64,000 nt of DNA from Vulgatibacter incomptus (lineage in GTDB: Bacteria > Myxococcota > Myxococcia > Myxococcales > Vulgatibacteraceae), in contig NZ_CP012332.1 in assembly GCF_001263175.1 (NCBI RefSeq), forward strand, positions 3,039,501-3,103,500. The letters are read 5' to 3'. Under the pieces are notes generated by a model. It was not told the DNA's origin and searched no databases. It worked only from the letters and a program-made list of their open reading frames with translations. The translations under genes were made by a program, and so were the position numbers. Positions 1 through 64,000 of this stretch are shown one piece after another. Numbering within the stretch: the stretch's first letter is position 1; the number at the start of each line of letters is the position of its first letter.

Positions 1-1
1 C

Positions 2-1207
2 CTCCAGGAGGAGGTGAAGTCGCTCGCGAAGTTCACCCGCTACGTGACCCAGCAGCTCGACGCGGAGGACGCCGCCGCGGTCGAGGCGGAGCTGTCCCGG
101 ATCGTGCCGGACGCCACGGGCGATCTCGACGAGAAGGTCGCGGCCCTGCTCGCGGTGGACGACACGAGCTTCGACGCGCGCTACGCCTTCTTCTACGACG
201 TGATCGCTCCGAAGATCCGGCTGTACAAGGTGAAGGTCGGCGACACCTTCACCATGCGCTCCATGACCCGCGCCGGTTATCCGAAGGCGGTGAACGTGAA
301 GGTCTATGGCACCTTTCGCTTCAATGGCCTCGAGCGCTCGACGCTCGCATCTGCCTACTGCCTCATGGACCTGATGTCCTTCCGGGACCTCTTCGGCCTG
401 ATGACCGTGGAGAAGCGCGCCGAGCTCGACTCCATCCGCGCCGAGGTCGGCCTCGCCGAGCTCGGGCGGGACGACGCAGAGGACGCCCTCTTCGGCTCCG
501 AAGCCGAGGTGGAGGAGCACGAGTCTGCCGGCGGGATCGATCTCGGCAGCCGGATCGCCGCGACCTCCGGTGCGGCCAACGTGATCGACACCTTCGATCC
601 GGCGGACCTCGACAAGGGGACGGTGCTCCACGCCGCCCTGTTGCTGAAGGATCCGAGCCGGCTCTCTGACACCATCGAGCGGATCGAGGCGGTGGCCGCG
701 AGCCGCGGCCTCGAGGTGAAGCCCCTTCCCTGGCTGAGCGTCACCGGCATCGTCGGACAGCTCATCCTCGTCCTCCGGGCGGTGCTCTACATCACCATCG
801 CGATCATCTTCCTGGTGGCGCTCGTGATCATCAACAACTCGATGGTCATGGCCACGATGGACCGCGTCGCCGAGATCGGCACGATGCGGGCCATCGGCGC
901 GAAGCGGCGGTTCGTGCTGGCGCTCTTCCTCTTCGAGACGCTGATCCTCGGCGCCTTCGCGAGCGGCACGGGCGCCGGGCTCGCCACTGCGCTCACGCTC
1001 TTCCTCGGAAAGGTGGGCCTGCCCGCCTCGTCGTCGGACTTCCTGATCTTCCTCTTCGGTGGTCCCGCCCTGTACCCGACGGTGGGCGTGGCGCAGCTCG
1101 TGTTCGGCCTCGCCGCCATCCTCGCGGTGAGCCTGATCTCCACCTTCTATCCCGCGCGCATCGCCGCGCGGATCGCGCCCGTCGTGGCGATGCAGCGCAA
1201 GGAGTAG
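2..1207 (+). CDS. FtsX-family ABC transporter permease, 5' end outside window
   Basis: Inner-membrane permease of the MacB/LolC/LolE class, which couples a cytoplasmic ATPase to movement of a substrate (often a lipoprotein) out of the membrane. The frame is open to the left edge, so the start and the first transmembrane helix lie outside. The visible first ~245 residues look periplasmic. An FtsX domain with three hydrophobic helices follows, containing the coupling-helix motif MRAIGAKRR. It ends 4 bases before the second permease and probably forms one transcript with it, the LolA-like gene and the barrel gene. No ATPase is in the window, so it is presumably upstream. Family confident; substrate unknown. 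Confidence 0.88.
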   Translation, partial: LQEEVKSLAKFTRYVTQQLDAEDAAAVEAELSRIVPDATGDLDEKVAALLAVDDTSFDARYAFFYDVIAPKIRLYKVKVGDTFTMRSMTRAGYPKAVNVKVYGTFRFNGLERSTLASAYCLMDLMSFRDLFGLMTVEKRAELDSIRAEVGLAELGRDDAEDALFGSEAEVEEHESAGGIDLGSRIAATSGAANVIDTFDPADLDKGTVLHAALLLKDPSRLSDTIERIEAVAASRGLEVKPLPWLSVTGIVGQLILVLRAVLYITIAIIFLVALVIINNSMVMATMDRVAEIGTMRAIGAKRRFVLALFLFETLILGAFASGTGAGLATALTLFLGKVGLPASSSDFLIFLFGGPALYPTVGVAQLVFGLAAILAVSLISTFYPARIAARIAPVVAMQRKE

Positions 1208-1211
1208 CGTC

Positions 1212-2555
1212 ATGGGCATCTACGTGAAGATCGCGCTCCGCAACCTGCTCCAGGCCCGGCGGCGCAGCCTGCTGCTCTCCGTGGCCCTTGGAATGGTGAC
1301 CACGCTCCTCGTGGTGCTCCTCGCGCTCTCGCAGGGGCTCACGGACAACATGCGCAAGACGGCGACCACCCTGGCGTCGGGCCACGTGAACGTCGGCGGC
1401 TTCTTCAAGCTCACCCAGGGTCAGGTGGCGCCGTTCATCGCCGAAGGCGAGCCGGTGAGGAAGATCATCGAGGAAAACACGCCGGGCCTCGACTTCGTGA
1501 TCGATCGCCTGGGCGGCTTCGGCAAGCTGATCAGCGACACCGGCTCGACGGTCTCCTCGTTCAACGGCATCGACCCCGCCGTGGAGCAGCAGTTCCTCGA
1601 GCGGATCCAGCTCGCCCCCGAGCGCGACTACAAGGAGGGCGGGCGCAACGAGGCCTTCGGCGATCGCTCGCGGATCGGGCAGCCCGGCACGATCCTCCTC
1701 TTCGCCGGCCAGGCGAAGCGGCTGGGAGTGGGCGTCGGCGACAACGTCACCATCACCACGGAGACCACCCGCGGCGCGATGAACTCGGCCGAGTTCACGG
1801 TGGTGGCGATCGCCCGCGACATGGGGATGATGAGCAGCTGGTACACCTTCGTGTCCAAGGACGCCGTCCGCCACCTCTACCGGATGAAGGAGGAATCCAC
1901 CGGCGGGTTCTTCGTGTACCTGAAGGACATCGGGCAGGCCGACGCGACGATGGCGCATCTGCGGAAGGTCTTCGAGGAGAAGGGGTACAGCATCCTCGAC
2001 CACGAGTCGAAGCCGTCGTTCATGCGCTTCGAGTCGCTGGTCGCCGAGTCCTGGACCGGCCAGCGCCTGAACATCTCCACCTGGGAGGACGAGGGCGCCT
2101 TCCTCAAGTGGACCATCGCAGGCTTCAACGCCGTCTCGATCTTCCTGATCGGCGTCCTGATGCTGATCATCGTCGTCGGCATCATGAACACGATGTGGAT
2201 GTCGGTGCGCGAGCGGACCTCCGAGGTCGGGACGCTCCGCGCGATCGGCATGAGGCGGCGGCGGGTGCTCACGCTCTTCGTGACCGAGGCGATCCTGCTG
2301 GGCCTCGCCGCCACCGCGGCCGGGAGCCTCTTCGGCGGCGCCATCTCGGGCCTCCTCGACGCCGCGGCGCTGCCGATTCCCTCCGACGCCGCCCGCATGA
2401 TCATGCTGAGCGACACGCTCCACCTCGCCGTGGAGCCCGCGCAGCTCGTGAAGGCTATCGCCCTCTTCACCCTCGTCACCGGCTTCTCGGCCCTCTGGCC
2501 GGCGTCCCGCGCCGCGCGGATGCGGCCGGTGAACGCCATCCACCACGTCGGTTGA
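1212..2555 (+). CDS. FtsX-family ABC transporter permease
   Basis: Second inner-membrane permease (447 aa) of the same class, likely the heterodimer partner of the preceding one. It has the full layout: cytoplasmic start, first helix at ~20-40, a long periplasmic domain (~45-295), then the FtsX domain with three helices between ~300 and 440 and the motif LRAIGMRRRR after the second helix. The ATG follows the upstream stop by 4 bases, which suggests translational coupling. The pair resembles LolC/LolE, but a MacB-like or other export role cannot be excluded from sequence alone. Confidence 0.9.
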   Translation: MGIYVKIALRNLLQARRRSLLLSVALGMVTTLLVVLLALSQGLTDNMRKTATTLASGHVNVGGFFKLTQGQVAPFIAEGEPVRKIIEENTPGLDFVIDRLGGFGKLISDTGSTVSSFNGIDPAVEQQFLERIQLAPERDYKEGGRNEAFGDRSRIGQPGTILLFAGQAKRLGVGVGDNVTITTETTRGAMNSAEFTVVAIARDMGMMSSWYTFVSKDAVRHLYRMKEESTGGFFVYLKDIGQADATMAHLRKVFEEKGYSILDHESKPSFMRFESLVAESWTGQRLNISTWEDEGAFLKWTIAGFNAVSIFLIGVLMLIIVVGIMNTMWMSVRERTSEVGTLRAIGMRRRRVLTLFVTEAILLGLAATAAGSLFGGAISGLLDAAALPIPSDAARMIMLSDTLHLAVEPAQLVKAIALFTLVTGFSALWPASRAARMRPVNAIHHVG

Positions 2556-2574
2556 TCCTTTCGCTGGAGAGACA

Positions 2575-3345
2575 ATGATGATCCGGATCGCGACGCTGCT
2601 CTGCGTCCTCCTCGTATCGCTTCCCGCCGCTGCGCTCACCCAGGCCGAGGCCCAGGCGCTCCTCAAGGAGCAGGACGACCGCCAGAACTCGGTGGGCGAC
2701 TACCAGGCCCTCGCGTTCATCGAGCGCAAGGAGAAGGACAAGAACGACCAGGTATACGAGGCGGTGGTCTACCGGCGGGACATCACCGAGAAGCTGGTGA
2801 TCCTCTTCCTGCGTCCCAAGGAGGAGGCCGGCAAGGGCTACCTCCGCGTCGACAAGAACATGTTCTTCTACGACCCGACGGTCGGGAAGTGGGAGCGGCG
2901 CACCGAGCGCGACAAGATCGGCGGCACGGACTCGCGGCGCCAGGACTTCGACCGCTCCCGCCTGGCCCAGGACTTCGAGGCGAAGTGGGTGGGCGAAGAG
3001 AAGCTCGGCAAGCTCACCGCCGATCACCTCGAGCTGCACGCAAGGCCGGACGCCGACGTGGCCTTCCCTATCATGCACCTCTGGATCGAGAAGGGGACGG
3101 GCAACCTGCTCAAGCGGCAGGAGCTCGCGCTCTCGGGCAAGCTGATGCGCACCCAGTACTTCCCGAAGTGGATGAAGGTCCACAGCCCGGTGAAGAAGGG
3201 CGAGGTCTGGGTGCCGAAGGAGCAGCGAATCTTCGACGAGGTCGAGAAGGGTAACCAGACCACCGTCGTCATCCGGTCCGTGGATCTCTCGGCTCTGGAC
3301 GACAGCTACTTCACCAAGGCGTGGCTGGAGAGCAAGAGCCGATGA
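2575..3345 (+). CDS. outer membrane lipoprotein-sorting (LolA-like) protein
   Basis: Periplasmic protein of 256 residues with a Sec signal peptide (hydrophobic residues ~4-18, cleavage near AAA-LT). The rest is a soluble beta-rich domain typical of the large LolA-like family: conserved segments GYLRVDKNMFFYDP, a central charged region and a PKEQRIFDE strand. Such proteins usually sit beside FtsX-type permeases and are thought to carry lipids or lipoproteins across the periplasm. Here it lies 20 bases after the permease and overlaps the barrel gene by 4 bases. A start one codon later (second ATG) is equally possible. Family good; cargo unknown. Confidence 0.8.
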   Translation: MMIRIATLLCVLLVSLPAAALTQAEAQALLKEQDDRQNSVGDYQALAFIERKEKDKNDQVYEAVVYRRDITEKLVILFLRPKEEAGKGYLRVDKNMFFYDPTVGKWERRTERDKIGGTDSRRQDFDRSRLAQDFEAKWVGEEKLGKLTADHLELHARPDADVAFPIMHLWIEKGTGNLLKRQELALSGKLMRTQYFPKWMKVHSPVKKGEVWVPKEQRIFDEVEKGNQTTVVIRSVDLSALDDSYFTKAWLESKSR

Positions 3346-4967
3346 TCGTGGGCCGCGCCCTCGGCGCATCGAAAGTGCTGCGCCTGTGCGCGCTCCTGGC
3401 GGCGATCGCCGCTCCGGGTCTCGCGGCGGCGGAGGGGGATCCCCGGGACGAGGTCTTCTTCGGCGAAGCCGAGCCTCCGGCCCGGGTTCCGTCGACGGCG
3501 TCGCGCGACGACGCGATCTTCGGAGGCGGCGACTCCAGGGACGCCGCCGTCGTCGGCGGCGACGTCGGCGACTCCCGCGACGCGGCCTTCTTCGGTGACG
3601 GAGGGGGCGACTCCCGCGACGACGACTTCTTTGGCGACGGGGGCGATACGATCTCCGCGTCCGCCCCCGCCGACCGGCCCTCCACCACGGAGGAGCAGCG
3701 GGACGAGGGCCGGCTGCTCTCGAGCGGCGAGATCGATCGCCGCCTCGGCCTTCGGGAGAACAAGCTCGACGTGGGCGGCCTCCTCTATCTGCGCATGGAT
3801 TACGGCGCAGCCGAGAAGGGGATCGCGGAGGGTTTCCCGATCTCCAACCCGAACCTCCTCGACCTCTACCTCGACGCGAGGCCCACCGACAGGCTCCGGG
3901 CCTTCGTGCGCGGGCGGGTCACCCACTATTTCCTGAACACGGACGTCACGGACGACGTGGGTCAGGTCAAGAACCGCGGCGGAACCACCGGCGGCCTCGA
4001 CCAGCTCTGGCTCAAGTTCGACATCGATCGGACGGTCTTCGTCACCGCAGGACGTCAGCCGATCCGCTGGGGCGCCGGCCGCTTCTGGAACCCCACCGAC
4101 TTCCTGAACATCCAGCGCCGCGATCCCCTCGCCGTGATCGACGAGCGGTTCGGCGTCAGCCTGCTCAAGTTCCACCTGCCGGACGAGGCGGACGGCTGGA
4201 ACTTCTACGCCATCGCCAACCTCGAGAACGCCACGCGGCCCGACGAGGTCGGCGGCGCGCTCCGGGTGGAGAAGCTCGTCGGCACCACCGAGGTCTCCGT
4301 CTCCTTCGCCGCGCGCAAGGACCGGCCTATCCAGGTCGGCGGCGACATCACCTTCCCCCTGGGACCCCTCGACCTCCGGGCAGAGGGCGCCTTGAGCCGC
4401 GGCGGGAAGGCTCCCTTCTTCCGGGGACCGGTGAGCGTCGACCCGCTGGTGCTCCCGACGACCTACAGCCGTGAGAACGAGTGGATCCCGCAGGCGGTGC
4501 TCGGAGCGGAGCTGGGGATCGCCTACGGCGACGACGACAGCATCACGCTGGGCGCCGAGTACTTCTATAATGGTGCCGGCTACGACGACTCCGCCCTCTA
4601 CCCGTGGTTGATGATCTCGGGTGCCTTCACCCCGCTCTACCTGGGCAAGCACTACGGGGCGGTCTACGCTTCCGCCGTGGGCCCGGGGAGCTGGAACGAC
4701 ACGACCCTCGTGGCGAGCCTCCTCGGCAACCTCAGCGACGGCTCGCTCCTCGCCCGCTTCGACTGGAGGGTGCGTCTGCTCACGTTCCTCGATGCGAACG
4801 CCTTCGTCGGCTACCACTTCGGCAGCGATGGCGAGCTCCACTTCGGCCTGGACCTGCCGCCGATCGACCTGCCGGAAGGGAATCCGGCCGCCCCGCTCGT
4901 CGCGAACGGCCTGCACCGAGCGGCGCCCTTCCTCGATCTGGGCGCCGGCTTGTCGCTGCGTTTCTAG
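3342..4967 (+). CDS. outer-membrane beta-barrel protein with N-terminal acidic repeats
   Basis: 541-residue secreted protein. The ATG overlaps the previous stop (ATGA), which fixes the start and gives a signal peptide ending near AAAEG. Residues ~25-100 carry five copies of a short acidic motif of the form RD-x2-(F/I/V)-(F/V)-G followed by Gly/Asp. From ~135 on, alternating strands and a C-terminal Phe (LSLRF) indicate an outer-membrane barrel. It probably forms the outer-membrane end of the export unit made with the two permeases and the LolA-like carrier. I do not recognise a characterised homologue. The role is inferred from the operon. Confidence 0.78.
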   Translation: MIVGRALGASKVLRLCALLAAIAAPGLAAAEGDPRDEVFFGEAEPPARVPSTASRDDAIFGGGDSRDAAVVGGDVGDSRDAAFFGDGGGDSRDDDFFGDGGDTISASAPADRPSTTEEQRDEGRLLSSGEIDRRLGLRENKLDVGGLLYLRMDYGAAEKGIAEGFPISNPNLLDLYLDARPTDRLRAFVRGRVTHYFLNTDVTDDVGQVKNRGGTTGGLDQLWLKFDIDRTVFVTAGRQPIRWGAGRFWNPTDFLNIQRRDPLAVIDERFGVSLLKFHLPDEADGWNFYAIANLENATRPDEVGGALRVEKLVGTTEVSVSFAARKDRPIQVGGDITFPLGPLDLRAEGALSRGGKAPFFRGPVSVDPLVLPTTYSRENEWIPQAVLGAELGIAYGDDDSITLGAEYFYNGAGYDDSALYPWLMISGAFTPLYLGKHYGAVYASAVGPGSWNDTTLVASLLGNLSDGSLLARFDWRVRLLTFLDANAFVGYHFGSDGELHFGLDLPPIDLPEGNPAAPLVANGLHRAAPFLDLGAGLSLRF

Positions 4968-5025
4968 GCCCGGCGCCGCCTTCGCGGCCAGGTGGCGGGT
5001 GTCGAACGGGGCACCTTTCACCTGG

Positions 5026-5043
5026 GGTTCGGATTTTCGAACC
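5026..5043. promoter_or_regulatory. inverted repeat GTTCG-N6-CGAAC, candidate activator site 1
   Basis: GGTTCG and CGAACC arms flank a 6-base centre. The repeat lies about 200 bases upstream of the -24/-12 promoter, a distance that suits an upstream activating sequence for a sigma-54 activator. The same arm spacing recurs at two other places linked to the metzincin genes. Binding is inferred. Confidence 0.5.
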
Positions 5044-5116
5044 AGCCGCCGCGAAGGCGCTTCGCGCCCGAACCAAACGGCCAAAAACACCCCCCGGCGA
5101 CGATCTCGCGAACCCG

Positions 5117-5132
5117 GTTCGGATCTCCGAAC
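5117..5132. promoter_or_regulatory. inverted repeat GTTCG-N6-CGAAC, candidate activator site 2
   Basis: Perfect 7-base arms GTTCGGA and TCCGAAC around a 2-base centre, the best of the three sites. Its centre is about 128 bases upstream of the -12 element. An overlapping palindrome (CGAAC-CCG-GTTCG) shares its left arm. Confidence 0.55.
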
Positions 5133-5238
5133 TAGCGGTCCCAAAGAAGGAACGCGGAGACTCGTTTCGATCGCGCAATCTAAGGGTGGTCGGCTTGCCA
5201 ACGGTCGAGATCTCGGCTCTACTCCCGCGCCCAATGGA

Positions 5239-5254
5239 TGGCATCGGCGCTGCA
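5239..5254 (+). promoter_or_regulatory. sigma-54 (-24/-12) promoter for barrel-metzincin unit 1
   Basis: TGGCATCGGCGCTGCA matches the RpoN consensus TGGCAC-N5-TTGC. The invariant GG and GC dinucleotides are exactly 12 bases apart. The GC lies 50 bases before the ATG of the barrel gene. The promoter of the paralogous metzincin has the same layout and matches at 12 of 16 bases. RpoN itself is encoded in this window. Confidence 0.68.
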
Positions 5255-5302
5255 TCGGGATCTCCGAGGAAGCGCGCGCGTCTCACGCGCCAGAGGTAAG
5301 GC

Positions 5303-6322
5303 ATGAAGCTACGTCAGATTCTCGGGATCGCAGCCCTAGCGTTACTCTTGCTCCCGGCGGCCCGCGCCTCGGCGCAGAGCCCCGCCCAGGCCATCAAGGA
5401 GGCCGAGGAGGGCGTCGGCGCGGAGAAGAACCCCTGGCGGGGAAGCCGTATTTCGTACGAGCACGGCTCCGCCGCGATCGGTTTCAAGAAGGACGCCGAG
5501 CTCACGTGGAACCCGATCTACGTGCACACGCTCTCCCTCCAGCCCCAGTGGTACTTCAGCAACGCCTTCTACGCGCGGGCCCGCTTCGATCTGGAGCAGG
5601 AGCTGACCAACTCGGACTACACCAACAAGAAGAACGAGCTCGAGTGGAGCGACCTCTCCCTCGAGCTCGCCACCACCGGATGGAAGGAGGAGACCTCCGG
5701 CGTCCGCGTGTCGGGCGGCGTTCGCGTCGCCCTGCCGCTCTCGAAGCTCTCGCATGCGCAGACCCTGAAGCTCGGGATCAGCCCCGGGCTCAGCCTCTCC
5801 CGCTCGTTCGACGTGCTCTCCGGGCTCACCGTCAGCTACGCGGGACGGTTCAACGGGCGAATCTACGATCAGACGACCGCGCAGACCGACGGCCACGGCA
5901 TCGTCGGCTGCAACGACGGCTCGTGTGACTATCTCCGGAACTCCGGCTACCGAAACTCGCCGTGGGACATCGGCCACGGTCCGATGGTCAGCGTCTCGCC
6001 GATCGACGAGCTCTCCCTGACCGCGAGCCTCAGCTTCGTTCGGCAGCAGCTCTTCAAGCTCGGCACCGCCGACGTCACCCTTCCGACCGGGAACACCCAC
6101 CTCGATGGGGCCGATAAGGATCCGAGCGCGCGGTACGTGAGGGTCTTCCTGGTGGACGCCACGTACACGCCCTTCGACGGCTTCTGGGTTTCGGGCGGCA
6201 CCAGCACCATGGCTGGTCAGCTCGCACCGGACTCCAGCGACCGCTCACCCTTCTTCAACCGCTTCACCATGGTCTATCTGGGCATCGGCGCCGAAGTCGA
6301 CGGCCTTCTCTCGCACTTCTAA
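5303..6322 (+). CDS. predicted outer-membrane beta-barrel protein
   Basis: 339-residue secreted protein with a clear signal peptide (residues 1-25, cleavage after ASA). Alternating hydrophobic strands continue to a terminal Phe (LLSHF), the usual signature of an outer-membrane barrel. Two cysteines at GCNDGSCDY may form a loop disulphide. It is the first gene after the sigma-54 promoter and lies 44 bases before the large metzincin. That gap holds a near-perfect 9-base hairpin just ahead of the protease ribosome site. Co-expression suggests it may export, anchor or cooperate with the protease. I recognise no specific family. Confidence 0.75.
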   Translation: MKLRQILGIAALALLLLPAARASAQSPAQAIKEAEEGVGAEKNPWRGSRISYEHGSAAIGFKKDAELTWNPIYVHTLSLQPQWYFSNAFYARARFDLEQELTNSDYTNKKNELEWSDLSLELATTGWKEETSGVRVSGGVRVALPLSKLSHAQTLKLGISPGLSLSRSFDVLSGLTVSYAGRFNGRIYDQTTAQTDGHGIVGCNDGSCDYLRNSGYRNSPWDIGHGPMVSVSPIDELSLTASLSFVRQQLFKLGTADVTLPTGNTHLDGADKDPSARYVRVFLVDATYTPFDGFWVSGGTSTMAGQLAPDSSDRSPFFNRFTMVYLGIGAEVDGLLSHF

Positions 6323-6366
6323 TCGGTCTTGGGAGGCTCCATGGGGAGCTTCCTCTCGGAGGCAGA

Positions 6367-9300
6367 ATGAGTTGGATGAACAAAATGTGGAGGAGCTCGA
6401 CGCTGCTTGCAGCGGCGGCCCTCGCTCTTGCCGGCTGTGGCCAGGAGCGGGATCCCTTGAACAGGGTCCAGCCGGATGTGCTGGAGAAGTCGTTCTTCGT
6501 CGGCTCGAACCCCGAAGATCCCTCCGACGCTCCTGAGTTCTACTCGCAGGCGACCATCGTCGACGTCGGCTTCGGCGCGGCGCAGGACGGCCTCTTCACC
6601 TCGACGTACGCCCAGCCCCTCGCGCGCCTGAAGTGGACGATCCAGCAGGACTACCTGATCGGCCGCCTCACGTATGAGCGAATCGACGGCTCCGACGGCA
6701 AGGGCACCGGCGCCGGCCCCCTCCGCAACGAGGGCGTGATCGCGGCGATGTTCAAGATCGAGAAGCACTTCGACATCCAGCGGAGCTACAACCCGACCAC
6801 TGGCGAAGAGCAGAACATCGTCGAGGAGAACACCGACCGCCCCTGGTACGAGCGCAAGTACATGCGGGTCAACTGGTCGAAGAACGAGAACACCGACTCG
6901 TACGACTTCGACACCCTGTCGATGCTCGGGATCATCGGCGGCATCAAGTACGAGTCCTCCTCGTACTTCGTGAATGATCCGTCGGACGAGAATGCCCCGA
7001 AGTTCGTCCCCGAACAGGGCTACTTTGACGTCACGACCAAGGCCTTCGCGGTGCCTCAGCAGGTCGACCTCCGCCGCCTCGGCTGGGGCATCGACAGCTA
7101 CCCCGCGTGCTTCCTCTCGCCCGAGTTCGCCGGCGGCGCCGGCCCGAGTGCGAACTGCAACCCGGTCGAGATCACGATCCGCCACTCGTTCAAGCGCCTC
7201 GAGAACAAGGACTACGAGCCTGCCGACTGGGACGGCTACCGCTTCCAGAACTTCGGCGCCTTCACGACGGAGCGCCTCGGCTACGCCCGCAACTACGGGA
7301 TGACCGACGACCGCCAGTACCGCTTCATCAACCGCTACAACATCTGGGAGCGCAGCCACTACTACGCGAACCCCCAGGAGATGACGGGCGCGATCGAGTG
7401 CTTCACCCCGAACACCACGAAGCCCGGCGAGGATCCGAACCGCGGGTACGCCATCAACGGCACCGCCGACGAGTGCAAGGCCGCCGGCCCCGGCTCGAAG
7501 TGCGACACCTTCAGCCAGAAGTGCACCCTCCCCTACCGTGAGCGCGATATCCGCCCGCAGCCGTGGTACCTCGCGAGCGGCAGCGCTCCCGAGTACTTCG
7601 ACGGCACCAACATGGCGGCCCAGGAGTGGGATACGGCCCTGCGCGCGTCGGTGATGACGGCCCGATACGCGGAGTGCATGGCCACCCGCAAGCCCGGGTC
7701 CACCGAGCCCGAGTGCGACGCCACGTACCCGATCTACCGCGGCCAGCAGAACGAGAACGACGACGCGATCGCCCTCTCGCGCGAGGTGGACTTCTGCTTC
7801 GCCGGCAAGGCCTACCCCCAGTTCGCCGGCAACTGCGAGAAGGTCGCCGATCAGGTCGGTAAGGAGCGCAGCTACTCCGCCGGCGTGATCGAAGTTGCGA
7901 AGCTTCCCCGCATCATCGTCCTCTGCCACAGCCCCGTCGAGGCGGGCGATCCCGCCCAGTGCGGCGGCCCCCGGCTCCCGGCCACCCTCACCGCCGAGCA
8001 GTGCTACGACGCGCGCAACGCCGGCGACAAGGCCACCGTCGCGGTCTGCGACGCGGCCCGCACCGTGCGCCGCGGCGACCTCCGCTACCACCAGGTCAAC
8101 GTGATCACCGCGCCCCAGACCCCGTCGCCTTGGGGCATCATGGTGGACTCGCACGATCCGCTCACGGGTGAGAAGGTCGCGGCCAGCATCAACATCTGGT
8201 CCCACGTGACCGATCTCGCCAGCCAGGGCCTCGTCGATCTCGCCCGCTACGCCGCCGGCGAGCTCACCACCGAGGACGTCACCGAGGGCACCTACGTCTA
8301 CGACTGGTCCAGGGCAGCCGAGTCGGCTGGCAAGGCCGGCTCGCTCTCGCCGATGACCCGCGATCAGCTCGACCAGCGCGTCGCCGACATCACCGGCGTC
8401 TCCGCCGACACGTACCGCAACATCACGGTCGAGGCCTACGGCTCGCGCCGCGGCCGCATCGAAGAGGTCGCGAGCAAGCTCGCAGGGGTCCGCGCCGATC
8501 TGAACGCGCCGTCCGACTTCAAGCACGTGTACGACGCGCGCCGGAAGGCCGCTGTCGCGAACGGGCTCGACGCACTGCTGACCACCAAGGCGATGCAGCA
8601 GTACGCCGGCGTCACCACCAACACCCCCGACTACCAGGTCCTCGCTTCGCCCCTCCAGGGATCGAACCCCAGCCTCATGAGGGACATGCGCAACGCCAGG
8701 GAAGTCGCCCTGGCCGCGCGCGGCACCTGCATGATGTCGGGTGAGGCAGGTGAGGCACCGGCTCCCGTCAGCATCGCCAACCTCGGGAAGGAGCTCCAGC
8801 GGAAGTTCGGCAACTTCAACCCCGCCGACAACGCCGCCACGCAGCTGGCCCGCGCGGAGCGCATGCGCAAGTACATTGCGCACCGCTACAACTACGCCGT
8901 GATCGCCCACGAGATGGGCCACTCGATCGGCCTGCGCCACAACTTCGTGAGCACCTCCGACGCCTGGGGTTACCGCCCGCAGTACTGGCAGCTCCGGACC
9001 AGCAACGGCAAGCGCGTCGCCGAATGCAAGACCCTGCGTGCTGACGACGATTTCAGCTGCGTCGGTCCCCGCTACTTCGATCCGGCCTCGCCGGAGCAGA
9101 GCGAACAGCTCATCCAGATGTTCATGCACTCCTCGGTGATGGACTACCCCGGTGAGCTCTCGCAGGACATGGTCGGTCTCGGCGCGTACGACTTCGCGGC
9201 GGCCCGGTCGTTCTACGGCGACGTCGTTGCCGTGTTCCAGGACCCCAGCTACCTCGCCGGCAAGGCCCGCGGCACCGGCATGCTCGCCAAGGACTCGAAC

Positions 9301-11178
9301 TTCGGTGGAATCCTCGGCATCCAGCCGATGGTCGGCATGGAAACCAACGTCGCCAGGACCCAGACCTTCCACTACTCGCAGCTCCAGAATAACTACGACC
9401 TGATCTCCGACTGCAAGGAGATCACCGCCAGCCAGTTCAAGCCGGCCGTGTGGAACGAGAAGCGCGACGGCAACTGGGATCCGCTCTTCGACGGCATGCT
9501 CGTCACGGTGGACGGCAAGCACACCCGCTGCCAGACCCAGAAGGTCGACTACGTCCCGTACGCCTCGCTGCGCTTCCCGACCTCCCGGGAGATCGACGCC
9601 AACCGGTTCCGCGGCGGTCCCGCGGTCGATCGCTCGTCCCGCGTCCGGGTGCCGTACGGCTTCGCCACCGATCGCTGGGCCGACCTCGGCAACGTTTCCG
9701 TGTACCGTCACGTCAACGGCGCCGACATCTACGAGCTCTTCGACTTCCTGATCACCCAGCAGGAGATGAACCACATCTTCGACAACTACCGTCGAAACCG
9801 GCTCACCTTCAGCATCCGCGGCGCCGCGAACCGCACCCTCTCGCGCTACAACGAGAAGCTTCGTGACGCGGCCAAGGGCCTGGGTCTCATGGTCAACATC
9901 TACAAGGACTACGCCGCCCAGGAAGGCCTGGATTTCGGCACGCTGTGGGCGGCTGTCGTGAAGACCAACAGCTGGGATACCAACCTCATGGCCTCCGGTC
10001 TCGCCTTCGACCACTTCACCCGGCTCACCGCCCGGCCCGAGATCGGTCCCCACGGCATCAGGAAGTTCAAGGGCGCCGAGGATCCGGTCCTCCGGTCCGG
10101 CGCTGGCGTCGAGGTGGTCATCCCCAACGGTGCCTCCGGCGCCTTCGGAGACAAGGTGACCTACGGCGGCAAGCTCGTCGAGAACACCCTCTCCGACAAC
10201 CACGGTGAGTACGACTCCGAGTACACCCTGAACGCCGGCTCGTACTACGAGAAGGCCTTCACGGCGATGCTGATGACCGAGTCGGTCGACAACTTCATCA
10301 GCTCGAGCCTCGATGACTTCGTCGACGCTCGCTACCGCTCGGTGTCCCTCGCCGACGTCTTCCCGGATGGCTTCCGCCGCTGGCTGGGCAATAACCTCAC
10401 CGGTGACGACAACCTCAAGGGTCCGCGCCTCGCGACCCTGGCGAACGGCACGGTCGACCGCGACACCAAGACGCGGCTCCCCACCAAGGGGATCGGCTGG
10501 ACCTCGTGGTGGCCGAGCACCGGCCCCGAGACCTGCTTCGCCGAGGAGAAGAGCATTCGCTGCTCCACCACTCCCACCACCACCTCCCGCGCGATCGATC
10601 CGCAGATCGGCTGGGAGCAGCAGAAGTTCCTGATCGCGTTCACCCTGATGTACCTGCCCGAGAACGCGAAGCAGACCTGGCTCAACCAGATGGCGCTCTG
10701 GGAGAAGGGTCTCGACTCGGATCCCGGCTTCCAGAACCGGATCGAGTTCCACGACCCGCACGGCAAGGTCTGGGTCGCCAAGACCTACGGCCGGGAGACG
10801 ATCTTCGGCAAGTCGGTCCAGAAGGGCATCGGCGCACGGGTCCTCGAGTGGGCGAACGAGCTCACCTCCAAGGCCTACGTGACCGATCCGGGACCCGACC
10901 TCGACGGCGACGGCCAGCCCGACTGGTACGTCCCGGTCCTCGGTGCGGATGGTCAGCCCATCGTGAAGTTCGACCCCACGATGGAGTGGATCAAGCCGGA
11001 CGGGACGTCTGGCGGGTCGGCGCCTGCTGGCTGCAACGCGACCGACAACTCCAAGTGCACGTGCAGCATGAACCGCTCGTGCGTCATGCTCGACAACTAC
11101 GTGCAGGTCCCCTACTTCCTCCGCCAGGCCATCGTGAGCTACGGCTTCACGGGCCTCGGGATGAAGGGCTGGTACTGA
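6367..11178 (+). CDS. large metzincin-type zinc metalloprotease lipoprotein (paralogue 1)
   Basis: 1603-residue exported protein with a lipobox LAGC (Cys24), so probably a membrane-anchored lipoprotein. Residues 848-858 read HEMGHSIGLRH, the full HExxHxxGxxH zinc site of metzincins. A Met-turn SVMDY follows at 923-927. This places it with the Met-zincin (DUF4953/DUF5117-like) proteases. The N-terminal ~800 residues are a large Cys-containing region with no domain I can name. Near the C-terminus DLDGDGQPD (1511-1519) looks like a calcium loop, followed by a Cys cluster (CNATDNSKCTC). A GGAGG ribosome site sits 5 bases before the ATG. It closely resembles the second metzincin in the window along its whole length. 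The substrate is unknown. Confidence 0.88.
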   Translation: MSWMNKMWRSSTLLAAAALALAGCGQERDPLNRVQPDVLEKSFFVGSNPEDPSDAPEFYSQATIVDVGFGAAQDGLFTSTYAQPLARLKWTIQQDYLIGRLTYERIDGSDGKGTGAGPLRNEGVIAAMFKIEKHFDIQRSYNPTTGEEQNIVEENTDRPWYERKYMRVNWSKNENTDSYDFDTLSMLGIIGGIKYESSSYFVNDPSDENAPKFVPEQGYFDVTTKAFAVPQQVDLRRLGWGIDSYPACFLSPEFAGGAGPSANCNPVEITIRHSFKRLENKDYEPADWDGYRFQNFGAFTTERLGYARNYGMTDDRQYRFINRYNIWERSHYYANPQEMTGAIECFTPNTTKPGEDPNRGYAINGTADECKAAGPGSKCDTFSQKCTLPYRERDIRPQPWYLASGSAPEYFDGTNMAAQEWDTALRASVMTARYAECMATRKPGSTEPECDATYPIYRGQQNENDDAIALSREVDFCFAGKAYPQFAGNCEKVADQVGKERSYSAGVIEVAKLPRIIVLCHSPVEAGDPAQCGGPRLPATLTAEQCYDARNAGDKATVAVCDAARTVRRGDLRYHQVNVITAPQTPSPWGIMVDSHDPLTGEKVAASINIWSHVTDLASQGLVDLARYAAGELTTEDVTEGTYVYDWSRAAESAGKAGSLSPMTRDQLDQRVADITGVSADTYRNITVEAYGSRRGRIEEVASKLAGVRADLNAPSDFKHVYDARRKAAVANGLDALLTTKAMQQYAGVTTNTPDYQVLASPLQGSNPSLMRDMRNAREVALAARGTCMMSGEAGEAPAPVSIANLGKELQRKFGNFNPADNAATQLARAERMRKYIAHRYNYAVIAHEMGHSIGLRHNFVSTSDAWGYRPQYWQLRTSNGKRVAECKTLRADDDFSCVGPRYFDPASPEQSEQLIQMFMHSSVMDYPGELSQDMVGLGAYDFAAARSFYGDVVAVFQDPSYLAGKARGTGMLAKDSNFGGILGIQPMVGMETNVARTQTFHYSQLQNNYDLISDCKEITASQFKPAVWNEKRDGNWDPLFDGMLVTVDGKHTRCQTQKVDYVPYASLRFPTSREIDANRFRGGPAVDRSSRVRVPYGFATDRWADLGNVSVYRHVNGADIYELFDFLITQQEMNHIFDNYRRNRLTFSIRGAANRTLSRYNEKLRDAAKGLGLMVNIYKDYAAQEGLDFGTLWAAVVKTNSWDTNLMASGLAFDHFTRLTARPEIGPHGIRKFKGAEDPVLRSGAGVEVVIPNGASGAFGDKVTYGGKLVENTLSDNHGEYDSEYTLNAGSYYEKAFTAMLMTESVDNFISSSLDDFVDARYRSVSLADVFPDGFRRWLGNNLTGDDNLKGPRLATLANGTVDRDTKTRLPTKGIGWTSWWPSTGPETCFAEEKSIRCSTTPTTTSRAIDPQIGWEQQKFLIAFTLMYLPENAKQTWLNQMALWEKGLDSDPGFQNRIEFHDPHGKVWVAKTYGRETIFGKSVQKGIGARVLEWANELTSKAYVTDPGPDLDGDGQPDWYVPVLGADGQPIVKFDPTMEWIKPDGTSGGSAPAGCNATDNSKCTCSMNRSCVMLDNYVQVPYFLRQAIVSYGFTGLGMKGWY

Positions 11179-11185
11179 TGTAATC

Positions 11186-11260
11186 GGAAGACGCGACCCC
11201 GCGTCTTCCCACGAGGCGGCCAGGTCGGGAGCTCCCCGATCTGGCCGCCTCGACATTTTT
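11186..11260 (+). terminator. tandem hairpin terminator after metzincin 1
   Basis: There is a perfect 10-base stem (GGAAGACGCG / CGCGTCTTCC, loop ACCC). It is followed by a second perfect 12-base stem (CGAGGCGGCCAG / CTGGCCGCCTCG) and then ACATTTTT. The second hairpin with its T-run is a textbook intrinsic terminator. It closes the unit and isolates the activator gene downstream. Confidence 0.85.
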
Positions 11261-11337
11261 GGGGCGCTTGTTCGATCGCTCGGCTTCCCGTGATAGGCTT
11301 CTGATCAAGAGGCGGTATCAGACGGCGAGGCTTCGCG

Positions 11338-12564
11338 ATGGACGCTTTCGCAACCACTTTCGACAAGCTGGGGATCGTCGGATCGCGCTTCCGCGAGGAC
11401 GTCGCCTCCCAGGTTCAGGCCGCAGTGCTCTCGCGACGCGGCCGGGACGCGGTCCGCCTCGCCGGCCTCACCGGCACCGGCAAGGAGCTCGTCTCCTCCC
11501 TCGTCCACGAGGTCGCCAGGTGCGAGCTCGGCCGCGACGGCGAGATCGTCGAGATCAACTGCGGCAACCTCTCCGACTCGCTCTTCGAGAGCTCCCTCTT
11601 CGGCCATAAGCGCGGCGCGTTCACCGGCGCGAACGCCGATCAGGCGGGTCTGCTCGAGAAGGCGAAGGGCGGCACCCTCGTCCTCGACGAGGTGCAGAAC
11701 CTCTCCCTGGATTCCCAGGGAAGGCTGCTGCGCCTGATCGGCGAGAGGGAGTACCGGCCCGTAGGCTCCACGTCCCTCAAGCGCACCGACGCGCTGATCG
11801 TCCTCGTCTCGAACCTGGACCTGGTGGCGCTCACCAGGGACGGCCGCTTCCGCCGCGATCTCCTCGATCGCGCGCCGGCGAAGATCAACCTCCTCCCTCT
11901 CTGGTCGCGCCGCGAGGACATCTCCGAGCTGGCCACCACCTTCGCCCGCGAGGCCGCCGGCGACAGGGGCTGGACCGAGTTCGAGGGTCCCACCCGCCGG
12001 GCGCTCGCCGATCTCGAGGGCGCCCTCGTAGAGCATCGCGAGACGTCGGTGCGCAGGTTGCGCGAGCTGGTTCGGGACGCCGTCTTCGCCTTCGAAGGCC
12101 AGGACCCGATCTCGCTCGAGAGCAGCGCGTTCTCTAAGGTGCTTCGAGATTTCTACGGGGCCGGCACAGAGGACCGGGACGCCTGGGATCGCGCGGACAT
12201 CGAGGAGCGGTTCGACCTCGCGATCGAGGCCCAGACGGTCGCGCGGATCGCCGAGCTCCACGCCCTGCCCCAGACCACCTTGCTCAAGCTGGCCCGAGTC
12301 TTGCGTGAGCTCCATGGGTCGCTCACCGGCGGAGAGAAGCCGGTGCCGTCCAGCTATCGAAACCTCATGGCCCGAACGTCGCTCGCCACGAAGGCTGCGC
12401 TCTGGCTGCTCAGCGGGGCGCGGAACCAGAGCGAGTTCCGGCGGTTCTTCGGAACGAACCCCCACGAGATGCCGCCGAAGAGCGTCGCGTGGCAGATCTA
12501 CCACGACGTCTTCGGCTCCCTCGAGGAGACGTCTCCGCCCGGCACCGGCGAGGAATTGAATTGA
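11338..12564 (+). CDS. sigma-54-interacting AAA+ activator core without receiver or obvious HTH
   Basis: 408-residue bacterial enhancer-binding protein core. Walker A GLTGTGKE is at 43-50, the sigma-54-contacting loop GAFTGA at 93-98 and Walker B TLVLDE at 113-118. A lid region with Arg residues follows (SRREDI). Only ~20 residues precede the AAA+ fold, so there is no receiver, GAF or FHA sensor. The C-terminal ~130 residues show no convincing Fis-type helix-turn-helix. It is coupled by a one-base stop/start overlap to a winged-helix protein that could supply DNA binding or control. It lies between the two sigma-54-promoted metzincin units and is their most likely regulator (inference). Confidence 0.87.
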   Translation: MDAFATTFDKLGIVGSRFREDVASQVQAAVLSRRGRDAVRLAGLTGTGKELVSSLVHEVARCELGRDGEIVEINCGNLSDSLFESSLFGHKRGAFTGANADQAGLLEKAKGGTLVLDEVQNLSLDSQGRLLRLIGEREYRPVGSTSLKRTDALIVLVSNLDLVALTRDGRFRRDLLDRAPAKINLLPLWSRREDISELATTFAREAAGDRGWTEFEGPTRRALADLEGALVEHRETSVRRLRELVRDAVFAFEGQDPISLESSAFSKVLRDFYGAGTEDRDAWDRADIEERFDLAIEAQTVARIAELHALPQTTLLKLARVLRELHGSLTGGEKPVPSSYRNLMARTSLATKAALWLLSGARNQSEFRRFFGTNPHEMPPKSVAWQIYHDVFGSLEETSPPGTGEELN

Positions 12565-13292
12565 TGTCGGCCAGCGTCGCGAAAATCTACAGCGAGACCG
12601 GGTGGGACGCCCTCTCGGGCGAGGTCCCAATCATCGTGCGCGTCCTCTCGGGAGCGGCGACCCTGGAAGAGCTGGCCGACGCCGCCGGGGAGCGCGATCT
12701 CGTCCGCATGCGAAAGCGGCTCTCGAGGTTGGTGCGTGAGGGGATCCTCGTGCAGCAGGGCGCTCTCTACGAAGCGACCGCGCGCGCCTTCGAGAGCGAC
12801 CGCCAGGAAGGGATGCTCACCACGGTGGCGCGCCACTTCCTCCCGGTCATCGCGAAGGTCGCGAACGATCCGTCCAGCGGCTTCGTGGCGCAGGTCGATC
12901 TCGACCTCGACGAGGCAGAGCAGGAGGCGTTCTGCTCCGTGGGCGAGCAAGCGCTGCTGGAAGAGCTGACCGCGCTCACGGAGCTCCCGGCTCCCGCCAA
13001 GGAGCCCTGGGCGCTGGTGGTAATGGCCACTTCGGACGTCCCGCCCGAAGACCCGACACAGGAGCGGCTCATGGAGACGCTCCGGCGCTGCGCCAGGCAG
13101 CGCGCCACCGCTTCGCTGGCGCCGCGTTCCGTACTGCGTTATCTGGAGGGGCACTTCGGGGATCCCGGCGCCGCCGTGGAGCTCGTCCGAAAGGCCGCTT
13201 CGAAGTTGGGGGAGCGGCGGCCGGGCCGGCGCTTTTCCGTGACCTACACATTTTGCGCGTCCCCGCGCACCACCGTTGGAGAATGGCGATGA
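12564..13292 (+). CDS. winged-helix partner of the sigma-54 activator
   Basis: 242-residue protein that I do not recognise as a named family. Residues ~20-72 have the pattern of a winged helix-turn-helix: a helical start, LEELADAAGERDLVRMRKRLSRLV as helices 2 and 3, then a short wing. The remaining ~170 residues look alpha/beta with an acidic middle. The ATG shares one base with the stop of the AAA+ gene, and GAGGAA lies 9 bases upstream. Its own stop overlaps the next start. Tight coupling suggests a DNA-binding, sensor or anti-activator subunit for the AAA+ protein. This role is inferred from context. Confidence 0.72.
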   Translation: MSASVAKIYSETGWDALSGEVPIIVRVLSGAATLEELADAAGERDLVRMRKRLSRLVREGILVQQGALYEATARAFESDRQEGMLTTVARHFLPVIAKVANDPSSGFVAQVDLDLDEAEQEAFCSVGEQALLEELTALTELPAPAKEPWALVVMATSDVPPEDPTQERLMETLRRCARQRATASLAPRSVLRYLEGHFGDPGAAVELVRKAASKLGERRPGRRFSVTYTFCASPRTTVGEWR

Positions 13293-13753
13293 GGCCCCTT
13301 CTTTCCACAATGGCGGCGCTGCTCGTCCTCGGGCTTCCGTTGGCCTCGGCCCAGGCTGGCGTCGTGATCATCAACGCGCGCGACGGAGGACGCTATGCGT
13401 ACTTCGATCCCTCCACGGGAACCTTTCTGACGCAGAGCCAAGGCAGCCAGGGAGGTCAGGACGACTCGCTCCGAACCGGCCCGGCTAACGTGATCCCGCC
13501 CCGACCTGGCACCCCTGGTTCGCCCGGGACGCCCGGCACGCCAGGCGCTTCCGGCTCGGACGAGTCCAGCGAGTCGTCCGGTTCGAGCGGCTCCTACCGT
13601 CCCGGCCGGTACGAGCTCAAGCAGATCGCCGACGGGTCGATCACGCCGGACGAGGCCATGGCGGGTTGCGGGGGCGCGAGCGCTGCCGCAGGCCCTGGAG
13701 GCCTCCTGCCCCTCGCGATCGCATCCCTCGCGCTCCTGCGCCGGCGCCGGTAG
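13289..13753 (+). CDS. secreted collagen-like protein with MYXO-CTERM-like tail
   Basis: 154-residue exported protein. A signal peptide (~1-23) is followed by a short globular part, a collagen-like stretch of G-T-P/G-S-P triplets, a Ser/Glu-rich linker, and a C-terminal sorting tail. The tail has Cys-Gly-Gly, then Gly/Pro, a hydrophobic helix and RRRR at the end. This matches the MYXO-CTERM type of surface-sorting signal used in myxobacteria. The chosen ATG overlaps the upstream stop (ATGA) with GGAGA 6 bases before it; an ATG two codons earlier is less well placed. Placement with the regulator pair suggests a sensor or surface partner, unproven. Confidence 0.78.
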   Translation: MRPLLSTMAALLVLGLPLASAQAGVVIINARDGGRYAYFDPSTGTFLTQSQGSQGGQDDSLRTGPANVIPPRPGTPGSPGTPGTPGASGSDESSESSGSSGSYRPGRYELKQIADGSITPDEAMAGCGGASAAAGPGGLLPLAIASLALLRRRR

Positions 13754-13776
13754 CCGGAAGCGGTCCTGTCCTCCGG

Positions 13777-13803
13777 GAGGCCCTTCGGGGCCTCTCGGCG
13801 TTT
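13777..13803 (+). terminator. UUCG-tetraloop hairpin terminator
   Basis: A 7-base stem GAGGCCC / GGGCCTC closes on a TTCG tetraloop, and a short T-run (GTTT) follows. It lies 24 bases after the MYXO-CTERM gene and probably ends the activator operon. Confidence 0.6.
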
Positions 13804-13874
13804 CGAGCCAGAAGTAGCCCACGGGAGGGCTTTGGCTGGGGCGATGACCGGCCGGTTTTGGTAGATTCCCGGCC

Positions 13875-14186
13875 ATGTCCATGCACATCGACTTCCCGAC
13901 CCGCCTCCCCGTCTCCGAGGCCAAGGCCCGCCTCCAGCGCCTCGGCGAGTACCTCCAAGCCAAGCACGGAATCGGCGTAGCCTGGCAGGGCGACGAAGGG
14001 ACGATCCGTGGCCGCTACCTGGTGGTCGCGATCGAGGGGACGGTCTCGGTGCGCGAAGGGATGGTCACCTTCGACGGCAAGGATCCGGGCCTCCTCTGGC
14101 GGAGCAAGGCCAAGGAGTACCTCACCCACAAGATGAGCAAGTATCTCGATCCGGCCGTACCGATCGACATGCTCCCGAGCGCGTAG
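13875..14186 (+). CDS. polyhydroxyalkanoic acid system (PHA_gran_rgn) family protein
   Basis: 103-residue cytoplasmic protein matching the small PHA-granule-region family: N-terminal ID-FPTRLPVSEAKARL helix, then WQGDEGTIRGRYL and VREGMVTFDGK strands, then a C-terminal helix. The family is often found near polyhydroxyalkanoate genes, but its function is not settled. No PHA synthase is in the window. A start two codons later (second ATG) is possible. It ends just before the inverted repeat and promoter of metzincin 2 and is probably transcribed separately. Confidence 0.78.
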   Translation: MSMHIDFPTRLPVSEAKARLQRLGEYLQAKHGIGVAWQGDEGTIRGRYLVVAIEGTVSVREGMVTFDGKDPGLLWRSKAKEYLTHKMSKYLDPAVPIDMLPSA

Positions 14187-14241
14187 CACCGGCGCTCCGC
14201 TTTCGGCGTCGCGCGAGAGCGTTCGGCCGGCCCTCGGCCGC

Positions 14242-14257
14242 GTTCGATCCTCCGAAC
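14242..14257. promoter_or_regulatory. inverted repeat GTTCG-N6-CGAAC, candidate activator site 3
   Basis: 5-base arms with the same 6-base spacing as the two sites upstream of the barrel gene. It is centred about 103 bases upstream of the -12 element of the metzincin 2 promoter. Two further GTTCG half-sites flank it, near 14221 and 14300. Confidence 0.5.
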
Positions 14258-14338
14258 CCGCGCTTCGAAATCAGGAAAGCTGCGGCCGCATTCGGCTCCG
14301 TTCGCCCCAGATTCGAGCAGCCCCCGTTCACCGGCTCT

Positions 14339-14354
14339 TGGCACGCGCACTGCA
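14339..14354 (+). promoter_or_regulatory. sigma-54 (-24/-12) promoter for metzincin 2
   Basis: TGGCACGCGCACTGCA is a strong match to the RpoN consensus. It is preceded by T, giving TTGGCACG. GG and GC are 12 bases apart, and the GC lies 51 bases before the chosen ATG. This is nearly identical in geometry to the promoter of the first metzincin unit. Confidence 0.75.
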
Positions 14355-14403
14355 CTGCGAGTGGTGCGTACAATCACGCCCAGGCGTCGGAGGGGATACT
14401 CGA

Positions 14404-17400
14404 ATGAAGCCTCGAAGGGATCGCGGTGCGCGGAGGCGTGCCCAGTCATTCTTCCCGCTACGCTGTAGCTCGTTTGCGCTGTTGGCGCTCCTTGCTCTCG
14501 GCACGGGCTGCAGCAAGGGCAGAGAACCGGCCGAGCGGGTGCAGCAGCCTGGGCCGCACGCGCTGGAAAAATCATTTTTCGTCGGCAAGGACCCCGGGGA
14601 TCCCTCGAGCGCTCCCGAGTTTTACTCGCGAGCCACCCTCGTCGGCGTCGGCTACAGCGAAGGAAATGACGAACGCTTCACCGCCGCCTCCGAGCGCCTC
14701 GCGCGCCTCAAGTGGACGATCTACGAGGACTTCCTGATCGGCCGCCTGACCTACGAACGCGTCGACGGCAATAGCGTCGATCGGCTGCGCAACGACGGCG
14801 TGATCGCGGCGATGTTCAGGATCGGGAGGCACGTCGACTTCCAGCGTAGGTACAACCCCGCCACCGGCGAAAACCTATACGTCGAGGATACGGAATCCCG
14901 CCCCTGGTACGAGCGGAAGTACATGCAGGTGGATTGGTCGAAGAACCTCAACACGGACAGCTACGACTTCGACACCCTGTCGATGATGGGCGTCTACGGC
15001 GGCGTGAAGTACGAGCCCAGCTCGTACTACCTGAACGATCCCGCCGACCCGGATGCTCCGCGGTTCGACCTCGAGAACGGCTACTTCGACATCACCACCA
15101 AGGTCTTCGCGGTCCCGCAGCAGGTGGACCTGCGCCACCTCGGCTGGGGAATCGACAGCTACCCCGCGTGCTTCCTCGGGGACACGATCGGCAGCGGGTC
15201 CGGGCCCTCCACCAGCTGCAACCCCGCGGAGTTGACGATCCGGCAGTCGTTCAAGCGCGTCACGAACACCGACTACGAGCCGGCGGACTGGGACGGGTAC
15301 CGCTCGCAGGCCTTTGGGGCCTTGACCTCCAATCGCTTCGCCCCCCGTGGCTACGAGTACGGCGGAGACCGCCAGAACCGCTTCATCAACCGCTACAACA
15401 TCTGGGAGCGAAGCCACTTCTATCGGGATCCGGCCGCGATGACCGGCGCGATCGAGTGCTCCACCCCTGCGACCACGCCCGCCGACGCGGACCCGAACCG
15501 CGGCTTCGCCGCCAACGGCACCGCCGACGAGTGCGTCTCCGCCGGCGCCGGCTCGAGGTGCGACACCTTCAACCAGAAGTGCACCCTCCCCTTCCGCGCC
15601 CGCAAGGTCCGGCCGCAGCCCTTGTTCTTCACCCTCGGTAGCAATCTCGACTACTTCGACGCCACCGACCGGGCGACCCAGGAGTGGGATACGGCCCTGC
15701 GCGCCGCCGTGATGAGCGCTCGCTATGCCGAGTGCATGGCGACCCGGGGGAAGGGCTCCGCAGAAGCGGCTTGCGAGGATCGCTTCCCGGTCTACTTTGG
15801 CCAGCAGGAAGAGAACGACGACGCGATCGCCCTCTCCCGCGAGATGGATTCCTGCCTCCGCGGCAAGGCCTACCCGGACTTCGCAGGTCGCTGCGACGAG
15901 GTGGCGGAGCAGCTGGGGAGGGACCGCGGCTACTCCAAGGGAGTCATCGAGGTCGCCAAGCTGAATCGGATCCTCGTCCTCTGCCACAGCCCGGTGGAGG
16001 CCAACGATCCCGCCGAGTGCGGCGGCCCCCGGCTCCCGGCCGGCGTCACGGCCCGAAAGTGCGAGGAAGCCCGCGACGTCCGCGACCTGGGCACCATGGA
16101 GATCTGCGATGGAGCGCTCTCGGCTCGTCGCGGTGACCTCCGCTACCACCAGGTAAACGTGCTCGCCGCTCCGCAGAGCGGTTCGCCCTGGGCGATCATG
16201 GCGGACGCCAGCGATCCCCTCTCCGGCGAGAAGATCTCCGCGAGCATCGACGTCTCCTCCCACGTCACCGACCTGCTGAGCCAGGACCTCGTGGACATCG
16301 CGCGCTACGCAGCGGGCGAGCTCCCCAAGGGGGGCCTCAACGAGGCAGAGTTCGTATACGACTGGTCCGGCGTCGCCAAGGCCGCCAGCAAGGGCGGAGG
16401 TGCCCTCCCCCCGCTGACCCGCGAGGAGCTTGAGCGGCGCCTCGCCGAGGCCTCCGGCGTCTCACCGGAGACGTTTCGCGAGGCGTCGCTCGACCGGCTC
16501 CCGAGCGCGATCGTGGGCCAGGTGGACGCGATCGCCGCGAGAGTCGATGGCATCCGCTCCGACGTGAACGCTCCATCCGACTTCGAGCCGATCTACGAGG
16601 CGCGCCGCAAGGCCGCCGTCGACGACCATCTCGACATGGCGCTGACCACCAAGGCGATGCAGGAGTACGCAGGGAGCGCCTTCAACTTCCCCGGTTTCAT
16701 GACCTTGGCCTCGCCGCTCCAGGGCGCGAACCCCGTCCTCGCGAGGAAGATGCGCAGCGCCAAGGAGGTCGCCCTGGCGGAGCACGGAGCCTGCGTGCTC
16801 GGAGACCCGCCCGCCCCGGTCTCCATCGCCAACCTCGCCAGGCACCTCGAGCGCAAGTTCGGCGCCGTCGATTCCAAGGACGGTGTCGCTAGCCAGCTCG
16901 AACGCGCCGAACGCATGCGCCGCTACCTCGCGAGCCGCCTCCATTCCTCGTTGATCGCCCACGAGCTGGGGCACTCGGTCGCGCTTCGCCACAACTTCGT
17001 GAGCTCATCGGACGCCTGGGGCTATCGGCCGCAGTACTGGCAGCTCCGAACCCGAGACGGCGAGCGGAAGGAGGCGTGCACCGACCTGAACACGCCCGCC
17101 GATTGCGTCGGCCCGCGCTACTTCGACCCGGTCTCGGACGAGCAGAGCGACGAGCTCATCCAGATGTTCATGCACTCCTCCGTGATGGACCACCCCGGCG
17201 AGATCCTCCAGGACATGGTCGGCCTCGGCGCCTACGACTTCGCGGCGGCCCGGTCGTTCTACGGCGACACCATCGCGGTCTTCGGCGATCCGAGCTACCG
17301 CGCGGGCCTCCCCCGTGGCACCGGCATGCTCGCCAAGGACGGGAACTTCGGCGGAACCATCGGCATGCGCCCCATGATCGGGGGCGAAGGCAAGGACGCG

Positions 17401-19206
17401 TCCAAGACGACGACCTTCCACTACTCCCAGATCCAGAACGCATTTTCCGTGATCGACGACTGCCGGGCGGTGGACGCCACCCGCTTCGAGCCCGCGGCCT
17501 GGGACGAGAAGCGAAACGGCGCCTGGGATCCGCTCTTCGACGGCTTCATGGTCAAGGTGAATGGATCTCACACTCGATGCAAGACGCAGCAGGTCGACTA
17601 CGTGCCCTACGCCTCGCTGCGCTTTCCGACGAACCAGGAGATCCGCACGGAGAGCTATCGAGGCGGACCTTCCGTCGATCCCTCCCTCCGGGTCCGGGTG
17701 CCGTACGGCTTCGCCACCGATCGCTGGGCGGACACAGGAAACGTCTCCGTGCTCCGCTACGACAACGGCGCCGACATCTACGAGCTCTTCGACTTCCTGA
17801 TCGCCCAGAAGGAGATGAGCCACATCCTCGACAACCACCCTCGGAACAAACTCACGTTCAGCGTTCGTGCCACCGTGACTCGCAGCCTCGCCCGCTACGA
17901 CGAGAAACTTCGCGACGCGACGAAGGGCCTCGGCCTCCAGCTCAACATCTGCCGCGACCTTGCCAACAAGGCCGGCCACGATCCTGGCTCGCTCTGCGCC
18001 GCGGTGGTCAAGGCCAACAGCCTGGAAGGCAACCTCCTCGCCTCGGGCCTCGCCTTCGATCACTTCAGCCGGCTGCTCGCCAGGCCTGAGGCCGGACCGC
18101 ACTCCGTCGAGCGCCTCGGCAATGGGAACGACGACGTGCTCCGCTCCGGCGCGCCGAGCGGTGCGCGCCCCGAGGTGATCGTTCCCTACGGCGCCACGGG
18201 CCGGTTCGGCGGCGTCTCGTACGGCGGAATGCCGGTGGGGAACGTCTTCGCCAGAGACGATGACGGCTACAAGCCCTTGGGCGCGGGCTCGTACTACGAG
18301 AAGGCCTGGTCGGCGATGCTGATGACCGAGTCGGTCGACAACTTCATCGGCGCGGGCCTCGACGAATTCGTCGACGCCCGCTTCCGCGCGGTCTCCCTCG
18401 CCGACATCTTCCCGGACGGCTACCGGCGCTGGCTGGCGAACAACCTCACGGGGGACGACGCGATCAAGGGGCCGCGGCTCGCAACCGACGCAGCGTTCCG
18501 CGTCCGAACCGACGCCGACCTTCTCCCGTCCGGAATCGCTTGGACCTCCTGGTGGCCCGCCAGCGGCCCCGAGAGCTGCTCTACCGAGAACATGAGCGTT
18601 CTCTGCACGACCATCCCCGCGAGCTCACGCCCCGTCGATCCGCAGGTGGGCTGGGAGCAGCAGAAGTTCCTGATCGCATACACGCTGATGTATCTGCCCG
18701 AGAATTCGAAACAGGCCTGGCTGGACCAGCTCGCTATCTGGGAAGTCGGCCATGACGACGATCCCGGCTTCGCGAACCGGATCGAGCTCCACGATCCATG
18801 GGGCACGATCTGGGTCGCGAGGACCTTCGGCAAGGAGACGATCTTCGGCAAGACGGTCCAGAAGGGGATCGCCGCCCGGGTGCTCGAGTACGCGAACGAG
18901 CTCGTCTTCAAGGCATACGAGACCGAGCCCGGGACCGACCTCGACGGCGACGGCAGTCCCGACTGGTATGTCCCGGTGCTGGGCTCGAACGACCAGCCCA
19001 GGGTGAAATTCGATCCCACGATGAAGTGGCTCACTCCGAACGGAGCGCCGCCTGCCGGCTGCAACGAGACCGATAACTCCAAGTGCACCTGCGACCAGAA
19101 CCGCGCGTGCGTCGAGCTCGGCAACTACTCGCAGCTCCCGTACTTCCTCCGCCAGGCCCTCGGGAGCTTCGGGTTCAGCGTCCCGGGGATGAAGGGCTCG
19201 CAGTAG
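14404..19206 (+). CDS. large metzincin-type metalloprotease lipoprotein (paralogue 2)
   Basis: 1600-residue paralogue of the first metzincin, collinear from the mature N-terminus (LEKSFFVG) to the C-terminal Cys cluster and PYFLRQA segment. The signal peptide ends in GTGC (Cys36) with Leu at -4, a slightly off-consensus lipobox. The zinc site at 853-863 reads HELGHSVALRH: all three His and the Glu are kept, but the family's Gly is replaced by Ala860. The Met-turn SVMDH is at 926-930, and the calcium-like loop DLDGDGSPD is retained. The ATG has GGAGGGG 9 bases upstream; a longer TTG start would overlap the promoter and is rejected. The 3' end overlaps the convergent alcohol dehydrogenase by 32 bases. 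Confidence 0.87.
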   Translation: MKPRRDRGARRRAQSFFPLRCSSFALLALLALGTGCSKGREPAERVQQPGPHALEKSFFVGKDPGDPSSAPEFYSRATLVGVGYSEGNDERFTAASERLARLKWTIYEDFLIGRLTYERVDGNSVDRLRNDGVIAAMFRIGRHVDFQRRYNPATGENLYVEDTESRPWYERKYMQVDWSKNLNTDSYDFDTLSMMGVYGGVKYEPSSYYLNDPADPDAPRFDLENGYFDITTKVFAVPQQVDLRHLGWGIDSYPACFLGDTIGSGSGPSTSCNPAELTIRQSFKRVTNTDYEPADWDGYRSQAFGALTSNRFAPRGYEYGGDRQNRFINRYNIWERSHFYRDPAAMTGAIECSTPATTPADADPNRGFAANGTADECVSAGAGSRCDTFNQKCTLPFRARKVRPQPLFFTLGSNLDYFDATDRATQEWDTALRAAVMSARYAECMATRGKGSAEAACEDRFPVYFGQQEENDDAIALSREMDSCLRGKAYPDFAGRCDEVAEQLGRDRGYSKGVIEVAKLNRILVLCHSPVEANDPAECGGPRLPAGVTARKCEEARDVRDLGTMEICDGALSARRGDLRYHQVNVLAAPQSGSPWAIMADASDPLSGEKISASIDVSSHVTDLLSQDLVDIARYAAGELPKGGLNEAEFVYDWSGVAKAASKGGGALPPLTREELERRLAEASGVSPETFREASLDRLPSAIVGQVDAIAARVDGIRSDVNAPSDFEPIYEARRKAAVDDHLDMALTTKAMQEYAGSAFNFPGFMTLASPLQGANPVLARKMRSAKEVALAEHGACVLGDPPAPVSIANLARHLERKFGAVDSKDGVASQLERAERMRRYLASRLHSSLIAHELGHSVALRHNFVSSSDAWGYRPQYWQLRTRDGERKEACTDLNTPADCVGPRYFDPVSDEQSDELIQMFMHSSVMDHPGEILQDMVGLGAYDFAAARSFYGDTIAVFGDPSYRAGLPRGTGMLAKDGNFGGTIGMRPMIGGEGKDASKTTTFHYSQIQNAFSVIDDCRAVDATRFEPAAWDEKRNGAWDPLFDGFMVKVNGSHTRCKTQQVDYVPYASLRFPTNQEIRTESYRGGPSVDPSLRVRVPYGFATDRWADTGNVSVLRYDNGADIYELFDFLIAQKEMSHILDNHPRNKLTFSVRATVTRSLARYDEKLRDATKGLGLQLNICRDLANKAGHDPGSLCAAVVKANSLEGNLLASGLAFDHFSRLLARPEAGPHSVERLGNGNDDVLRSGAPSGARPEVIVPYGATGRFGGVSYGGMPVGNVFARDDDGYKPLGAGSYYEKAWSAMLMTESVDNFIGAGLDEFVDARFRAVSLADIFPDGYRRWLANNLTGDDAIKGPRLATDAAFRVRTDADLLPSGIAWTSWWPASGPESCSTENMSVLCTTIPASSRPVDPQVGWEQQKFLIAYTLMYLPENSKQAWLDQLAIWEVGHDDDPGFANRIELHDPWGTIWVARTFGKETIFGKTVQKGIAARVLEYANELVFKAYETEPGTDLDGDGSPDWYVPVLGSNDQPRVKFDPTMKWLTPNGAPPAGCNETDNSKCTCDQNRACVELGNYSQLPYFLRQALGSFGFSVPGMKGSQ

Positions 19207-20188
19207 GGAGGAGCACGGCGGCGCCGCGGCGGATCCGGCCCGACCGGAGCGCCTCGAGCGCGTCGTTCGCCCGCTCCAGAGGGAAGGTCCGGATCGTGGT
19301 CCGGACCTTCGCCCTCGGAGCGAGCTCGAGGAACTCGCGGGCGTCTTCGCGGGTGAGGTTGGCGACGGACCGCAGCACCCGCTCACCCCAGAGGAGCTCG
19401 TAGGGAAACGACGGGATGTCGCTCATGTGGATCCCGGCGCAGACCACGGTCCCGCCCTTTCCGACGGCACCGAGGGCGGCGGGGACGAGGGATCCCACCG
19501 GCGCGAAGACGATCGCGGCGTCGAGCTCGACGGGCGGGAGCTCGGTGGACGCTCCCGCCCATGACGCGCCGAGCTCCCTGGCGAAGTCCTGGGCCTCGGC
19601 GTCGCCCTCGCGGGTGAAGGCGTAGATCTCCCGGCCCTGCCACAGCGCCACCTGGGTCACGAGGTGGGCCGCCGCGCCGAAGCCGTAGATCCCGACTCGC
19701 CTCGCGTCTTTCGTCATCCGTAGCGAGCGGTAGCCGATCAGGCCGGCGCAGAGAAGCGGGGCCGCCTCCTCGTCCGAATAGCCGGACGGCAGCGGAAAGA
19801 CGTAGCGCGCGTCGGCGACCACGTGCTCGGCATATCCGCCGTCGAGCTGGTACCCCGTGAAGAGGGCGCGATCGCAGAGGTTCTCCCTGCCGGAGAGGCA
19901 AAAAGCGCAGGCGCCGCAGGTCCAGCCCACCCAGGGCACGCCGACGCGGTCGCCGATCTGGAATCCGTCCACCTCGGGCCCGAGCGCCTCCACGCGCCCC
20001 ACGATCTCGTGGCCCGGGACCAGCGGAAGCTTGGGGTGCTCCAGCTCGCCGTCGACCACATGAAGGTCTGTCCGACAGACGCCGCAAGCGCTCACGGCGA
20101 TCCGAACCTCTCCCCGTCCGGGCGTGGGCGTCGGGAGCTCTCGGAGCACCAGCGGCCGCTTCGGCTCCTCGAGGACCATCGCTCTCAT
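19175..20188 (-). CDS. zinc-dependent alcohol dehydrogenase family protein
   Basis: Medium-chain dehydrogenase/reductase of 337 residues that oxidises alcohols or reduces aldehydes with NAD(P)H. Catalytic zinc residues are visible at Cys38 (GVCRTD) and His60-Glu61. Structural zinc cysteines are at 91, 94, 97 and 105. The Rossmann motif is in IYGFGAAAH. The pattern fits the AdhA-like 'zinc-binding alcohol dehydrogenase family' subgroup. A start four codons earlier is possible, but GGAGGG precedes the chosen ATG by 4 bases. The gene converges on and overlaps metzincin 2. The substrate cannot be told. Confidence 0.9.
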
Positions 20189-20244
20189 CGCGCCCTCCAT
20201 CTTTCGCGTGGACTCCCCGGAGCCCTGCGATTAACCAAGTGGGG

Positions 20245-20631
20245 ATGAGAATCCTCCACACGATGATCCGGGTCGGCAACCTCGAGCGCTCGCTCGATTT
20301 CTACACCCGCGTGCTGGGCATGAAGCTCCTGCGCCAGCACGAGTATCCGGGGGGACGATTCACCCTCGCCTTCGTCGGCTACGGCCCGGAGGAGAGCCAC
20401 GCGGTGATCGAGCTCACCTGGAACTGGGACACCGACCGGTACGACCTGGGCGACGGCTTCGGTCACATCGCACTCGGAGTCGACGACATCTACACGCGCT
20501 GCGATCAGATCCGCGCTGCGGGCGGAAAGGTGGTTCGAGAGCCGGCGCCGATGAAACACGGCACGACGGTGATCGCCTTCATCGAGGATCCCGACGGCTA
20601 CAAGATCGAGCTGATCCAGGGCAGCAAGTGA
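20245..20631 (+). CDS. gloA: lactoylglutathione lyase (glyoxalase I)
   Basis: 128-residue cytoplasmic enzyme that isomerises the methylglyoxal-glutathione hemithioacetal to lactoylglutathione. All four metal ligands of the E. coli-type nickel enzyme are in register: His5, Glu56, His74 and Glu122. The motifs FVGYGPEE and [11 protein letters not shown] are conserved. The short form lacking the extra loop suggests Ni/Co rather than Zn dependence. The ATG start reproduces the family N-terminus ([10 protein letters not shown]); a GTG two codons earlier is unnecessary. Its stop overlaps the possible GTG start of the downstream SDR. Confidence 0.95.
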
Positions 20632-21497
20632 ACGGCGGAGCCGAAGGCGGAGCAAACGAAAGGAAGAGCGTTTCCGCGCGAAGCGCGGCTGAAGGAATCG
20701 GGCCCGCTTCTGCGGGACCGATTTCTTCACACGCTCCGAGCCGCTGGCGCACCGCGCTGGTGACCGGCGCCTCGAGCGGCCTGGGCGCCTCGCTCGCGAA
20801 GCGACTCGCGGCAGGGGGCGCGGAGGTCGCGCTGTGCGCCAGGCGAGCCGAGCTCCTCGAGGAGCTCGCCGCCGAGATCCGCAGCGCGGGAGGGAAGGCG
20901 CGGATCTATCCGGCGGACCTCTCCGATCCGGTCGCGACGCAGGCCCTGGTGAGGCGCGTCGACGACGAGCTCGGCGGCCTCGACCTCGTGATCGCCAACG
21001 CCGGCATCGGGGTCACCCGCTGGGCCGGCAAGCTCGATTGGGAGGCGATCGCGCCCACCGTCGACCTCGACGTCTCCGGGGCGGTTGCGACGCTCACCGC
21101 CGTGCTCCCGCGAATGGTGGAGCGCAAGCGCGGGCACATCGTGGGGATCTCCAGCCTCGCCGGCTACCGGGGCATGCCCCGCAGCGCGGCCTACAGCGCA
21201 TCGAAGGCATTCCTTGCGGTCTTCCTCGAGAGCCTCCGGGTGGACCTGCGCGGCACGGGCGTGACGGTCACCGACGTGAGGCCCGGCTTCGTCCGCACGC
21301 CGCTCATCGACGCAAACCCGTATCCGATGCCGTTCCTCCTGGAAGTCGAGGACGCCACCGAGCGGATGATCCGGGGGATCGAGCAGGGCAAGGCCGTGGT
21401 CGCGTTCCCGTGGCCTCTGGCGACGATCGTGCGGCTGTCCCGGCTGGTGCCCGCCTCGCTCTACGACCGGGTCATGGGCGGCCTGCGCACGCGCTAG
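20628..21497 (+). CDS. SDR-family oxidoreductase with repeat-derived N-terminal extension
   Basis: Short-chain dehydrogenase with TGASSGLG (46-53), NAG (124-126), Ser175/176 and the catalytic pair Tyr189-xxx-Lys193. The GTG at 20628 overlaps the gloA stop by 4 bases, which fits coupled translation. Residues ~4-38 are then encoded by a dispersed palindromic repeat rather than by SDR sequence. No ATG lies between that GTG and the first beta-strand. The next GTG is Val45, inside the strand, and would trim it. So the element either inserted into and extended the gene or replaced the original start. The C-terminus has a membrane-proximal helix ([19 protein letters not shown]). Substrate unknown. 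Confidence 0.82.
20639..20740 (+). repeat. dispersed palindromic element, copy 1
   Basis: 102 bases matching a stretch near 38.1 kb with eight mismatches and no gaps. It can fold with a CGCGC / GCGCG hairpin and a long CCCGC-TTCT-GCGGG hairpin, enclosed by GAGCGT / ACGCTC. It lies in frame inside the N-terminus of the SDR gene. The left terminal inverted repeat seen in copy 2 is missing here, so this copy may be truncated. Confidence 0.85.
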
Positions 21498-22837
21498 TGA
21501 AGGGGCGGACGCTCCTCCTCCTCGCGCCTCCTGGCCTGCATCCGCTCGACGTCGATCTCCGACGGCTCGACGAGACGCGCGGGCTTTCCGGCCTCGATGC
21601 GGCGTCCGGTGATCAGGCGGGCCCCCTTCCGGTACGTGAAGTACGAGAAAGCCCACTCCGCGAGGACGAACGCCCGGTTGCGGAAGCCGATCAGGTAGAA
21701 GACGTGGACGAAGACCCACGCGAGCCACGCGAGGAAGCCGTCGACGCGCAGCCGACCCATCTCGAGCACGGCGCGGGAGCGCCCGACCGTGGCCATGACG
21801 CCCTTGTCCCGATAGCTGAAGGGCTTCCGAGCCTCTCCCCCGAGCGTGCGCCCGATGTTCGCCGCGACGCTGCGGGCCTGCTGCATCGCCACCGGCGCGA
21901 CGCCCGGGAGCGGCTTGCCTTCCGGCCCGCGGAAGGAGGCCATGTCGCCGATCACGAAGGCCTCCGGATGACCGGGGATCGAGCAGTCGTCGCCGACGAT
22001 CACCCTGCCCCCTCGGTCGAGCGCCACGCCGAGGCGCGCCGTCAGCGGCCTCGCCTGGACGCCGGCGGCCCACGTCACCGTCCCCGACTCGAGCAGCTCG
22101 CCGCCGACATGGACGCCGTCCTCGTCGATGGAGGTCACCTTCTCCCCCGTCATCACCTCGACACCGAGCTCGCCCAGGTGCCTGGCCGCCTTCTCGGCGA
22201 GGCTCTCGTCGAAGGCCGGCAGGATCCGGGGGAGCATCTCGAGGAGGACGATCCTCGCCTCCGCGGGTCTCGCGACTCGGAAGTCCCGCGCGAGGGTGCG
22301 GCGCGAGAGCTCCGCGAGGGCCCCGGCGAGCTCGACGCCCGTGGGGCCGCCGCCGATCACCACGAAGGTGAGGAGCTTGCGACGGGCCTCGTCGTCGGCC
22401 GTCCGCTCCGCTGCCTCGAAGGCGAGGAGCACCCTCCTCCGGAGCTCGATCGCGTCGTCGAGGTCCTTGAGGCCCAGGCTGTTGCTCGACCACTCGAGGT
22501 TGCCGAAGTAGTTGGTCTGCGCGCCTGCCGCGACGATCAGGTACTCGTACGAGAGCGGCCGCTCGTCGCGGAGGGTGACCTCCCGGTTCTCGAGGTCGAT
22601 GTCCTTGACCTCGTCCAGGAGCACCCGGGTGTTCTCCTGCTTCCGGAGCACCGAGCGGATCGGGGTGGCCACCTCCGAGGTCGACAGTCCGGAGGTGGCG
22701 ACCTGGTAGAGAAGCGGAGCGAAGAGGTGGTGGTTGCACCGGTCCACGAGCGTGACCTTGACCGGTGCGTGCTTCAGGGACTTTGCCGCGGTGAGTCCGC
22801 CGAACCCGCCGCCGATGATCAACACGTGGGGCGCCAT
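21494..22837 (-). CDS. ndh: type II NADH dehydrogenase (NAD(P)/FAD-dependent oxidoreductase)
   Basis: 447-residue single-subunit, non-proton-pumping NADH:quinone oxidoreductase. The N-terminal FAD site GGGFGG is at 9-14, and the NADH site IGGGPTGVE is at ~161-169. The ATG-like segment GDMASF and the quinone/FAD segment GVAPVAMQQ follow. A C-terminal amphipathic part (FLAWLAWVFVHVFYLIGF) probably attaches it to the inner membrane. It lies 56 bases downstream of thiD on the same strand and converges with the SDR gene, overlapping it by 4 bases. A related FAD-dependent quinone reductase is the main alternative. Confidence 0.88.
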   Translation of the reverse strand: MAPHVLIIGGGFGGLTAAKSLKHAPVKVTLVDRCNHHLFAPLLYQVATSGLSTSEVATPIRSVLRKQENTRVLLDEVKDIDLENREVTLRDERPLSYEYLIVAAGAQTNYFGNLEWSSNSLGLKDLDDAIELRRRVLLAFEAAERTADDEARRKLLTFVVIGGGPTGVELAGALAELSRRTLARDFRVARPAEARIVLLEMLPRILPAFDESLAEKAARHLGELGVEVMTGEKVTSIDEDGVHVGGELLESGTVTWAAGVQARPLTARLGVALDRGGRVIVGDDCSIPGHPEAFVIGDMASFRGPEGKPLPGVAPVAMQQARSVAANIGRTLGGEARKPFSYRDKGVMATVGRSRAVLEMGRLRVDGFLAWLAWVFVHVFYLIGFRNRAFVLAEWAFSYFTYRKGARLITGRRIEAGKPARLVEPSEIDVERMQARRREEEERPPLH

Positions 22838-22893
22838 ACCCGGAACCTAATCGCGCAGCGCCGGGTGTGCCGGGTCGCGCCGGGTCCGCTGAA

Positions 22894-23670
22894 TCAGCCC
22901 ATGTGATCCACCGGGCCGAGGCCCTTGCCCAGGTCGGGGCCGTTCGAGATGGCCCGCTGGATGAAATCCTTGGCATCGGCCACCGCCTCCCGGAGCGGCT
23001 GCCCGAGCGCGAGGCCGGCGGTGATCGCGGCGGACGCGGTGCAGCCCGTGCCATGGGTGCTGCGGGTCGCGAGCTTCGGCGCGGAGAAGCGGTGGAGCTC
23101 CTCTCCATCGAAGAGGATGTCGATCGCCAGCTCGCCGGGCAGGCTGCCGCCCTTGAGCCAGACCGCCTTCGGCCCGAGGGCGGCGAGGGCCCTGGCCGCC
23201 TCCCGCATCTCGCCCTCGTCGACGGGCGTCGCGCCGAGGAGCGCGCCGGCCTCGTGGAGGTTCGGCGTGAGCAGGCTCGCCTTGGGCAGCAGGTGGCGCT
23301 TCAGCGCGTCGATCGCCTCGGGCCCCAGCAGCGGGGCGCCGTGCTTCGAGATCATCACGGGATCGACCACCAGCGGCCAGAGGCCGTGGCGCTCCACCGC
23401 CCAAGCCACCGCCTCGATCGCCTCTGGCGAGCCCAGGGCGCCCGTCTTGGTCGCGTCCGGGCGAAGGTCCCCCGCGACGGACTCCACCTGCGCGAGGATC
23501 GCCTCCGGCGCGATCGGGTAGACGCCCTGGACACCCACGGTGTTCTGCGCCGTCACGAGGGTGATCGCGCTCGTGCCGTAGACTCCGAAGCGGAAGAAGG
23601 TCTTGAGGTCGGCCTGGATCCCGGCTCCGCCTCCGGAGTCCGATCCCGCGATCGTGAGCGCCTTGCGCAT
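22894..23670 (-). CDS. thiD: hydroxymethylpyrimidine/phosphomethylpyrimidine kinase
   Basis: 258-residue ribokinase-family enzyme that phosphorylates HMP and HMP-P in thiamine synthesis. The N-terminus MRKALTIAGSDSGGGAGIQ is the family signature. Family segments T-A-Q-N-T-V-G-V-Q, DPVMISKHG and the anion-hole motif GTGCTASAAI are present, ending with DAKDFIQRAI. The ATG is chosen at the signature; an upstream in-frame extension has no homology pattern. No other thiamine gene is nearby, and no THI-box is evident in the short leader. Confidence 0.93.
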   Translation of the reverse strand: MRKALTIAGSDSGGGAGIQADLKTFFRFGVYGTSAITLVTAQNTVGVQGVYPIAPEAILAQVESVAGDLRPDATKTGALGSPEAIEAVAWAVERHGLWPLVVDPVMISKHGAPLLGPEAIDALKRHLLPKASLLTPNLHEAGALLGATPVDEGEMREAARALAALGPKAVWLKGGSLPGELAIDILFDGEELHRFSAPKLATRSTHGTGCTASAAITAGLALGQPLREAVADAKDFIQRAISNGPDLGKGLGPVDHMG

Positions 23671-23770
23671 CGGTCGTCGATTCTCCCCGGCCACCCGCGG
23701 CCGCGCCGCCCTTGTAGCCCGATCCGACGGGAAGCGCACCGGGCGGAGAGACGGCGAACGAAGCGGACGA

Positions 23771-23800
23771 TTGAGCCGGCCCGCTCCGGGCTGGTACAAC
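23771..23800 (+). promoter_or_regulatory. possible sigma-70 promoter for the SDR gene
   Basis: TTGAGC and TACAAC are separated by 18 bases in the divergent gap between thiD and the SDR gene, about 75 bases before the GTG. It is a weak-to-moderate consensus match and not unique in GC-rich DNA. Confidence 0.3.
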
Positions 23801-23875
23801 TCCCCCCTCTTCGCCCAAACAGGCGACCAACGAGGCGGCCCTTGGCTGGCGCCTCACCTCACGCGGGAGCGGAAC

Positions 23876-24622
23876 GTGCTGCTACAGGATCTGAAGATCA
23901 TCGTCACCGGCGGGGCCCAGGGCATGGGCGCCCACTTCGCCAGGCAGCTCCACGCCGCCGGCGCCAAGGTCGCGGTCGGCGACGTGAACGACGCCGGCCT
24001 CGCCGAGCTGCCCAAGGGCATCTTCACGCGCAAGCTCGACGTCTCGAGCGAGGCGGATTGCGAGTCCTTCGTTGCCGAGGCGGCGGAGGCGATGGGCGGC
24101 CTGAACGGTCTCGTCAACAACGCCGGCATCCTGCGCGACGGCCTCCTCGTGAAGAAGGACAAGACCACCGGCGCCATCACCAAGCTCACGGCCGCTCAGT
24201 GGAACTCGGTGATCGCCGTGAACCTCACGGGCGCGACCTTCATGACCCGCGAGGTCGTGGCGAAGATGGCCGAGACCGGTAGCCGCCCGGGCGTGATCGT
24301 CAACCTCTCGTCCGTCGCCCGGCACGGCAACCGGGGCCAGTCGAACTACACGGCCGCCAAGGCCGCCCTCGCCGCAAACACCGTCACCTGGGCGCGCGAG
24401 TTCGCCGCCTTCGGGATCCGCGTCGGCGCCGTCGCGCCGGGCATGATCGAGACCCCGATGACCGCGGGCATGAACCCGAAGGCCCACGACGCGCTGGTCG
24501 CCGCGATCCCCGTGGGTCGCACCGGCGTGCCCGAGGACATCTGGCTCGCGGTGAAGTTCGTCCTGGAGTGCGATTACTTCAACGGCCGCGTGATCGACGT
24601 CGACGGCGGCCTGTCGATCTGA
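23876..24622 (+). CDS. SDR-family oxidoreductase (FabG-like)
   Basis: 248-residue NAD(P)-dependent short-chain dehydrogenase. TGGAQGMG is at 11-18, NNAG at 81-84, Ser145/146, and the catalytic Tyr158-xxx-Lys162. The C-terminus DVDGGLSI is typical of FabG-like enzymes. The chosen GTG has GGGAG about 8 bases upstream and gives the expected N-terminus (LLQDLKIIVTGG); the longer frame upstream is non-coding in character. It stands alone after the divergent thiD promoter region and is followed by a strong hairpin. A 3-oxoacyl or 3-hydroxyacyl-CoA substrate is likely but unproven. Confidence 0.9.
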   Translation: MLLQDLKIIVTGGAQGMGAHFARQLHAAGAKVAVGDVNDAGLAELPKGIFTRKLDVSSEADCESFVAEAAEAMGGLNGLVNNAGILRDGLLVKKDKTTGAITKLTAAQWNSVIAVNLTGATFMTREVVAKMAETGSRPGVIVNLSSVARHGNRGQSNYTAAKAALAANTVTWAREFAAFGIRVGAVAPGMIETPMTAGMNPKAHDALVAAIPVGRTGVPEDIWLAVKFVLECDYFNGRVIDVDGGLSI

Positions 24623-24650
24623 CGGGCGCCCGCGCCTTTCGCTCGGACCT

Positions 24651-24680
24651 CGTGGAGCTCGTGTTCGAACGAGCTCCACG
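24651..24680 (+). terminator. 12-base perfect hairpin, probable terminator
   Basis: CGTGGAGCTCGT and ACGAGCTCCACG pair perfectly around GTTCGA, starting 28 bases after the SDR stop. The T-run that follows is short (GGTTTCG), so termination efficiency is uncertain. Confidence 0.6.
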
Positions 24681-24728
24681 GGTTTCGTGGCGATTGCGCC
24701 CTGGCCGGATCGCGCCCAAGCTCGTGTC

Positions 24729-24974
24729 ATGAGCCGGTTCGAGCGAGAGAGGCTGGGGCGCTGCGACTTCCTCGACGTCCTCGAGGAGTCGGTCCTCATG
24801 CACGTCGACGTCGAGGTGGAGCTCGCTGGCGGCGAGACCTTCGTCGACCGGCTACGCGACGTCCGAACGGAGTCCGGCGTCGATTACGCGGTCTTCCTGG
24901 AGCACCCGCGGGTCGAGGTAGCCTCCATCGCCGCGGTCACCCGCCGCAGCCTGCCCCACACCTACCCCGCCTGA
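24729..24974 (+). CDS. small protein resembling Rho-binding antiterminator (Rof)
   Basis: 81-residue cytoplasmic protein. A CDFLDVLE segment is followed by strands HVDVEVELAGGE, a D-x-R turn, VDYAVFLE and a final VEVASIAAVTRR strand. This order resembles the Rof/YaeO fold (C-x2-YD-x-LE, then a small beta-barrel), which binds Rho and blocks termination. Overall length and the Asp/Glu-rich surface agree. The match is by pattern only and could be coincidental. The ATG is preceded by no strong ribosome site. It ends overlapping the convergent tRNA-nucleotidyltransferase gene by 13 bases. Confidence 0.5.
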   Translation: MSRFERERLGRCDFLDVLEESVLMHVDVEVELAGGETFVDRLRDVRTESGVDYAVFLEHPRVEVASIAAVTRRSLPHTYPA

Positions 24975-27603
24975 TCCCTTCCCACCTTGACGAGCACGGC
25001 CCGGGCGGCGGCGATCTGCGCCTCCCAATCCGCGCCGTCCCACGCCTTGCGGCGGGCGGCGTCCAGGGCGCGGCCGAAGGCGGGCCCCTGGCGGAAGCCC
25101 TGGGCGAGGAGCTCGTCGCCGCCGAAGGCCGGCTCGATCGCCCGGCCCTCCTGCAGCCACCAGTCGATCCACCTGCCGTGGCCGCGGCCTTCGGCGAGGC
25201 CGAGAGCGTAGACGAGCTCCGCAGGGTCCAGGCGCTCGAGGAGCTTCGCCGCGTCGGAGGGCCGCTTCGCCTTGGCGAGGGCCGACACCGCGCGCTTCGC
25301 CTTCTCGGCTCCCTCGCGGAAGCGGCGCCTGGCCTTGTGGCCGCCGGGGATCATCCGATCGAGCGTGGCGCGGTCGGGACGGGGGATCGCCGAGGCCACG
25401 GCGAGCCAGAGGACCTCGGCCTGGGACGGCGCCTCGTCGCCCAGGACGCCGCCGGCGCGAGCGGCCGCCGAGCGGGCGTCCTGCAGCCGCTCGAGGAAGC
25501 CCCGGGTGGCGTCGAAACGCTTGTGGATCACCGGGAGCAGCCGCCATTCCCGGAGGAGGCGGAAGGCCTGGACCACCGCGGGCTCCGCGAGGATCCGATC
25601 GAGCTCGCCCCCGAGGCGCTCGCGGCCGAGGGCGTCGAAGCTCCCCGCCCTGCGTGCGGCTGCCATTAGGCCGAGGGTCTCTGGGGCGAGGCGCAGGTCG
25701 AGGCGGGCGGCGAAGCGCGCGGCCCGGAAGGCGCGAGTGGGATCGTCGTGGAAGCTCAGGCCGTGGAGCACGCGCAGGAAGCCCGCCTTCAGATCGGCGA
25801 GGCCGCCGTAGGGGTCGTGCACGGCTCCCGCCTCGCGCGGATCCACGGAGATCGCGATGGCGTTGAGGGTGAAGTCCCGCCGGAAGAGATCCTGGCGCAG
25901 GCCCGCGTGGAAGGCGACGGTGGGGAGCGCGGCCCTCCGCTCGTAGTGCTCGAAGCGCGCGGACGCGAGGTCGACGCTCGCTCCCCCCGATCTCCGCGAG
26001 AGGGGCCGATCCAGCAGGCGGTGCCGAAGGCCTCGTGGACCTCGACCTCGCCGCCAAAGCGCCGCCTCGCTTCGGCGGCCAGGCGGGGCGCGTCGCCCTC
26101 GAGCACCAGATCCACGTCCCGCACCGGGAGGCCGAGGAGGAGATCGCGGACGGTGCCGCCCACCAGGTGGAGCGGCCGGCCCCACTCTCCCGCGATGGCG
26201 CCGAGGGACTCCACCAGCTCCCACCGCTCGCCGAGGCCCGTGCGAACCTTGTCGAGGATCGACTCCGCCGAGGGCGGCCGGATGCGGCGCCCCGCGGTCG
26301 GCTCCTCGAGCGCGCGGAAGACGGCGCCGCGGGTCAGGATCCCCACCGCGCCGCCGGGAGGATCGCCGACGAGGAGGAGCCGCGACGGGCCCTCGATCAG
26401 CCGCTCCCGCGCCTCGGCAACGGATGCGTCGGCGGGGATCCAGGCGGGGGCGAAGGCGGCGAGCTCGCCCGCGGGCCTGTCGCCGAGGCCGTGGCGGAGC
26501 GCAGCATCCACTTCACGACGGGTGACGACGCCCACGTACTCCAGGGCCGCGCCCTTGCCCTTGGTGAGGGGGAGGGAGTCGATCCGGCGCTGGTGGATCA
26601 GCTCGCCGGCGTCGCGGATCGAGGCTCTTGCGGGGAGGCGAAGGAAGTCGCGAGTGGCGAGCTCGCCGGCACGGCGGCGGTTGCCGAGCGTCTCCTCGAG
26701 GGTGGAGCGGAGGATCGCCTGCGCTTCACGGATCGTGATGTCGCTCAACACAGCGCTTCCGGCGTCCCGATGCCCGCCTCCGCCGATCCGTCGCATTACC
26801 GCTGCGACGTCCACGGCGTCGTCACCCCTCCCGATCACGTCGACGCGATCGCCGCTGCCCGCGAGGAGGAAGGCCGCAGGCCAGTCCTCCGCCGCGCGGA
26901 GCTGCTCCAGGAGCACCGAGAGCTCCGCCTCGTAGCCGGGCAGGTCGAGGGAGAGGAGGACGACCGGGATCCCCGCGATCTCCGCGTGCACGGCGGAGCG
27001 CGACATCTCCTCCAGGAGTTCGAGCTGCCTCGAGGTGTAGCCCTTGGGCACGTAGCGCTCGATCCACTCCATGGGCGCGCCCCACTCCATGCAGCGCGCC
27101 GCGGCGACGAGGTCGAGGGGGCGGGTCCCGGGGAAGGTGAAGTGCCCGGAGTCCTGGTGGATCCCGAGGGCGAAGAGGCCGGCTTGCTCCGGCGTCGGGC
27201 GCAGGCCCGCCTCGTCGAGCTTCATCACGAAGGCCGAAGTGCACGCGGCGACGCGAGGCATCGGGGCTCGGGGGAGATCGCCCTCCGCCGTGGGATGCGT
27301 GTCGAAGGCCAGCACGCTCTCGAAGCGCGGCGCGAGCTCGGCGAGGGGGCCGATCCGCGCGGGATCCGCCGTGTCCGCGACCAGCATCCGGCCCGGCCGC
27401 TCTCCGCCTTCCAGCCTCGATCGCAGCTCCGGAAGCGAGAGGAGCGCCGGCAGTGAACGCTGCTGCTCCTCCCAGAACCGGCGCGTGGTGGCCTCCATCG
27501 AGCCGGGGAGGACCAGCTCGATCCCGGGCTCGAGGAGCCGCAGGGCCACCAGCGATGCGAGGCCGTCGAGATCGGCCGAGAGGTGGGTGGTGGCGACGTC
27601 CAT
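24962..27603 (-). pseudogene. DHH-CBS-tRNA nucleotidyltransferase fusion, frameshifted
   Basis: One ~880-residue gene split over two frames. The first part (from 27603) holds a DHH phosphoesterase (DTH 101-103, GIHQDSGHF 148-156, GGGGH 274-278), a CBS pair (~315-432) and the start of a nucleotidyltransferase (VGGTVRDLLLG 481-491, DVD 496-498, HEAFGTA 523-529). Its frame is lost near residue 540. The rest (SVDLASARFEHY, RDFTLNAIAI, RAFRAARFAARL) continues in the -1 frame to the end. The junction is a six-C run at 25983-25988; one extra base restores an uninterrupted protein. Such fusions are known as A-adding tRNA nucleotidyltransferases. The cause may be a sequencing undercall, a real mutation, or slippage on the run. 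If real, tRNA CCA addition would need another enzyme. Confidence 0.82.
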
Positions 27604-27682
27604 GTCGCCATCCTAAGCGGATGTCGTGAACGGATCCGAAACGAGTTCGACGGCAGCCGCACCTGCTCCCAGGCCGCGGCGT

Positions 27683-27892
27683 CTAGTGCTTCGGCGGCGA
27701 GCGATCGGCGAAGTTCCGCTGGAGGAACTCCCCGTCCTTCGGGGAGAGGTCGAAGCGCCTGCTCGCCTCGTCGATCAAGCGGTAGGGAGGCGTATCGGGC
27801 TCGTCGAGCCTCCGCTCGCCGATCCAGCGAACCGCCTTGCGCAGCGCATCTCCCTTCGGCATCAAATCCCGGACTCGACCCGTATCTGCCAT
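27683..27892 (-). CDS. small conserved-looking hypothetical protein
   Basis: 69-residue basic, helical cytoplasmic protein (GDALRKAVRWIGERRLDEPD, then RLIDEASRRFDLSPKDGEFL). No family is recognised. A start ten codons later (MPKGDALRK) is possible. GGGAG lies 9 bases before the chosen ATG. It sits 79 bases upstream of the DHH-CBS-nucleotidyltransferase gene on the same strand and diverges from the thioredoxin gene. The periodic Leu/Arg pattern and high third-position GC support coding. Confidence 0.62.
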   Translation of the reverse strand: MADTGRVRDLMPKGDALRKAVRWIGERRLDEPDTPPYRLIDEASRRFDLSPKDGEFLQRNFADRSPPKH

Positions 27893-28097
27893 CGTCGCGC
27901 TCCCGTCCCGCCGCCCATTCGGCGGAACCTGCGAGCAAACTTGGGTCGCGGCGGCCGCGGCAACTCGGCCAGGGACCCGCTCCGTCCGCCCCGTGACAAA
28001 ACACCTCGTCGAGGTACCAGCGCTCGCAGATCGGGGCCCGATCGATGGCGGCTGGATGTACGGTGGGCATCGTTTTCGTGGGAAACGGAGGACGTAC

Positions 28098-28964
28098 ATG
28101 GCGGAGGCATCCCCGGCGATCGTCGACGTCGACGAAGCCAGCTTCGAGAAGGAAGTGCTCGAAGAGAGCCGCAGGCGGCCCGTGGTCGTCGATTTCTGGG
28201 CGTCGTGGTGCGCGCCGTGCCGGGTCGTCACGCCGATCCTCGAGAAGCTCGCCAAGGAGCACGATGGCGCCTTCCGCCTGGCGAAGGTGAACGCCGACGA
28301 GAACGAGGCGCTCTCCGACGAGCTCAACGTCCAGGGGATCCCGGCGCTGAAGGCCGTTCGCGACGGCAAGGTCGTGGACGAGCTCACGGGCGCTCTCCCC
28401 GAGTCCGTGATCCGCGCCTGGCTCGAGCGCTTCGTCCCCGGGCCTGCCGACGAGGCCGTCTCCCGTGGCCAGGCGCACGAGGAGGAGGGCAGGCTCAACG
28501 ATGCCAGCCACGCGTACGCGGAGGCCCTCCGGCTCAAGCCGCGCCACGAGGCGGCCCTGGTGGCCCTCGCCCGCCTGGAGCTCGCCGCCGGCGAAGCGGA
28601 GGCCGCGGAGCGGCACCTGGACATGATCCTGGCCCCGGACTCGTCGAAGCACGCGTCGCAGATCGCGGAGCTTCGGCTGAGGATCCGCTCGGCAGGCGCC
28701 GGAGACCTGAGCGAGCTCGAAGAGCGGGTTCGCCGGTCTCCGGACGACCTCGAAGCGAAGGTGAGCCTCGGGAAGGCCCTCGCTGCGGCGGGGAGGCACG
28801 AGGAGGCGCTCTCCGCGCTCCTGGAGGTGGTCCGTGCGAGCCCGCGGCAGGGCCCCGGGGAGGAGGCGCGGCTGGCGATGCTCGACGTCTTCGGCGTCAT
28901 CGGACCGCGCTCGGAGCTCGCGGACGACTTCCGGGCCCGGATGGCCGCAGCGCTCTATCGCTGA
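28098..28964 (+). CDS. thioredoxin-TPR co-chaperone (CnoX/YbbN-like)
   Basis: 288-residue cytoplasmic protein with a thioredoxin domain (residues 1-~108, active site WCAPC at 37-41) followed by tetratricopeptide-like helices to the end. This is the layout of CnoX/YbbN, a holdase that protects proteins from oxidation and hands them to GroEL/DnaK. Unlike E. coli YbbN, which has SxxC, both redox cysteines are present, as in Caulobacter CnoX, so reductase activity is plausible. GGAGG sits 6 bases before the ATG. The longer upstream frame is rejected as it crosses the divergent promoter region. Confidence 0.88.
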   Translation: MAEASPAIVDVDEASFEKEVLEESRRRPVVVDFWASWCAPCRVVTPILEKLAKEHDGAFRLAKVNADENEALSDELNVQGIPALKAVRDGKVVDELTGALPESVIRAWLERFVPGPADEAVSRGQAHEEEGRLNDASHAYAEALRLKPRHEAALVALARLELAAGEAEAAERHLDMILAPDSSKHASQIAELRLRIRSAGAGDLSELEERVRRSPDDLEAKVSLGKALAAAGRHEEALSALLEVVRASPRQGPGEEARLAMLDVFGVIGPRSELADDFRARMAAALYR

Positions 28965-29023
28965 CGCCGCGATACGAGCCGATCCTTTCCTGCATCAGCT
29001 CCAAGTAGTACAAGGCCAGCCCT

Positions 29024-31303
29024 ATGCGTTTCCTCACCCTCACGGCAGCCTGCCTCACAGCCGCCTCCCTCGCCGCCTGCAGCTCGAGCGATCGCTCGCG
29101 CGAGCCGCGCACCGACGCGGAGCCCGCGGTCCTGGCGCCCCCGAAGCTCGCCGACCCCGCCTTCCTCGAGCAATACGCCGAGACGTTCCGCTTCCGCCTG
29201 GGAAGGCCGAGCAAGATCGCGCTGACGCCGAAGGGCGACGCGGTGCTCTTCCTTCGCTCGAGCCCGCGGAGCTTCGTGAACGACCTGTGGAGCTTCGACC
29301 CGGCGACCGGGGAGGAACGCCGCCTCCTCACCGCAGAGGAGATCCTCCAGGGCGGCGCCGAGAGGCTCTCCGCCGAGGAGCTCGCCCGCCGCGAGCGCAT
29401 GAGGCAGGCCGCTCGCGGGATCGCCTCCTTCCAGCTCTCCAAGGACGGTGAGCGGATCCTGGTGCCCCTCTCCGAGCGCCTCTTCGTGATCGAGCGGCGC
29501 ACGGGCAAGGTCAAGGAGCTGCCGGCCGAGGGAGGCTCGCCGAGCGATCCCCGCTTCTCGCCGGACGGCCAGAAGGTCGCGGTGGTGCGCGACGGGGACC
29601 TCTGGGTGATCGAGGTGGAGTCGGGCAACCAGCGCCGCCTCACCACGCGCTCCTCGCCCACCGTCACCAACGGCCTCGCCGAGTTCGTGGCGCAGGAGGA
29701 GATGGACCGCTTCGAGGGCTACTGGTGGTCACCGGGCGGGAAGCTGATCGCCTTTGAGGAGGCAGACACCCAGGGTGTCGAGAACGCCTACATCGCGGAT
29801 CCGACGAAGCCCCAGGCGGAACCCCAGAGCTGGCCGTACCCGCGCCCCGGCAAGCAGAACGTCTCGGTTCGCCTCGGAATCGCGCCGGTGACGGGCGGAA
29901 AGCCGGTGTGGGTGAGCTGGGACCGCGACCGCTATCCCTACCTCGCGAAGGTGACCTGGCAGGAAGAGGCACCCCTGAGCCTGTTGGTGCAGAACCGCGC
30001 CCAGACCGAGAGCGTGCTCCTCGCCGTCCAGGCGTCCACCGGCGAGACGCGAACCTTGCTGACGGAGAAGGACTCCGCCTGGGTCAACCTCGACCAGGAC
30101 GTCCCGCGCTGGCTCCCCGACGGCGAGGGCTTCCTCTGGACCACCGAGCGCAACGGCGCGTGGCAGCTCGAGCTCCACGATCGCGACGGCGGGCTCGTTC
30201 GTGCCCTGACCGCTCCCGACCTCGGCTACCGCCGGCTCCTCGCCGTCGACGGGAAGCGCAAGACGGCGATCGTCGCGGCCTCGCCGAACGCCACCGAGCG
30301 CCAGCTCTACCAGGTCTCCCTGGGCGCCTCGGAATCCGGAGCTCCCTCGGAGCCCAAGGCGCTGACCACGGATCCGGGCGAGCACGACGCGACCTTCGCG
30401 GCCGATCACTCGCTCTACGTCCACACGCTCTCCTCGCTCGCCGGCGAGCAGCGCTTCACCGTGCGCCGCGGCGACGGCCACCCCTTCGGCGAGCTGCGGT
30501 CGGTGGCGGAAGCGCCCGCCTTCCTGCCGAACCTCGAGCTCGTCGAGCTCGCGAGCGAGCACGCCATGCGGGCGGCGCTGGTGCGTCCGCGCAACTTCGA
30601 TCCCAAGCTGCGCTACCCGGTGATCGTCTACGTCTACGCCGGTCCCCACGCTCAGGTCGTGACCGCGGCGAGGGAGAAGTGGCTCCTGCAGCAGTGGATC
30701 GCCGACCACGGCTTCGTGGTGGTCTCGGTGGACGGGCGCGGGACGCCGGCCCGCGGGCGCGCCTGGGAGCGCGCCATCCACGGCAACCTCATCGACGTCC
30801 CGCTGGCCGATCAGGTCGCGGGGCTCAAGGCGCTCGGCGCTCGCTTCCCCGAGCTCGACATGGAGCGGGTGGGGATCTACGGCTGGTCGTTCGGCGGCTA
30901 CTTCTCGTCGATGGCCGCGATGCAGCGGCCGGACGTCTACAAGGCCGCGGTCGCCGGAGCGCCGGTGGCCGACTGGCTCGACTACGACACGCACTACACG
31001 GAGCGCTACCTCGGCCTCCCCCAGGCGAACCCGGAGGGCTACCGGAAGAGCTCGGTGCTCAGCTACGCGTCGGAGCTCTCGCGGCCGTTCCTGCTGATCC
31101 ACGGGACCGCGGACGACAACGTCTACTTCGCCCACGCGCTGAAGATGTCGGACGCCCTCTTCCGCGCCGGGAAGAGGCACGACTTCCTCCCGCTGGCGGG
31201 GTTCACGCACATGGTGCCGGATCCGCTCGTGACCACGCGCCTCTACACGAGGATCACCTCGTTCTTCGAGGAGCACCTGGGCGCGCCGGTGGCGCAGCCC
31301 TAG
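29024..31303 (+). CDS. S9-family (dipeptidyl peptidase IV-like) peptidase lipoprotein
   Basis: 759-residue serine peptidase with lipobox LAAC (Cys ~19), so probably anchored in the envelope facing the periplasm or outside. Residues ~60-520 form the DPPIV N-terminal beta-propeller. The alpha/beta-hydrolase domain carries Ser622 in GWSFGGY, the Asp pair 697/698 in HGTADDNVYF and His729. The double-Glu region EFVAQEEMDR that anchors the substrate N-terminus in DPPIV is present (~223-232), which supports X-Pro dipeptidyl peptidase activity. Its stop overlaps the convergent DUF72 gene by 4 bases. Likely role: peptide scavenging during predation or growth on protein. Confidence 0.92.
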   Translation: MRFLTLTAACLTAASLAACSSSDRSREPRTDAEPAVLAPPKLADPAFLEQYAETFRFRLGRPSKIALTPKGDAVLFLRSSPRSFVNDLWSFDPATGEERRLLTAEEILQGGAERLSAEELARRERMRQAARGIASFQLSKDGERILVPLSERLFVIERRTGKVKELPAEGGSPSDPRFSPDGQKVAVVRDGDLWVIEVESGNQRRLTTRSSPTVTNGLAEFVAQEEMDRFEGYWWSPGGKLIAFEEADTQGVENAYIADPTKPQAEPQSWPYPRPGKQNVSVRLGIAPVTGGKPVWVSWDRDRYPYLAKVTWQEEAPLSLLVQNRAQTESVLLAVQASTGETRTLLTEKDSAWVNLDQDVPRWLPDGEGFLWTTERNGAWQLELHDRDGGLVRALTAPDLGYRRLLAVDGKRKTAIVAASPNATERQLYQVSLGASESGAPSEPKALTTDPGEHDATFAADHSLYVHTLSSLAGEQRFTVRRGDGHPFGELRSVAEAPAFLPNLELVELASEHAMRAALVRPRNFDPKLRYPVIVYVYAGPHAQVVTAAREKWLLQQWIADHGFVVVSVDGRGTPARGRAWERAIHGNLIDVPLADQVAGLKALGARFPELDMERVGIYGWSFGGYFSSMAAMQRPDVYKAAVAGAPVADWLDYDTHYTERYLGLPQANPEGYRKSSVLSYASELSRPFLLIHGTADDNVYFAHALKMSDALFRAGKRHDFLPLAGFTHMVPDPLVTTRLYTRITSFFEEHLGAPVAQP

Positions 31304-32052
31304 GCTTCCTCGCGCACCTCCTCGGCGTGCGGGAGCGGCTCGCCGAGGAGCTCGGAGAGGTCGAGGGCGTCGAGGAGGGCGGCGCCCTTCCGGTCGTTGT
31401 TGAAGAAGACGTAGGCGTCGCGGCCCGTGTCGCGGAGCTCGAGGGCCACCTCCTCCATCGCCTCCTTCCCGTAGCGCCCGCCGTACCTGGCCGAGGTCCC
31501 GTGGAAGCGCAGGTAGCGGAAGTCTCCCGTCGAATGCGGCGGGAGCTCCGGGAGCAGGTCGTGCTCGCAGATCGCCGCGCCGTAGCGGTCGAGGAGCTCG
31601 AGGATGGGCTCGTCATACCAGGCGATCGCACGGAACTCGAAGACGTGCCTCACGTCGCTGGGCAGGGCCTGGAGGAAGCGCTCGAGCCGCACCGGGTTGG
31701 CGGTCTTCCAGTTGGGCGGGAGCTGCCAGAGCACCGGCCCCAGCTTCGGCCCGAGCCTGCGGAGGGGCGCGAAGAACCGCTCGAGCCCCTGGCCGACGTC
31801 GCGCAGCTTGCGGGTGTGGGTCAGGTAGCGGCTGCCCTTGCAGGCGAAGAGGAAGCCGCGCGGCGTCTGCTCGCGCCAGCGATCGACGGCCTTCTCGGTG
31901 GGCAGGCGGTAGAAGGTCGCGTTGAGCTCCACCGTCGTGAAGACCTCGGCGTAGCGCGGCAGCCACCGCGTCTGTGCGAGGCCCTCCGGATAGAGGAGCC
32001 GGCGCCAATGCGGATACGACCAACCGCTCGTGCCCAGGCGCACGCGTCCCAT
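31300..32052 (-). CDS. DUF72 (YecE-like) family protein
   Basis: 250-residue TIM-barrel-like cytoplasmic protein. The N-terminus VRLGTSGWSYPHWR..YP is diagnostic of DUF72. Family segments TVELNATFYRLPT, W-R-E-Q-T-P-R-G-F-L-F-A-C-K, LWQLPPNW, FEFRAIAWYD and a C-terminal YVFFNNDRKG are all present. The biochemical function of the family is unknown. The ATG directly before the signature is used; a longer start 16 codons upstream adds unconserved residues. Confidence 0.9.
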   Translation of the reverse strand: MGRVRLGTSGWSYPHWRRLLYPEGLAQTRWLPRYAEVFTTVELNATFYRLPTEKAVDRWREQTPRGFLFACKGSRYLTHTRKLRDVGQGLERFFAPLRRLGPKLGPVLWQLPPNWKTANPVRLERFLQALPSDVRHVFEFRAIAWYDEPILELLDRYGAAICEHDLLPELPPHSTGDFRYLRFHGTSARYGGRYGKEAMEEVALELRDTGRDAYVFFNNDRKGAALLDALDLSELLGEPLPHAEEVREEA

Positions 32053-32129
32053 GAGGCCATGATGGTCATCGCGGAGCCGTGTCGGAGGGTCGTGCGACAC
32101 TTCCGTCTTTCGAGACGGGAGGCCACGAG

Positions 32130-32756
32130 ATGACGGACCCGACTGCGTGCGACGAAGCGGAGGTCTTGGTACTCGATCTGGAGACCCGGCGGGCCTTCGC
32201 CGAGGTGGAGGGCGGGCGTCCGGATCTCCTCGGCCTCTCCCTGGCCGTGGTCTGGTCCTACGAGCGCGAGGCGTTCACCCCGTATTTCGAAGGCGACGCC
32301 GGTGCCTTGATCGATCGCCTGCTGGGCGCGCGGCTCGTCGTCGGCTTCAACCACGTGGGCTTCGATCTCGAGGTCCTGCGACCGTACGCGGAGCATCGTG
32401 AGATCGACGGGGTGCGCTGCTTCGATCTCCTCGTCGATCTCCGCTCCCGCCTCGGGCATCGTGTGAGCCTCGAGAGCTGCTGCTCGGCCACCCTCGGCAG
32501 CCGCAAGGCCGGCGACGGGCTCCAGGCGATCGAGTGGTTCCGCCAGGGGCGCCTCGCCGAGCTCGAGCACTATTGCCGCGAGGACGTGCGCCTCACCCGC
32601 GACCTCTTCGATCACGGGCGGTCCCACGGACAAATCCAGGTGCGGAAGAGGAGCCCGAGCGGCGAGTGGCACACCGCGACCGTGCCAGTGTCCTGGCCGA
32701 TTCCTGACGCGGAGGCCGAGGGGAGCCTCGGCGGAGGCTCCCCTTCGTCGACGTGA
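32130..32756 (+). CDS. YprB-like ribonuclease H-fold exonuclease domain protein
   Basis: 208-residue protein with the RNase H-like exonuclease core: Asp16-x-Glu18 (LDLE), Asp79 in NHVGFD, and Tyr148-xxx-Asp152 (HYCRED) as the DEDDy catalytic set. SLESCC and ELEHYCREDVRLT resemble YprB and the nuclease domains of some helicases. No helicase part is attached, so a partner or a stand-alone 3'-5' exonuclease is possible. GGGAGG lies just upstream of the ATG. A hairpin shared with the convergent pyrophosphatase gene follows it. Confidence 0.75.
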   Translation: MTDPTACDEAEVLVLDLETRRAFAEVEGGRPDLLGLSLAVVWSYEREAFTPYFEGDAGALIDRLLGARLVVGFNHVGFDLEVLRPYAEHREIDGVRCFDLLVDLRSRLGHRVSLESCCSATLGSRKAGDGLQAIEWFRQGRLAELEHYCREDVRLTRDLFDHGRSHGQIQVRKRSPSGEWHTATVPVSWPIPDAEAEGSLGGGSPSST

Positions 32757-32780
32757 ACCGGCGGGTTCGCGTCATCGCGT

Positions 32781-32807
32781 TCCGGAGGGAACGGGCGCCC
32801 CTCCGGA
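32781..32807. terminator. bidirectional hairpin between convergent genes
   Basis: TCCGGAGGG and CCCTCCGGA form a perfect 9-base stem around a 9-base loop. It lies in the 61-base gap between the YprB-like gene and ppa. It lacks a T-run on either side, so it is a structural guess. Confidence 0.45.
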
Positions 32808-32817
32808 CGGGGCGAGG

Positions 32818-33537
32818 CTACTTCTTGCGCGAGCGCTTCGCCTTGGGCGCCGGCGGGGCCTCGGCGGCAGCCTTCGCAGGGGCCTTGCGCTGGCGCTTCA
32901 CGGGCTTCTCCGCGGGAGCCGGCTCGACGGCCTCGACGGAGGGCATGATCGGCTTCGAGGTCACGGGAGCGCTCGGCGGGCCCGCCTGGTAGTTCGCGAT
33001 CAGCTCGGGGCGGTTCTTGTTGTAGAGGTCGATCCCGTCGCGCAGCACCGCGAGGGCCTCGCGCCTGCCGAGCGGATCGGAGACCACCACGGTCTTGCGC
33101 TCCAGCGCCTTGTAGTCCTCGAAGAAGCGCTTGATCTCGCGGAGGCGGTGCGGCGGGAGCTGCCAAAGATCCGAGTAGGAGGCGTACTCGGGATCGTCCG
33201 CGTGGACGGCGATGAGCTTGTCGTCCTCGCCCTTCTCGTCCCGCATCTTCATCACGCCGATGACCTTGGCGCGCATCATCGCGAGGCTGGCGATCGGCTC
33301 CTGGCAGAACACGAGGACGTCGAGGGGATCGCCGTCATCGCAGTAGGTGCGCGGCACGAAGCCGTAGTTGGCCGGGTAGTAGACCGCCGAGAAGAGGATC
33401 CGGTCGACCATGAGGAGACCGGAGACCTTGTCCAGCTCGTACTTCACCTTGGATCCCATCGGGATCTCGATGATGGCCGGGATCGGGTCTTCGAGGTTTT
33501 CCGGCAGCTCGACGTCGTGCCAGGGGTGGTACGCCAC
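32818..33537 (-). CDS. ppa: inorganic pyrophosphatase with basic C-terminal tail
   Basis: Family I soluble pyrophosphatase that hydrolyses PPi. The signature DDGDPLD is at 67-73, with the metal-binding Asps in place. Other family segments are [20 protein letters not shown] and IKRFFEDYK. The catalytic domain ends near residue 180. About 55 extra residues follow, the last 30 rich in Lys, Arg, Ala and Pro ([15 protein letters not shown] and so on). Ordinary family I enzymes lack this tail. A GTG start has AGGAG 6 bases upstream. The leader holds a 12-base inverted repeat. Confidence 0.93.
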
Positions 33538-33552
33538 GGTGTGCTCCTATGA

Positions 33553-33632
33553 GACGAAAGGGAGGCCTCGTTCGGGTGATCCGGGTCGGCCTCGCGGCGG
33601 GGCGCATCCAACGCACCTCTCTCCCTTTCGTC
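33553..33632 (-). promoter_or_regulatory. long-range 12-base inverted repeat upstream of ppa
   Basis: GACGAAAGGGAG and CTCCCTTTCGTC are perfect reverse complements 56 bases apart. The near arm ends about 16 bases before the ppa start codon. Transcribed from upstream, the arms could pair in the leader RNA. Two operator half-sites are the alternative. Function unknown. Confidence 0.45.
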
Positions 33633-33817
33633 AAGCCCGGTCGTGCATCGGTGGCATCCAAATAGGAACTCCGCTTCCGAGCGCGGCAGATCCGTTCGCG
33701 TGTTTCACCGCGGATCGCGCGTGGATCGCCAGCGGGACGAGCGGCGCGCTCCTTGCTGCGCTGGACTCTGAGCCCGCTGCGGCAACCGGGCCGCGGGGCT
33801 TCGGAGGCGCGAAGGAG

Positions 33818-35047
33818 ATGCTCGCCAAGGTACTCGCGATCGCCACGATCGCCGCTCTCGCCATCGTGTCCGCGGGCTGCGTGGCGAAGCCGAAGACCGT
33901 CGGCCAGGGCACCGTCGAGCCGCCAGTGGATCCGCCCGACCCTCCCATCCCGCCTCCCTGGGGCCCCGAGGGACCCTGGCCTCTCGACGATGTGAAGGTC
34001 TACGGCCCGGAGAGCGGTCTGCCCGGCGCGCTGACCGGCGTGGGGGTGGACGACGGGCAGAACGTCTACGTGATCGACGGCAACGCGGCCTACGCGATGC
34101 CGGTCGGCGAAACGATCTTCACCGAAACGGCCACCGGCGGGCAGTTCGACAGGGGCTACCCCGTCATGAGCATCGTGGGCGGCGCCAAGGATCGCGTCTA
34201 CCTGGGCTTCCTCGCGTGGGACGCGGCACCAGAGGACCTCTCCGAGACCGACAAGCTCTACGGAGACGTCGACCGGATGGAGCTGCTGCCCGACGGGACC
34301 CTCGCTCTCGAGCACCACTACAAAATTCAGAACACGAACTCGAAGTGGATGGATCACACCCGGTCCATCTTCTCGCTCGCGAGGGTGACGGGAGGGCCGA
34401 ACCACGGAGATGTCTACGTGGGGAGCAACCACGGCGTCACCCTCCTGCGCGGCGACGACTACGCGGACCATCGGCACGCGATCTTCCTCGACCGCAACGG
34501 CTCGGAGGCGATCGGCTACGTCTGGGCGGTGAACACCGATCCCTCCGGGAACCTCCTCTATGCGAGCCATTGGAAGGTGGCCGCGCTCCCTCCCACACCC
34601 ATGGACGACGTCCTGGGCTTCCTCGACTCGAGCCGCGTGCCGTGGAAGGAAGACACCTGGCCGCAGCACCTTGGACCGGTCGAGGTCCCGAAGAACCTGC
34701 ACGCCGTGGCGGGCGATCTCTCCCCGGAGAAGGGAATCATGTACGTGGGATCCTGGGGCATGGGCCTCTCCGCCATGCTGGACGCGCCGCGCAAGTGGTG
34801 GTCCATTCCGGGGACGCCCGACCCCGTGATCAACGGCCTCGAGCTCGATCCGTCGGACGGGAAGCTCTGGGTCGCGACCGGGTCCAGCGGGCTGTGGCGA
34901 TGGGATCCCGCGACGGGGCGCTGGGAGCAGAGCGCTCTCGTTCCGGGGAACCTCCGGGTGAATCAGATTCACCTCGACGACACGGTGCAGCCGCGTGCCC
35001 TCTACGCCGCCACCGACGCCGGCCTATACGTGATTCGAGCGCGATAG
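33818..35047 (+). CDS. lipoprotein with beta-propeller-like repeats
   Basis: 409-residue exported protein. The signal peptide ends in lipobox SAGC (Cys ~19). A Pro-rich linker follows (PPVDPPDPPIPPPWGPEGP). About 340 residues then have recurring G-V-x-x-D-x2-N-x-YV and L-W-V-A-T-x-S-S-G-L-W strands, as in two-component-regulator-type propellers. It may be a surface or periplasmic binding protein. No enzyme motif is seen. The ATG has AAGGAG touching it and GGAGG ~11 bases upstream. The longer upstream frame crosses the ppa promoter region and is not used. Confidence 0.75.
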   Translation: MLAKVLAIATIAALAIVSAGCVAKPKTVGQGTVEPPVDPPDPPIPPPWGPEGPWPLDDVKVYGPESGLPGALTGVGVDDGQNVYVIDGNAAYAMPVGETIFTETATGGQFDRGYPVMSIVGGAKDRVYLGFLAWDAAPEDLSETDKLYGDVDRMELLPDGTLALEHHYKIQNTNSKWMDHTRSIFSLARVTGGPNHGDVYVGSNHGVTLLRGDDYADHRHAIFLDRNGSEAIGYVWAVNTDPSGNLLYASHWKVAALPPTPMDDVLGFLDSSRVPWKEDTWPQHLGPVEVPKNLHAVAGDLSPEKGIMYVGSWGMGLSAMLDAPRKWWSIPGTPDPVINGLELDPSDGKLWVATGSSGLWRWDPATGRWEQSALVPGNLRVNQIHLDDTVQPRALYAATDAGLYVIRAR

Positions 35048-35189
35048 ACGTCTCTTTTCACACACGCTCCGACACGTTTCCGATGGATGGAATCCGCTTT
35101 CCACTGTAGCGTGGGGTGAAGGCCAGCCTGGTGCGCGCCCATCCATACAGCCTCCGTTCCGGGGGGAATTGGTCGCTGGGGAGACGATC

Positions 35190-35837
35190 ATGCCGAAGGT
35201 GCTGCTGCTCAGCTACGACGCCGACGCACGGAAGGAGAGGGCCGCAGCGTTCGAGAGCGCAGGCTTTCGGGTCTCGGCCGCGGAGCCCGCGTGGCCGGAG
35301 TCTCGCGACCTGGCCTCGAGCTTCGACCCCGACGTGATCGCCCTCGACTGCGGGAGGATCGCCACCCACTGCAGGGAGATCGGCGAGAAGCTGCGCAAGT
35401 CCGCCCAGACGCGTGACCTTCCCCTGGTCCTCTTCCGCGTCGCCGATGCGGACGTCGAGAGGACCCGCCTCGAGGTCCCCGGGGGCGTGGTCGCCTTCGA
35501 GCACGAGCTCATCGAGCGCCTCCGCTCCGCCGTGCTGACCCGCTTCGCGAACCTGGCCAGGGCCGAGAGCGAGGCCTCGCGCGCCAAGGCCGCTCCCGCC
35601 AAGGCCGCGGTCGAGACGCCCAGGCCGAGCGCCGCCGCCGAGCCGGCCCCGAAGAGCGACGTCCGGAAGGTCGCGGCGAAGAGCTCGTCGAAGTCCAAGC
35701 CGGCGAACGCCGCCGCCCCGAAGAAGGCCCCCGCTTCGAAGGCCGCGCCGAAGGGAAAGGCGCGCACCCCGAAGGCGCCACGCGAGCCGGCGAAGGCCGC
35801 CGCGAAGGCGTCGCCGAAAACGGCCGCAGCTCGCTAA
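35190..35837 (+). CDS. receiver-like protein with histone-H1-like tail
   Basis: 215-residue protein in two parts. Residues 1-~115 look like a response-regulator receiver fold (KVLLLSYD start, Asp53 at the phospho-acceptor place in VIALDCG, PLVLF strand) but without a clear Thr/Lys switch pair. Residues ~125-215 are almost only Ala, Lys, Pro and Ser (AKAAPAKAA, KSSSKSKPANAAAPKKAPASKA), like bacterial histone-H1-type nucleoid proteins. DNA or polyphosphate binding by the tail is likely, and signal input by the head is inferred. GGGGAGA precedes the ATG. Confidence 0.72.
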   Translation: MPKVLLLSYDADARKERAAAFESAGFRVSAAEPAWPESRDLASSFDPDVIALDCGRIATHCREIGEKLRKSAQTRDLPLVLFRVADADVERTRLEVPGGVVAFEHELIERLRSAVLTRFANLARAESEASRAKAAPAKAAVETPRPSAAAEPAPKSDVRKVAAKSSSKSKPANAAAPKKAPASKAAPKGKARTPKAPREPAKAAAKASPKTAAAR

Positions 35838-35871
35838 ACGTTGCGGCCGGTTGTGTGGCCCCGCGAGGGAG

Positions 35872-36729
35872 CTACTCCTGCGCCACGCGCACCGAGGCCG
35901 TCATCGCCACGATCGCCTGACGCGCGTAGCGCTCGACCGCCCGGCGCTCCGCCTCGGTCAGGCCCTCCTCTTCGTCCTCCTCCGCCTCGTCCAGAGACTC
36001 GGCGATGTAGTCGGCCGCATAGGCCTGGACGCGGTCGGCGGCCTCTGGCTCGGCGACCTCGAGGGCGCGATACCGGACCTGCCCGAAGCGGTCACCGAAC
36101 GCGTGGTCGAACATCTCCGCCAGCTCGAAGCAGAGGTACTCGAGGGTCTCCTGCGCCACGCCGGAGAGACCGTCCACGAGCCGCGCCCACTCCGAGAGCT
36201 CGGACTGCACGTTGGCGTAGCGATCCTGACGCCGGGTCCGCTCCCGCGGGGGCAGGTCCTCGAGGAGCTGCCAGGTACCCTCCACGATCTCGTAGGGAAG
36301 CTCCCGGCCTTCGAGCGAGCCTCTGGGCGGCAGCTCGATCCGCGGCTTGCGAGGCGCTTCGGCCTCCGAGGCCTCGACGGGCGGAGGGCGGACCATCCTG
36401 CCGATCTCCTCGGGATCCTTTCCGGCGACGAGGAGGTCCCAGACGCCGAAGAGGTTGCCGTAGAGGCGCATCGCGTCGCCAGGGTCGCCGAAGCGCGGCT
36501 CCTTCGCGAAGAGGGCGGGGATCACCTCCGGAGGCTGCCGGCCTTCGGCGATCGCCGCCGCGAAGCGGCTCACGGTGCCCTCCACGCCCACCTCGGCGCC
36601 GGCCCTCTCGAGTAGACGACCGAGGACGTCGCTCCCCTCGAAGATCCGCGCGAGCGATGGAGCCCTCGACGTCTCGTGCGCTCCTCCCCCGTCGGGCCGC
36701 CCATTGGTCTTTCCGTTTCGCTTCGCCAT
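35872..36729 (-). CDS. hypothetical cytoplasmic protein with acidic C-terminal segment
   Basis: 285-residue mostly helical protein of no family I recognise. Features are a basic start (MAKRNGKTNGRP), a middle with LYGNLFGVWDLLVAGKDPEEIGRM, a Pro-rich linker (~115-145), then helices including YLCFELAEMFDHAFGDRFG and an acidic run EEDEEEG near ~255. It diverges from the downstream-reading hypothetical gene across an 89-base gap that presumably holds both promoters. Coding is supported by its single long frame with strong third-position GC. Confidence 0.62.
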   Translation of the reverse strand: MAKRNGKTNGRPDGGGAHETSRAPSLARIFEGSDVLGRLLERAGAEVGVEGTVSRFAAAIAEGRQPPEVIPALFAKEPRFGDPGDAMRLYGNLFGVWDLLVAGKDPEEIGRMVRPPPVEASEAEAPRKPRIELPPRGSLEGRELPYEIVEGTWQLLEDLPPRERTRRQDRYANVQSELSEWARLVDGLSGVAQETLEYLCFELAEMFDHAFGDRFGQVRYRALEVAEPEAADRVQAYAADYIAESLDEAEEDEEEGLTEAERRAVERYARQAIVAMTASVRVAQE

Positions 36730-36818
36730 GTAGGGTTCTCGCTCGTGCCGTCTTCGGGTGTCCGCGCGCCCATCTTTGCCATGGTAGAAGGACGCAAGAT
36801 AGGAAGGAGTCGCCCGAG

Positions 36819-37373
36819 ATGCCCCGCAGCGGAGACGACGACGGCAACCGCCCCAAGAAGAGCTGGCGCGAGATCGATCGGATGCGCGGCCAGTCGCGCC
36901 ACACCGGCGGCGAGCGGCCGGACCACTCCCGCGAGCGCCTCGAGCGCTCCCAGGCCTACCGGGAGTACAAATCGAGCCTCGATCGCTTCTTCGAGGGCGG
37001 CGCCTCCTCTGCCCCGGAGGGGCTGAGGGGCATCCTCGACCCGACCGGAGCGAAGACCGCGCGCACGAAGGCGATCGAGGCCATCCAGAAGGCCTCCGCG
37101 GAGGATCGCAAGAAGTGGGCAGAGCTGGTGACGGCCTTCGTCCAGGACCAGGAGCTCCCGCCGGATCCGTACCTCCTCACCGAGTTCCTCGGCCATCCGA
37201 AGGAGGCCGTGGCGGCCAAGGCGCTCGCGCGCCTGGACACGCTGGTCGCCGAAGGCCAGGCGAAGAAGATCCCGCCCTCCCTCGATCAGCAGCTCCGCTC
37301 CCTCGAGCTCACGGCCGACGACGACGAGCTCAGGGAGAGCGCCCGCCGCCTGCGCGAGCGGCTGAGATCATGA
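36819..37373 (+). CDS. hypothetical charged helical protein
   Basis: 184-residue soluble protein with a very hydrophilic N-terminal ~60 residues (many Arg, Asp, Ser, His). A helical region follows (TKAIEAIQKASAEDRKKWAELVTAF) with a C-terminal heptad-like segment. No family is recognised. AAGGAG lies about 10 bases before the ATG. Its stop overlaps the next start (ATGA), so the esterase-like gene is probably translated from the same message. Confidence 0.65.
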   Translation: MPRSGDDDGNRPKKSWREIDRMRGQSRHTGGERPDHSRERLERSQAYREYKSSLDRFFEGGASSAPEGLRGILDPTGAKTARTKAIEAIQKASAEDRKKWAELVTAFVQDQELPPDPYLLTEFLGHPKEAVAAKALARLDTLVAEGQAKKIPPSLDQQLRSLELTADDDELRESARRLRERLRS

Positions 37374-38035
37374 GAGCTCCAGGCGTCGTCTACCTACACG
37401 GGTTCGCCAGCAGCCCGACCTCGGAGAAGGCCCGGTTCTTCCGGGATCGCCTGGCGGAAGAAGGGATCCCTTCCGAGATCCCCGACCTCAACGAAGGCCC
37501 CGGCGGGTTCTCCAAGCTGACGCTCACGCGCGCCCTCGAGCAGACGAGGGCGGCGCTCTCGAGGGTGGGCGCGGACGAGCGTGGCGCGATCGTGATCGGC
37601 TCGTCGCTCGGGGGCTACCTGGCCGCGCTCACCGCCTCCCGCGACCCGCGGGTCCTTGGGGCGGTGCTCCTCGCCCCGGCCTTCGACCTCCCGGGCCGCT
37701 GGAACGCGTGGCTCGGCGACGAGGGCGTGGGGAGGTGGAGGCAGAGCCGAGAGCTCGACGTCCAGCACCACGCCTACGGGCGCATGGAGAAGCTGGGCTT
37801 CGGCTTCTACCTCGACGCGATGGGCTATCCGCCCTACCCGCGGCTGGGCTGCCCGGCGCTGATCCTCCACGGCGTCCACGACCGCGAGGTCGGGATCGGC
37901 ACGTCGAGGAAGTTCGCGGAAGGCGCGAGCGACGTCCGCCTGGTGGAGCTCGACTCCGACCACGGGCTCCTGGACGTGAAGCCGCGGCTCTGGGAGGAGA
38001 CCACGGCCTTTCTCGGCTCGCTGCAGGGGCGCTGA
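37370..38035 (+). CDS. YqiA/YcfP-type alpha/beta-hydrolase (esterase)
   Basis: 221-residue small alpha/beta-hydrolase: oxyanion segment YLHGFASSP near the start, nucleophile Ser79 in GSSLGG, Asp171 in HGVHDREV and His198 in DSDHGL complete the triad. Length and motifs match the YqiA esterase group, whose natural substrates are unclear. The start overlaps the preceding stop by 4 bases. The stop codon itself lies in the left inverted repeat of the dispersed element, so insertion may have changed the C-terminus slightly. Confidence 0.86.
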   Translation: MRAPGVVYLHGFASSPTSEKARFFRDRLAEEGIPSEIPDLNEGPGGFSKLTLTRALEQTRAALSRVGADERGAIVIGSSLGGYLAALTASRDPRVLGAVLLAPAFDLPGRWNAWLGDEGVGRWRQSRELDVQHHAYGRMEKLGFGFYLDAMGYPPYPRLGCPALILHGVHDREVGIGTSRKFAEGASDVRLVELDSDHGLLDVKPRLWEETTAFLGSLQGR

Positions 38036-38168
38036 GAGCTTGTGAAGAATTCACAAGCTCTCGCGAAGCCGAAGGCGGAGCAGACGAAAAGAAGAGCGTT
38101 TTCGCGCGGAGCGCGGCTGAAGAAGTCGGGCCCGCTTCTGCGGGCCCGATTTCTTCACACGCTCTGAG
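38032..38168. repeat. dispersed palindromic MITE-like element, copy 2
   Basis: 137 bases bounded by near-identical inverted ends (38032-38049 against 38151-38168, 16 of 18 bases pairing). The left end continues into a perfect 13-base hairpin (38034-38046 with 38050-38062). The inner 102 bases match copy 1 near 20.7 kb. Inside are a CGCGC-GGA-GCGCG hairpin and a 17-base stem (38119-38135 with 38140-38156, one G-T) on a TTCT loop, enclosed by AGAGCGT / ACGCTCT. It encodes nothing and is too short for a transposase. No target-site duplication is apparent. Confidence 0.82.
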
Positions 38169-38173
38169 AAAAG

Positions 38174-38848
38174 CTAGCGCTTGGAGCTGCCGCTGTTGGT
38201 CCCGTGGGCGACGCTCTGCGGGACCGCCTGCCGCTGCTCCGGGATCAGGTGGTGCATCCGGTCCCGCTTCACCTCGAGGTAGCGGCGGGCGTGCTCGCCC
38301 ACCGGCACCAGGGAGGGGATCCGCGCCTCGACCCGAACGCCCAGCGTCGACATCGCGTCGACCTTCGCCGGGTTGTTGGTGATGAGCTCGATGGAGCGGA
38401 TGCCGAGGAACTCGACCATGGCCGCCGCCGCCTCGTACGTCCGCGCGTCGTCGGGGAGCCCGAGGAGGCGGTTCGCGTCGACGGTGTCCGCGCCCTGCGC
38501 CTGGAGGGCATAGGCGCGGATCTTGTTCGCGAGGCCGATGCCGCGGCCTTCCTGGCGGAGATAGAGGACGACGCCGACCCCGCGCCGCGCGACCTCGCGC
38601 ATCGCGCCGTCGAGCTGGGCGCCGCAGTCGCACTTGAGCGACGCGAAGGCCTCGCCGGTCAGGCACTCGCTGTGGACGCGCACCGCGACCCGCTCCTGCG
38701 CCTCGGGCTTGCCGAAGACCAGGGCCACGTGCTCGCGCGGATCGCCCGCCATCGAGAAGACGATCGCCTCGAAGGTTCCGTGCTCGGTGGGCAGATCGGC
38801 TCGGGCGAGCGCAACCATGCGGAGCCCATCATCGGGTGGCTGAACCAT
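38174..38848 (-). CDS. ribA: GTP cyclohydrolase II
   Basis: 224-residue enzyme that opens GTP in the first committed step of riboflavin synthesis. Zinc ligands Cys62, Cys73 and Cys75 lie in SECLTGEAFASLKCDCGAQL. The substrate loop is RQEGRGIGL, and NNPAKV and Y-L-x-x-K-R-D follow in the expected order. It is the stand-alone form, not fused to RibB. GGAGGAG precedes the ATG by ~11 bases; a 24-codon longer frame is unconserved. No FMN riboswitch is seen in the leader, and no other rib gene is near. Confidence 0.93.
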   Translation of the reverse strand: MVQPPDDGLRMVALARADLPTEHGTFEAIVFSMAGDPREHVALVFGKPEAQERVAVRVHSECLTGEAFASLKCDCGAQLDGAMREVARRGVGVVLYLRQEGRGIGLANKIRAYALQAQGADTVDANRLLGLPDDARTYEAAAAMVEFLGIRSIELITNNPAKVDAMSTLGVRVEARIPSLVPVGEHARRYLEVKRDRMHHLIPEQRQAVPQSVAHGTNSGSSKR

Positions 38849-39017
38849 GCTGTGGCGACTCCTCCTGGACGCTCCGCCTTCCAAGGACGCGGCATCTCTC
38901 GGGGAATGATCTAGTCCCAAGCCACCAGGCCGGCCCCAAGAAATGGCTGTTTACCCCGGCCCGCGGCTTCGTGCCACCCCATCGGGGTTCGATTCGCGCC
39001 CGTCGGCTACCGGGGAG

Positions 39018-39047
39018 GGAGGCGCCCAGCCGTATGCCGGGCGCTCC
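39018..39047 (-). terminator. imperfect GC-rich hairpin downstream of pomX
   Basis: GGAGGCGCCC and GGGCGCTCC pair with one bulge. The hairpin lies 63 bases past the pomX stop in the 261-base gap before ribA. No T-run follows on the minus strand. It may be a weak terminator or a chance structure. Nothing else is evident in the gap. Confidence 0.3.
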
Positions 39048-39109
39048 TTCGGGAGCCCGCTATCGGAGCGCGTGACGAGCCCGGTCCCCCGGGAGCGGGT
39101 CCGATCACT

Positions 39110-40444
39110 TCAGCCGTTCGACTCGGAGGCCACCAGGCGCTGCAGCTCGGCGAGCGCCTCGCTGGTCCCGCGGTGGCGCTCGAGGTCGGCCTCGAGGCCC
39201 GCAGCGCGCCCGAGGGCCGCGTCGCGCTCGGTGGTCCGCTCCATCAGCCGCGCCTGGAGCTCCTCGAGCTCGATCGCCTGGGCGTCGACGAGGCCTAGCA
39301 GCTCCGTGGCCTCATAGGCCCCGCGCTCGAGCCTCTGGTCGCGCTCCGCGAGCGCCCGCTCCGCGTCGGCGAGGAGGCGGAGCTGCTGCTCGTCGAGAGA
39401 CTTGAGCTCGAGGATCCGCGAGAGCGCCTGATCCCGCTCCTCCGCCAGCGCCTCGGCCTCGGCCACCAGCTCCTCCGCCACCCGAGCGCGCTCGGCCGCG
39501 ACGGTCTCGGCGGCTGCGAGGGCCTTGGTCCGCTCCGTGAGCTCCTGGCTCACCCTGCGCAGATCGTCGCGGGTGGCCTCGAGGGTCTTTGCGATCGTGT
39601 CGCGCTCGGAGACGGCGGCGGCGAGCCGTGCCCGCAGGTCGGTGACCGCGTTGCGCACCGCCGCGGCGGCGCCGCCGGGCGGGAGAAGGGGCGCCGGCTT
39701 CGGCTCCTGAGCGGCCATCAGCCTGCCCCGGAGCTCCTCGATTCTCGCCCGCCCTTCGCGGACGGTCTCCGCCGCCGGGGCCGGGATCCGCGTGCGCCCC
39801 GCATGAGCCCGGGACACGGTCTGCGCCAGATCCGCCGAGAGCCCGGTCGGCACGGAGGGCGCGGCCTTCGTCTCCGCGGCCTGCTGGACCATGGGACGCG
39901 CCGCGGACCGGAGCTCTTCCCGGACGGTCGCGGCGAGGTCGGCGGAGGGGCGCTCGAAGCGCTCCCGCGCGTGGGCTGTCGTGGACGCGCTCGATCGCGC
40001 GGCCTCTGCGCGCGGCTGCGGCGCCGGGGTCGTGGCCGGCATGCTCTCCACCGGCCGCGAGGGTGCAGCCGGCTGCTGGGCGGAGGCCGCGGCGCGAGCC
40101 ATGTGAGCGGGCAGGCCCCCGCGGGCGCGGCTCGCCTCGTGGGCCACCTGGCTCGCCTGGTCCGCGAGCTTCGCCTCTACCTCCACGAGCCCATCCCGGC
40201 GCGCCGGAGCCGGAGCCCTGGTCGCGGACACCTCGGCGGCGACGGCCCCCGCGAGCACCGCGGTTGCGGCGGCCGCCTTCGCGCCCTCCGCGGGGCGCCG
40301 ATCGGGCAGGCTCGCGCGAGGCCTCGCGATCAACGCGGCGAGGTCCGGAGAGATCGACGACTCCTCGGGCTCGGGCGCGAGCGCGTCGAGGAGGCGGGTG
40401 CGGGGCTTGGCCCGGGACACGTTCGAATCGAAAGCGCGCTTCAT
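39110..40444 (-). CDS. pomX: PomX-like cell-division positioning protein
   Basis: 444-residue protein. The first residues read MKRAFDSNVSRAKPRTRL. This corresponds to the conserved N-terminal peptide of Myxococcus PomX that stimulates the PomZ ATPase, with Lys13 and Arg15 at the positions I recall as critical. A long Ala/Pro-rich disordered region (~25-240) follows. A C-terminal coiled coil (~245-440, many Glu/Arg/Leu heptads) should drive filament formation. The ATG overlaps the pomZ stop (ATGA). Known role: scaffold of the PomXYZ cluster that moves over the nucleoid and recruits FtsZ at midcell. Confidence 0.85.
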   Translation of the reverse strand: MKRAFDSNVSRAKPRTRLLDALAPEPEESSISPDLAALIARPRASLPDRRPAEGAKAAAATAVLAGAVAAEVSATRAPAPARRDGLVEVEAKLADQASQVAHEASRARGGLPAHMARAAASAQQPAAPSRPVESMPATTPAPQPRAEAARSSASTTAHARERFERPSADLAATVREELRSAARPMVQQAAETKAAPSVPTGLSADLAQTVSRAHAGRTRIPAPAAETVREGRARIEELRGRLMAAQEPKPAPLLPPGGAAAAVRNAVTDLRARLAAAVSERDTIAKTLEATRDDLRRVSQELTERTKALAAAETVAAERARVAEELVAEAEALAEERDQALSRILELKSLDEQQLRLLADAERALAERDQRLERGAYEATELLGLVDAQAIELEELQARLMERTTERDAALGRAAGLEADLERHRGTSEALAELQRLVASESNG

Positions 40445-41409
40445 GCGCTCCGCTCCTTGGGAGTGGCGGCTGCGGCTGCAGCCATCAGCTCGGCGATCAG
40501 CGCCTCCACGTCGGTGGCGCCCTTGCTCGTCGGGTCGTAGGCGAAGATCGGGATCCCCTCGCTGGAGGACTGCGCGAACTTGGTGCACTGGCGCACCACG
40601 GTCTTCGCGAGGAACTCGCCGTAGTGCTCTTCGAGGGCGCCGCGCGCCTCGCGAGCGATCTTCGTAGTCGGGTTGAAGGCGTTCAGCACGATCCGGATCT
40701 GCTGGAGGTAGTGCTCGAGCTCTTCCTCGAGCTCCTGCACCGTCTCGAACAGAAGCTTGAGTCCGTGGAAGGAGAGGAAGTCGGCGAGCACCGGCACGAA
40801 GAGATCGTCCGCCGCCATGATCGCGTTGAGGTTGAGCAGGCCGAACGAGGGAGGCGCGTCCATCACCACGAAGTCGTAGCGATTGGCGATCTCCTCCAGC
40901 GCCTTCCGCAGGCGGAACTCGCGGCCGCTCATCGGCATCAGGGCGAGGTCGATCGTGCTCATCCCGAGGTTCGACGGGATGAGGTGGAGCTCCTCGAGCG
41001 GCGTGCGCAGCAGCACCTCCTCGATGGGGAGCTTCTTCACGAGCACGTCGAAGAGGGTCTTCTTCTGCTCCTCCCCTTCGTAGCCCACGCACTTGGTGGC
41101 GTGGCCCTGGGAGTCGAGGTCGACGATCAGGACCCGGTGCCCCATCTCCGCCAGGCGGTAGGCGTAGGAGGAGGAGAGGCTGGTCTTGCCGGTGCCGCCC
41201 TTGAAGTTGAGGAAGAGCTGCTTGCGCAGCCCACGGCGCTCCGGATAACGCGCCAGGACCCGGCGAAAGAGCGACAGCTCCGCCGGCGTGAAGGTCTCAC
41301 GGGCAGAGGCCGCGGCGAGCTCCGGATGCGTCTCGGCCTCGTTGAGCTCGCGCTCCGAGAGCGCCAGGATCTCGGCGAAGCGCTTTCGCGGGTAGCGGAT
41401 TCCGTCCAC
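40441..41409 (-). CDS. pomZ: PomZ-like ParA/MinD ATPase
   Basis: 322-residue ATPase with deviant Walker A KGGTGKTS at 70-77, VDLDSQG at 97-103 (Asp99 matching the hydrolysis residue) and Walker B-like FVVMDAPPS. An N-terminal ~60-residue extension precedes the ParA core, as in PomZ. Basic residues in the C-terminal half suit nonspecific DNA binding. It lies between the HEAT-repeat gene (21 bases upstream) and the PomX-like gene (4-base overlap), so the assignment rests on family plus neighbourhood. It should act on the nucleoid as a dimer, released by its partners. Confidence 0.85.
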   Translation of the reverse strand: MDGIRYPRKRFAEILALSERELNEAETHPELAAASARETFTPAELSLFRRVLARYPERRGLRKQLFLNFKGGTGKTSLSSSYAYRLAEMGHRVLIVDLDSQGHATKCVGYEGEEQKKTLFDVLVKKLPIEEVLLRTPLEELHLIPSNLGMSTIDLALMPMSGREFRLRKALEEIANRYDFVVMDAPPSFGLLNLNAIMAADDLFVPVLADFLSFHGLKLLFETVQELEEELEHYLQQIRIVLNAFNPTTKIAREARGALEEHYGEFLAKTVVRQCTKFAQSSSEGIPIFAYDPTSKGATDVEALIAELMAAAAAATPKERSA

Positions 41410-41430
41410 GTTCGACGTCCTTCCAGGTTC

Positions 41431-42942
41431 CTAGGGGAGGAAGAGCTTCCTGCCACGGCGCACGATCCGCCCCGCGGCGAGGTGCTCCTCGATCACCGGG
41501 ACGAGCGCCAGGGGTGAGTAACCCAGCTCGGCGGCGAGCGCCGAGTCCTCCATGCCGCGAAGGGCCGCCAGGAGCAGGGCCTCGATCGCGTCGAAGGCCG
41601 GCTCGTCTCCGCCCGCGGGGGAGGCAGGTTCGCCTTCGAACTCCGCCTCGAGCGCGGCTCCGCTTTCGTACGCGGCTGCGGTCTCGAGCGCGCCAGCCGC
41701 ATCGCGCGCAGCTTCCGGCGCAGGTACAACATCCGCCTCGAGCGCGGCCTCAACCTCGAGCGCGACGTCGGCCTCAGGCGCAGCTGAAGCCTCAGGCACA
41801 GCTGAAGCCTCGAGCGCGCCTTCCGCCTCGAACGCGGCCTCGGCCTCGGCCTCGAGCACGGTTTCCGGCTCGATTGCACCTGCCGTCTCGACGACGTCTT
41901 CGGCGTCGCGCGAGCCTTCTGCCGCGAGCGCCACTTCGATCTCCGCGGGCTCCGCGTCGAGCGCTCCGCTCCGAAGCTCCTGCGCCGCCGACGAAGCGGC
42001 CATCGCGGCCTCGTACGCGAGAATGTCCGCGAGGCCCGCGGCATCGGCGAGGTCCGCGACAACGCTCGCGACCTCCTCGTCGGCGAGGATCCCCGCGTCC
42101 GATCCGCCCCTGGCGAAGCTCGACGCTGCGATCTCCTCGCGAGCGGTCAGGACGCCCTCCGGCGCGAGCCGCCAAAGGTTCGCCGCCACACGGGCGCGAA
42201 GGCGGGCCGCAGCCCTCCCCCGCTGCAGCTCCGGCAGCTCGGCGATCCCGGCGGCGTCCGGACCGAAGAGCTGCTCGGCCGACGCGCTCGCCGCGGAACG
42301 GACCGTCTCCTCGACATCCAGCAGCGAATCGATGAGCGCCAGCGCGGCGTCGGGATCCCGCGTGGACCCGAGCGCGATCGCGGCGAGCCTCCTCCCCTGC
42401 TTGTCCTCGTCCGAGAGGAGCGGCGCGAGAATGGGCCCCGGATCGATCCCGCGAGCCGACGCGGCGCCAAGCGCCGCCCTGCGGCGAACCCGGGGATCGG
42501 GGTCGTCGATCGCGTCGAGGAGCACGATCTCGAGCGCCCGCGGATCGTCGCCGGAGAGGCGCACCGCGGCGTCCACGGCCGCCGCGCGGATCGAAGCGTC
42601 CGGATCGCGCTGGAGACCCCGCACGGTGTCGAAGGCCAGGGCGCCACCTGCGCGGCCCAGGAGCTCGACCAACGCCGCGCGCGTCCGCACGTTCACCGAG
42701 CCGAGGACGTTCGCGATCGCCGGCACGGCCAGCTCGCCGGCGACCTCGACCAGCCGGGCCGCCGATCGGACACGGAACGCTTCGGGGCCGTCCGAGAGCT
42801 CCGCCGCGAGCCGCTCCGCCAGCGCGCGCTCCGCCGCCGAAGACAACGTGACAAATGCGCCATCACCGAGAGCGAGAGGCATCTCGGGCACGGTCGCCGT
42901 GGGCGTGACTGCTTCCACAAGTGTACCGGTGCGCCGTTCCAT
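41431..42942 (-). CDS. pomY: PomY-like HEAT-repeat protein with Ala/Glu-rich linker
   Basis: 503-residue first gene of the cluster. Residues ~45-235 are HEAT repeats (AVPAIANVLGS, AAVDAAVRLSGDD, RRAALGAASARG, RLAAIALGS). Residues ~320-445 are a low-complexity region almost wholly Ala, Glu, Val, Asp and Pro in loose 8-12-residue units (LEAEAEAAFEAEGALEASA). The last ~50 residues form a helical, winged-helix-like end (LAAELGYSPLALVPVIEEHLAAGRIVRRGR). Myxococcus PomY is longer, has a coiled coil and a Pro-rich disordered tail. Here acidic repeats replace that tail. The assignment depends mainly on synteny with pomZ and pomX plus the HEAT domain. Confidence 0.65.
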   Translation of the reverse strand: MERRTGTLVEAVTPTATVPEMPLALGDGAFVTLSSAAERALAERLAAELSDGPEAFRVRSAARLVEVAGELAVPAIANVLGSVNVRTRAALVELLGRAGGALAFDTVRGLQRDPDASIRAAAVDAAVRLSGDDPRALEIVLLDAIDDPDPRVRRRAALGAASARGIDPGPILAPLLSDEDKQGRRLAAIALGSTRDPDAALALIDSLLDVEETVRSAASASAEQLFGPDAAGIAELPELQRGRAAARLRARVAANLWRLAPEGVLTAREEIAASSFARGGSDAGILADEEVASVVADLADAAGLADILAYEAAMAASSAAQELRSGALDAEPAEIEVALAAEGSRDAEDVVETAGAIEPETVLEAEAEAAFEAEGALEASAVPEASAAPEADVALEVEAALEADVVPAPEAARDAAGALETAAAYESGAALEAEFEGEPASPAGGDEPAFDAIEALLLAALRGMEDSALAAELGYSPLALVPVIEEHLAAGRIVRRGRKLFLP

Positions 42943-43081
42943 CGAGACAGCTCATCCCCGCAAGATCGGCAACGCCCGCCTTCTCCACATCTGGTCGAGG
43001 GCGGGCGAAGCGTCTACGAAGGGAACCTACACGACGAGGATCCCTACGTCCAGGCATGCGGAGCCGGGGTTCTCGCCGGGA

Positions 43082-43402
43082 TCAGTGCCGGACCTCGACG
43101 AGGTCGAAGAAGAGATCCACCTCCTCCTCGCAGTGCTCGCACTCGCAGCGCAAAACACGCACACTTCCGGTGGGCGTGCTGCGGCTGCCCTCTCCCAGGA
43201 GGTGGAGCGATCCACCGCAGCCGCAGCGTGCCTTCGACGCGACCTCGTCGAGCTCGCGGAAGGAGCGGATCCGCAGCGGACGGTCGGCGCTCCTGCCCGG
43301 CGCCGATGCAGCGGCCCGACGTCGAGACGAGCGCCGCGCCGAGCGCGCCGCCATCGCGCCCATCGCGAGGACCAACGCGACTCCAAGGATCCATCCCGTC
43401 AC
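43082..43402 (-). CDS. small membrane-anchored zinc-ribbon-like protein
   Basis: 106-residue protein with an N-terminal transmembrane helix (~3-19), a basic Arg-rich stretch, then a Cys set C60-x-C62 ... C86-x-C88-x2-C91 that could bind zinc. The C-terminus is acidic. No family is recognised. It precedes the pomY gene on the same strand by ~140 bases without overlap, so co-transcription is possible but not shown. Confidence 0.62.
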   Translation of the reverse strand: MTGWILGVALVLAMGAMAARSARRSSRRRAAASAPGRSADRPLRIRSFRELDEVASKARCGCGGSLHLLGEGSRSTPTGSVRVLRCECEHCEEEVDLFFDLVEVRH

Positions 43403-43529
43403 GCTCTGCCCTCCACAGGGCTGCAGCTGGACATGACCGGCTCCTCCGGGCGTCCGTGAGGGGCCTGCTCGTAGGTCAAACCCCTACATTCACCCATATG
43501 TCTGGAAATTCTCATAGACTCACTTGGAC

Positions 43530-44951
43530 ATGGTAACGTGTCGGGTCGAATCGATGGAACCCTCCCCTTCGCTCTCCCCCGCCGTCCTCGTATGCGGCGC
43601 AGTCGCTTGGCGTATCGACCAGCTCGAGAGCGCCCTGGAGCGAATCCGCGCCAGCCTCCCGGCGGACGCGCTGTACCGGATCACCCTGGGCCATCGCCCG
43701 CGCGAGGATCTCCTCGTCCTCGTGCTCGAGCCCGGCAGCTCCACCAACCCGCGCTTCGCGGCCATCGCCCTGGAAGCCGCAGGGCTCGGCGGCCTCCGGG
43801 CCCTCGACATCGCGGCGTCGGTGAAACCGGACGCGATCCGGGAGCGCGCGCTCAAGGGCTGCGACCCGGTGCTGGAGGTCGACGATCCCAAGCAGACCGT
43901 GGCGAAGCTCCGCGCGGCGCTCGGGCGGGGCCCTTCCGCTTCCACCGGACGGACCGAGAAAGCCACCGTCCGATTCGACTCGGCCGAATCCTTCCTCGAG
44001 GCTTGGACGCGTGAGCTCTCCAACGGAACGATCTTCGTGCCCTGCACGGGCCGGGCGCCCGAGCCGTCGGCTTCCGTGGCGCTGGAGCTCATGGTCCCGG
44101 GCGATCCGGCACCGGTACGCGCCCTCGGGACCGTGCTCCGCCGTCGGGACGGCGGCTTCGAGGCGCGGGTGGCGCTGGCCGACGCGGCTCGCTCCCGGCT
44201 GGAGTCCTCGGTGAAGCGGCTTTGCGCTGGGGAATCCAAGGAGCTGCGGCACGAAGGCCGCCTGCCCATCCGCCTCCCGGCTCGGCTCTCGCTCGCCGGC
44301 GGCAACGTCGTCGCGGCCTGGACCCGAGACCTCTCCCGCGGCGGCGCCTTCGTACAGATCGAAGCGCCTCCGGCGCTGGGCACCGCCGTCGAAGTCTCGA
44401 TCGAGCTGCCGGGTGGCGAGTTGCTCCGCGCGCCGTCCCAGGTCGTGCGGGTGGTGGGACCGGCAGAGGCGAGCGCTCGCGGGAGGCCTGCGGGATGCGG
44501 CCTCTCCTTCGGCGAGCTCTCGCCCGGCGACCGGGAGAAACTCGAGGCCTTCGTGGACGCGACCGAGCTCCGCCCCAACGCCCGCGTGCTCCTCGTGGAC
44601 GACGTCGCGCTCTTCCGCAGGATCCTGGGAGACGAGCTCGCCTCTCGCGGCTGCGAGGTGCTCGAGGCCGAAAACGGCGCGGACGCCTTCGACCGGCTGG
44701 TAGACGAGCTCTTCACGCTGGACCTGCTGATCCTCGACCTCGTGCTCCCCAACACCTCGGGTGTCGAGCTCCTTCACCGGATTCGCCAGCTGGGCGGCGA
44801 ATCCGACCTGAAGATCGCGGTGGTCGCCGGCAGCGTCGACAACCCTGGAGTGCGGAGCCGAATCCTCGCCGCGGGCGCGAACGAGGTCCTCCCGAAGTCG
44901 CTCCCCGCACCCGAGATCGCGGATCGCCTGTTGGGGCTGCTCCGGTCCTAA
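43530..44951 (+). CDS. PilZ-domain protein with C-terminal receiver
   Basis: 473-residue signalling protein. The N-terminal ~140 residues have no clear family. A degenerate PilZ-like domain follows (~145-215), then a canonical PilZ (~238-330) with the c-di-GMP motifs RxxxR (RLPIR) and DLSRGGAF. A C-terminal receiver (~348-473) has paired Asps in LLVDD and phospho-acceptor Asp403 in LILDLVLP. Lys456 stands in LPKS. It should bind c-di-GMP and accept phosphate. No kinase is adjacent. The start could also be the ATG eight codons later; neither has a strong ribosome site. Confidence 0.8.
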   Translation: MVTCRVESMEPSPSLSPAVLVCGAVAWRIDQLESALERIRASLPADALYRITLGHRPREDLLVLVLEPGSSTNPRFAAIALEAAGLGGLRALDIAASVKPDAIRERALKGCDPVLEVDDPKQTVAKLRAALGRGPSASTGRTEKATVRFDSAESFLEAWTRELSNGTIFVPCTGRAPEPSASVALELMVPGDPAPVRALGTVLRRRDGGFEARVALADAARSRLESSVKRLCAGESKELRHEGRLPIRLPARLSLAGGNVVAAWTRDLSRGGAFVQIEAPPALGTAVEVSIELPGGELLRAPSQVVRVVGPAEASARGRPAGCGLSFGELSPGDREKLEAFVDATELRPNARVLLVDDVALFRRILGDELASRGCEVLEAENGADAFDRLVDELFTLDLLILDLVLPNTSGVELLHRIRQLGGESDLKIAVVAGSVDNPGVRSRILAAGANEVLPKSLPAPEIADRLLGLLRS

Positions 44952-45382
44952 CGCGAGGGGAGCTTGGACCGGACCGCTTCCCACGAGCGCTGCGGCGGCT
45001 GGCCCACCTCGCAAGGGAGGCCGGAGTCCTGCCAGCCCTTCTCGATCACCTGCCCCGCCGCGTCGCGGGCGCCGCCGAAGCCGGTGCGGCACTCCACGAG
45101 GTCCTCGCGGCCCGTGGCCTCGAGGAGCTGCGCCGCCTTCAGGGAGCGGTTCCCCCCGGCGCAGCCCAGGACGATCTTCGACTCCGGCGGAAACGCGGTT
45201 TCGAACGCCTCGATGAAGAGGGGGTTCGGCGTCATCCCCGCGGCGGAGCGGTGCATGAACGGGATGTTCACCGCCCCCGCCGGATGACAGGCCTCGAACT
45301 CCGCCTCGCTGCGTACGTCGACGTAGGTGTAGCCCTGCTGCAAGAGGTCGTTCGCTTCTTCAGGCGAGATCCGCTTCGGCAT
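44948..45382 (-). CDS. rhodanese-like sulfurtransferase domain protein
   Basis: 144-residue cytoplasmic single rhodanese domain. YVDVRSEAEFEACHPAGAVNIPF is the N-terminal signature. The active-site loop is CAGGNRS with Cys74, the likely persulfide carrier. Length fits GlpE/PspE-type proteins. The ATG lies inside the 3' end of ptsI (23-base overlap), with GGAGGAG about 5 bases upstream, so it is probably co-translated with the PTS genes. A functional link to the PTS is not evident. Its stop overlaps the convergent PilZ-receiver gene by 4 bases. Confidence 0.86.
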   Translation of the reverse strand: MPKRISPEEANDLLQQGYTYVDVRSEAEFEACHPAGAVNIPFMHRSAAGMTPNPLFIEAFETAFPPESKIVLGCAGGNRSLKAAQLLEATGREDLVECRTGFGGARDAAGQVIEKGWQDSGLPCEVGQPPQRSWEAVRSKLPSR

Positions 45383-47147
45383 CCGTGTCTCCTCCGAGGA
45401 GCTGTCCGTAGCGCTCCTCCATGGTCGTGCGGACATATCGTTCGATGTCGTCCGCGGTGTCGAGGGCCATCGCCGCCTGGAGCAGCTCCCGACCATCACT
45501 AATCGTGCTCGCTCGTATCACACGTCTGACGAGGGGGATCGCCGACGCCGCCATCGAGAGCTCGTCGACCCCGAGGCCGAGCAGCATCAGCGTGTACTGC
45601 GCCTCGCCCGCCATCTCGCCGCAGACCGACACCGGGATCCCGCGGGCGTGGCCGGCGTCGACGACGAGCTGCATCATCCGCAGGATCGAGAGGTGGAGCG
45701 GCTGGTAGAGGTAGGCCACCTCGCGGTTCTGGCGATCGATCGCCAGCGAATACTGGATCAGGTCGTTTGTCCCGATGCTGAGGAAATCCACCTCCGCGGC
45801 GATCCGATCCGCGAGGAGCGCGGCGGACGGGACCTCGATCATCGCCCCCACCTCCGGCTGCGCCGTGGGGATCCCCTCCGCGCGAAGCTCCTCCCGCGCC
45901 GCCTCGAGCGCGGCCCTGGCGGCGCGGAGCTCGATCATGCCGGAGACCAGCGGAAAGAGGACGCGGACGGGGCCGTGGACCGAGGCCCTGAGGATCGCGC
46001 GAAGCTGCGTGCGGAAGACCTCCGGATTCCGCCTGCACAAGCGCAGGGCCCGAAGGCCCAGGGCGGGGTTCGGCTCGCTCCGCCGCAGCCGGTCCATCGG
46101 CATCTTGTCGGCGCCGAGGTCCACGGTGCGGATCGTGACGGGCCGCCCCTCCATCTGGATCACGAGGTTCCGGTAGACCTCGTAATGCTCGTCCTCGCTC
46201 GGCAGGTCGGTGCGGCCGAGGTAGAGGAACTCGGTGCGGAAGAGGCCGATGCCACTCGCGCCCGCCCGCGCCACGCCGGGGATCTCGATCTCGAACTCGA
46301 GGTTCGCGTTGAGCCTCACGACGCTGCCGTCGAGGGTGCGCGAGGGCAGCGTCCGCTCCCGCTCGAAGGCCTGCTCGGTGCGGGCGAAGCGCGCCTTCGC
46401 CTCGGCGAAGCGGACGAGCTGGTGGGGCTCCGGCCGGAGCGCGACCGTGCCCCGCTCGCCGTCGAGGGCGATCTCGTCGCCAGCCGCGGCGAGCTCGCTG
46501 GCCCGCACCGCGCCCATGACCGCGGGGATCCCCCGCGCGTGGGCGACGATCGCCGTATGGGAGGTCTTGGCGCCGCGGTCCGTGACGAGGCCGAGGATCC
46601 GCCCGGGCTGCAGGAGCACTGCAGCGTCCGCGGGCGAAAGATCTCGGGCCACGAGCACGACGCCGGTCGGGATCTCCTCGGCGGCGTCGGGGATTCGGCC
46701 CATCAGGTTCCGCACCACCCGGTCGGCGACGAAGGTCACGTCGTGGCGCCGCTCCCGGAAGTACTCGTCCCCCAGCCGTCCGAAGGCGCTCCGCAGCTTC
46801 CGCGCACAGCGGCGGATCGCCCACTCGGCGTTCATCTGCTCGTCGCGGACGAGCTTCTTCGCCGCCCCCCCGAACTCGGGGTCCTGGAGCATGAGCCGGT
46901 GGGCCTCGAGGATCAGCGCGTGCTCGGGGCCCTCGCCTGCCTCCACGCGGCGCTTCATCTCGAGGAGCTGCCGGTCCGCCAGCGCCAGCGCAGCCTCGAG
47001 GCGCTCGAGCTCGGACTCCGCCTCACCGGGCGCGAGGGGCCTTCGCGGCGTGCGGACGCGCCCGCGGTCGAGCAGGTAGGCGGGCCCGACCGCGATGCCG
47101 GCGGAGGCACCGATTCCGGTCAGGACGATTGGGGCACGGTTGCTCAA
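45360..47147 (-). CDS. ptsI: PTS enzyme I (phosphoenolpyruvate-protein phosphotransferase)
   Basis: 595-residue general PTS enzyme that moves phosphate from phosphoenolpyruvate to HPr. The phospho-accepting His197 lies in GAKTSHTAI. The PEP-binding segments GIGLFRTEFLYLGR, EPNPALGLRALR and IGTNDLIQYSLAIDR are present. The catalytic Cys is in SVCGEMAGE. Full-length with no GAF domain, so it is EI rather than the nitrogen-type PtsP. It follows ptsH with a 20-base gap in an operon that also carries a mannose-type permease and HprK. Confidence 0.95.
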   Translation of the reverse strand: MSNRAPIVLTGIGASAGIAVGPAYLLDRGRVRTPRRPLAPGEAESELERLEAALALADRQLLEMKRRVEAGEGPEHALILEAHRLMLQDPEFGGAAKKLVRDEQMNAEWAIRRCARKLRSAFGRLGDEYFRERRHDVTFVADRVVRNLMGRIPDAAEEIPTGVVLVARDLSPADAAVLLQPGRILGLVTDRGAKTSHTAIVAHARGIPAVMGAVRASELAAAGDEIALDGERGTVALRPEPHQLVRFAEAKARFARTEQAFERERTLPSRTLDGSVVRLNANLEFEIEIPGVARAGASGIGLFRTEFLYLGRTDLPSEDEHYEVYRNLVIQMEGRPVTIRTVDLGADKMPMDRLRRSEPNPALGLRALRLCRRNPEVFRTQLRAILRASVHGPVRVLFPLVSGMIELRAARAALEAAREELRAEGIPTAQPEVGAMIEVPSAALLADRIAAEVDFLSIGTNDLIQYSLAIDRQNREVAYLYQPLHLSILRMMQLVVDAGHARGIPVSVCGEMAGEAQYTLMLLGLGVDELSMAASAIPLVRRVIRASTISDGRELLQAAMALDTADDIERYVRTTMEERYGQLLGGDTDAEADLA

Positions 47148-47167
47148 GGCTCGGGTCCCATCCTACC

Positions 47168-47446
47168 TCACCCCGTATCCTCGCCGAAGCCGCTCTCGAT
47201 CAACGCGCCGATCGCCTCCATGGCCTCGGCGCCGTCGGCTCCGTCGGTCCGGACCGCCACCGTCGACCCTTGCGCGGCGGCGAGCATCAGCACGCCCATG
47301 ATGCTCTTCGCGTTCGCGTTCTGGCCGTTCCGAGACACGGAGATCTCCGACTGGAACCGATTCGCCGTCTGCACCAGACGAGCGGCGGCGCGGGCGTGGA
47401 GCCCCAGGCGATTGACGATGGTGAACGTGCGCTCCAAAGCTTCCAT
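47168..47446 (-). CDS. ptsH: PTS phosphocarrier HPr
   Basis: 92-residue HPr. The EI-phosphorylated His17 lies in GLHARAAARL, and Ser48 in AKSIMGVLML is the regulatory residue used by HPr kinase. HprK is encoded 3.4 kb upstream in the same block, so both His and Ser phosphorylation are expected. It lies 9 bases after the EIID gene. GAGAGG precedes the ATG. Confidence 0.94.
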   Translation of the reverse strand: MEALERTFTIVNRLGLHARAAARLVQTANRFQSEISVSRNGQNANAKSIMGVLMLAAAQGSTVAVRTDGADGAEAMEAIGALIESGFGEDTG

Positions 47447-47455
47447 CGTTCCTCT

Positions 47456-48262
47456 CTAAGCCCAGACGAGGGCCAGCACGATCCCGACCGCGACCGCGAT
47501 CCATCCTGCCGCGACGGAACCGCGCCTCGCGAGCAACCACCAGGCGGCGGCCCACGCGACGATCGACGCGCCCAGGAGCAGCGCGAAGCTCGCGTTTCCC
47601 GCGCCATGATGCCCGGTCGCGAAGGCGATGGGCACGAAGGCGGCTGCGACACCGCCCAACACCGCCACGGCCACGCGAAGCCTCGCGCCCCAGCGGAGGA
47701 GACCGATTCGCCGCAGCACCTCCACCACCTCCCCCTCGCGCCGGTAGCCCTCGACGAAGAGGCGTACACGAAGAGCGAAGTGGGGCAGGTCGTAGAGGCC
47801 CAGGAAGATCGCGACGGCCCACAGGCCCGTCCAGGGGCTCGAGAGCGCCGCCACGAGTCCCGCGAGCGGCCGCAGCGAGAGCCAGAAGAAGGAGTCTCCC
47901 ACGGCGGCGAGGGGAAACATCAGCGCCTGCCTGAAGCGCTCCAGCTCCTCCACCGGCTCCTCGCCCCTCGCGATCCGCTCCTCGTGGCGGAGCACGCCGC
48001 CCAGGATCGCGGCGGAGAGGTAGGGGTGGGTGTTGAAGAACGCGACGTGGCGCTTCACCGCCTCGGTGCGGGCCTCGCCCTCGGGATGGAGCCACGCGAG
48101 GGCCGGCCAGAGGGCGTGGGCCATCCCCAGGCTCTGCATCCCCCTTGGATTCCACGACGCCTGGAGGAGGAGGCTGCGCAGGAAGACGCGCAACCGGATC
48201 CGCCCGGGGAGCGCGCTCCTCGCCGCCAGGCCCGCGTGGGATCGGTGGGCGATGAGGCTCAT
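47456..48262 (-). CDS. PTS mannose-family EIID membrane component
   Basis: 268-residue integral membrane protein of the mannose/fructose/sorbose PTS. LLLQASWNPRGMQSLGMAHAL is the family signature near the N-terminus, and FFNTHPYLSAAILGG and GDSFFWLSLRPL follow. Three or four hydrophobic helices fill the C-terminal half. The ATG overlaps the EIIC stop (ATGA). With EIIC it should form the sugar channel. The transported sugar cannot be told, since no sugar-metabolic enzyme is adjacent. Confidence 0.9.
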   Translation of the reverse strand: MSLIAHRSHAGLAARSALPGRIRLRVFLRSLLLQASWNPRGMQSLGMAHALWPALAWLHPEGEARTEAVKRHVAFFNTHPYLSAAILGGVLRHEERIARGEEPVEELERFRQALMFPLAAVGDSFFWLSLRPLAGLVAALSSPWTGLWAVAIFLGLYDLPHFALRVRLFVEGYRREGEVVEVLRRIGLLRWGARLRVAVAVLGGVAAAFVPIAFATGHHGAGNASFALLLGASIVAWAAAWWLLARRGSVAAGWIAVAVGIVLALVWA

Positions 48263-48963
48263 GGGTGCCTCCCGCTCATCGCCAACGCGACGACGACCGC
48301 GCACGTTGCGCCGAGGCCCGCCATCCAGAGGCCCCCGGGAATCCTGGCCACCCGGACGGAGGCCGCGCCTCCGACCGCCCAGAGGAGGAGCCATCCGTAG
48401 CCCAGGCCCTCGTCGAGCCATAGGGGGAGCGAGCGGTGGATCAGGGCCACCAGCGGGCCCCCCGCCGCCGCGGCGACGGCCGCCAGGACCGCCGCGCCGA
48501 CGAAGGGGCGCCACAAGCCCTTCAGGTGTTCCTCGACCGCGCGGTCGGGACGGCCTTCTTCGAGCCAGCGCTCCGCCCTCGCCTGCGCCTTCTCGTTCGA
48601 TCGCTCATCGAGGCGCTCCAGCCGCCGCGCCACGATCGCCACCGGCGCGAAGAGCGCGAAGGCGAGGCAGGCGATGCTCGCGTCGAAGCCGGCGGATCCC
48701 GCGCTGACCCCCGCCGCCACGATCGCCAACGAGGCGGCGGTCTCGTGCTGCGGCAACGAGGCGCCGAGGTTCGCGGCGCCGATCCAGAGCAGCTCGAGCG
48801 GCGCTCCGATCATCAGCCCAGCCTGCGCATCGCCGAGGATCCAGCCGAGCAGCGGCCCGACCACGATCGGCCGGCTCGCCTGCGCCTGCAGGAAGGCCTT
48901 TCGATCGAGGCTCACGAGACCGCCGACCACCGCAGCGGCGATGATCGGCAGCGGGCCGCTCAC
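48259..48963 (-). CDS. PTS mannose-family EIIC membrane component
   Basis: 234-residue polytopic membrane protein. GPLLGWILGDAQAGLMIGAPLELLWIG is the conserved sugar-channel segment. NLGASLPQHETAASLAIVAAG follows, and six to seven hydrophobic helices span the rest, interrupted by a charged loop (ERLDERSNEKAQARAE). A GTG start overlaps the EIIB stop (GTGA). Shorter than typical E. coli ManY (~266), mostly at the C-terminus. Confidence 0.88.
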   Translation of the reverse strand: MSGPLPIIAAAVVGGLVSLDRKAFLQAQASRPIVVGPLLGWILGDAQAGLMIGAPLELLWIGAANLGASLPQHETAASLAIVAAGVSAGSAGFDASIACLAFALFAPVAIVARRLERLDERSNEKAQARAERWLEEGRPDRAVEEHLKGLWRPFVGAAVLAAVAAAAGGPLVALIHRSLPLWLDEGLGYGWLLLWAVGGAASVRVARIPGGLWMAGLGATCAVVVALAMSGRHP

Positions 48964-49448
48964 CGGTGCGCCGCCTCGAGCCGCGCCTCGAGCTCCCGGA
49001 GGGAGGCCCGGTGATCCGTCGGGACCGCACGAGCTTCGACCTCGATCCCCTTGCCGGCCATCTCCTCCAGGAGGGCGAGCTCGGCCTCCGAGAGGAAGAC
49101 CGAGGGGGAGACCGGCTTCCGACCTGCAGCGAAGTGGACGTTGCCGAGGTTCACGTGGGCCACCTCCGCGCCCCTCGCGAGCGCCTCCACCGCTCCCTCC
49201 ACGTCTCGGACGAGCACGAGCACCCGCTTCGGCCCTCGCGAGAGCGCCTTCCAATCGACCTCGTCGAAGCGGAGGATCTCCGAGGTGACGAGGGGCGGAA
49301 GCGCCAGCGACATCGCCGCCTGCATGAGCGGCGACGCCGCCGCGGCGTCGTCCACGACCACCACCTGCTCGGCACGAAGGTGGGGGATCCAGGTGGAGAC
49401 CACCTGGCCGTGGATCATCCGGTTGTCGACGCGGAGCAGGGAGATCAT
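48960..49448 (-). CDS. PTS mannose-family EIIB component
   Basis: 162-residue cytoplasmic EIIB domain. The phospho-accepting His13 lies in VDNRMIHGQV, the family signature. Family strands EQVVVVDD and VNLGNVHFAAG are present. It is a separate polypeptide, unlike E. coli ManX (EIIAB fusion). Its ATG overlaps the EIIA stop and its stop overlaps the EIIC start. It should pass phosphate from EIIA to the sugar. Confidence 0.92.
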   Translation of the reverse strand: MISLLRVDNRMIHGQVVSTWIPHLRAEQVVVVDDAAAASPLMQAAMSLALPPLVTSEILRFDEVDWKALSRGPKRVLVLVRDVEGAVEALARGAEVAHVNLGNVHFAAGRKPVSPSVFLSEAELALLEEMAGKGIEVEARAVPTDHRASLRELEARLEAAHR

Positions 49449-49867
49449 GGCTTTCCGACCTGGCCGATCCCTCGCAGGCGATCGCTGGCGAAGACCACAT
49501 TCGCGCGGCCGAACTCGACGAGCTCCGCCGCGACGTCCCTGGCAGACTTTCCCGCCGAGCGGCTGGTCGCGACCTTGAGCAGCATCGGCAGGTTGACGCC
49601 GGCCACGACCTCGAGCCTCCCGGCCTCCATGAGGGAGAGGCCGCAGGTGGAGGGCGTGCCGCCGAAGACGTCCACGAGGACCACGACGCCCTCGCCCTGG
49701 TCCACGCGCTCCACCGCGTCCAGGATCTTCCGCCTGCCGGTATCGAGGCCCTCGTGCGGGAGCAGGTTCACGATCGCGAGATCCGCGAGCGTGCCCACGA
49801 TTCCTTCCGCTGCGGTGACCAGCGCCTCGGCCATGCGCCCGTGCCCCGCGACCACGATCCCGACCAT
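49445..49867 (-). CDS. PTS mannose-family EIIA component
   Basis: 140-residue cytoplasmic EIIA domain with active-site His9 in VVAGHGRMAEAL and the DVFGGTPS loop. Free-standing EIIA of this kind often has regulatory work besides transport. It begins 66 bases after rapZ and is coupled to EIIB by an ATGA overlap. Confidence 0.92.
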   Translation of the reverse strand: MVGIVVAGHGRMAEALVTAAEGIVGTLADLAIVNLLPHEGLDTGRRKILDAVERVDQGEGVVVLVDVFGGTPSTCGLSLMEAGRLEVVAGVNLPMLLKVATSRSAGKSARDVAAELVEFGRANVVFASDRLRGIGQVGKP

Positions 49868-49933
49868 GGTGGCTTTTGCCTCCGGCTTCGCGCGACTTAT
49901 ATATGCCTTCCGACCGACGTGGAAGGAACCCGG

Positions 49934-50812
49934 TCAGTCCTTCTCCACGTCCCGATCCCAGACGCGCACCAGGGTCTCGGTGCCGGAGAGGCCCTCGGCG
50001 AGGGCCCGGGCGAAGGCGACGGAGCGGTGCTTCCCGCCGGTGCACCCGATCGCGACGGTGAGGTAGCTCTTTCCCTCCCGCCTGTAGTGCGGGAGGAGGA
50101 ACTGCACCATCCCGCGGACATGGGTCAGGAAGGCCTGCGCCTCTTCCCTCTCCATCACGTAGGCGGCGACGTCGGGCTCGCGCCCGGTGCGCTCGCGCAT
50201 GCCGGCCACGAAATAGGGGTTCGGCAGGAAGCGAACGTCGACCACCAGATCGGCCTGCGGCGGCAGCCCGTACCGGTAGCCGAAGGAGGTCACGGTGACG
50301 TTGAGGAGGCCGTCCACGTGCTCGCCGAAGCGGCTCTGGATCATCCGCTTCAGCTCGTGGACCGTCACGCTGGTGGTGTCGATCACCTCGTCCGCCATCG
50401 CGCGCAGGTGGCGGATCAGCTTTCGCTCCTCCGCGATCCCGTCGGGGACGGTGCCCTCCGGGGAGATCGGGTGGCGCCGGCGCGTCTCGGAGAAGCGGCG
50501 GATCAGCGCGTCGTCCGCGGCGTCCAGGAAGAGGACCTCGACCTGGAGGCCGTCGCGGCGAAGTCCCTCGATCGCCTGGGGCGTGTCCGCGAGGAAGCGG
50601 CCTTCGCGGGCGTCGACCACGACCGCGACCTGCGGCATGTTCCCCGCGTAGCGGGCGAGCTCCATCAGCTTCCCGAGGAGGGGCACCGGGAGGTTGTCGA
50701 TGCAGAAGAAGCCCACGTCCTCCAGCGCGCGAATCGCCGTGGACTTTCCGCTCCCGCTCATCCCCGTGATCAACACGATGCGCGGCGAGCTGCTCGAAAC
50801 GTCCGGAGTCAT
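49934..50812 (-). CDS. rapZ: RNase adapter RapZ (YvcJ-type nucleotide-binding protein)
   Basis: 292-residue P-loop protein. Walker A GMSGSGKS is at 17-24, FFCIDNLPV follows, then VVVDAREGRF and the C-terminal signature VAIGCTGGKHRSVA. In E. coli RapZ controls amino-sugar synthesis through small RNAs and RNase E. In other phyla it links nucleotide or cell-wall status to metabolism. The coupling with hprK (ATGA overlap) and the PTS genes is a widespread conserved layout. Confidence 0.94.
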   Translation of the reverse strand: MTPDVSSSSPRIVLITGMSGSGKSTAIRALEDVGFFCIDNLPVPLLGKLMELARYAGNMPQVAVVVDAREGRFLADTPQAIEGLRRDGLQVEVLFLDAADDALIRRFSETRRRHPISPEGTVPDGIAEERKLIRHLRAMADEVIDTTSVTVHELKRMIQSRFGEHVDGLLNVTVTSFGYRYGLPPQADLVVDVRFLPNPYFVAGMRERTGREPDVAAYVMEREEAQAFLTHVRGMVQFLLPHYRREGKSYLTVAIGCTGGKHRSVAFARALAEGLSGTETLVRVWDRDVEKD

Positions 50813-51774
50813 TCGACCTCGTCTCCCAAACCGCGGCTCGGGCGCACCTGCGCGATCTCGCGGTTGAGCTGTGCCTGGAACTCGCGCGCGGAGTGATAGC
50901 CCTGGAACTTCAGGAGCTGGTTCCGGGCCGCGACCTCGATGATCGTCGCCATGTTCCGCCCCGGCCTCACCGGGACCGTGAGCTTCGGGATCTCGACGTC
51001 GAGGATGGTGTGGTGACGATCCTCGATCCCGAGCCGGTCGTACTCCATCCCGGGATCCCACTCCACCAGCTCGACCACCATCTCGATCTTCTTCCGCTCG
51101 CGGATTGACGCGATGCCGAAGAGATCCTTGATGTTGATGATGCCGAGGCCGCGGATCTCCATGTGGTGCTTGATGATCGCCGAGCCGGATCCGTAGACCG
51201 AGTCGAGCTTCTTGCGCTTGATCTCGACGATGTCGTCGGCGACGAGCCGGTGGCCGCGCATCACGAGATCGAGGGCCGCCTCGCTCTTGCCGATCCCGCT
51301 CTTCCCGAGGAGGAGGATCCCCACCCCGAAGACGTCGAGGAGCGCGCCGTGCACCGAGGTCTGCGCGGTGAGCGCCTCGGCGAGCACGTCCTGCACCTTC
51401 ACGATGAAGGTCGAGGAGAGGAGCGTGGTCACCATCAGCGGGCAGCCGTGCCGCTCCGCCGCCTCCACCATGCAGGCGGGCACCGGCAGGCCCTTGGTCA
51501 CCACCAGGCAGGCGAGGGTCTGCGAGAAGAAGCCCTCGGCGATCTCGTCCTGCCGGGCGGGCGGGAGGGTGCCGAAGTACTCCAGCTCGGTGTTGCCGAA
51601 GACCTCGATCCGCTCCGGGTGGATGTGCTTGAAGAAGCCGGCGAGGACCAGGCCGTGCTTCTGCACCCGATCGTGCGTGATCCTCCGCTCCAGGCCCGCG
51701 CGGCCGGCGACCAACGAAAGCTTCAGCTCCTCGCCGCTCTCCTCGAGCAGGCGCGCGACCTTGATCGAGCTCAC
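50809..51774 (-). CDS. hprK: HPr kinase/phosphorylase
   Basis: 321-residue bifunctional enzyme that phosphorylates HPr on Ser and reverses it. Walker A GKSGIGKS is at ~157-164. The catalytic-loop SVHGALLDVFG is just before it, the LVADDIVEI segment after, and the K3-type C-terminal EIRGLGIINIKDLFG is present. A GTG start at MSSIKVARLL, with GAGG 5 bases upstream, is preferred over another GTG five codons earlier. In Proteobacteria this protein often regulates rather than mediates classical carbon repression. It is coupled to rapZ. Confidence 0.93.
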   Translation of the reverse strand: MSSIKVARLLEESGEELKLSLVAGRAGLERRITHDRVQKHGLVLAGFFKHIHPERIEVFGNTELEYFGTLPPARQDEIAEGFFSQTLACLVVTKGLPVPACMVEAAERHGCPLMVTTLLSSTFIVKVQDVLAEALTAQTSVHGALLDVFGVGILLLGKSGIGKSEAALDLVMRGHRLVADDIVEIKRKKLDSVYGSGSAIIKHHMEIRGLGIINIKDLFGIASIRERKKIEMVVELVEWDPGMEYDRLGIEDRHHTILDVEIPKLTVPVRPGRNMATIIEVAARNQLLKFQGYHSAREFQAQLNREIAQVRPSRGLGDEVE

Positions 51775-51864
51775 GCCGCCTCGTGGCACGATTCGGGAGG
51801 CAGCGTCAAGCGCATCGCCGGCTCGCGCAGCGCCCCGATCGTTCGCCGATGTAGGCGCTGGTAC

Positions 51865-53859
51865 TCAGCGGGAACCGGCGGCCTTCGCCGGCGCGTCGCC
51901 AGCGAGGGCCGTCGCGAGCCTCGCGTCCACGGTCTCGAGCAGCGACTCGGCGCCGGAGGCGGTCTCCGGGAAGGAGACCAGGCTCGCGACCGGCGTGGCC
52001 TGGTAGCCCGGCAGGCGCGGCTCGGCGGAGCGGAGCTCGGCGAGCTGGCGATCGACCAGGCGCTCGGCATCCGCGCGGGTGACGGAGTGGAGGAGGACCG
52101 CGATCCGATCCGGGCCGACGCGAGCGACCACGTCGCTGTCCCGGAACGCCGCGCGGATCCGGGCGGCGAAGGCCGCGAGGACCTCGTCTGCCGCGAGCGA
52201 GCCCTGGGACTCCCGGAGCGCGCCGAGGTCTGCGTCGAAGCCGGCTATGGCCAGGGTCCGCCCTTCGCGCCGCGCGAGGGAGACGGCGTTCTCGCAGGCG
52301 CGGAGCAAGGTGGGGAGGTCGACCAGGCCCGTGAGCGGATCGCGCCCGCGAGAGGCCTCGTCGCCCTGGCGCAGGGAGAGCTGCCCCATCACCGCGGCGG
52401 CGAGCTCGTCCGGGAGGAAGGGGTTGGCGAGGACCACCGCTGCTCCCGCCTCGACGAGGGCCGCGCGGCCCTCGCCTGCCCCCGCGATCGCGAGGACGGG
52501 CGTCCATCGGGTGTGCAGGTCGGCTCGGATCACGCGCAGGAGGTCGGCGCCCTCGGCGAAGGAGCCGACGTCGAGGATGAACAGCTCCGGAGGCCGGCGC
52601 TCCACGGCCGCGAAGAGCTCGGCGGCGGTGGCGGCGGGCTCTGCGGCGACCCCGTGGGGCGCGAGGCTCTCGGCCACGAGGGAGAGGGTGGCGCGGTTGG
52701 AGCCCGCGACGACGATCCGGGTCCCCAGCCGAGGCCTGGCGTACTCGGTGGCGACACGGAAGAGCCCCTGGAGGTCGGGAGGCCTGGCGACGATGCCCAC
52801 CGCGCCGGCGCGGATCGCCTCGAGCCGCGCGTCGAGGGAGGAATCGCGGGAGACGACCACCACGGGGCCGATCCCGGCGCCGCGGAGCCGCGAGCAGATC
52901 TCGATCCGCCCCTCGTCGAGGCCCACGATCACCACGTCGGGCCGCTCGTCGATCGCGGTGCGCAGCGCCTCGTCGGGAGCGCTGCAGATCCGCAGCGACT
53001 CGTCGGCGCCGAAGGCCGCAGCGGCCTCCTCGCTCTCGATCAGCAGGACCTTCGGGCGCCAGCCCCTGCCCCGCCGGCCCATGACCGGCGTGGCGCCGGC
53101 GGCGGCGCGGACCTTCGCCCCGAGGGCCGAGACCAGGCCATCGAGCTTGGCCCTGCCCGCGCCCGGCGCAAGCAGGCCCGGGCCCGCGGCGACGATCAGA
53201 TCCTCGATCGCGCCCCCGAGCCGGGAGATCTCCGGAAAGCCGTACGAGGCCCCGGAGCCGCGAAACCGATGGGCCGAGAGCCTCAGCGAGCGGAGGGCCT
53301 CCTCGTCGCCGCTCCCGCCCAGGGAGTGGAAGGCAGCGTGCATCGACGCCGCCTGCTCGCGAGAAGCGGAGAGATAATCGGCCAGGAGCGCGGCCCGCTG
53401 CTCCTCGGAGGGAAAGAGGTCCTCGTCATCCTCTCCGTCCACGTCGACGAGGGTCTCGTCGTCCTGGGCCGCGGCAGCCGGGCCGAGGAGCTGCCGGAGC
53501 GTGTTCAGGAGCTGGTCGGCCACCAGGGGCTTGTGGAGCACCGCGTCGACGCCGCACTCGTTGATCAGGAGCCGATAGCTCTTCAGGTCCCGGTAGAACG
53601 CCGTGACGAAGACGATCGGGAGCTCCGCGGCGGCGTGCGTGGACCGGAGCCGGCGCGCCACGTCCTCCCCCCGCATCCCGGGGAGGAGGCCGTCGAGGAT
53701 CACCAGGGCAGGCTTCTCGGCGGCGATCCGCCGGAGGCCCTCCTCGCCGGAGCGGACGGCGACGAGCGTGCGACCGACCGACGTGACGGCCCCCGCTACG
53801 AGTGGGTGGAAGTTGACGTCGTCATCGATCAGCAGGACCACACCGGACTCGTGCCGCAC
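51865..53859 (-). CDS. multi-receiver regulator with HPt and degenerate GGDEF domain
   Basis: 664-residue signalling protein. Receiver 1 (~1-120) is intact: Asp11-13 cluster, Asp56, Thr86, Lys110. An acidic linker follows, then an HPt-like helical domain with candidate His197 in SAHRFRGSGASYGF. Two further receiver-like folds cover ~285-390 and ~395-500. A C-terminal GGDEF-like domain (~520-640) keeps the DPLTGLVDL entry motif, but GGDEF is replaced by VGPDR, so cyclase activity is unlikely. The gene sits between ptsN and hprK, which are usually adjacent in this class of operon. No kinase is near. Confidence 0.82.
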   Translation of the reverse strand: MRHESGVVLLIDDDVNFHPLVAGAVTSVGRTLVAVRSGEEGLRRIAAEKPALVILDGLLPGMRGEDVARRLRSTHAAAELPIVFVTAFYRDLKSYRLLINECGVDAVLHKPLVADQLLNTLRQLLGPAAAAQDDETLVDVDGEDDEDLFPSEEQRAALLADYLSASREQAASMHAAFHSLGGSGDEEALRSLRLSAHRFRGSGASYGFPEISRLGGAIEDLIVAAGPGLLAPGAGRAKLDGLVSALGAKVRAAAGATPVMGRRGRGWRPKVLLIESEEAAAAFGADESLRICSAPDEALRTAIDERPDVVIVGLDEGRIEICSRLRGAGIGPVVVVSRDSSLDARLEAIRAGAVGIVARPPDLQGLFRVATEYARPRLGTRIVVAGSNRATLSLVAESLAPHGVAAEPAATAAELFAAVERRPPELFILDVGSFAEGADLLRVIRADLHTRWTPVLAIAGAGEGRAALVEAGAAVVLANPFLPDELAAAVMGQLSLRQGDEASRGRDPLTGLVDLPTLLRACENAVSLARREGRTLAIAGFDADLGALRESQGSLAADEVLAAFAARIRAAFRDSDVVARVGPDRIAVLLHSVTRADAERLVDRQLAELRSAEPRLPGYQATPVASLVSFPETASGAESLLETVDARLATALAGDAPAKAAGSR

Positions 53860-53873
53860 GTCGGACCCCCCAG

Positions 53874-54335
53874 TCAGTACTTCTCGTCTTCCTCGACGAT
53901 GAGACTGTAGATGGAAGCCGCGTCCTCCGCGTCCAGGATCGCGCGCCGGAGGGCAGGGCTCTTGAAGAGCCGGCTGATCCGCGCGAGGGCCTTCAGGTGG
54001 ATGCCCGCGGAGTTCTCCGGCGCGAAGAGGGCGAAGAAGAGGAAGCTCGGCTTCCCGTCGATGGCGCCGAAGTCGACGCCCTTCGCCGAGCGACCGAAGA
54101 CCCCGGTGAGCTGCTGCACGCCCCGGAGCTTGCCGTGGGGGATCGCCACGCCGTCGCCGATCCCGGTGGAGCCCAGCTTCTCGCGCTCGAGGAGGATCTC
54201 CGGGAGATGGCCGGCGAGCGGTCCCGCCAGGCGCGCCGACATGGGCGCGCTGAGCTCCTCCAGGATCGTTCGCTTGTCCGTGCCCGCGAGGGACGAAAAG
54301 ACGAAGTCGGGGCTGAGGAACTCGGAGATCTTCAT
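53874..54335 (-). CDS. ptsN: PTS EIIA-Ntr (nitrogen-type) regulatory protein
   Basis: 153-residue EIIA-Ntr with phospho-accepting His67 in GDGVAIPHGKL. KLGSTGIGDGVA and FFALFAPE are conserved. It acts as a regulator (potassium, nitrogen and envelope stress in other bacteria) rather than in transport. It follows rpoN by 68 bases. The ribosome-hibernation gene that commonly lies between them is absent. No PtsP/NPr pair is in the window, so HPr/EI may feed it. Confidence 0.92.
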   Translation of the reverse strand: MKISEFLSPDFVFSSLAGTDKRTILEELSAPMSARLAGPLAGHLPEILLEREKLGSTGIGDGVAIPHGKLRGVQQLTGVFGRSAKGVDFGAIDGKPSFLFFALFAPENSAGIHLKALARISRLFKSPALRRAILDAEDAASIYSLIVEEDEKY

Positions 54336-54403
54336 GGTGCTTCCCCGTTGGATCGCGGCCCCGGTTGGTACACCCCCGGCCTGCCGCCGATCAAGCCCCG
54401 AGG

Positions 54404-55915
54404 TTAATAGATCTTCCGTCGCTTGCTGGACGGGAGGATCCCGATCTCCTCCCGGTACTTGGCCACGGTCCGCCGGGCGATCACGATCTTCTCGAGCCTG
54501 AGCAGCTCGACCAGCTTCTGATCGGAGTGGGGCGTCGTCTCCGACGCGACGATCCGCTTGATCGCGGCCTTGACCGCCTCGCTCGCCACCTCGTCGCCGC
54601 CGGACTTGGCGATGGCGGAGTTGAAGAACCACTTGAGCTCGAAGATCCCCTGGGGCGTGTGCACGTATTTGTTCGTGGTCACGCGCGACACCGTGGACTC
54701 GTGCATCTGGATGTCTTCGGCGACGTCCTTGAGGATCAGCGGCTTCAGCTGCGAGACCCCGTGGTCCAGGAAGTCCCGCTGGAACTTCACGATCGACTCG
54801 GTGACCTTGTGGATCGTGCGCTGCCGCTGGTGGATGGAGCGGATCAGCCACAGCGCCGATCGCAGCTTCTCCTGGATGAACTCCTTGGAGCCGTTCGCCT
54901 TCGCGTCGCCGTTGCGGAGCGCGTCGCGGTAGTGGTGGCTGATCCGGAGCTTCGAGAGCCCGTCGTCGTTCACCACCACCATGTATTCGTCGCCCACCTT
55001 GTGCACGTAGACATCGGGCGTGATGTACTGCGCTTCCTCGGAGACGAAGTGGCGGGCGGGCCGGGGGTCCATCTCGGCGATGGTCTTCACCGCCTCGATC
55101 ACGTCCTCCCGGACGTCGTCCTTCTCCGCCTTGGTCTCCTTGGCCCATTCCTTGACGATGGCCTCGAGGTTCTTGGACTCGAGGGCCTTCAGGAAGCGGC
55201 GGATGATCACGCCGACGAGGGTGCCCTCTTCTCCCCAGGCGCGGGCCTGGATCAGCAGGCACTCCTGCAGGTCGCGGGCGCAGACGCCGAGCGGCTCGAG
55301 CTTCTGGAGCTTCCCGAGGGCGCTCGCCGCCACCGCCAGGCTGGCCCCCGCCTCGGCGGCCACGGCGATCAGCGGGTCTCCCTCGAAGTCCTCGATCCGG
55401 AAGTAGCCGAAGTCGTCGAGGTTGCCGAGGATCAGGAGCGCCACCGTCTCCTCCTCCTCGGCGAAGTCGGCGAGGCGCATCTGGGCGACGAGGTGCTCGA
55501 AGAGGGTCTCTTCCCGGGTGAGGTTCGCCTCGAAGGGAGGCAGGTCCTCGGACATCCCCTTGTTCGAGGCCGTGGTCGGCGTGAGCTGGTAGCTGTTGAG
55601 GTAGTTCTCCCAGTCGATCTCGTTCTGCCCGTCGGCGCCCTTCACCTCCTCGGAACGGTTCTCGGGAGGCTCGGGCGCCGCCCTCTCCTGCTCCACGAAG
55701 CGCTCGATCGAGGTCAGCTCCTCCGCCGACTCGGCGCGATCCTGGTCGATGGTGCTGGTCGGCTCCTCCAGGAGCGGGTTCTGCTCGATCTCCTCGCGGA
55801 TCAGGGACTCGAGCTCGAGCCGGGAGAGCTGCAGGAGCTTGATCGCCTGCTGCAGCTGGGGCGTCATCACCAGCTGCTGCGACATTCTCAGGTGCTGCTT
55901 GAGCTCCAGCGACAT
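54404..55915 (-). CDS. rpoN: RNA polymerase sigma-54 factor
   Basis: 503-residue sigma-54. Region I is Gln/Leu-rich (LKQHLRMSQQLVMTPQLQQA), followed by an acidic linker (~55-110), the core-binding region, and a C-terminal RpoN box ARRTVAKYRE near 480-489 that reads the -24 element. GGGAG precedes the ATG. It is downstream of lptB, the classical neighbour. It is the factor expected to read the two -24/-12 promoters near the metzincin genes, together with the AAA+ activator in this window. Confidence 0.96.
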   Translation of the reverse strand: MSLELKQHLRMSQQLVMTPQLQQAIKLLQLSRLELESLIREEIEQNPLLEEPTSTIDQDRAESAEELTSIERFVEQERAAPEPPENRSEEVKGADGQNEIDWENYLNSYQLTPTTASNKGMSEDLPPFEANLTREETLFEHLVAQMRLADFAEEEETVALLILGNLDDFGYFRIEDFEGDPLIAVAAEAGASLAVAASALGKLQKLEPLGVCARDLQECLLIQARAWGEEGTLVGVIIRRFLKALESKNLEAIVKEWAKETKAEKDDVREDVIEAVKTIAEMDPRPARHFVSEEAQYITPDVYVHKVGDEYMVVVNDDGLSKLRISHHYRDALRNGDAKANGSKEFIQEKLRSALWLIRSIHQRQRTIHKVTESIVKFQRDFLDHGVSQLKPLILKDVAEDIQMHESTVSRVTTNKYVHTPQGIFELKWFFNSAIAKSGGDEVASEAVKAAIKRIVASETTPHSDQKLVELLRLEKIVIARRTVAKYREEIGILPSSKRRKIY

Positions 55916-55962
55916 CTCCCACCCTTGGCTGCTTCGAATCGAACGTGAGTGTACCGGCCTCT

Positions 55963-56715
55963 TCAGTCGAGGCGGAACTTGTCCCCTAGATAGAGCGAAC
56001 GCGCCCGCTCGCTCGACGCCACCTGCGCCGGCGTCCCCTCCTCCAGAATCCTCCCCGACGCGATGATGTAGGCGCGATCGCAGATCCCCAGCGTCTCGCG
56101 CACGTTGTGATCGGTGATCAGCACGCCCAGCCCTCGGCCCTTCAGGTCCGCGACCTGGCGCTGGATCTCGCCCACGTTGATGGGATCCACGCCGGCGAAG
56201 GGCTCGTCGAAGAGAATGTAGGTCGGCCGCGGGATGAGCGACCGAGCGATCTCGCAACGCCGCCGCTCGCCCCCGGAGAGAGACTCCCCGCGGGTGTCGG
56301 CGACCTTCTCGAGCCCGAACTCCCGCAGGAGCTCCTCGCAGCGCTCCTGCCTCTCGGCGCGGGAGAGCGATTGCCCCTCCAGGACCGCGAGGAAGTTCTC
56401 GCGCACCGTGAGCTTGCGGAAGATCGAGGCCTCCTGCGGCAGGTAGCCGATCCCCGCCCGGGCGCGCCGGAACATCGGAAGGTGGGTGACGTCGTGGTCG
56501 CCCAGGTTCACCTGGCCCGCGTCGGGCCGCACCATGCCGACCACCATGTTGAACGACGTGGACTTGCCGGCCCCGTTCGGACCGAGCAGGCCCACCACCT
56601 CACCGGGGCGGACCTCCAGGTTCACGCCGTCCACCACCCGCCTGCCGCGGTAGATCTTGACCAGGCCCTCCGCCCTCAGGGCGGGAACGTCCGGCCTCGC
56701 ACCGCTCGCGATCAT
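55963..56715 (-). CDS. lptB: LPS export ABC transporter ATP-binding protein
   Basis: 250-residue ATPase of the lipopolysaccharide transport complex. Walker A GPNGAGKS is at 45-52, the Q-loop YLPQEASIFRKLT, the signature LSGGERRR, Walker B YILFDEPFAG and the H-loop ITDHNVRETL. The ITDHNV and FAGVDP segments are typical of LptB. It overlaps the lptA stop by 4 bases. The membrane partners LptF/G are not in the window. Confidence 0.95.
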   Translation of the reverse strand: MIASGARPDVPALRAEGLVKIYRGRRVVDGVNLEVRPGEVVGLLGPNGAGKSTSFNMVVGMVRPDAGQVNLGDHDVTHLPMFRRARAGIGYLPQEASIFRKLTVRENFLAVLEGQSLSRAERQERCEELLREFGLEKVADTRGESLSGGERRRCEIARSLIPRPTYILFDEPFAGVDPINVGEIQRQVADLKGRGLGVLITDHNVRETLGICDRAYIIASGRILEEGTPAQVASSERARSLYLGDKFRLD

Positions 56716-57629
56716 TTCGTCCCCTTCTGCAGCTCTTCCACGGGGAAGACCGCTCGGGGCTTCTCGATCTCCACCCTGCCCTGGCCCACCTGGAAGACCG
56801 CGCGATCGCCGCGGAGGGACGAGGAGCCCTCCGTGATCACGGGGTTTCCTTCGAGCACGAGCCGTTTTCCGCCGCCGGCGAAGTGCGCCCTCTCGGCGGT
56901 CCCCTGCCGGGCGCCCTGCTCCACCCGCACCGGACCTCCTTCGGTCCATCCACTCTCGACGTGTCCGCGATCGTCACCGATCGTGACCAGGCGCGAGGCC
57001 CGCACGACGACGTCGCCGCGAACCGCGACCACGTTCCCGCTGAAGATGGTGCGGTGCCGGGCGAAGTCGTGGGTCACCTTGTCGGCGGTGATCCGCATCG
57101 GCCCGGTGCTTCCCGGCAGGTCCGCCGCATCGTCGCCGGAGAGCTCCGCCCGCGCGCGAACGAGGGTCGCCTGGCTGGAACCGGTCTCGTAGACGAGGGT
57201 CTCACCCGAGAAGCTGCGGCCTTCCTCCACGAGCGTGGTCTCGCCCGACAGGTGCAGCTCTCCCGTCACGTTGTCGAAGTAGCCGCTGCGCGAGGTCATC
57301 GTCCGAGCGCCCTGGGTGGCGGAGACCGGGCCGTCGCAGCTCACCTCGCGGACGCGCGAGGCGTTGTCGTAGACGGCCGTGAGCATCGGGCAACGCACCT
57401 CGAGGTCGCCCCGGGACGCGACTACGCCGCCGCCAAAGACCGCGCGGTGCCGTCGATGATCCACGGTCAAGGTCTCGCTCCGCAGGTCGATCGGGGCGGA
57501 CGGCTCACGGGTCGCCGCAGCCGGCTCCACCGCGGCGGCGGGACTCTCGTCGGGGGGAGTGACCGCCTTCGCCGCAGACGGAAGCGCCGCGAGAATCGAG
57601 CCTGCCCAGATCCAGGACCGAACGTTCAT
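56712..57629 (-). CDS. lptA: LptA/OstA-type periplasmic LPS-binding protein
   Basis: 305-residue periplasmic protein with a signal peptide (cleavage near AKA). Two OstA-type beta-jellyroll segments are visible (~50-150 and ~170-290), each with repeats such as ADKVTHDFARHRTIFSGNVVAVRGD. That is nearly double the E. coli LptA length (185). It should form part of the bridge carrying LPS from inner to outer membrane. Its ATG overlaps the lptC stop, and its stop overlaps the lptB start. Confidence 0.88.
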   Translation of the reverse strand: MNVRSWIWAGSILAALPSAAKAVTPPDESPAAAVEPAAATREPSAPIDLRSETLTVDHRRHRAVFGGGVVASRGDLEVRCPMLTAVYDNASRVREVSCDGPVSATQGARTMTSRSGYFDNVTGELHLSGETTLVEEGRSFSGETLVYETGSSQATLVRARAELSGDDAADLPGSTGPMRITADKVTHDFARHRTIFSGNVVAVRGDVVVRASRLVTIGDDRGHVESGWTEGGPVRVEQGARQGTAERAHFAGGGKRLVLEGNPVITEGSSSLRGDRAVFQVGQGRVEIEKPRAVFPVEELQKGTK

Positions 57630-58171
57630 GGCTGCTTCCTCGACTCGGCGAGCCTCGAGACGGCGTGGACCCCGCCCTCGAGCTCCAGCTGCTGGTCGTC
57701 CAGCCGGAACGAGTACGAGCGCGAATCCACCGTGTAGCCCGGGCCATGGACCTGCACGGGCTTGGCGCCCGAGATCGTGCCCGTCTCCGAATCCCAGACC
57801 GAGCCGACGGTCTGACCCCGATCGCCGGCGCCGGTGGTCACCTCGATGGGCCCGAACGCCTCCGCGCGCTCGCCGTGGATGTCTCCCTCGCCAGACTCGG
57901 CCGTGAAGTGCACGCCCCCGCGGCGGAGGGTCGGCGTCGCCGGCACGTCCGCCGTGATCGTCCTCGCGAAGACCTGGGCGTTCTCCCGGTCGAAGCTCAC
58001 CTCGTCGGCGTGGACGACCCGTGGGGCGCCCTCCGTCTCGTAGTGGCGGACGGTCACGTCCCAGAGGAGGATCGCCGGCGGCCGGGTCGAGGTGGGCTCG
58101 GACTCCGGCGCGCAGGCCATGGCGCCGAGGGCAGATGCCAGGATCACTCCGGCGGCCCCGAGGGAGCGCAT
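57626..58171 (-). CDS. lptC: LptC-like LPS transport protein
   Basis: 181-residue envelope protein whose hydrophobic N-terminus ends in a lipobox-like AMAC. It may therefore be a lipoprotein rather than the usual single-span LptC. Strands VTVRHYETEGAPRVVHADEVSFDREN and DIHGERAEAFGPIEV match the LptC jellyroll. Position directly before lptA and lptB supports the call. The ATG at the hydrophobic start is chosen over a longer frame. Confidence 0.78.
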   Translation of the reverse strand: MRSLGAAGVILASALGAMACAPESEPTSTRPPAILLWDVTVRHYETEGAPRVVHADEVSFDRENAQVFARTITADVPATPTLRRGGVHFTAESGEGDIHGERAEAFGPIEVTTGAGDRGQTVGSVWDSETGTISGAKPVQVHGPGYTVDSRSYSFRLDDQQLELEGGVHAVSRLAESRKQP

Positions 58172-58327
58172 CGAGGCCCGCGAAAAGGGCCGGTTTTCTT
58201 GCAATCGAGCGACCATCGACGCCTGTGAGGCTAGCATCCTTTGGATCCTGCCGTAAAGGTTCGAAGCGAGTTGGGGCACGAAACTTGCTAATAAGCCCAA
58301 CGTCCCGCGCCCACCCTCCATTCGCGG

Positions 58328-59248
58328 CTAGCTGCCCAGCGCCCGCTCGTCCGGCGGTCGGGTCTGCCAACGCCGGTGCATCCATACCCACTCGTGGGGA
58401 ACGCGGCGGACCTCCTCTTCGATCGCCCGGGTCATCTCGGCGGTGATCGCGAGGGCGTCCGCCTCCGGATCCCCGGTCGGCGTGTATTCGACCTGGCGAC
58501 CGCTGATCCGATGCCCGCCCCCGGCCTTCCGGTGGATGAAGATCGTCACGATCCCGGCGCCGGTCCGGAGCGCCAGATCGGCTGCGGCCCGCGGCGTATG
58601 GGCCAGCTCGCCGAAGAAGGGGACGAACACGCCCTGGACCTTGGTGTCCTGGTCGATGAGGAGCGCGAGGTAGGCGTCCTCCCGGAACGCGCGGAGCAGC
58701 TTCTTGCTGGCGCCCGGGGCCCCCCGCCAGATTGTGCGGCCGGGCCCGCGGAGCTCCTCCACGATGGCGGTGAGCCCGCCGTGGGAGAGCTCCGCGCCGA
58801 CGGCGTAGGCGGGCCTGCCACTGCGGACGATGCGGCGGAAGAGGAGCTCCCAGTTGCCGATGTGGCCGGTGACCGCCACCACGCCCGAGCCCTTCCGGGC
58901 CTGGTCCAGGGCGGCGACGGCGGAGGGCTCGATCTCCACGTAGGACTCGAGCCGCCGATCGAGCTTGTCGATCTGGGCGATCTCCATCCCGGTCTCGCCG
59001 AGGGAGCGGAACATCGCCCGGGCGATCGCCTCCTGCTCCTCCGGCGTCTTCTCCGGGAAGGCCTTCGCCAGGTGCTCGAGGGCGAGGCGCCGATCCTTGG
59101 CGAAGACGCCGTAGGCGAGGCCGCCGCCCGCCCGGCCCAGGGCCAGGGCGGCGCCCAGCGGCAGGAGCTTCACGATCGCGAGGAGCCCGCGGAGCAGCCA
59201 GGTGCGCACCGCCCGCTTCACCCGCTTGCGGAGCGGCGGAAGGCTCAA
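58328..59248 (-). CDS. lipid A acyltransferase (LpxL/LpxM-like lysophospholipid acyltransferase)
   Basis: 306-residue membrane-associated acyltransferase. The catalytic HxxxxE is His129 to Glu134 in TGHIGNWELL. ALLIDQDTKVQGVFVPFFGELAHTP and W-V-W-M-H-R-R-W are typical of LpxL-type enzymes. An N-terminal hydrophobic anchor covers ~17-50. The TTG start overlaps the kdsC stop (TTGA), which explains the lack of an ATG; a GTG nine codons later is an alternative. The substrate (Kdo2-lipid A) is inferred from the family and the adjacent Kdo gene. Confidence 0.88.
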   Translation of the reverse strand: MSLPPLRKRVKRAVRTWLLRGLLAIVKLLPLGAALALGRAGGGLAYGVFAKDRRLALEHLAKAFPEKTPEEQEAIARAMFRSLGETGMEIAQIDKLDRRLESYVEIEPSAVAALDQARKGSGVVAVTGHIGNWELLFRRIVRSGRPAYAVGAELSHGGLTAIVEELRGPGRTIWRGAPGASKKLLRAFREDAYLALLIDQDTKVQGVFVPFFGELAHTPRAAADLALRTGAGIVTIFIHRKAGGGHRISGRQVEYTPTGDPEADALAITAEMTRAIEEEVRRVPHEWVWMHRRWQTRPPDERALGS

Positions 59249-59823
59249 CGCCGGTCCCCGACGGGCGGGTGGATCGCCAGGGCCTGATCCCACGCGCCCT
59301 TCGCCTTGAGCAGGAGCTCGCAGAGCTCGCGAACCGCGCCGTGGCCGCCGGGCCTCTCGCAGACGTAGTGCACCCAGCGCTTCACCTCGGGCCTGCCGTC
59401 GGCGGGCGTCGCGGCCAGGCCGACCCGCGAGAGCACGGGGAGGTCGTTCACGTCGTCGCCGATGTAGGCGACCTCTTCCGGACCGACGCCGGCGAGGGCG
59501 AGGAGCTTCTCGAAGCCCTTGGCCTTGTCGCGCTCGCCCTGGAGCACGAAGGGGATTTTCAGCTCCCGTGCGCGGACCTCCACCATCGAGGAGCTGCGGG
59601 CTGTGAGGATCGCCGAGGCGAAGCCCACGTCGCGCCAGAGCACGATCCCGTGCCCGTCCTTCACGTCGAAGCGCTTGAACGCCTCGCCGTCCGGCCCGTA
59701 GTAGAGGCCACCGTCGGTGAGAACACCGTCCACGTCGAGTGCCAGGAGCTTGACGCCCTGCGCCCGCCGCACGAGCTCTTCATCCGCCGCGATCCGATCG
59801 TGCCCGCTCATGGCGGCCGTCAT
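59245..59823 (-). CDS. kdsC: KDO-8-phosphate phosphatase (HAD family)
   Basis: 192-residue HAD hydrolase that removes phosphate from Kdo-8-P in LPS core synthesis. Nucleophile Asp30 and acid Asp32 lie in LALDVDGVLTDG. The motif ILTARSS, Lys in GERDKAKG and the GDDVNDLPVL metal loop follow in KdsC order. No cap domain insertion, as expected for a tetrameric C0 HAD. A second ATG four codons in is possible. It follows the UDP-glucose dehydrogenase gene by 14 bases. Confidence 0.92.
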   Translation of the reverse strand: MTAAMSGHDRIAADEELVRRAQGVKLLALDVDGVLTDGGLYYGPDGEAFKRFDVKDGHGIVLWRDVGFASAILTARSSSMVEVRARELKIPFVLQGERDKAKGFEKLLALAGVGPEEVAYIGDDVNDLPVLSRVGLAATPADGRPEVKRWVHYVCERPGGHGAVRELCELLLKAKGAWDQALAIHPPVGDRR

Positions 59824-59837
59824 AACAGAGACGGCGC

Positions 59838-61151
59838 TCAGGGCGCCACGCCTCGGCCGATCCCCTCGTAGACGAAGCCCCGGTCGCGCATCCTCGCCGG
59901 ATCGAAGACGTTGCGGCCGTCGAAGATCACGGGGGCCTTCATCAGGCCCTTGAGGCGGTCGAAGTCGGGCCGGCGGAACTCGTTCCACTCGGTGACGATG
60001 AAGAGCCCGTCCGCCCCCTCCACCGCGCCGTAGGGCGTGTCGGTGAAGCCGATGCGATCGCCGAAGATCCGCTTGGCCGTGCCGTGGGCCACCGGATCGT
60101 GGGCGGCGACCGTGGCCCCCTTGCCGAGGAGCCCCTCGATCAGAGGGATCGAGGGCGACTCGCGCATGTCGTCGGTCTTGGGCTTGAACGCGAGGCCCCA
60201 AACCCCGAAGTGCTTCCCGGAGAGGTTCCCGCCGAAGTGCCTGATGGCCTTGCGCAGGAGGAGCTGCTTCTGCTGCTCGTTCACCCGGTCGACGCTGCCG
60301 AGGAGGTTGAAGTCGAGGCCGTTCTCCCGGGCCGTGGAGTAGAGGGCGCGGATGTCCTTGGGGAAACAGGAGCCTCCGAAGCCGGGCCCGGGGAAGAGGA
60401 AGGAGAGCCCGATGCGGCTGTCGGAGCCAAGGCCCAGGCGCACGTGATCGACGTCGGCGCCCACCTTCTCGCAGAGCGCCGCCATCTCGTTCATGAAGGA
60501 GATCCGCGCCGCCAGCATCGCGTTGGCCGCGTACTTGGTGAGCTCGGCGGACTGGGGATCCATGAAGAGGATCCGGTTCGACCTCCGGGTGAAGGGCGCG
60601 TAGAGCTCCGCCATGAGGTCGCGGGCCCGCTGGCTCTCCGTCCCGATCACCACGCGGTCCGGCGAGAGGAAGTCGTCGATGGCGGCGCCCTCCTTCATGA
60701 ACTCGGGGTTCGAGACCACATCGAAGTCGGCGTTCGGCGCCACCGAGAGGATCTCCTCCCGGACCTTCTTCGCGGTGCCCACCGGGACCGTGCTCTTGTC
60801 GACGACCACGGTGTAGCTGCCGAGCGAGCGGCCGATCGCCCGGGCTGCCGCCAGCACGTACTGGAGGTCGGCCGAGCCGTCGTCGCCCTGCGGCGTCCCC
60901 ACCGCGATGAAGACCACCTCGGCGCGGCTCACGGCGTCGGGGAGGCGGGTGGTGAAGGTGAGGCGGCCGGCGGCGGCGTTGCGCTCCACCAGCTCCTCGA
61001 GGCCCGGCTCGTAGATCGGGATCTCGCCACGGCGGAGCGCGTCGATCTTCGCCCCGTCGATGTCCACGCAGACCACGTCGTTGCCGCTGTCCGCGAAGCA
61101 GGTGCCTGCGACGAGGCCCACGTAGCCGGTGCCGATGACTGCGACGCGCAT
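59838..61151 (-). CDS. ugd: UDP-glucose 6-dehydrogenase
   Basis: 437-residue NAD-dependent enzyme making UDP-glucuronate. The N-terminal Rossmann motif is VIGTGYVG (5-12). STVPVGT at 120-126 is the catalytic Thr region. Other family segments are SNPEFMKEG, KYAANAMLAARISFMNE, and catalytic Cys262 in GFGGSCFPKD. The ATG at the Rossmann start is preceded by unconserved residues in the longer frame. Together with the divergent epimerase it would supply UDP-glucuronate or galacturonate for surface polysaccharide. Confidence 0.94.
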   Translation of the reverse strand: MRVAVIGTGYVGLVAGTCFADSGNDVVCVDIDGAKIDALRRGEIPIYEPGLEELVERNAAAGRLTFTTRLPDAVSRAEVVFIAVGTPQGDDGSADLQYVLAAARAIGRSLGSYTVVVDKSTVPVGTAKKVREEILSVAPNADFDVVSNPEFMKEGAAIDDFLSPDRVVIGTESQRARDLMAELYAPFTRRSNRILFMDPQSAELTKYAANAMLAARISFMNEMAALCEKVGADVDHVRLGLGSDSRIGLSFLFPGPGFGGSCFPKDIRALYSTARENGLDFNLLGSVDRVNEQQKQLLLRKAIRHFGGNLSGKHFGVWGLAFKPKTDDMRESPSIPLIEGLLGKGATVAAHDPVAHGTAKRIFGDRIGFTDTPYGAVEGADGLFIVTEWNEFRRPDFDRLKGLMKAPVIFDGRNVFDPARMRDRGFVYEGIGRGVAP

Positions 61152-61445
61152 CGCTTTCGTCCCCTTCGAGTCGCCCGCCGGGCGGGCGGCCGCTCGTTCG
61201 TGTTCGCGCACGGCATCGCGCGCGCTCGGTCCTCTCTCCGAAATCCGATGGGTGGAGATCCGAGGAGTGACGTTTATCCGGGAGGGATCGTCGACCTGTC
61301 AACCTCGGGGCGGCCGGGAATTCTCGGGCTCGAGAGCCCCCTTGGGGCAGAGGATCGGCTACAACTCCAGCGACTTTCGTCTTCGTGCGCTTTTTCTCGC
61401 CTGCCCGGCGGTTCTCCGGGGATGGGCGCCATCTCGAGGTTTCCC

Positions 61446-62387
61446 GTGAGCCATCTCCTCGTCACCGGCGGCGCCGGGTTCATCGGCAGCCACCTCGTCG
61501 ATCGCCTCCTGGGCGACGGACACCGCGTCACGGTGGTCGACGACTTCGATCCCTTCTACGACCCGTCCATCAAGCGCCGGAACGTCGAGCCCCACCTGCG
61601 GAGCGACCGCTATTCGCTGGCGGAGATCGACATCCGCGACGCGGACGCCCTGCGCCGCCTGCCGGGCGAGTTCGACGCCATCGTCCACCTCGCCGCCCGC
61701 GCCGGCGTGAGGCCCTCGATCCTGGATCCCATCGGCTACCAGGAGGTCAACGTCCGCGGGACGCAGAACGTGCTCGAGCTCGCCCGCGAGCGGGGCATCC
61801 GGCAGTTCGTCTTCGCCTCCTCCAGCAGCGTCTACGGGATCAACCCGCGGGTGCCGTGGCGGGAGGACGATCACGTGCTCCTCCCGATCAGCCCCTACGC
61901 CAGCACCAAGGTGAGCGGCGAGCTCCTCGGCCACGTCTACAGCCACCTCTACGGGATCCGCTTCGTGGCCCTGCGCTTCTTCACGGTCTACGGGCCGCGC
62001 CAGCGCCCCGACCTCGCGATCCACAAGTTCGCCCGGCTCATGCTCGAGGGACGGCCGATCCCCGTCTACGGCGATGGCTCCACCCGCCGCGACTACAGCT
62101 TCGTCGACGACATCGTCGAGGGGATCGTCCGGTCCATCGCGTACGACCGCAGCCCCTACGCCGTGCTCAACCTCGGAAACGATCGAACGATCACCCTCTC
62201 CGAGCTGATCGCCCTCCTCGAGGAAACGTTGGGCGTGAAGGCCGCGGTCGAGCGGCACCCCGACCAGCCGGGCGACGTGCCCCAGACCTGGGCGAGCATG
62301 GACCTGGCCACCGACGCCTTGGGCGAGCTCCCCAGAACGCCGTTCCCCGAGGGCCTCCGCCGCTTCGCCGACTGGCTCCGCGGCTAA
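61446..62387 (+). CDS. NAD-dependent sugar-nucleotide epimerase (UDP-glucuronate epimerase-like)
   Basis: 313-residue extended SDR. VTGGAGFIGSHL is at ~6-17, Ser125-127, and catalytic Tyr151-xxx-Lys155 (YASTK). The downstream segments RFFTVYGPRQRPDLAIHKF and RDYSFVDDIVEG are typical of UDP-glucuronate 4-epimerases. A GTG start with GAGG 6 bases upstream gives the exact family N-terminus; an ATG eight codons earlier is possible. The 294-base divergent gap upstream has no gene and only weak promoter-like sequence. Substrate inferred partly from the adjacent UDP-glucose dehydrogenase. Confidence 0.87.
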   Translation: MSHLLVTGGAGFIGSHLVDRLLGDGHRVTVVDDFDPFYDPSIKRRNVEPHLRSDRYSLAEIDIRDADALRRLPGEFDAIVHLAARAGVRPSILDPIGYQEVNVRGTQNVLELARERGIRQFVFASSSSVYGINPRVPWREDDHVLLPISPYASTKVSGELLGHVYSHLYGIRFVALRFFTVYGPRQRPDLAIHKFARLMLEGRPIPVYGDGSTRRDYSFVDDIVEGIVRSIAYDRSPYAVLNLGNDRTITLSELIALLEETLGVKAAVERHPDQPGDVPQTWASMDLATDALGELPRTPFPEGLRRFADWLRG

Positions 62388-62412
62388 TCGGCGGACGCTC
62401 CCGGAGGGACTG

Positions 62413-63129
62413 TCAGTAGTAGGCCCGCACCCGCTCGAGATCTTCGGGCGTGTCCACGCCGATCGAGCGCCAGGTGGTGTCGACCACACGGATGGCGTGG
62501 CTGTGCTCGAGGACCCGGAGCTGCTCGAGCTTCTCGCTCTGCTCGAGGGGCGTCGGCGAGAGGCGGGTGTAGGCCTGGAGGAAGGACGCCCGGAAGGCGT
62601 AGATCCCCACGTGGGCGCGGCCGAGGGTCCCGGGACCGCCGCCGCGGAGGTGGGGGATCGGCGCGCGGGAGAAGTAAAGGGCGTCGCCGCGCAGGTTGCA
62701 GACCACCTTCACCACGTTCGGGTTGTCGAGCTCCCCCGGCTCCAGCGGCCGCGCGAGGGTCGCCATCTCCACCGTGGGATCGGAGAAGGCGCCCAGGAGG
62801 GCCTCGACGGCGCGGGGCTCCAGGAGCGGCTCGTCGCCCTGAACGTTGACGACCACGTCGAGGTCACCGAGCTGCCTCGCCGCGTGGGCGCAGCGATCGC
62901 TGCCGGAGGGGCAGTCGGAAGGGGTCATCGCGACCTCGCCGCCATCGGCCCGGACCGCCGCCGCGATTCGCTCGTCGTCGGTGGCGACCACCGCCCTCTC
63001 GATCCCGCGCACCGCCCGAGCCCTCTCGAGGACCCGCACGATCATGGGCTTTCCGCCGAGGTCCGCCAGGGGCTTCCCCGGCAGGCGCTCGCTGGCGAAG
63101 CGCGCCGGGACGATGATGGCCGTCTTCAT
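62413..63129 (-). CDS. kdsB: 3-deoxy-manno-octulosonate cytidylyltransferase (CMP-KDO synthetase)
   Basis: 238-residue enzyme activating Kdo with CTP for lipid A/core assembly. The nucleotide-binding signature PARFASERLPGKPLADLGGKPM is at 8-29. VVNVQGDEPLLEP, YFSRAPIPH and HVGIYAFR are the family landmarks. It ends 25 bases from the convergent epimerase gene and diverges from wecB. With kdsC nearby, two steps of Kdo supply are in this window. Confidence 0.95.
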   Translation of the reverse strand: MKTAIIVPARFASERLPGKPLADLGGKPMIVRVLERARAVRGIERAVVATDDERIAAAVRADGGEVAMTPSDCPSGSDRCAHAARQLGDLDVVVNVQGDEPLLEPRAVEALLGAFSDPTVEMATLARPLEPGELDNPNVVKVVCNLRGDALYFSRAPIPHLRGGGPGTLGRAHVGIYAFRASFLQAYTRLSPTPLEQSEKLEQLRVLEHSHAIRVVDTTWRSIGVDTPEDLERVRAYY

Positions 63130-63210
63130 GGGGCGCGAGCTTTGCCGGAAGGCCGGCGGGATCGCAACCGGTCGATTGCGGGGGCGGCAGGCCGTCCGCA
63201 GCTTGCCCCC

Positions 63211-64000
63211 ATGAAGATCGTCCACGTGGTCGGTGCCCGCCCGAACTTCATGAAGATCGCTCCGATCCTCCAGGCCGTGGCTCGCGCGGGCTTCGCCGAG
63301 CAGAAGCTCGTCCACACCGGCCAGCACTACGACCCGTCGATGTCGGACGTCTTCTTCACGGACCTGGGCATGCCGAGGCCCGACATCTACATGGGCGTCG
63401 GCTCCGGCTCCCACGCCGAACAGACTGCGAAGGTGATGCTCGGCTTCGAGAAGCTCTGCCTCGAGGAGCGGCCGAACCTGGTGGTGGTGGTGGGCGACGT
63501 GAACTCGACCTTCGCCTGTGCGCTGGTGGCGGCGAAGCTGCAGATCCGCTGCGCCCACGTGGAGGCGGGCCTGCGCTCCGGCGACATGCGGATGCCCGAG
63601 GAGGTGAACCGCGTCCTCACCGATCGGATGTGCGAGCTCCTGCTCACGCCCTCCCGCGACGGCGACGAGAACCTGCTGCGCGAAGGGACGCCGCCCGAGC
63701 GGATCCACTTCGTGGGCAACGTGATGATCGACTCCCTCCTCTCGCACCTGCCGAGGGCGAAGGCCCTCGGGATCCCGGAGAAGCTGGACCTCGACCCTGG
63801 AGGCTACGGGGTCCTCACCCTCCACCGTCCGTCCAACGTGGACGACCCTGTCGTCCTCGGCGGTCTCCTCGGCGCAGTCGAGGAGCTCCAGCGGCGGATC
63901 CCGATCGTCTTCCCCGTACACCCGCGCACGCGAAAGCAGCTCGAGACCTTCGGCTTCGGGCCGCGAATGGCGGCCATGCCGGGGCTTCGCCTTTGCGAGC
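63211..64000 (+). CDS. wecB: UDP-N-acetylglucosamine 2-epimerase, 3' end outside window
   Basis: First ~263 residues of an enzyme that converts UDP-GlcNAc to UDP-ManNAc; the frame runs off the right edge. The N-terminus MKIVHVVGARPNFMKIAPI is the family signature. HTGQHYDPSMSD, VVGDVNSTFA, AHVEAGLRSGDMRMPEEVNR and LTLHRPSNVD follow in order and include the catalytic Glu and His regions. The product usually feeds enterobacterial-common-antigen-like or capsule pathways. It belongs to the surface-sugar cluster at this end. Confidence 0.93.
   Translation, partial: MKIVHVVGARPNFMKIAPILQAVARAGFAEQKLVHTGQHYDPSMSDVFFTDLGMPRPDIYMGVGSGSHAEQTAKVMLGFEKLCLEERPNLVVVVGDVNSTFACALVAAKLQIRCAHVEAGLRSGDMRMPEEVNRVLTDRMCELLLTPSRDGDENLLREGTPPERIHFVGNVMIDSLLSHLPRAKALGIPEKLDLDPGGYGVLTLHRPSNVDDPVVLGGLLGAVEELQRRIPIVFPVHPRTRKQLETFGFGPRMAAMPGLRLCE

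Follow-up and report, generated by a model that had tools for sequence, protein, structure and literature searches.

Within the 64,000-nucleotide stretch of the Vulgatibacter incomptus genome that we analysed (the window, whose numbering is used throughout; the genome is a single contig of 4,350,553 bp), we identified a previously unnamed operon that is conserved in distant Myxococcota. It encodes a sigma-54 enhancer-binding protein (EBP) without N-terminal regulatory domain (408 aa; 11338–12564), a winged-helix (WH) protein (242 aa; 12564–13292) and a small exported protein (13289–13753), all on the plus strand. An inverted repeat next to the cassette, GTTCG-N6-CGAAC, suggests that the operon switches on neighbouring secreted-protease genes and, in relatives, a folded RNA. 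We lean towards a PspF-like activator, in the style of the group 4 EBPs, that would read this repeat itself, with the WH protein as its trans partner and the flanking genes as its targets.

Conservation and coupling of the three genes

We searched 195 Myxococcota genomes with two profiles, one for the C-terminal region of the activator (CTD, described below) and one for the WH protein. Both matched the same six genomes of three families (the window genome G000, G162, G187, G192, G193 and G194), a count in which some genomes with first-look candidates were only partly scored, so that missed copies are conceivable. Neither a CTD without a WH protein nor a WH protein without a CTD was found among the 195 genomes. 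The order of EBP, WH and small exported protein recurs in 6/6 genomes holding the CTD, the cassette of G193 being spread over two contigs, and overlapping starts recur as well. A coupled order that recurs in six genomes is therefore not due to chance. In a scan of genome contigs, the WH query matched nothing and the CTD alignment matched three MAG contigs, which we took as G162, G194 and G192, with nothing new beyond the phylum.

In the window, a strong terminator-like hairpin of 18 pairs (11212–11252, plus strand) lies between the first metalloprotease gene and the cassette. The couplings proposed in the first-pass annotation were borne out: the EBP and WH genes overlap by one base (TGATG), and the ATG of the third gene at 13289 overlaps the WH stop as ATGA, an in-frame ATG at 13283 being an alternative start.

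The product of the third gene had been described as a collagen-like MYXO-CTERM surface protein. In all six cassettes, it has a signal peptide followed by a conserved AG[GVI][IV]I stretch, and the body of the protein is poorly conserved. Its C terminus (GC...TM...RRRR; 13664–13750, plus strand) resembles the MYXO-CTERM pattern, defined as a Cys-containing signature, a transmembrane helix and an Arg-rich C terminus (PMC11980579), and these three elements are present in 6/6 orthologues. The signal peptide, invariant Cys, transmembrane helix and Arg cluster are thus shared with MYXO-CTERM/myxosortase proteins, but the score of 14.4 bits is just under the curated cut-offs of TIGR03901 (20) and TIGR03382 (15.85), and the end is best called MYXO-CTERM-like. 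The collagen-like character comes from a short GxP run in the window copy alone and is absent from the orthologues. The protein is probably an exported cargo made together with the regulators.

Directly downstream of the cassette lies a gene for a PHA_gran_rgn protein (Pfam; 13875–14186), and G162 carries a similar small gene at the equivalent place (L014:10304–10615). Judged from translations, ExbB/TolQ- and ExbD-like genes are found downstream of the G192 cassette (L017:5036–6054), and an ExbB-like gene is also present in G193 (L035, minus strand).

The activator and its winged-helix partner

Sigma-54 activators are usually one-chain machines. The window protein, 44–63% identical to its orthologues, contains an AAA+ sigma-54 interaction core (11443–12102, plus strand) with the motifs Walker A (GLTGTGKE), Walker B (GTLVLDE) and FRRDLLDR and a sensor-II region. 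The GAFTGA loop for sigma-54 contact occupies residues 93–98 (11614–11631, plus strand) and is replaced by GAYTGA in the orthologues of G192 and G193. Residues 36–178 matched Sigma54_activat (PF00158) with an E value of 8.6e-43, and Foldseek superposed the AAA+ model on the structures of NtrC1, FleQ and PspF. As first noted, the protein has almost nothing before the AAA+ fold: only ~35 residues precede the Pfam match and these are part of the fold, leaving no N-terminal regulatory domain.

In the whole genome, AAA+ sigma-54 activator cores were found at 20 loci. The Fis-type helix-turn-helix (HTH) HTH_8 was above the Pfam cut-off in 19/19 of the other loci, and the window EBP, with no profile match to HTH_8, was the sole exception. 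RpoN is present, as two genes with a sigma-54 DNA-binding domain were identified; these lie in the window at 54413–54883 (minus strand) and at genome positions 2078499–2078975. The top NCBIfam match of the AAA+ core was RtcR, the CARF-AAA+-HTH RNA-repair activator whose operons may include noncoding RNAs (PMC7790460). We rejected this identity: the match of 172.6 bits covered the AAA+ part only and was far from the cut-off of 650 bits, the CARF domain is absent and has no room, and no adjoining rtcBA genes are present here. PADLOC matches to defence systems, an RtcR-type AAA+ and a weak Csa3 winged helix (E 0.022), were likewise dismissed as nothing specific.

The description of the activator as a bare AAA+ core was wrong, because residues ~255–400 form a conserved CTD of ~150 residues, in which 40 of 150 columns are invariant among five genomes. 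No Pfam family matched the CTD above cut-off. In hhalign comparisons, residues 300–322 (TVARIAELHALPQTTLLKLARVL; 12235–12303, plus strand) aligned in register with helices 2–3 of Fis HTHs from the same genome, and the score was reached by 0/200 column-shuffled alignments for the whole CTD and by 0/120 for the segment. This divergent HTH-like stretch is under every curated Pfam cut-off, and its would-be recognition helix differs between genomes. The earlier view that the protein has no convincing C-terminal Fis-type HTH thus stands for HTH_8 but has to be qualified for this stretch. The AF2 model of the CTD was of low confidence. The most conserved segment of the CTD, residues 338–392 (YRN..ALWL.SGA..Q.EFRRFFG..EMP.KSVA.QIY; 12349–12513, plus strand), has 25 of 53 columns invariant across six genomes, with no Pfam family at cut-off and no HTH similarity in hhalign. 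The block 340–392 looks trihelical in the low-confidence AF2 model but was rejected as a Fis-like HTH, 37/120 shuffles being as good in hhalign.

For the WH protein, AF2 predicted with confidence the winged helix claimed at first (residues 21–71; 12624–12776, plus strand; pLDDT about 90), followed by a C-terminal alpha/beta domain of four strands. Foldseek gave no identity for the model, returning generic winged helices only, ArsR-type among them, and no match for the alpha/beta half. Pfam and NCBIfam had no match to the window protein at E ≤ 10, and the TIGR02147 and DUF4423 profiles matched none of five WH orthologues. When aligned with DUF4423 proteins of the same phylum by hhalign, 110 columns were in register, with a single-comparison E value of 0.011 and a score equalled by 0/60 shuffles. 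The order of a winged helix and then a beta-alpha-beta segment appears to be shared with the TIGR02147/DUF4423 HTH proteins, whereas the profiles miss the WH protein and it adds a strand-helix-strand at the C terminus. From these alignments, we read the WH protein as a remote relative of DUF4423 and not as a member. The WH orthologues are only 23–27% identical overall, and a 7-residue indel in the recognition region separates lineages; the CTD of the EBP is far more conserved.

Inverted repeat, promoters and a structured RNA

The repeat GTTCG-N6-CGAAC was found by comparing the cassette promoters. A motif search of the window gave three exact copies, all intergenic, in comparison with 0.11 expected and at most 1 in each of 100 shuffles. 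These candidate enhancers (UAS) are located at 5027–5042 (GTTCGGATTTTCGAAC), 5117–5132 (GTTCGGATCTCCGAAC) and 14242–14257 (GTTCGATCCTCCGAAC), upstream of the operon 5303–6322 and 6367–11178 and of the gene starting at 14404. The presumed targets, all on the plus strand, are a 339-aa exported protein (5303–6322), a 1603-aa metzincin-like metalloprotease (HEMGHSIGLRHN; 6367–11178; Pfam DUF4953) and a second metzincin-like protein of ~1600 aa (14404–19206; sequence and Pfam); the two metzincin-like proteins are paralogous and flank the cassette. A relative of them is encoded upstream of the G162 cassette (L014:2983–7758).

Both presumed target units have a sigma-54-like site after the repeats. 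The one at 14339–14354 (TGGCACGCGCACTGCA, plus strand) has one mismatch and lies 82 bp past the repeat (shuffle P value 0.004), 0.18 one-mismatch sites being expected across the whole window. The (-24/-12)-like site ahead of the 5303 gene is weak (5239–5254, TGGCATCGGCGCTGCA, plus strand; shuffle P value 0.08). Another one-mismatch site, GGGCACGAAACTTGCT, is found at 58274–58289 and has no exact repeat close by.

In the other genomes, the repeat is associated with the cassette itself: an exact copy is found shortly upstream of the EBP gene in 5/5, and the promoter of the EBP gene in the window genome has no GTTCG-N6-CGAAC. In G187, G192, G193 and G194, tandem repeats with ~32 bp spacing (the second copy deviates at a single position in G187 and G194) abut the -35 element of the EBP's own promoter. 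They lie between this promoter and a divergent sigma-54-like site that points away from the EBP gene, its -12 element in G192 and G193 being TTGAA and not TTGCA. In G162, a one-mismatch repeat precedes the protease operon, and a sigma-54 site is not recognisable there. Sigma-54-like sites at a fitting distance and orientation were found in 6/6 promoters tested, with shuffle P values of 0.002–0.08 and a combined value of 4e-7, which are optimistic because the motif and the promoter windows were picked after inspection. The window genome contains 16 further exact repeats, several of them inside genes and 1/16 with a comparable site nearby. The idea that all 19 exact repeats form one regulon was rejected: most of those outside the window are genic or without a sigma-54-like site, and we regard them as background.

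Behind the divergent promoter of G187, G192, G193 and G194 lies a segment of ~140–150 nt that folds into a three-way junction in 4/4 (approximate loci L015:7556–7720, L016 minus strand about 6000–6200, L017:9590–9800 and L034:1740–1900), with fold z-scores from −3.8 to −7.6. The layout consists of a long closing stem, an arm A with UGGGCA in an internal loop and an arm B presenting GUACCC; if one mismatch is allowed, UGGGCAC could base-pair with GUACCCA. Pairing in the stems is kept with changed bases and the loops are unchanged, which is suggestive of covariation among four sequences rather than a formal test of it. No Rfam family matched the RNA. The exact motif has three matches in the 195 genomes, all beside the cassette, G194 carrying a diverged form, and none was found in the window genome or in G162. 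The three-way junction is a candidate for a new noncoding RNA family.

Behind the RNA, the same four genomes carry a small ribbon-helix-helix-like gene (MSKVVHLSDDAH...; L015:7919–8170, L017:9965–10228, L034:2105–2377 and L016 minus strand), whose product has no Pfam match. We rejected it as a part of the cassette, as it is found in three cassette-free genomes and is missing from the window genome.

Recognition of the repeat and relation to known activators

The AAA+ core with GAFTGA and the lack of an N-terminal regulatory domain are shared with the group 4 EBPs (PspF, HrpR/S), and regulation in trans is expected for both. For PspF, the inhibitor acting in trans is PspA, and expression is negatively autoregulated (PMC7229158, PMC7175178). 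A further feature of the PspF type is seen in the four relatives, where the enhancer-like repeat is flanked by the promoter of the EBP gene on one side and by a divergent sigma-54-like promoter on the other. PspF differs in having a recognisable HTH, in place of which we see the conserved unnamed CTD, and in its partner, PspA there and a co-operonic WH protein here. As the layout matches that of PspF (a sensor-less activator with trans inhibition and autoregulation), we favour the EBP as the reader of its own repeat: it would most likely bind GTTCG-N6-CGAAC through its divergent CTD and, together with RpoN, act on nearby sigma-54 promoters. In the window genome, these would be the promoters of the two flanking metzincin-like protease operons; in the four distant relatives, the divergent promoter and then the structured RNA. 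Counting against this reading are an HTH-like stretch that stays under the cut-offs and has a variable would-be recognition helix over an invariant repeat, the low-confidence AF2 model of the CTD, the missing repeat at the EBP promoter of the window genome, the TTGAA of G192 and G193 and the weak 5239 site. Translational coupling would give the WH protein at a level matched to the EBP. The WH protein would be a dedicated partner that most likely regulates the activity of the activator, the part that PspA plays for PspF, and it may possibly be the ligand-sensing component. We infer this regulation throughout, the action of the WH protein on the EBP from the coupling and co-occurrence of the two genes. 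A trans-acting partner is reasonable for a sensor-less EBP, given the coupled unit and the 6/6 co-occurrence of CTD and WH protein.

The first-pass annotation had the functions divided over separate subunits. A conserved and coupled unit is what we found, but the part of that proposal in which DNA binding has moved to the WH protein was weakened. In such an arrangement, the WH protein would bind the repeat and recruit the AAA+ hexamer via the CTD, the EBP itself reading no DNA. The strict pairing of the two coupled genes, the confident winged helix in the partner, the lack of HTH_8 in an EBP whose 19 sister activators all have it, and a most conserved CTD block that could serve as a docking surface are all consistent with this. 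The recognition region of the WH protein is, however, variable over an invariant repeat, which makes a split reader less likely, and the better conserved CTD of the EBP holds an HTH-like stretch of its own. The same objection touches the HTH-like stretch of the EBP less strongly. On balance, we consider recognition by the WH protein rather unlikely, though it is the alternative that survives best.

FlgR and CtcC, of group 5, and FleT are described as activators that lack a DNA-binding domain and act from solution. The absence of any recognised HTH family is common to them and to the EBP; they differ from the EBP in that its conserved CTD includes an HTH-like stretch and its operon is accompanied by enhancer-like repeats. 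That the EBP acts from solution without specific DNA binding, the repeat belonging to an unrelated regulator of, for example, the cassette promoter, appears improbable to us. No HTH in the EBP passes a family cut-off, the repeat abuts the -35 element in four genomes, a typical place for a repressor, and FleT, the only activator known without both end domains (PMC7175178), is a precedent; but in six cases the spacing between the repeats and a sigma-54-like promoter is that expected of an enhancer, and the repeats of the window genome are at the protease operons only and not at the cassette promoter.

The suggestion of a surface sensor, the MYXO-CTERM-like protein signalling to the WH protein or EBP on, for example, envelope protein sorting, is very improbable and unsupported: the third gene is present in 6/6 cassettes with a short conserved stretch right after the signal peptide, but its body is poorly conserved, the cassette has no conserved membrane protein to connect it to two soluble proteins, and the EBP and WH protein have no membrane segment (maximum 19-residue hydropathy 1.2 and 1.35 vs 2.2 for the third-gene signal peptide).

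The inverted repeat at sigma-54-like promoters and the RNA absent from Rfam appear to be new. We tentatively entertain the wider possibility that this is a sigma-54 regulator of a new class: an EBP with an unnamed CTD and an obligate WH protein would share enhancer recognition and control, acting on GTTCG-N6-CGAAC and, in part of the range, driving a three-way-junction RNA with pairable loops. An EBP whose end domains are outside the known families and which is always paired with a WH protein is a test case for rearrangements of sensing and of enhancer recognition. With predicted enhancer, promoters and targets in a sequenced genome, the regulation can be tested directly, and the RNA confined to cassette-bearing genomes may represent a new noncoding RNA family.
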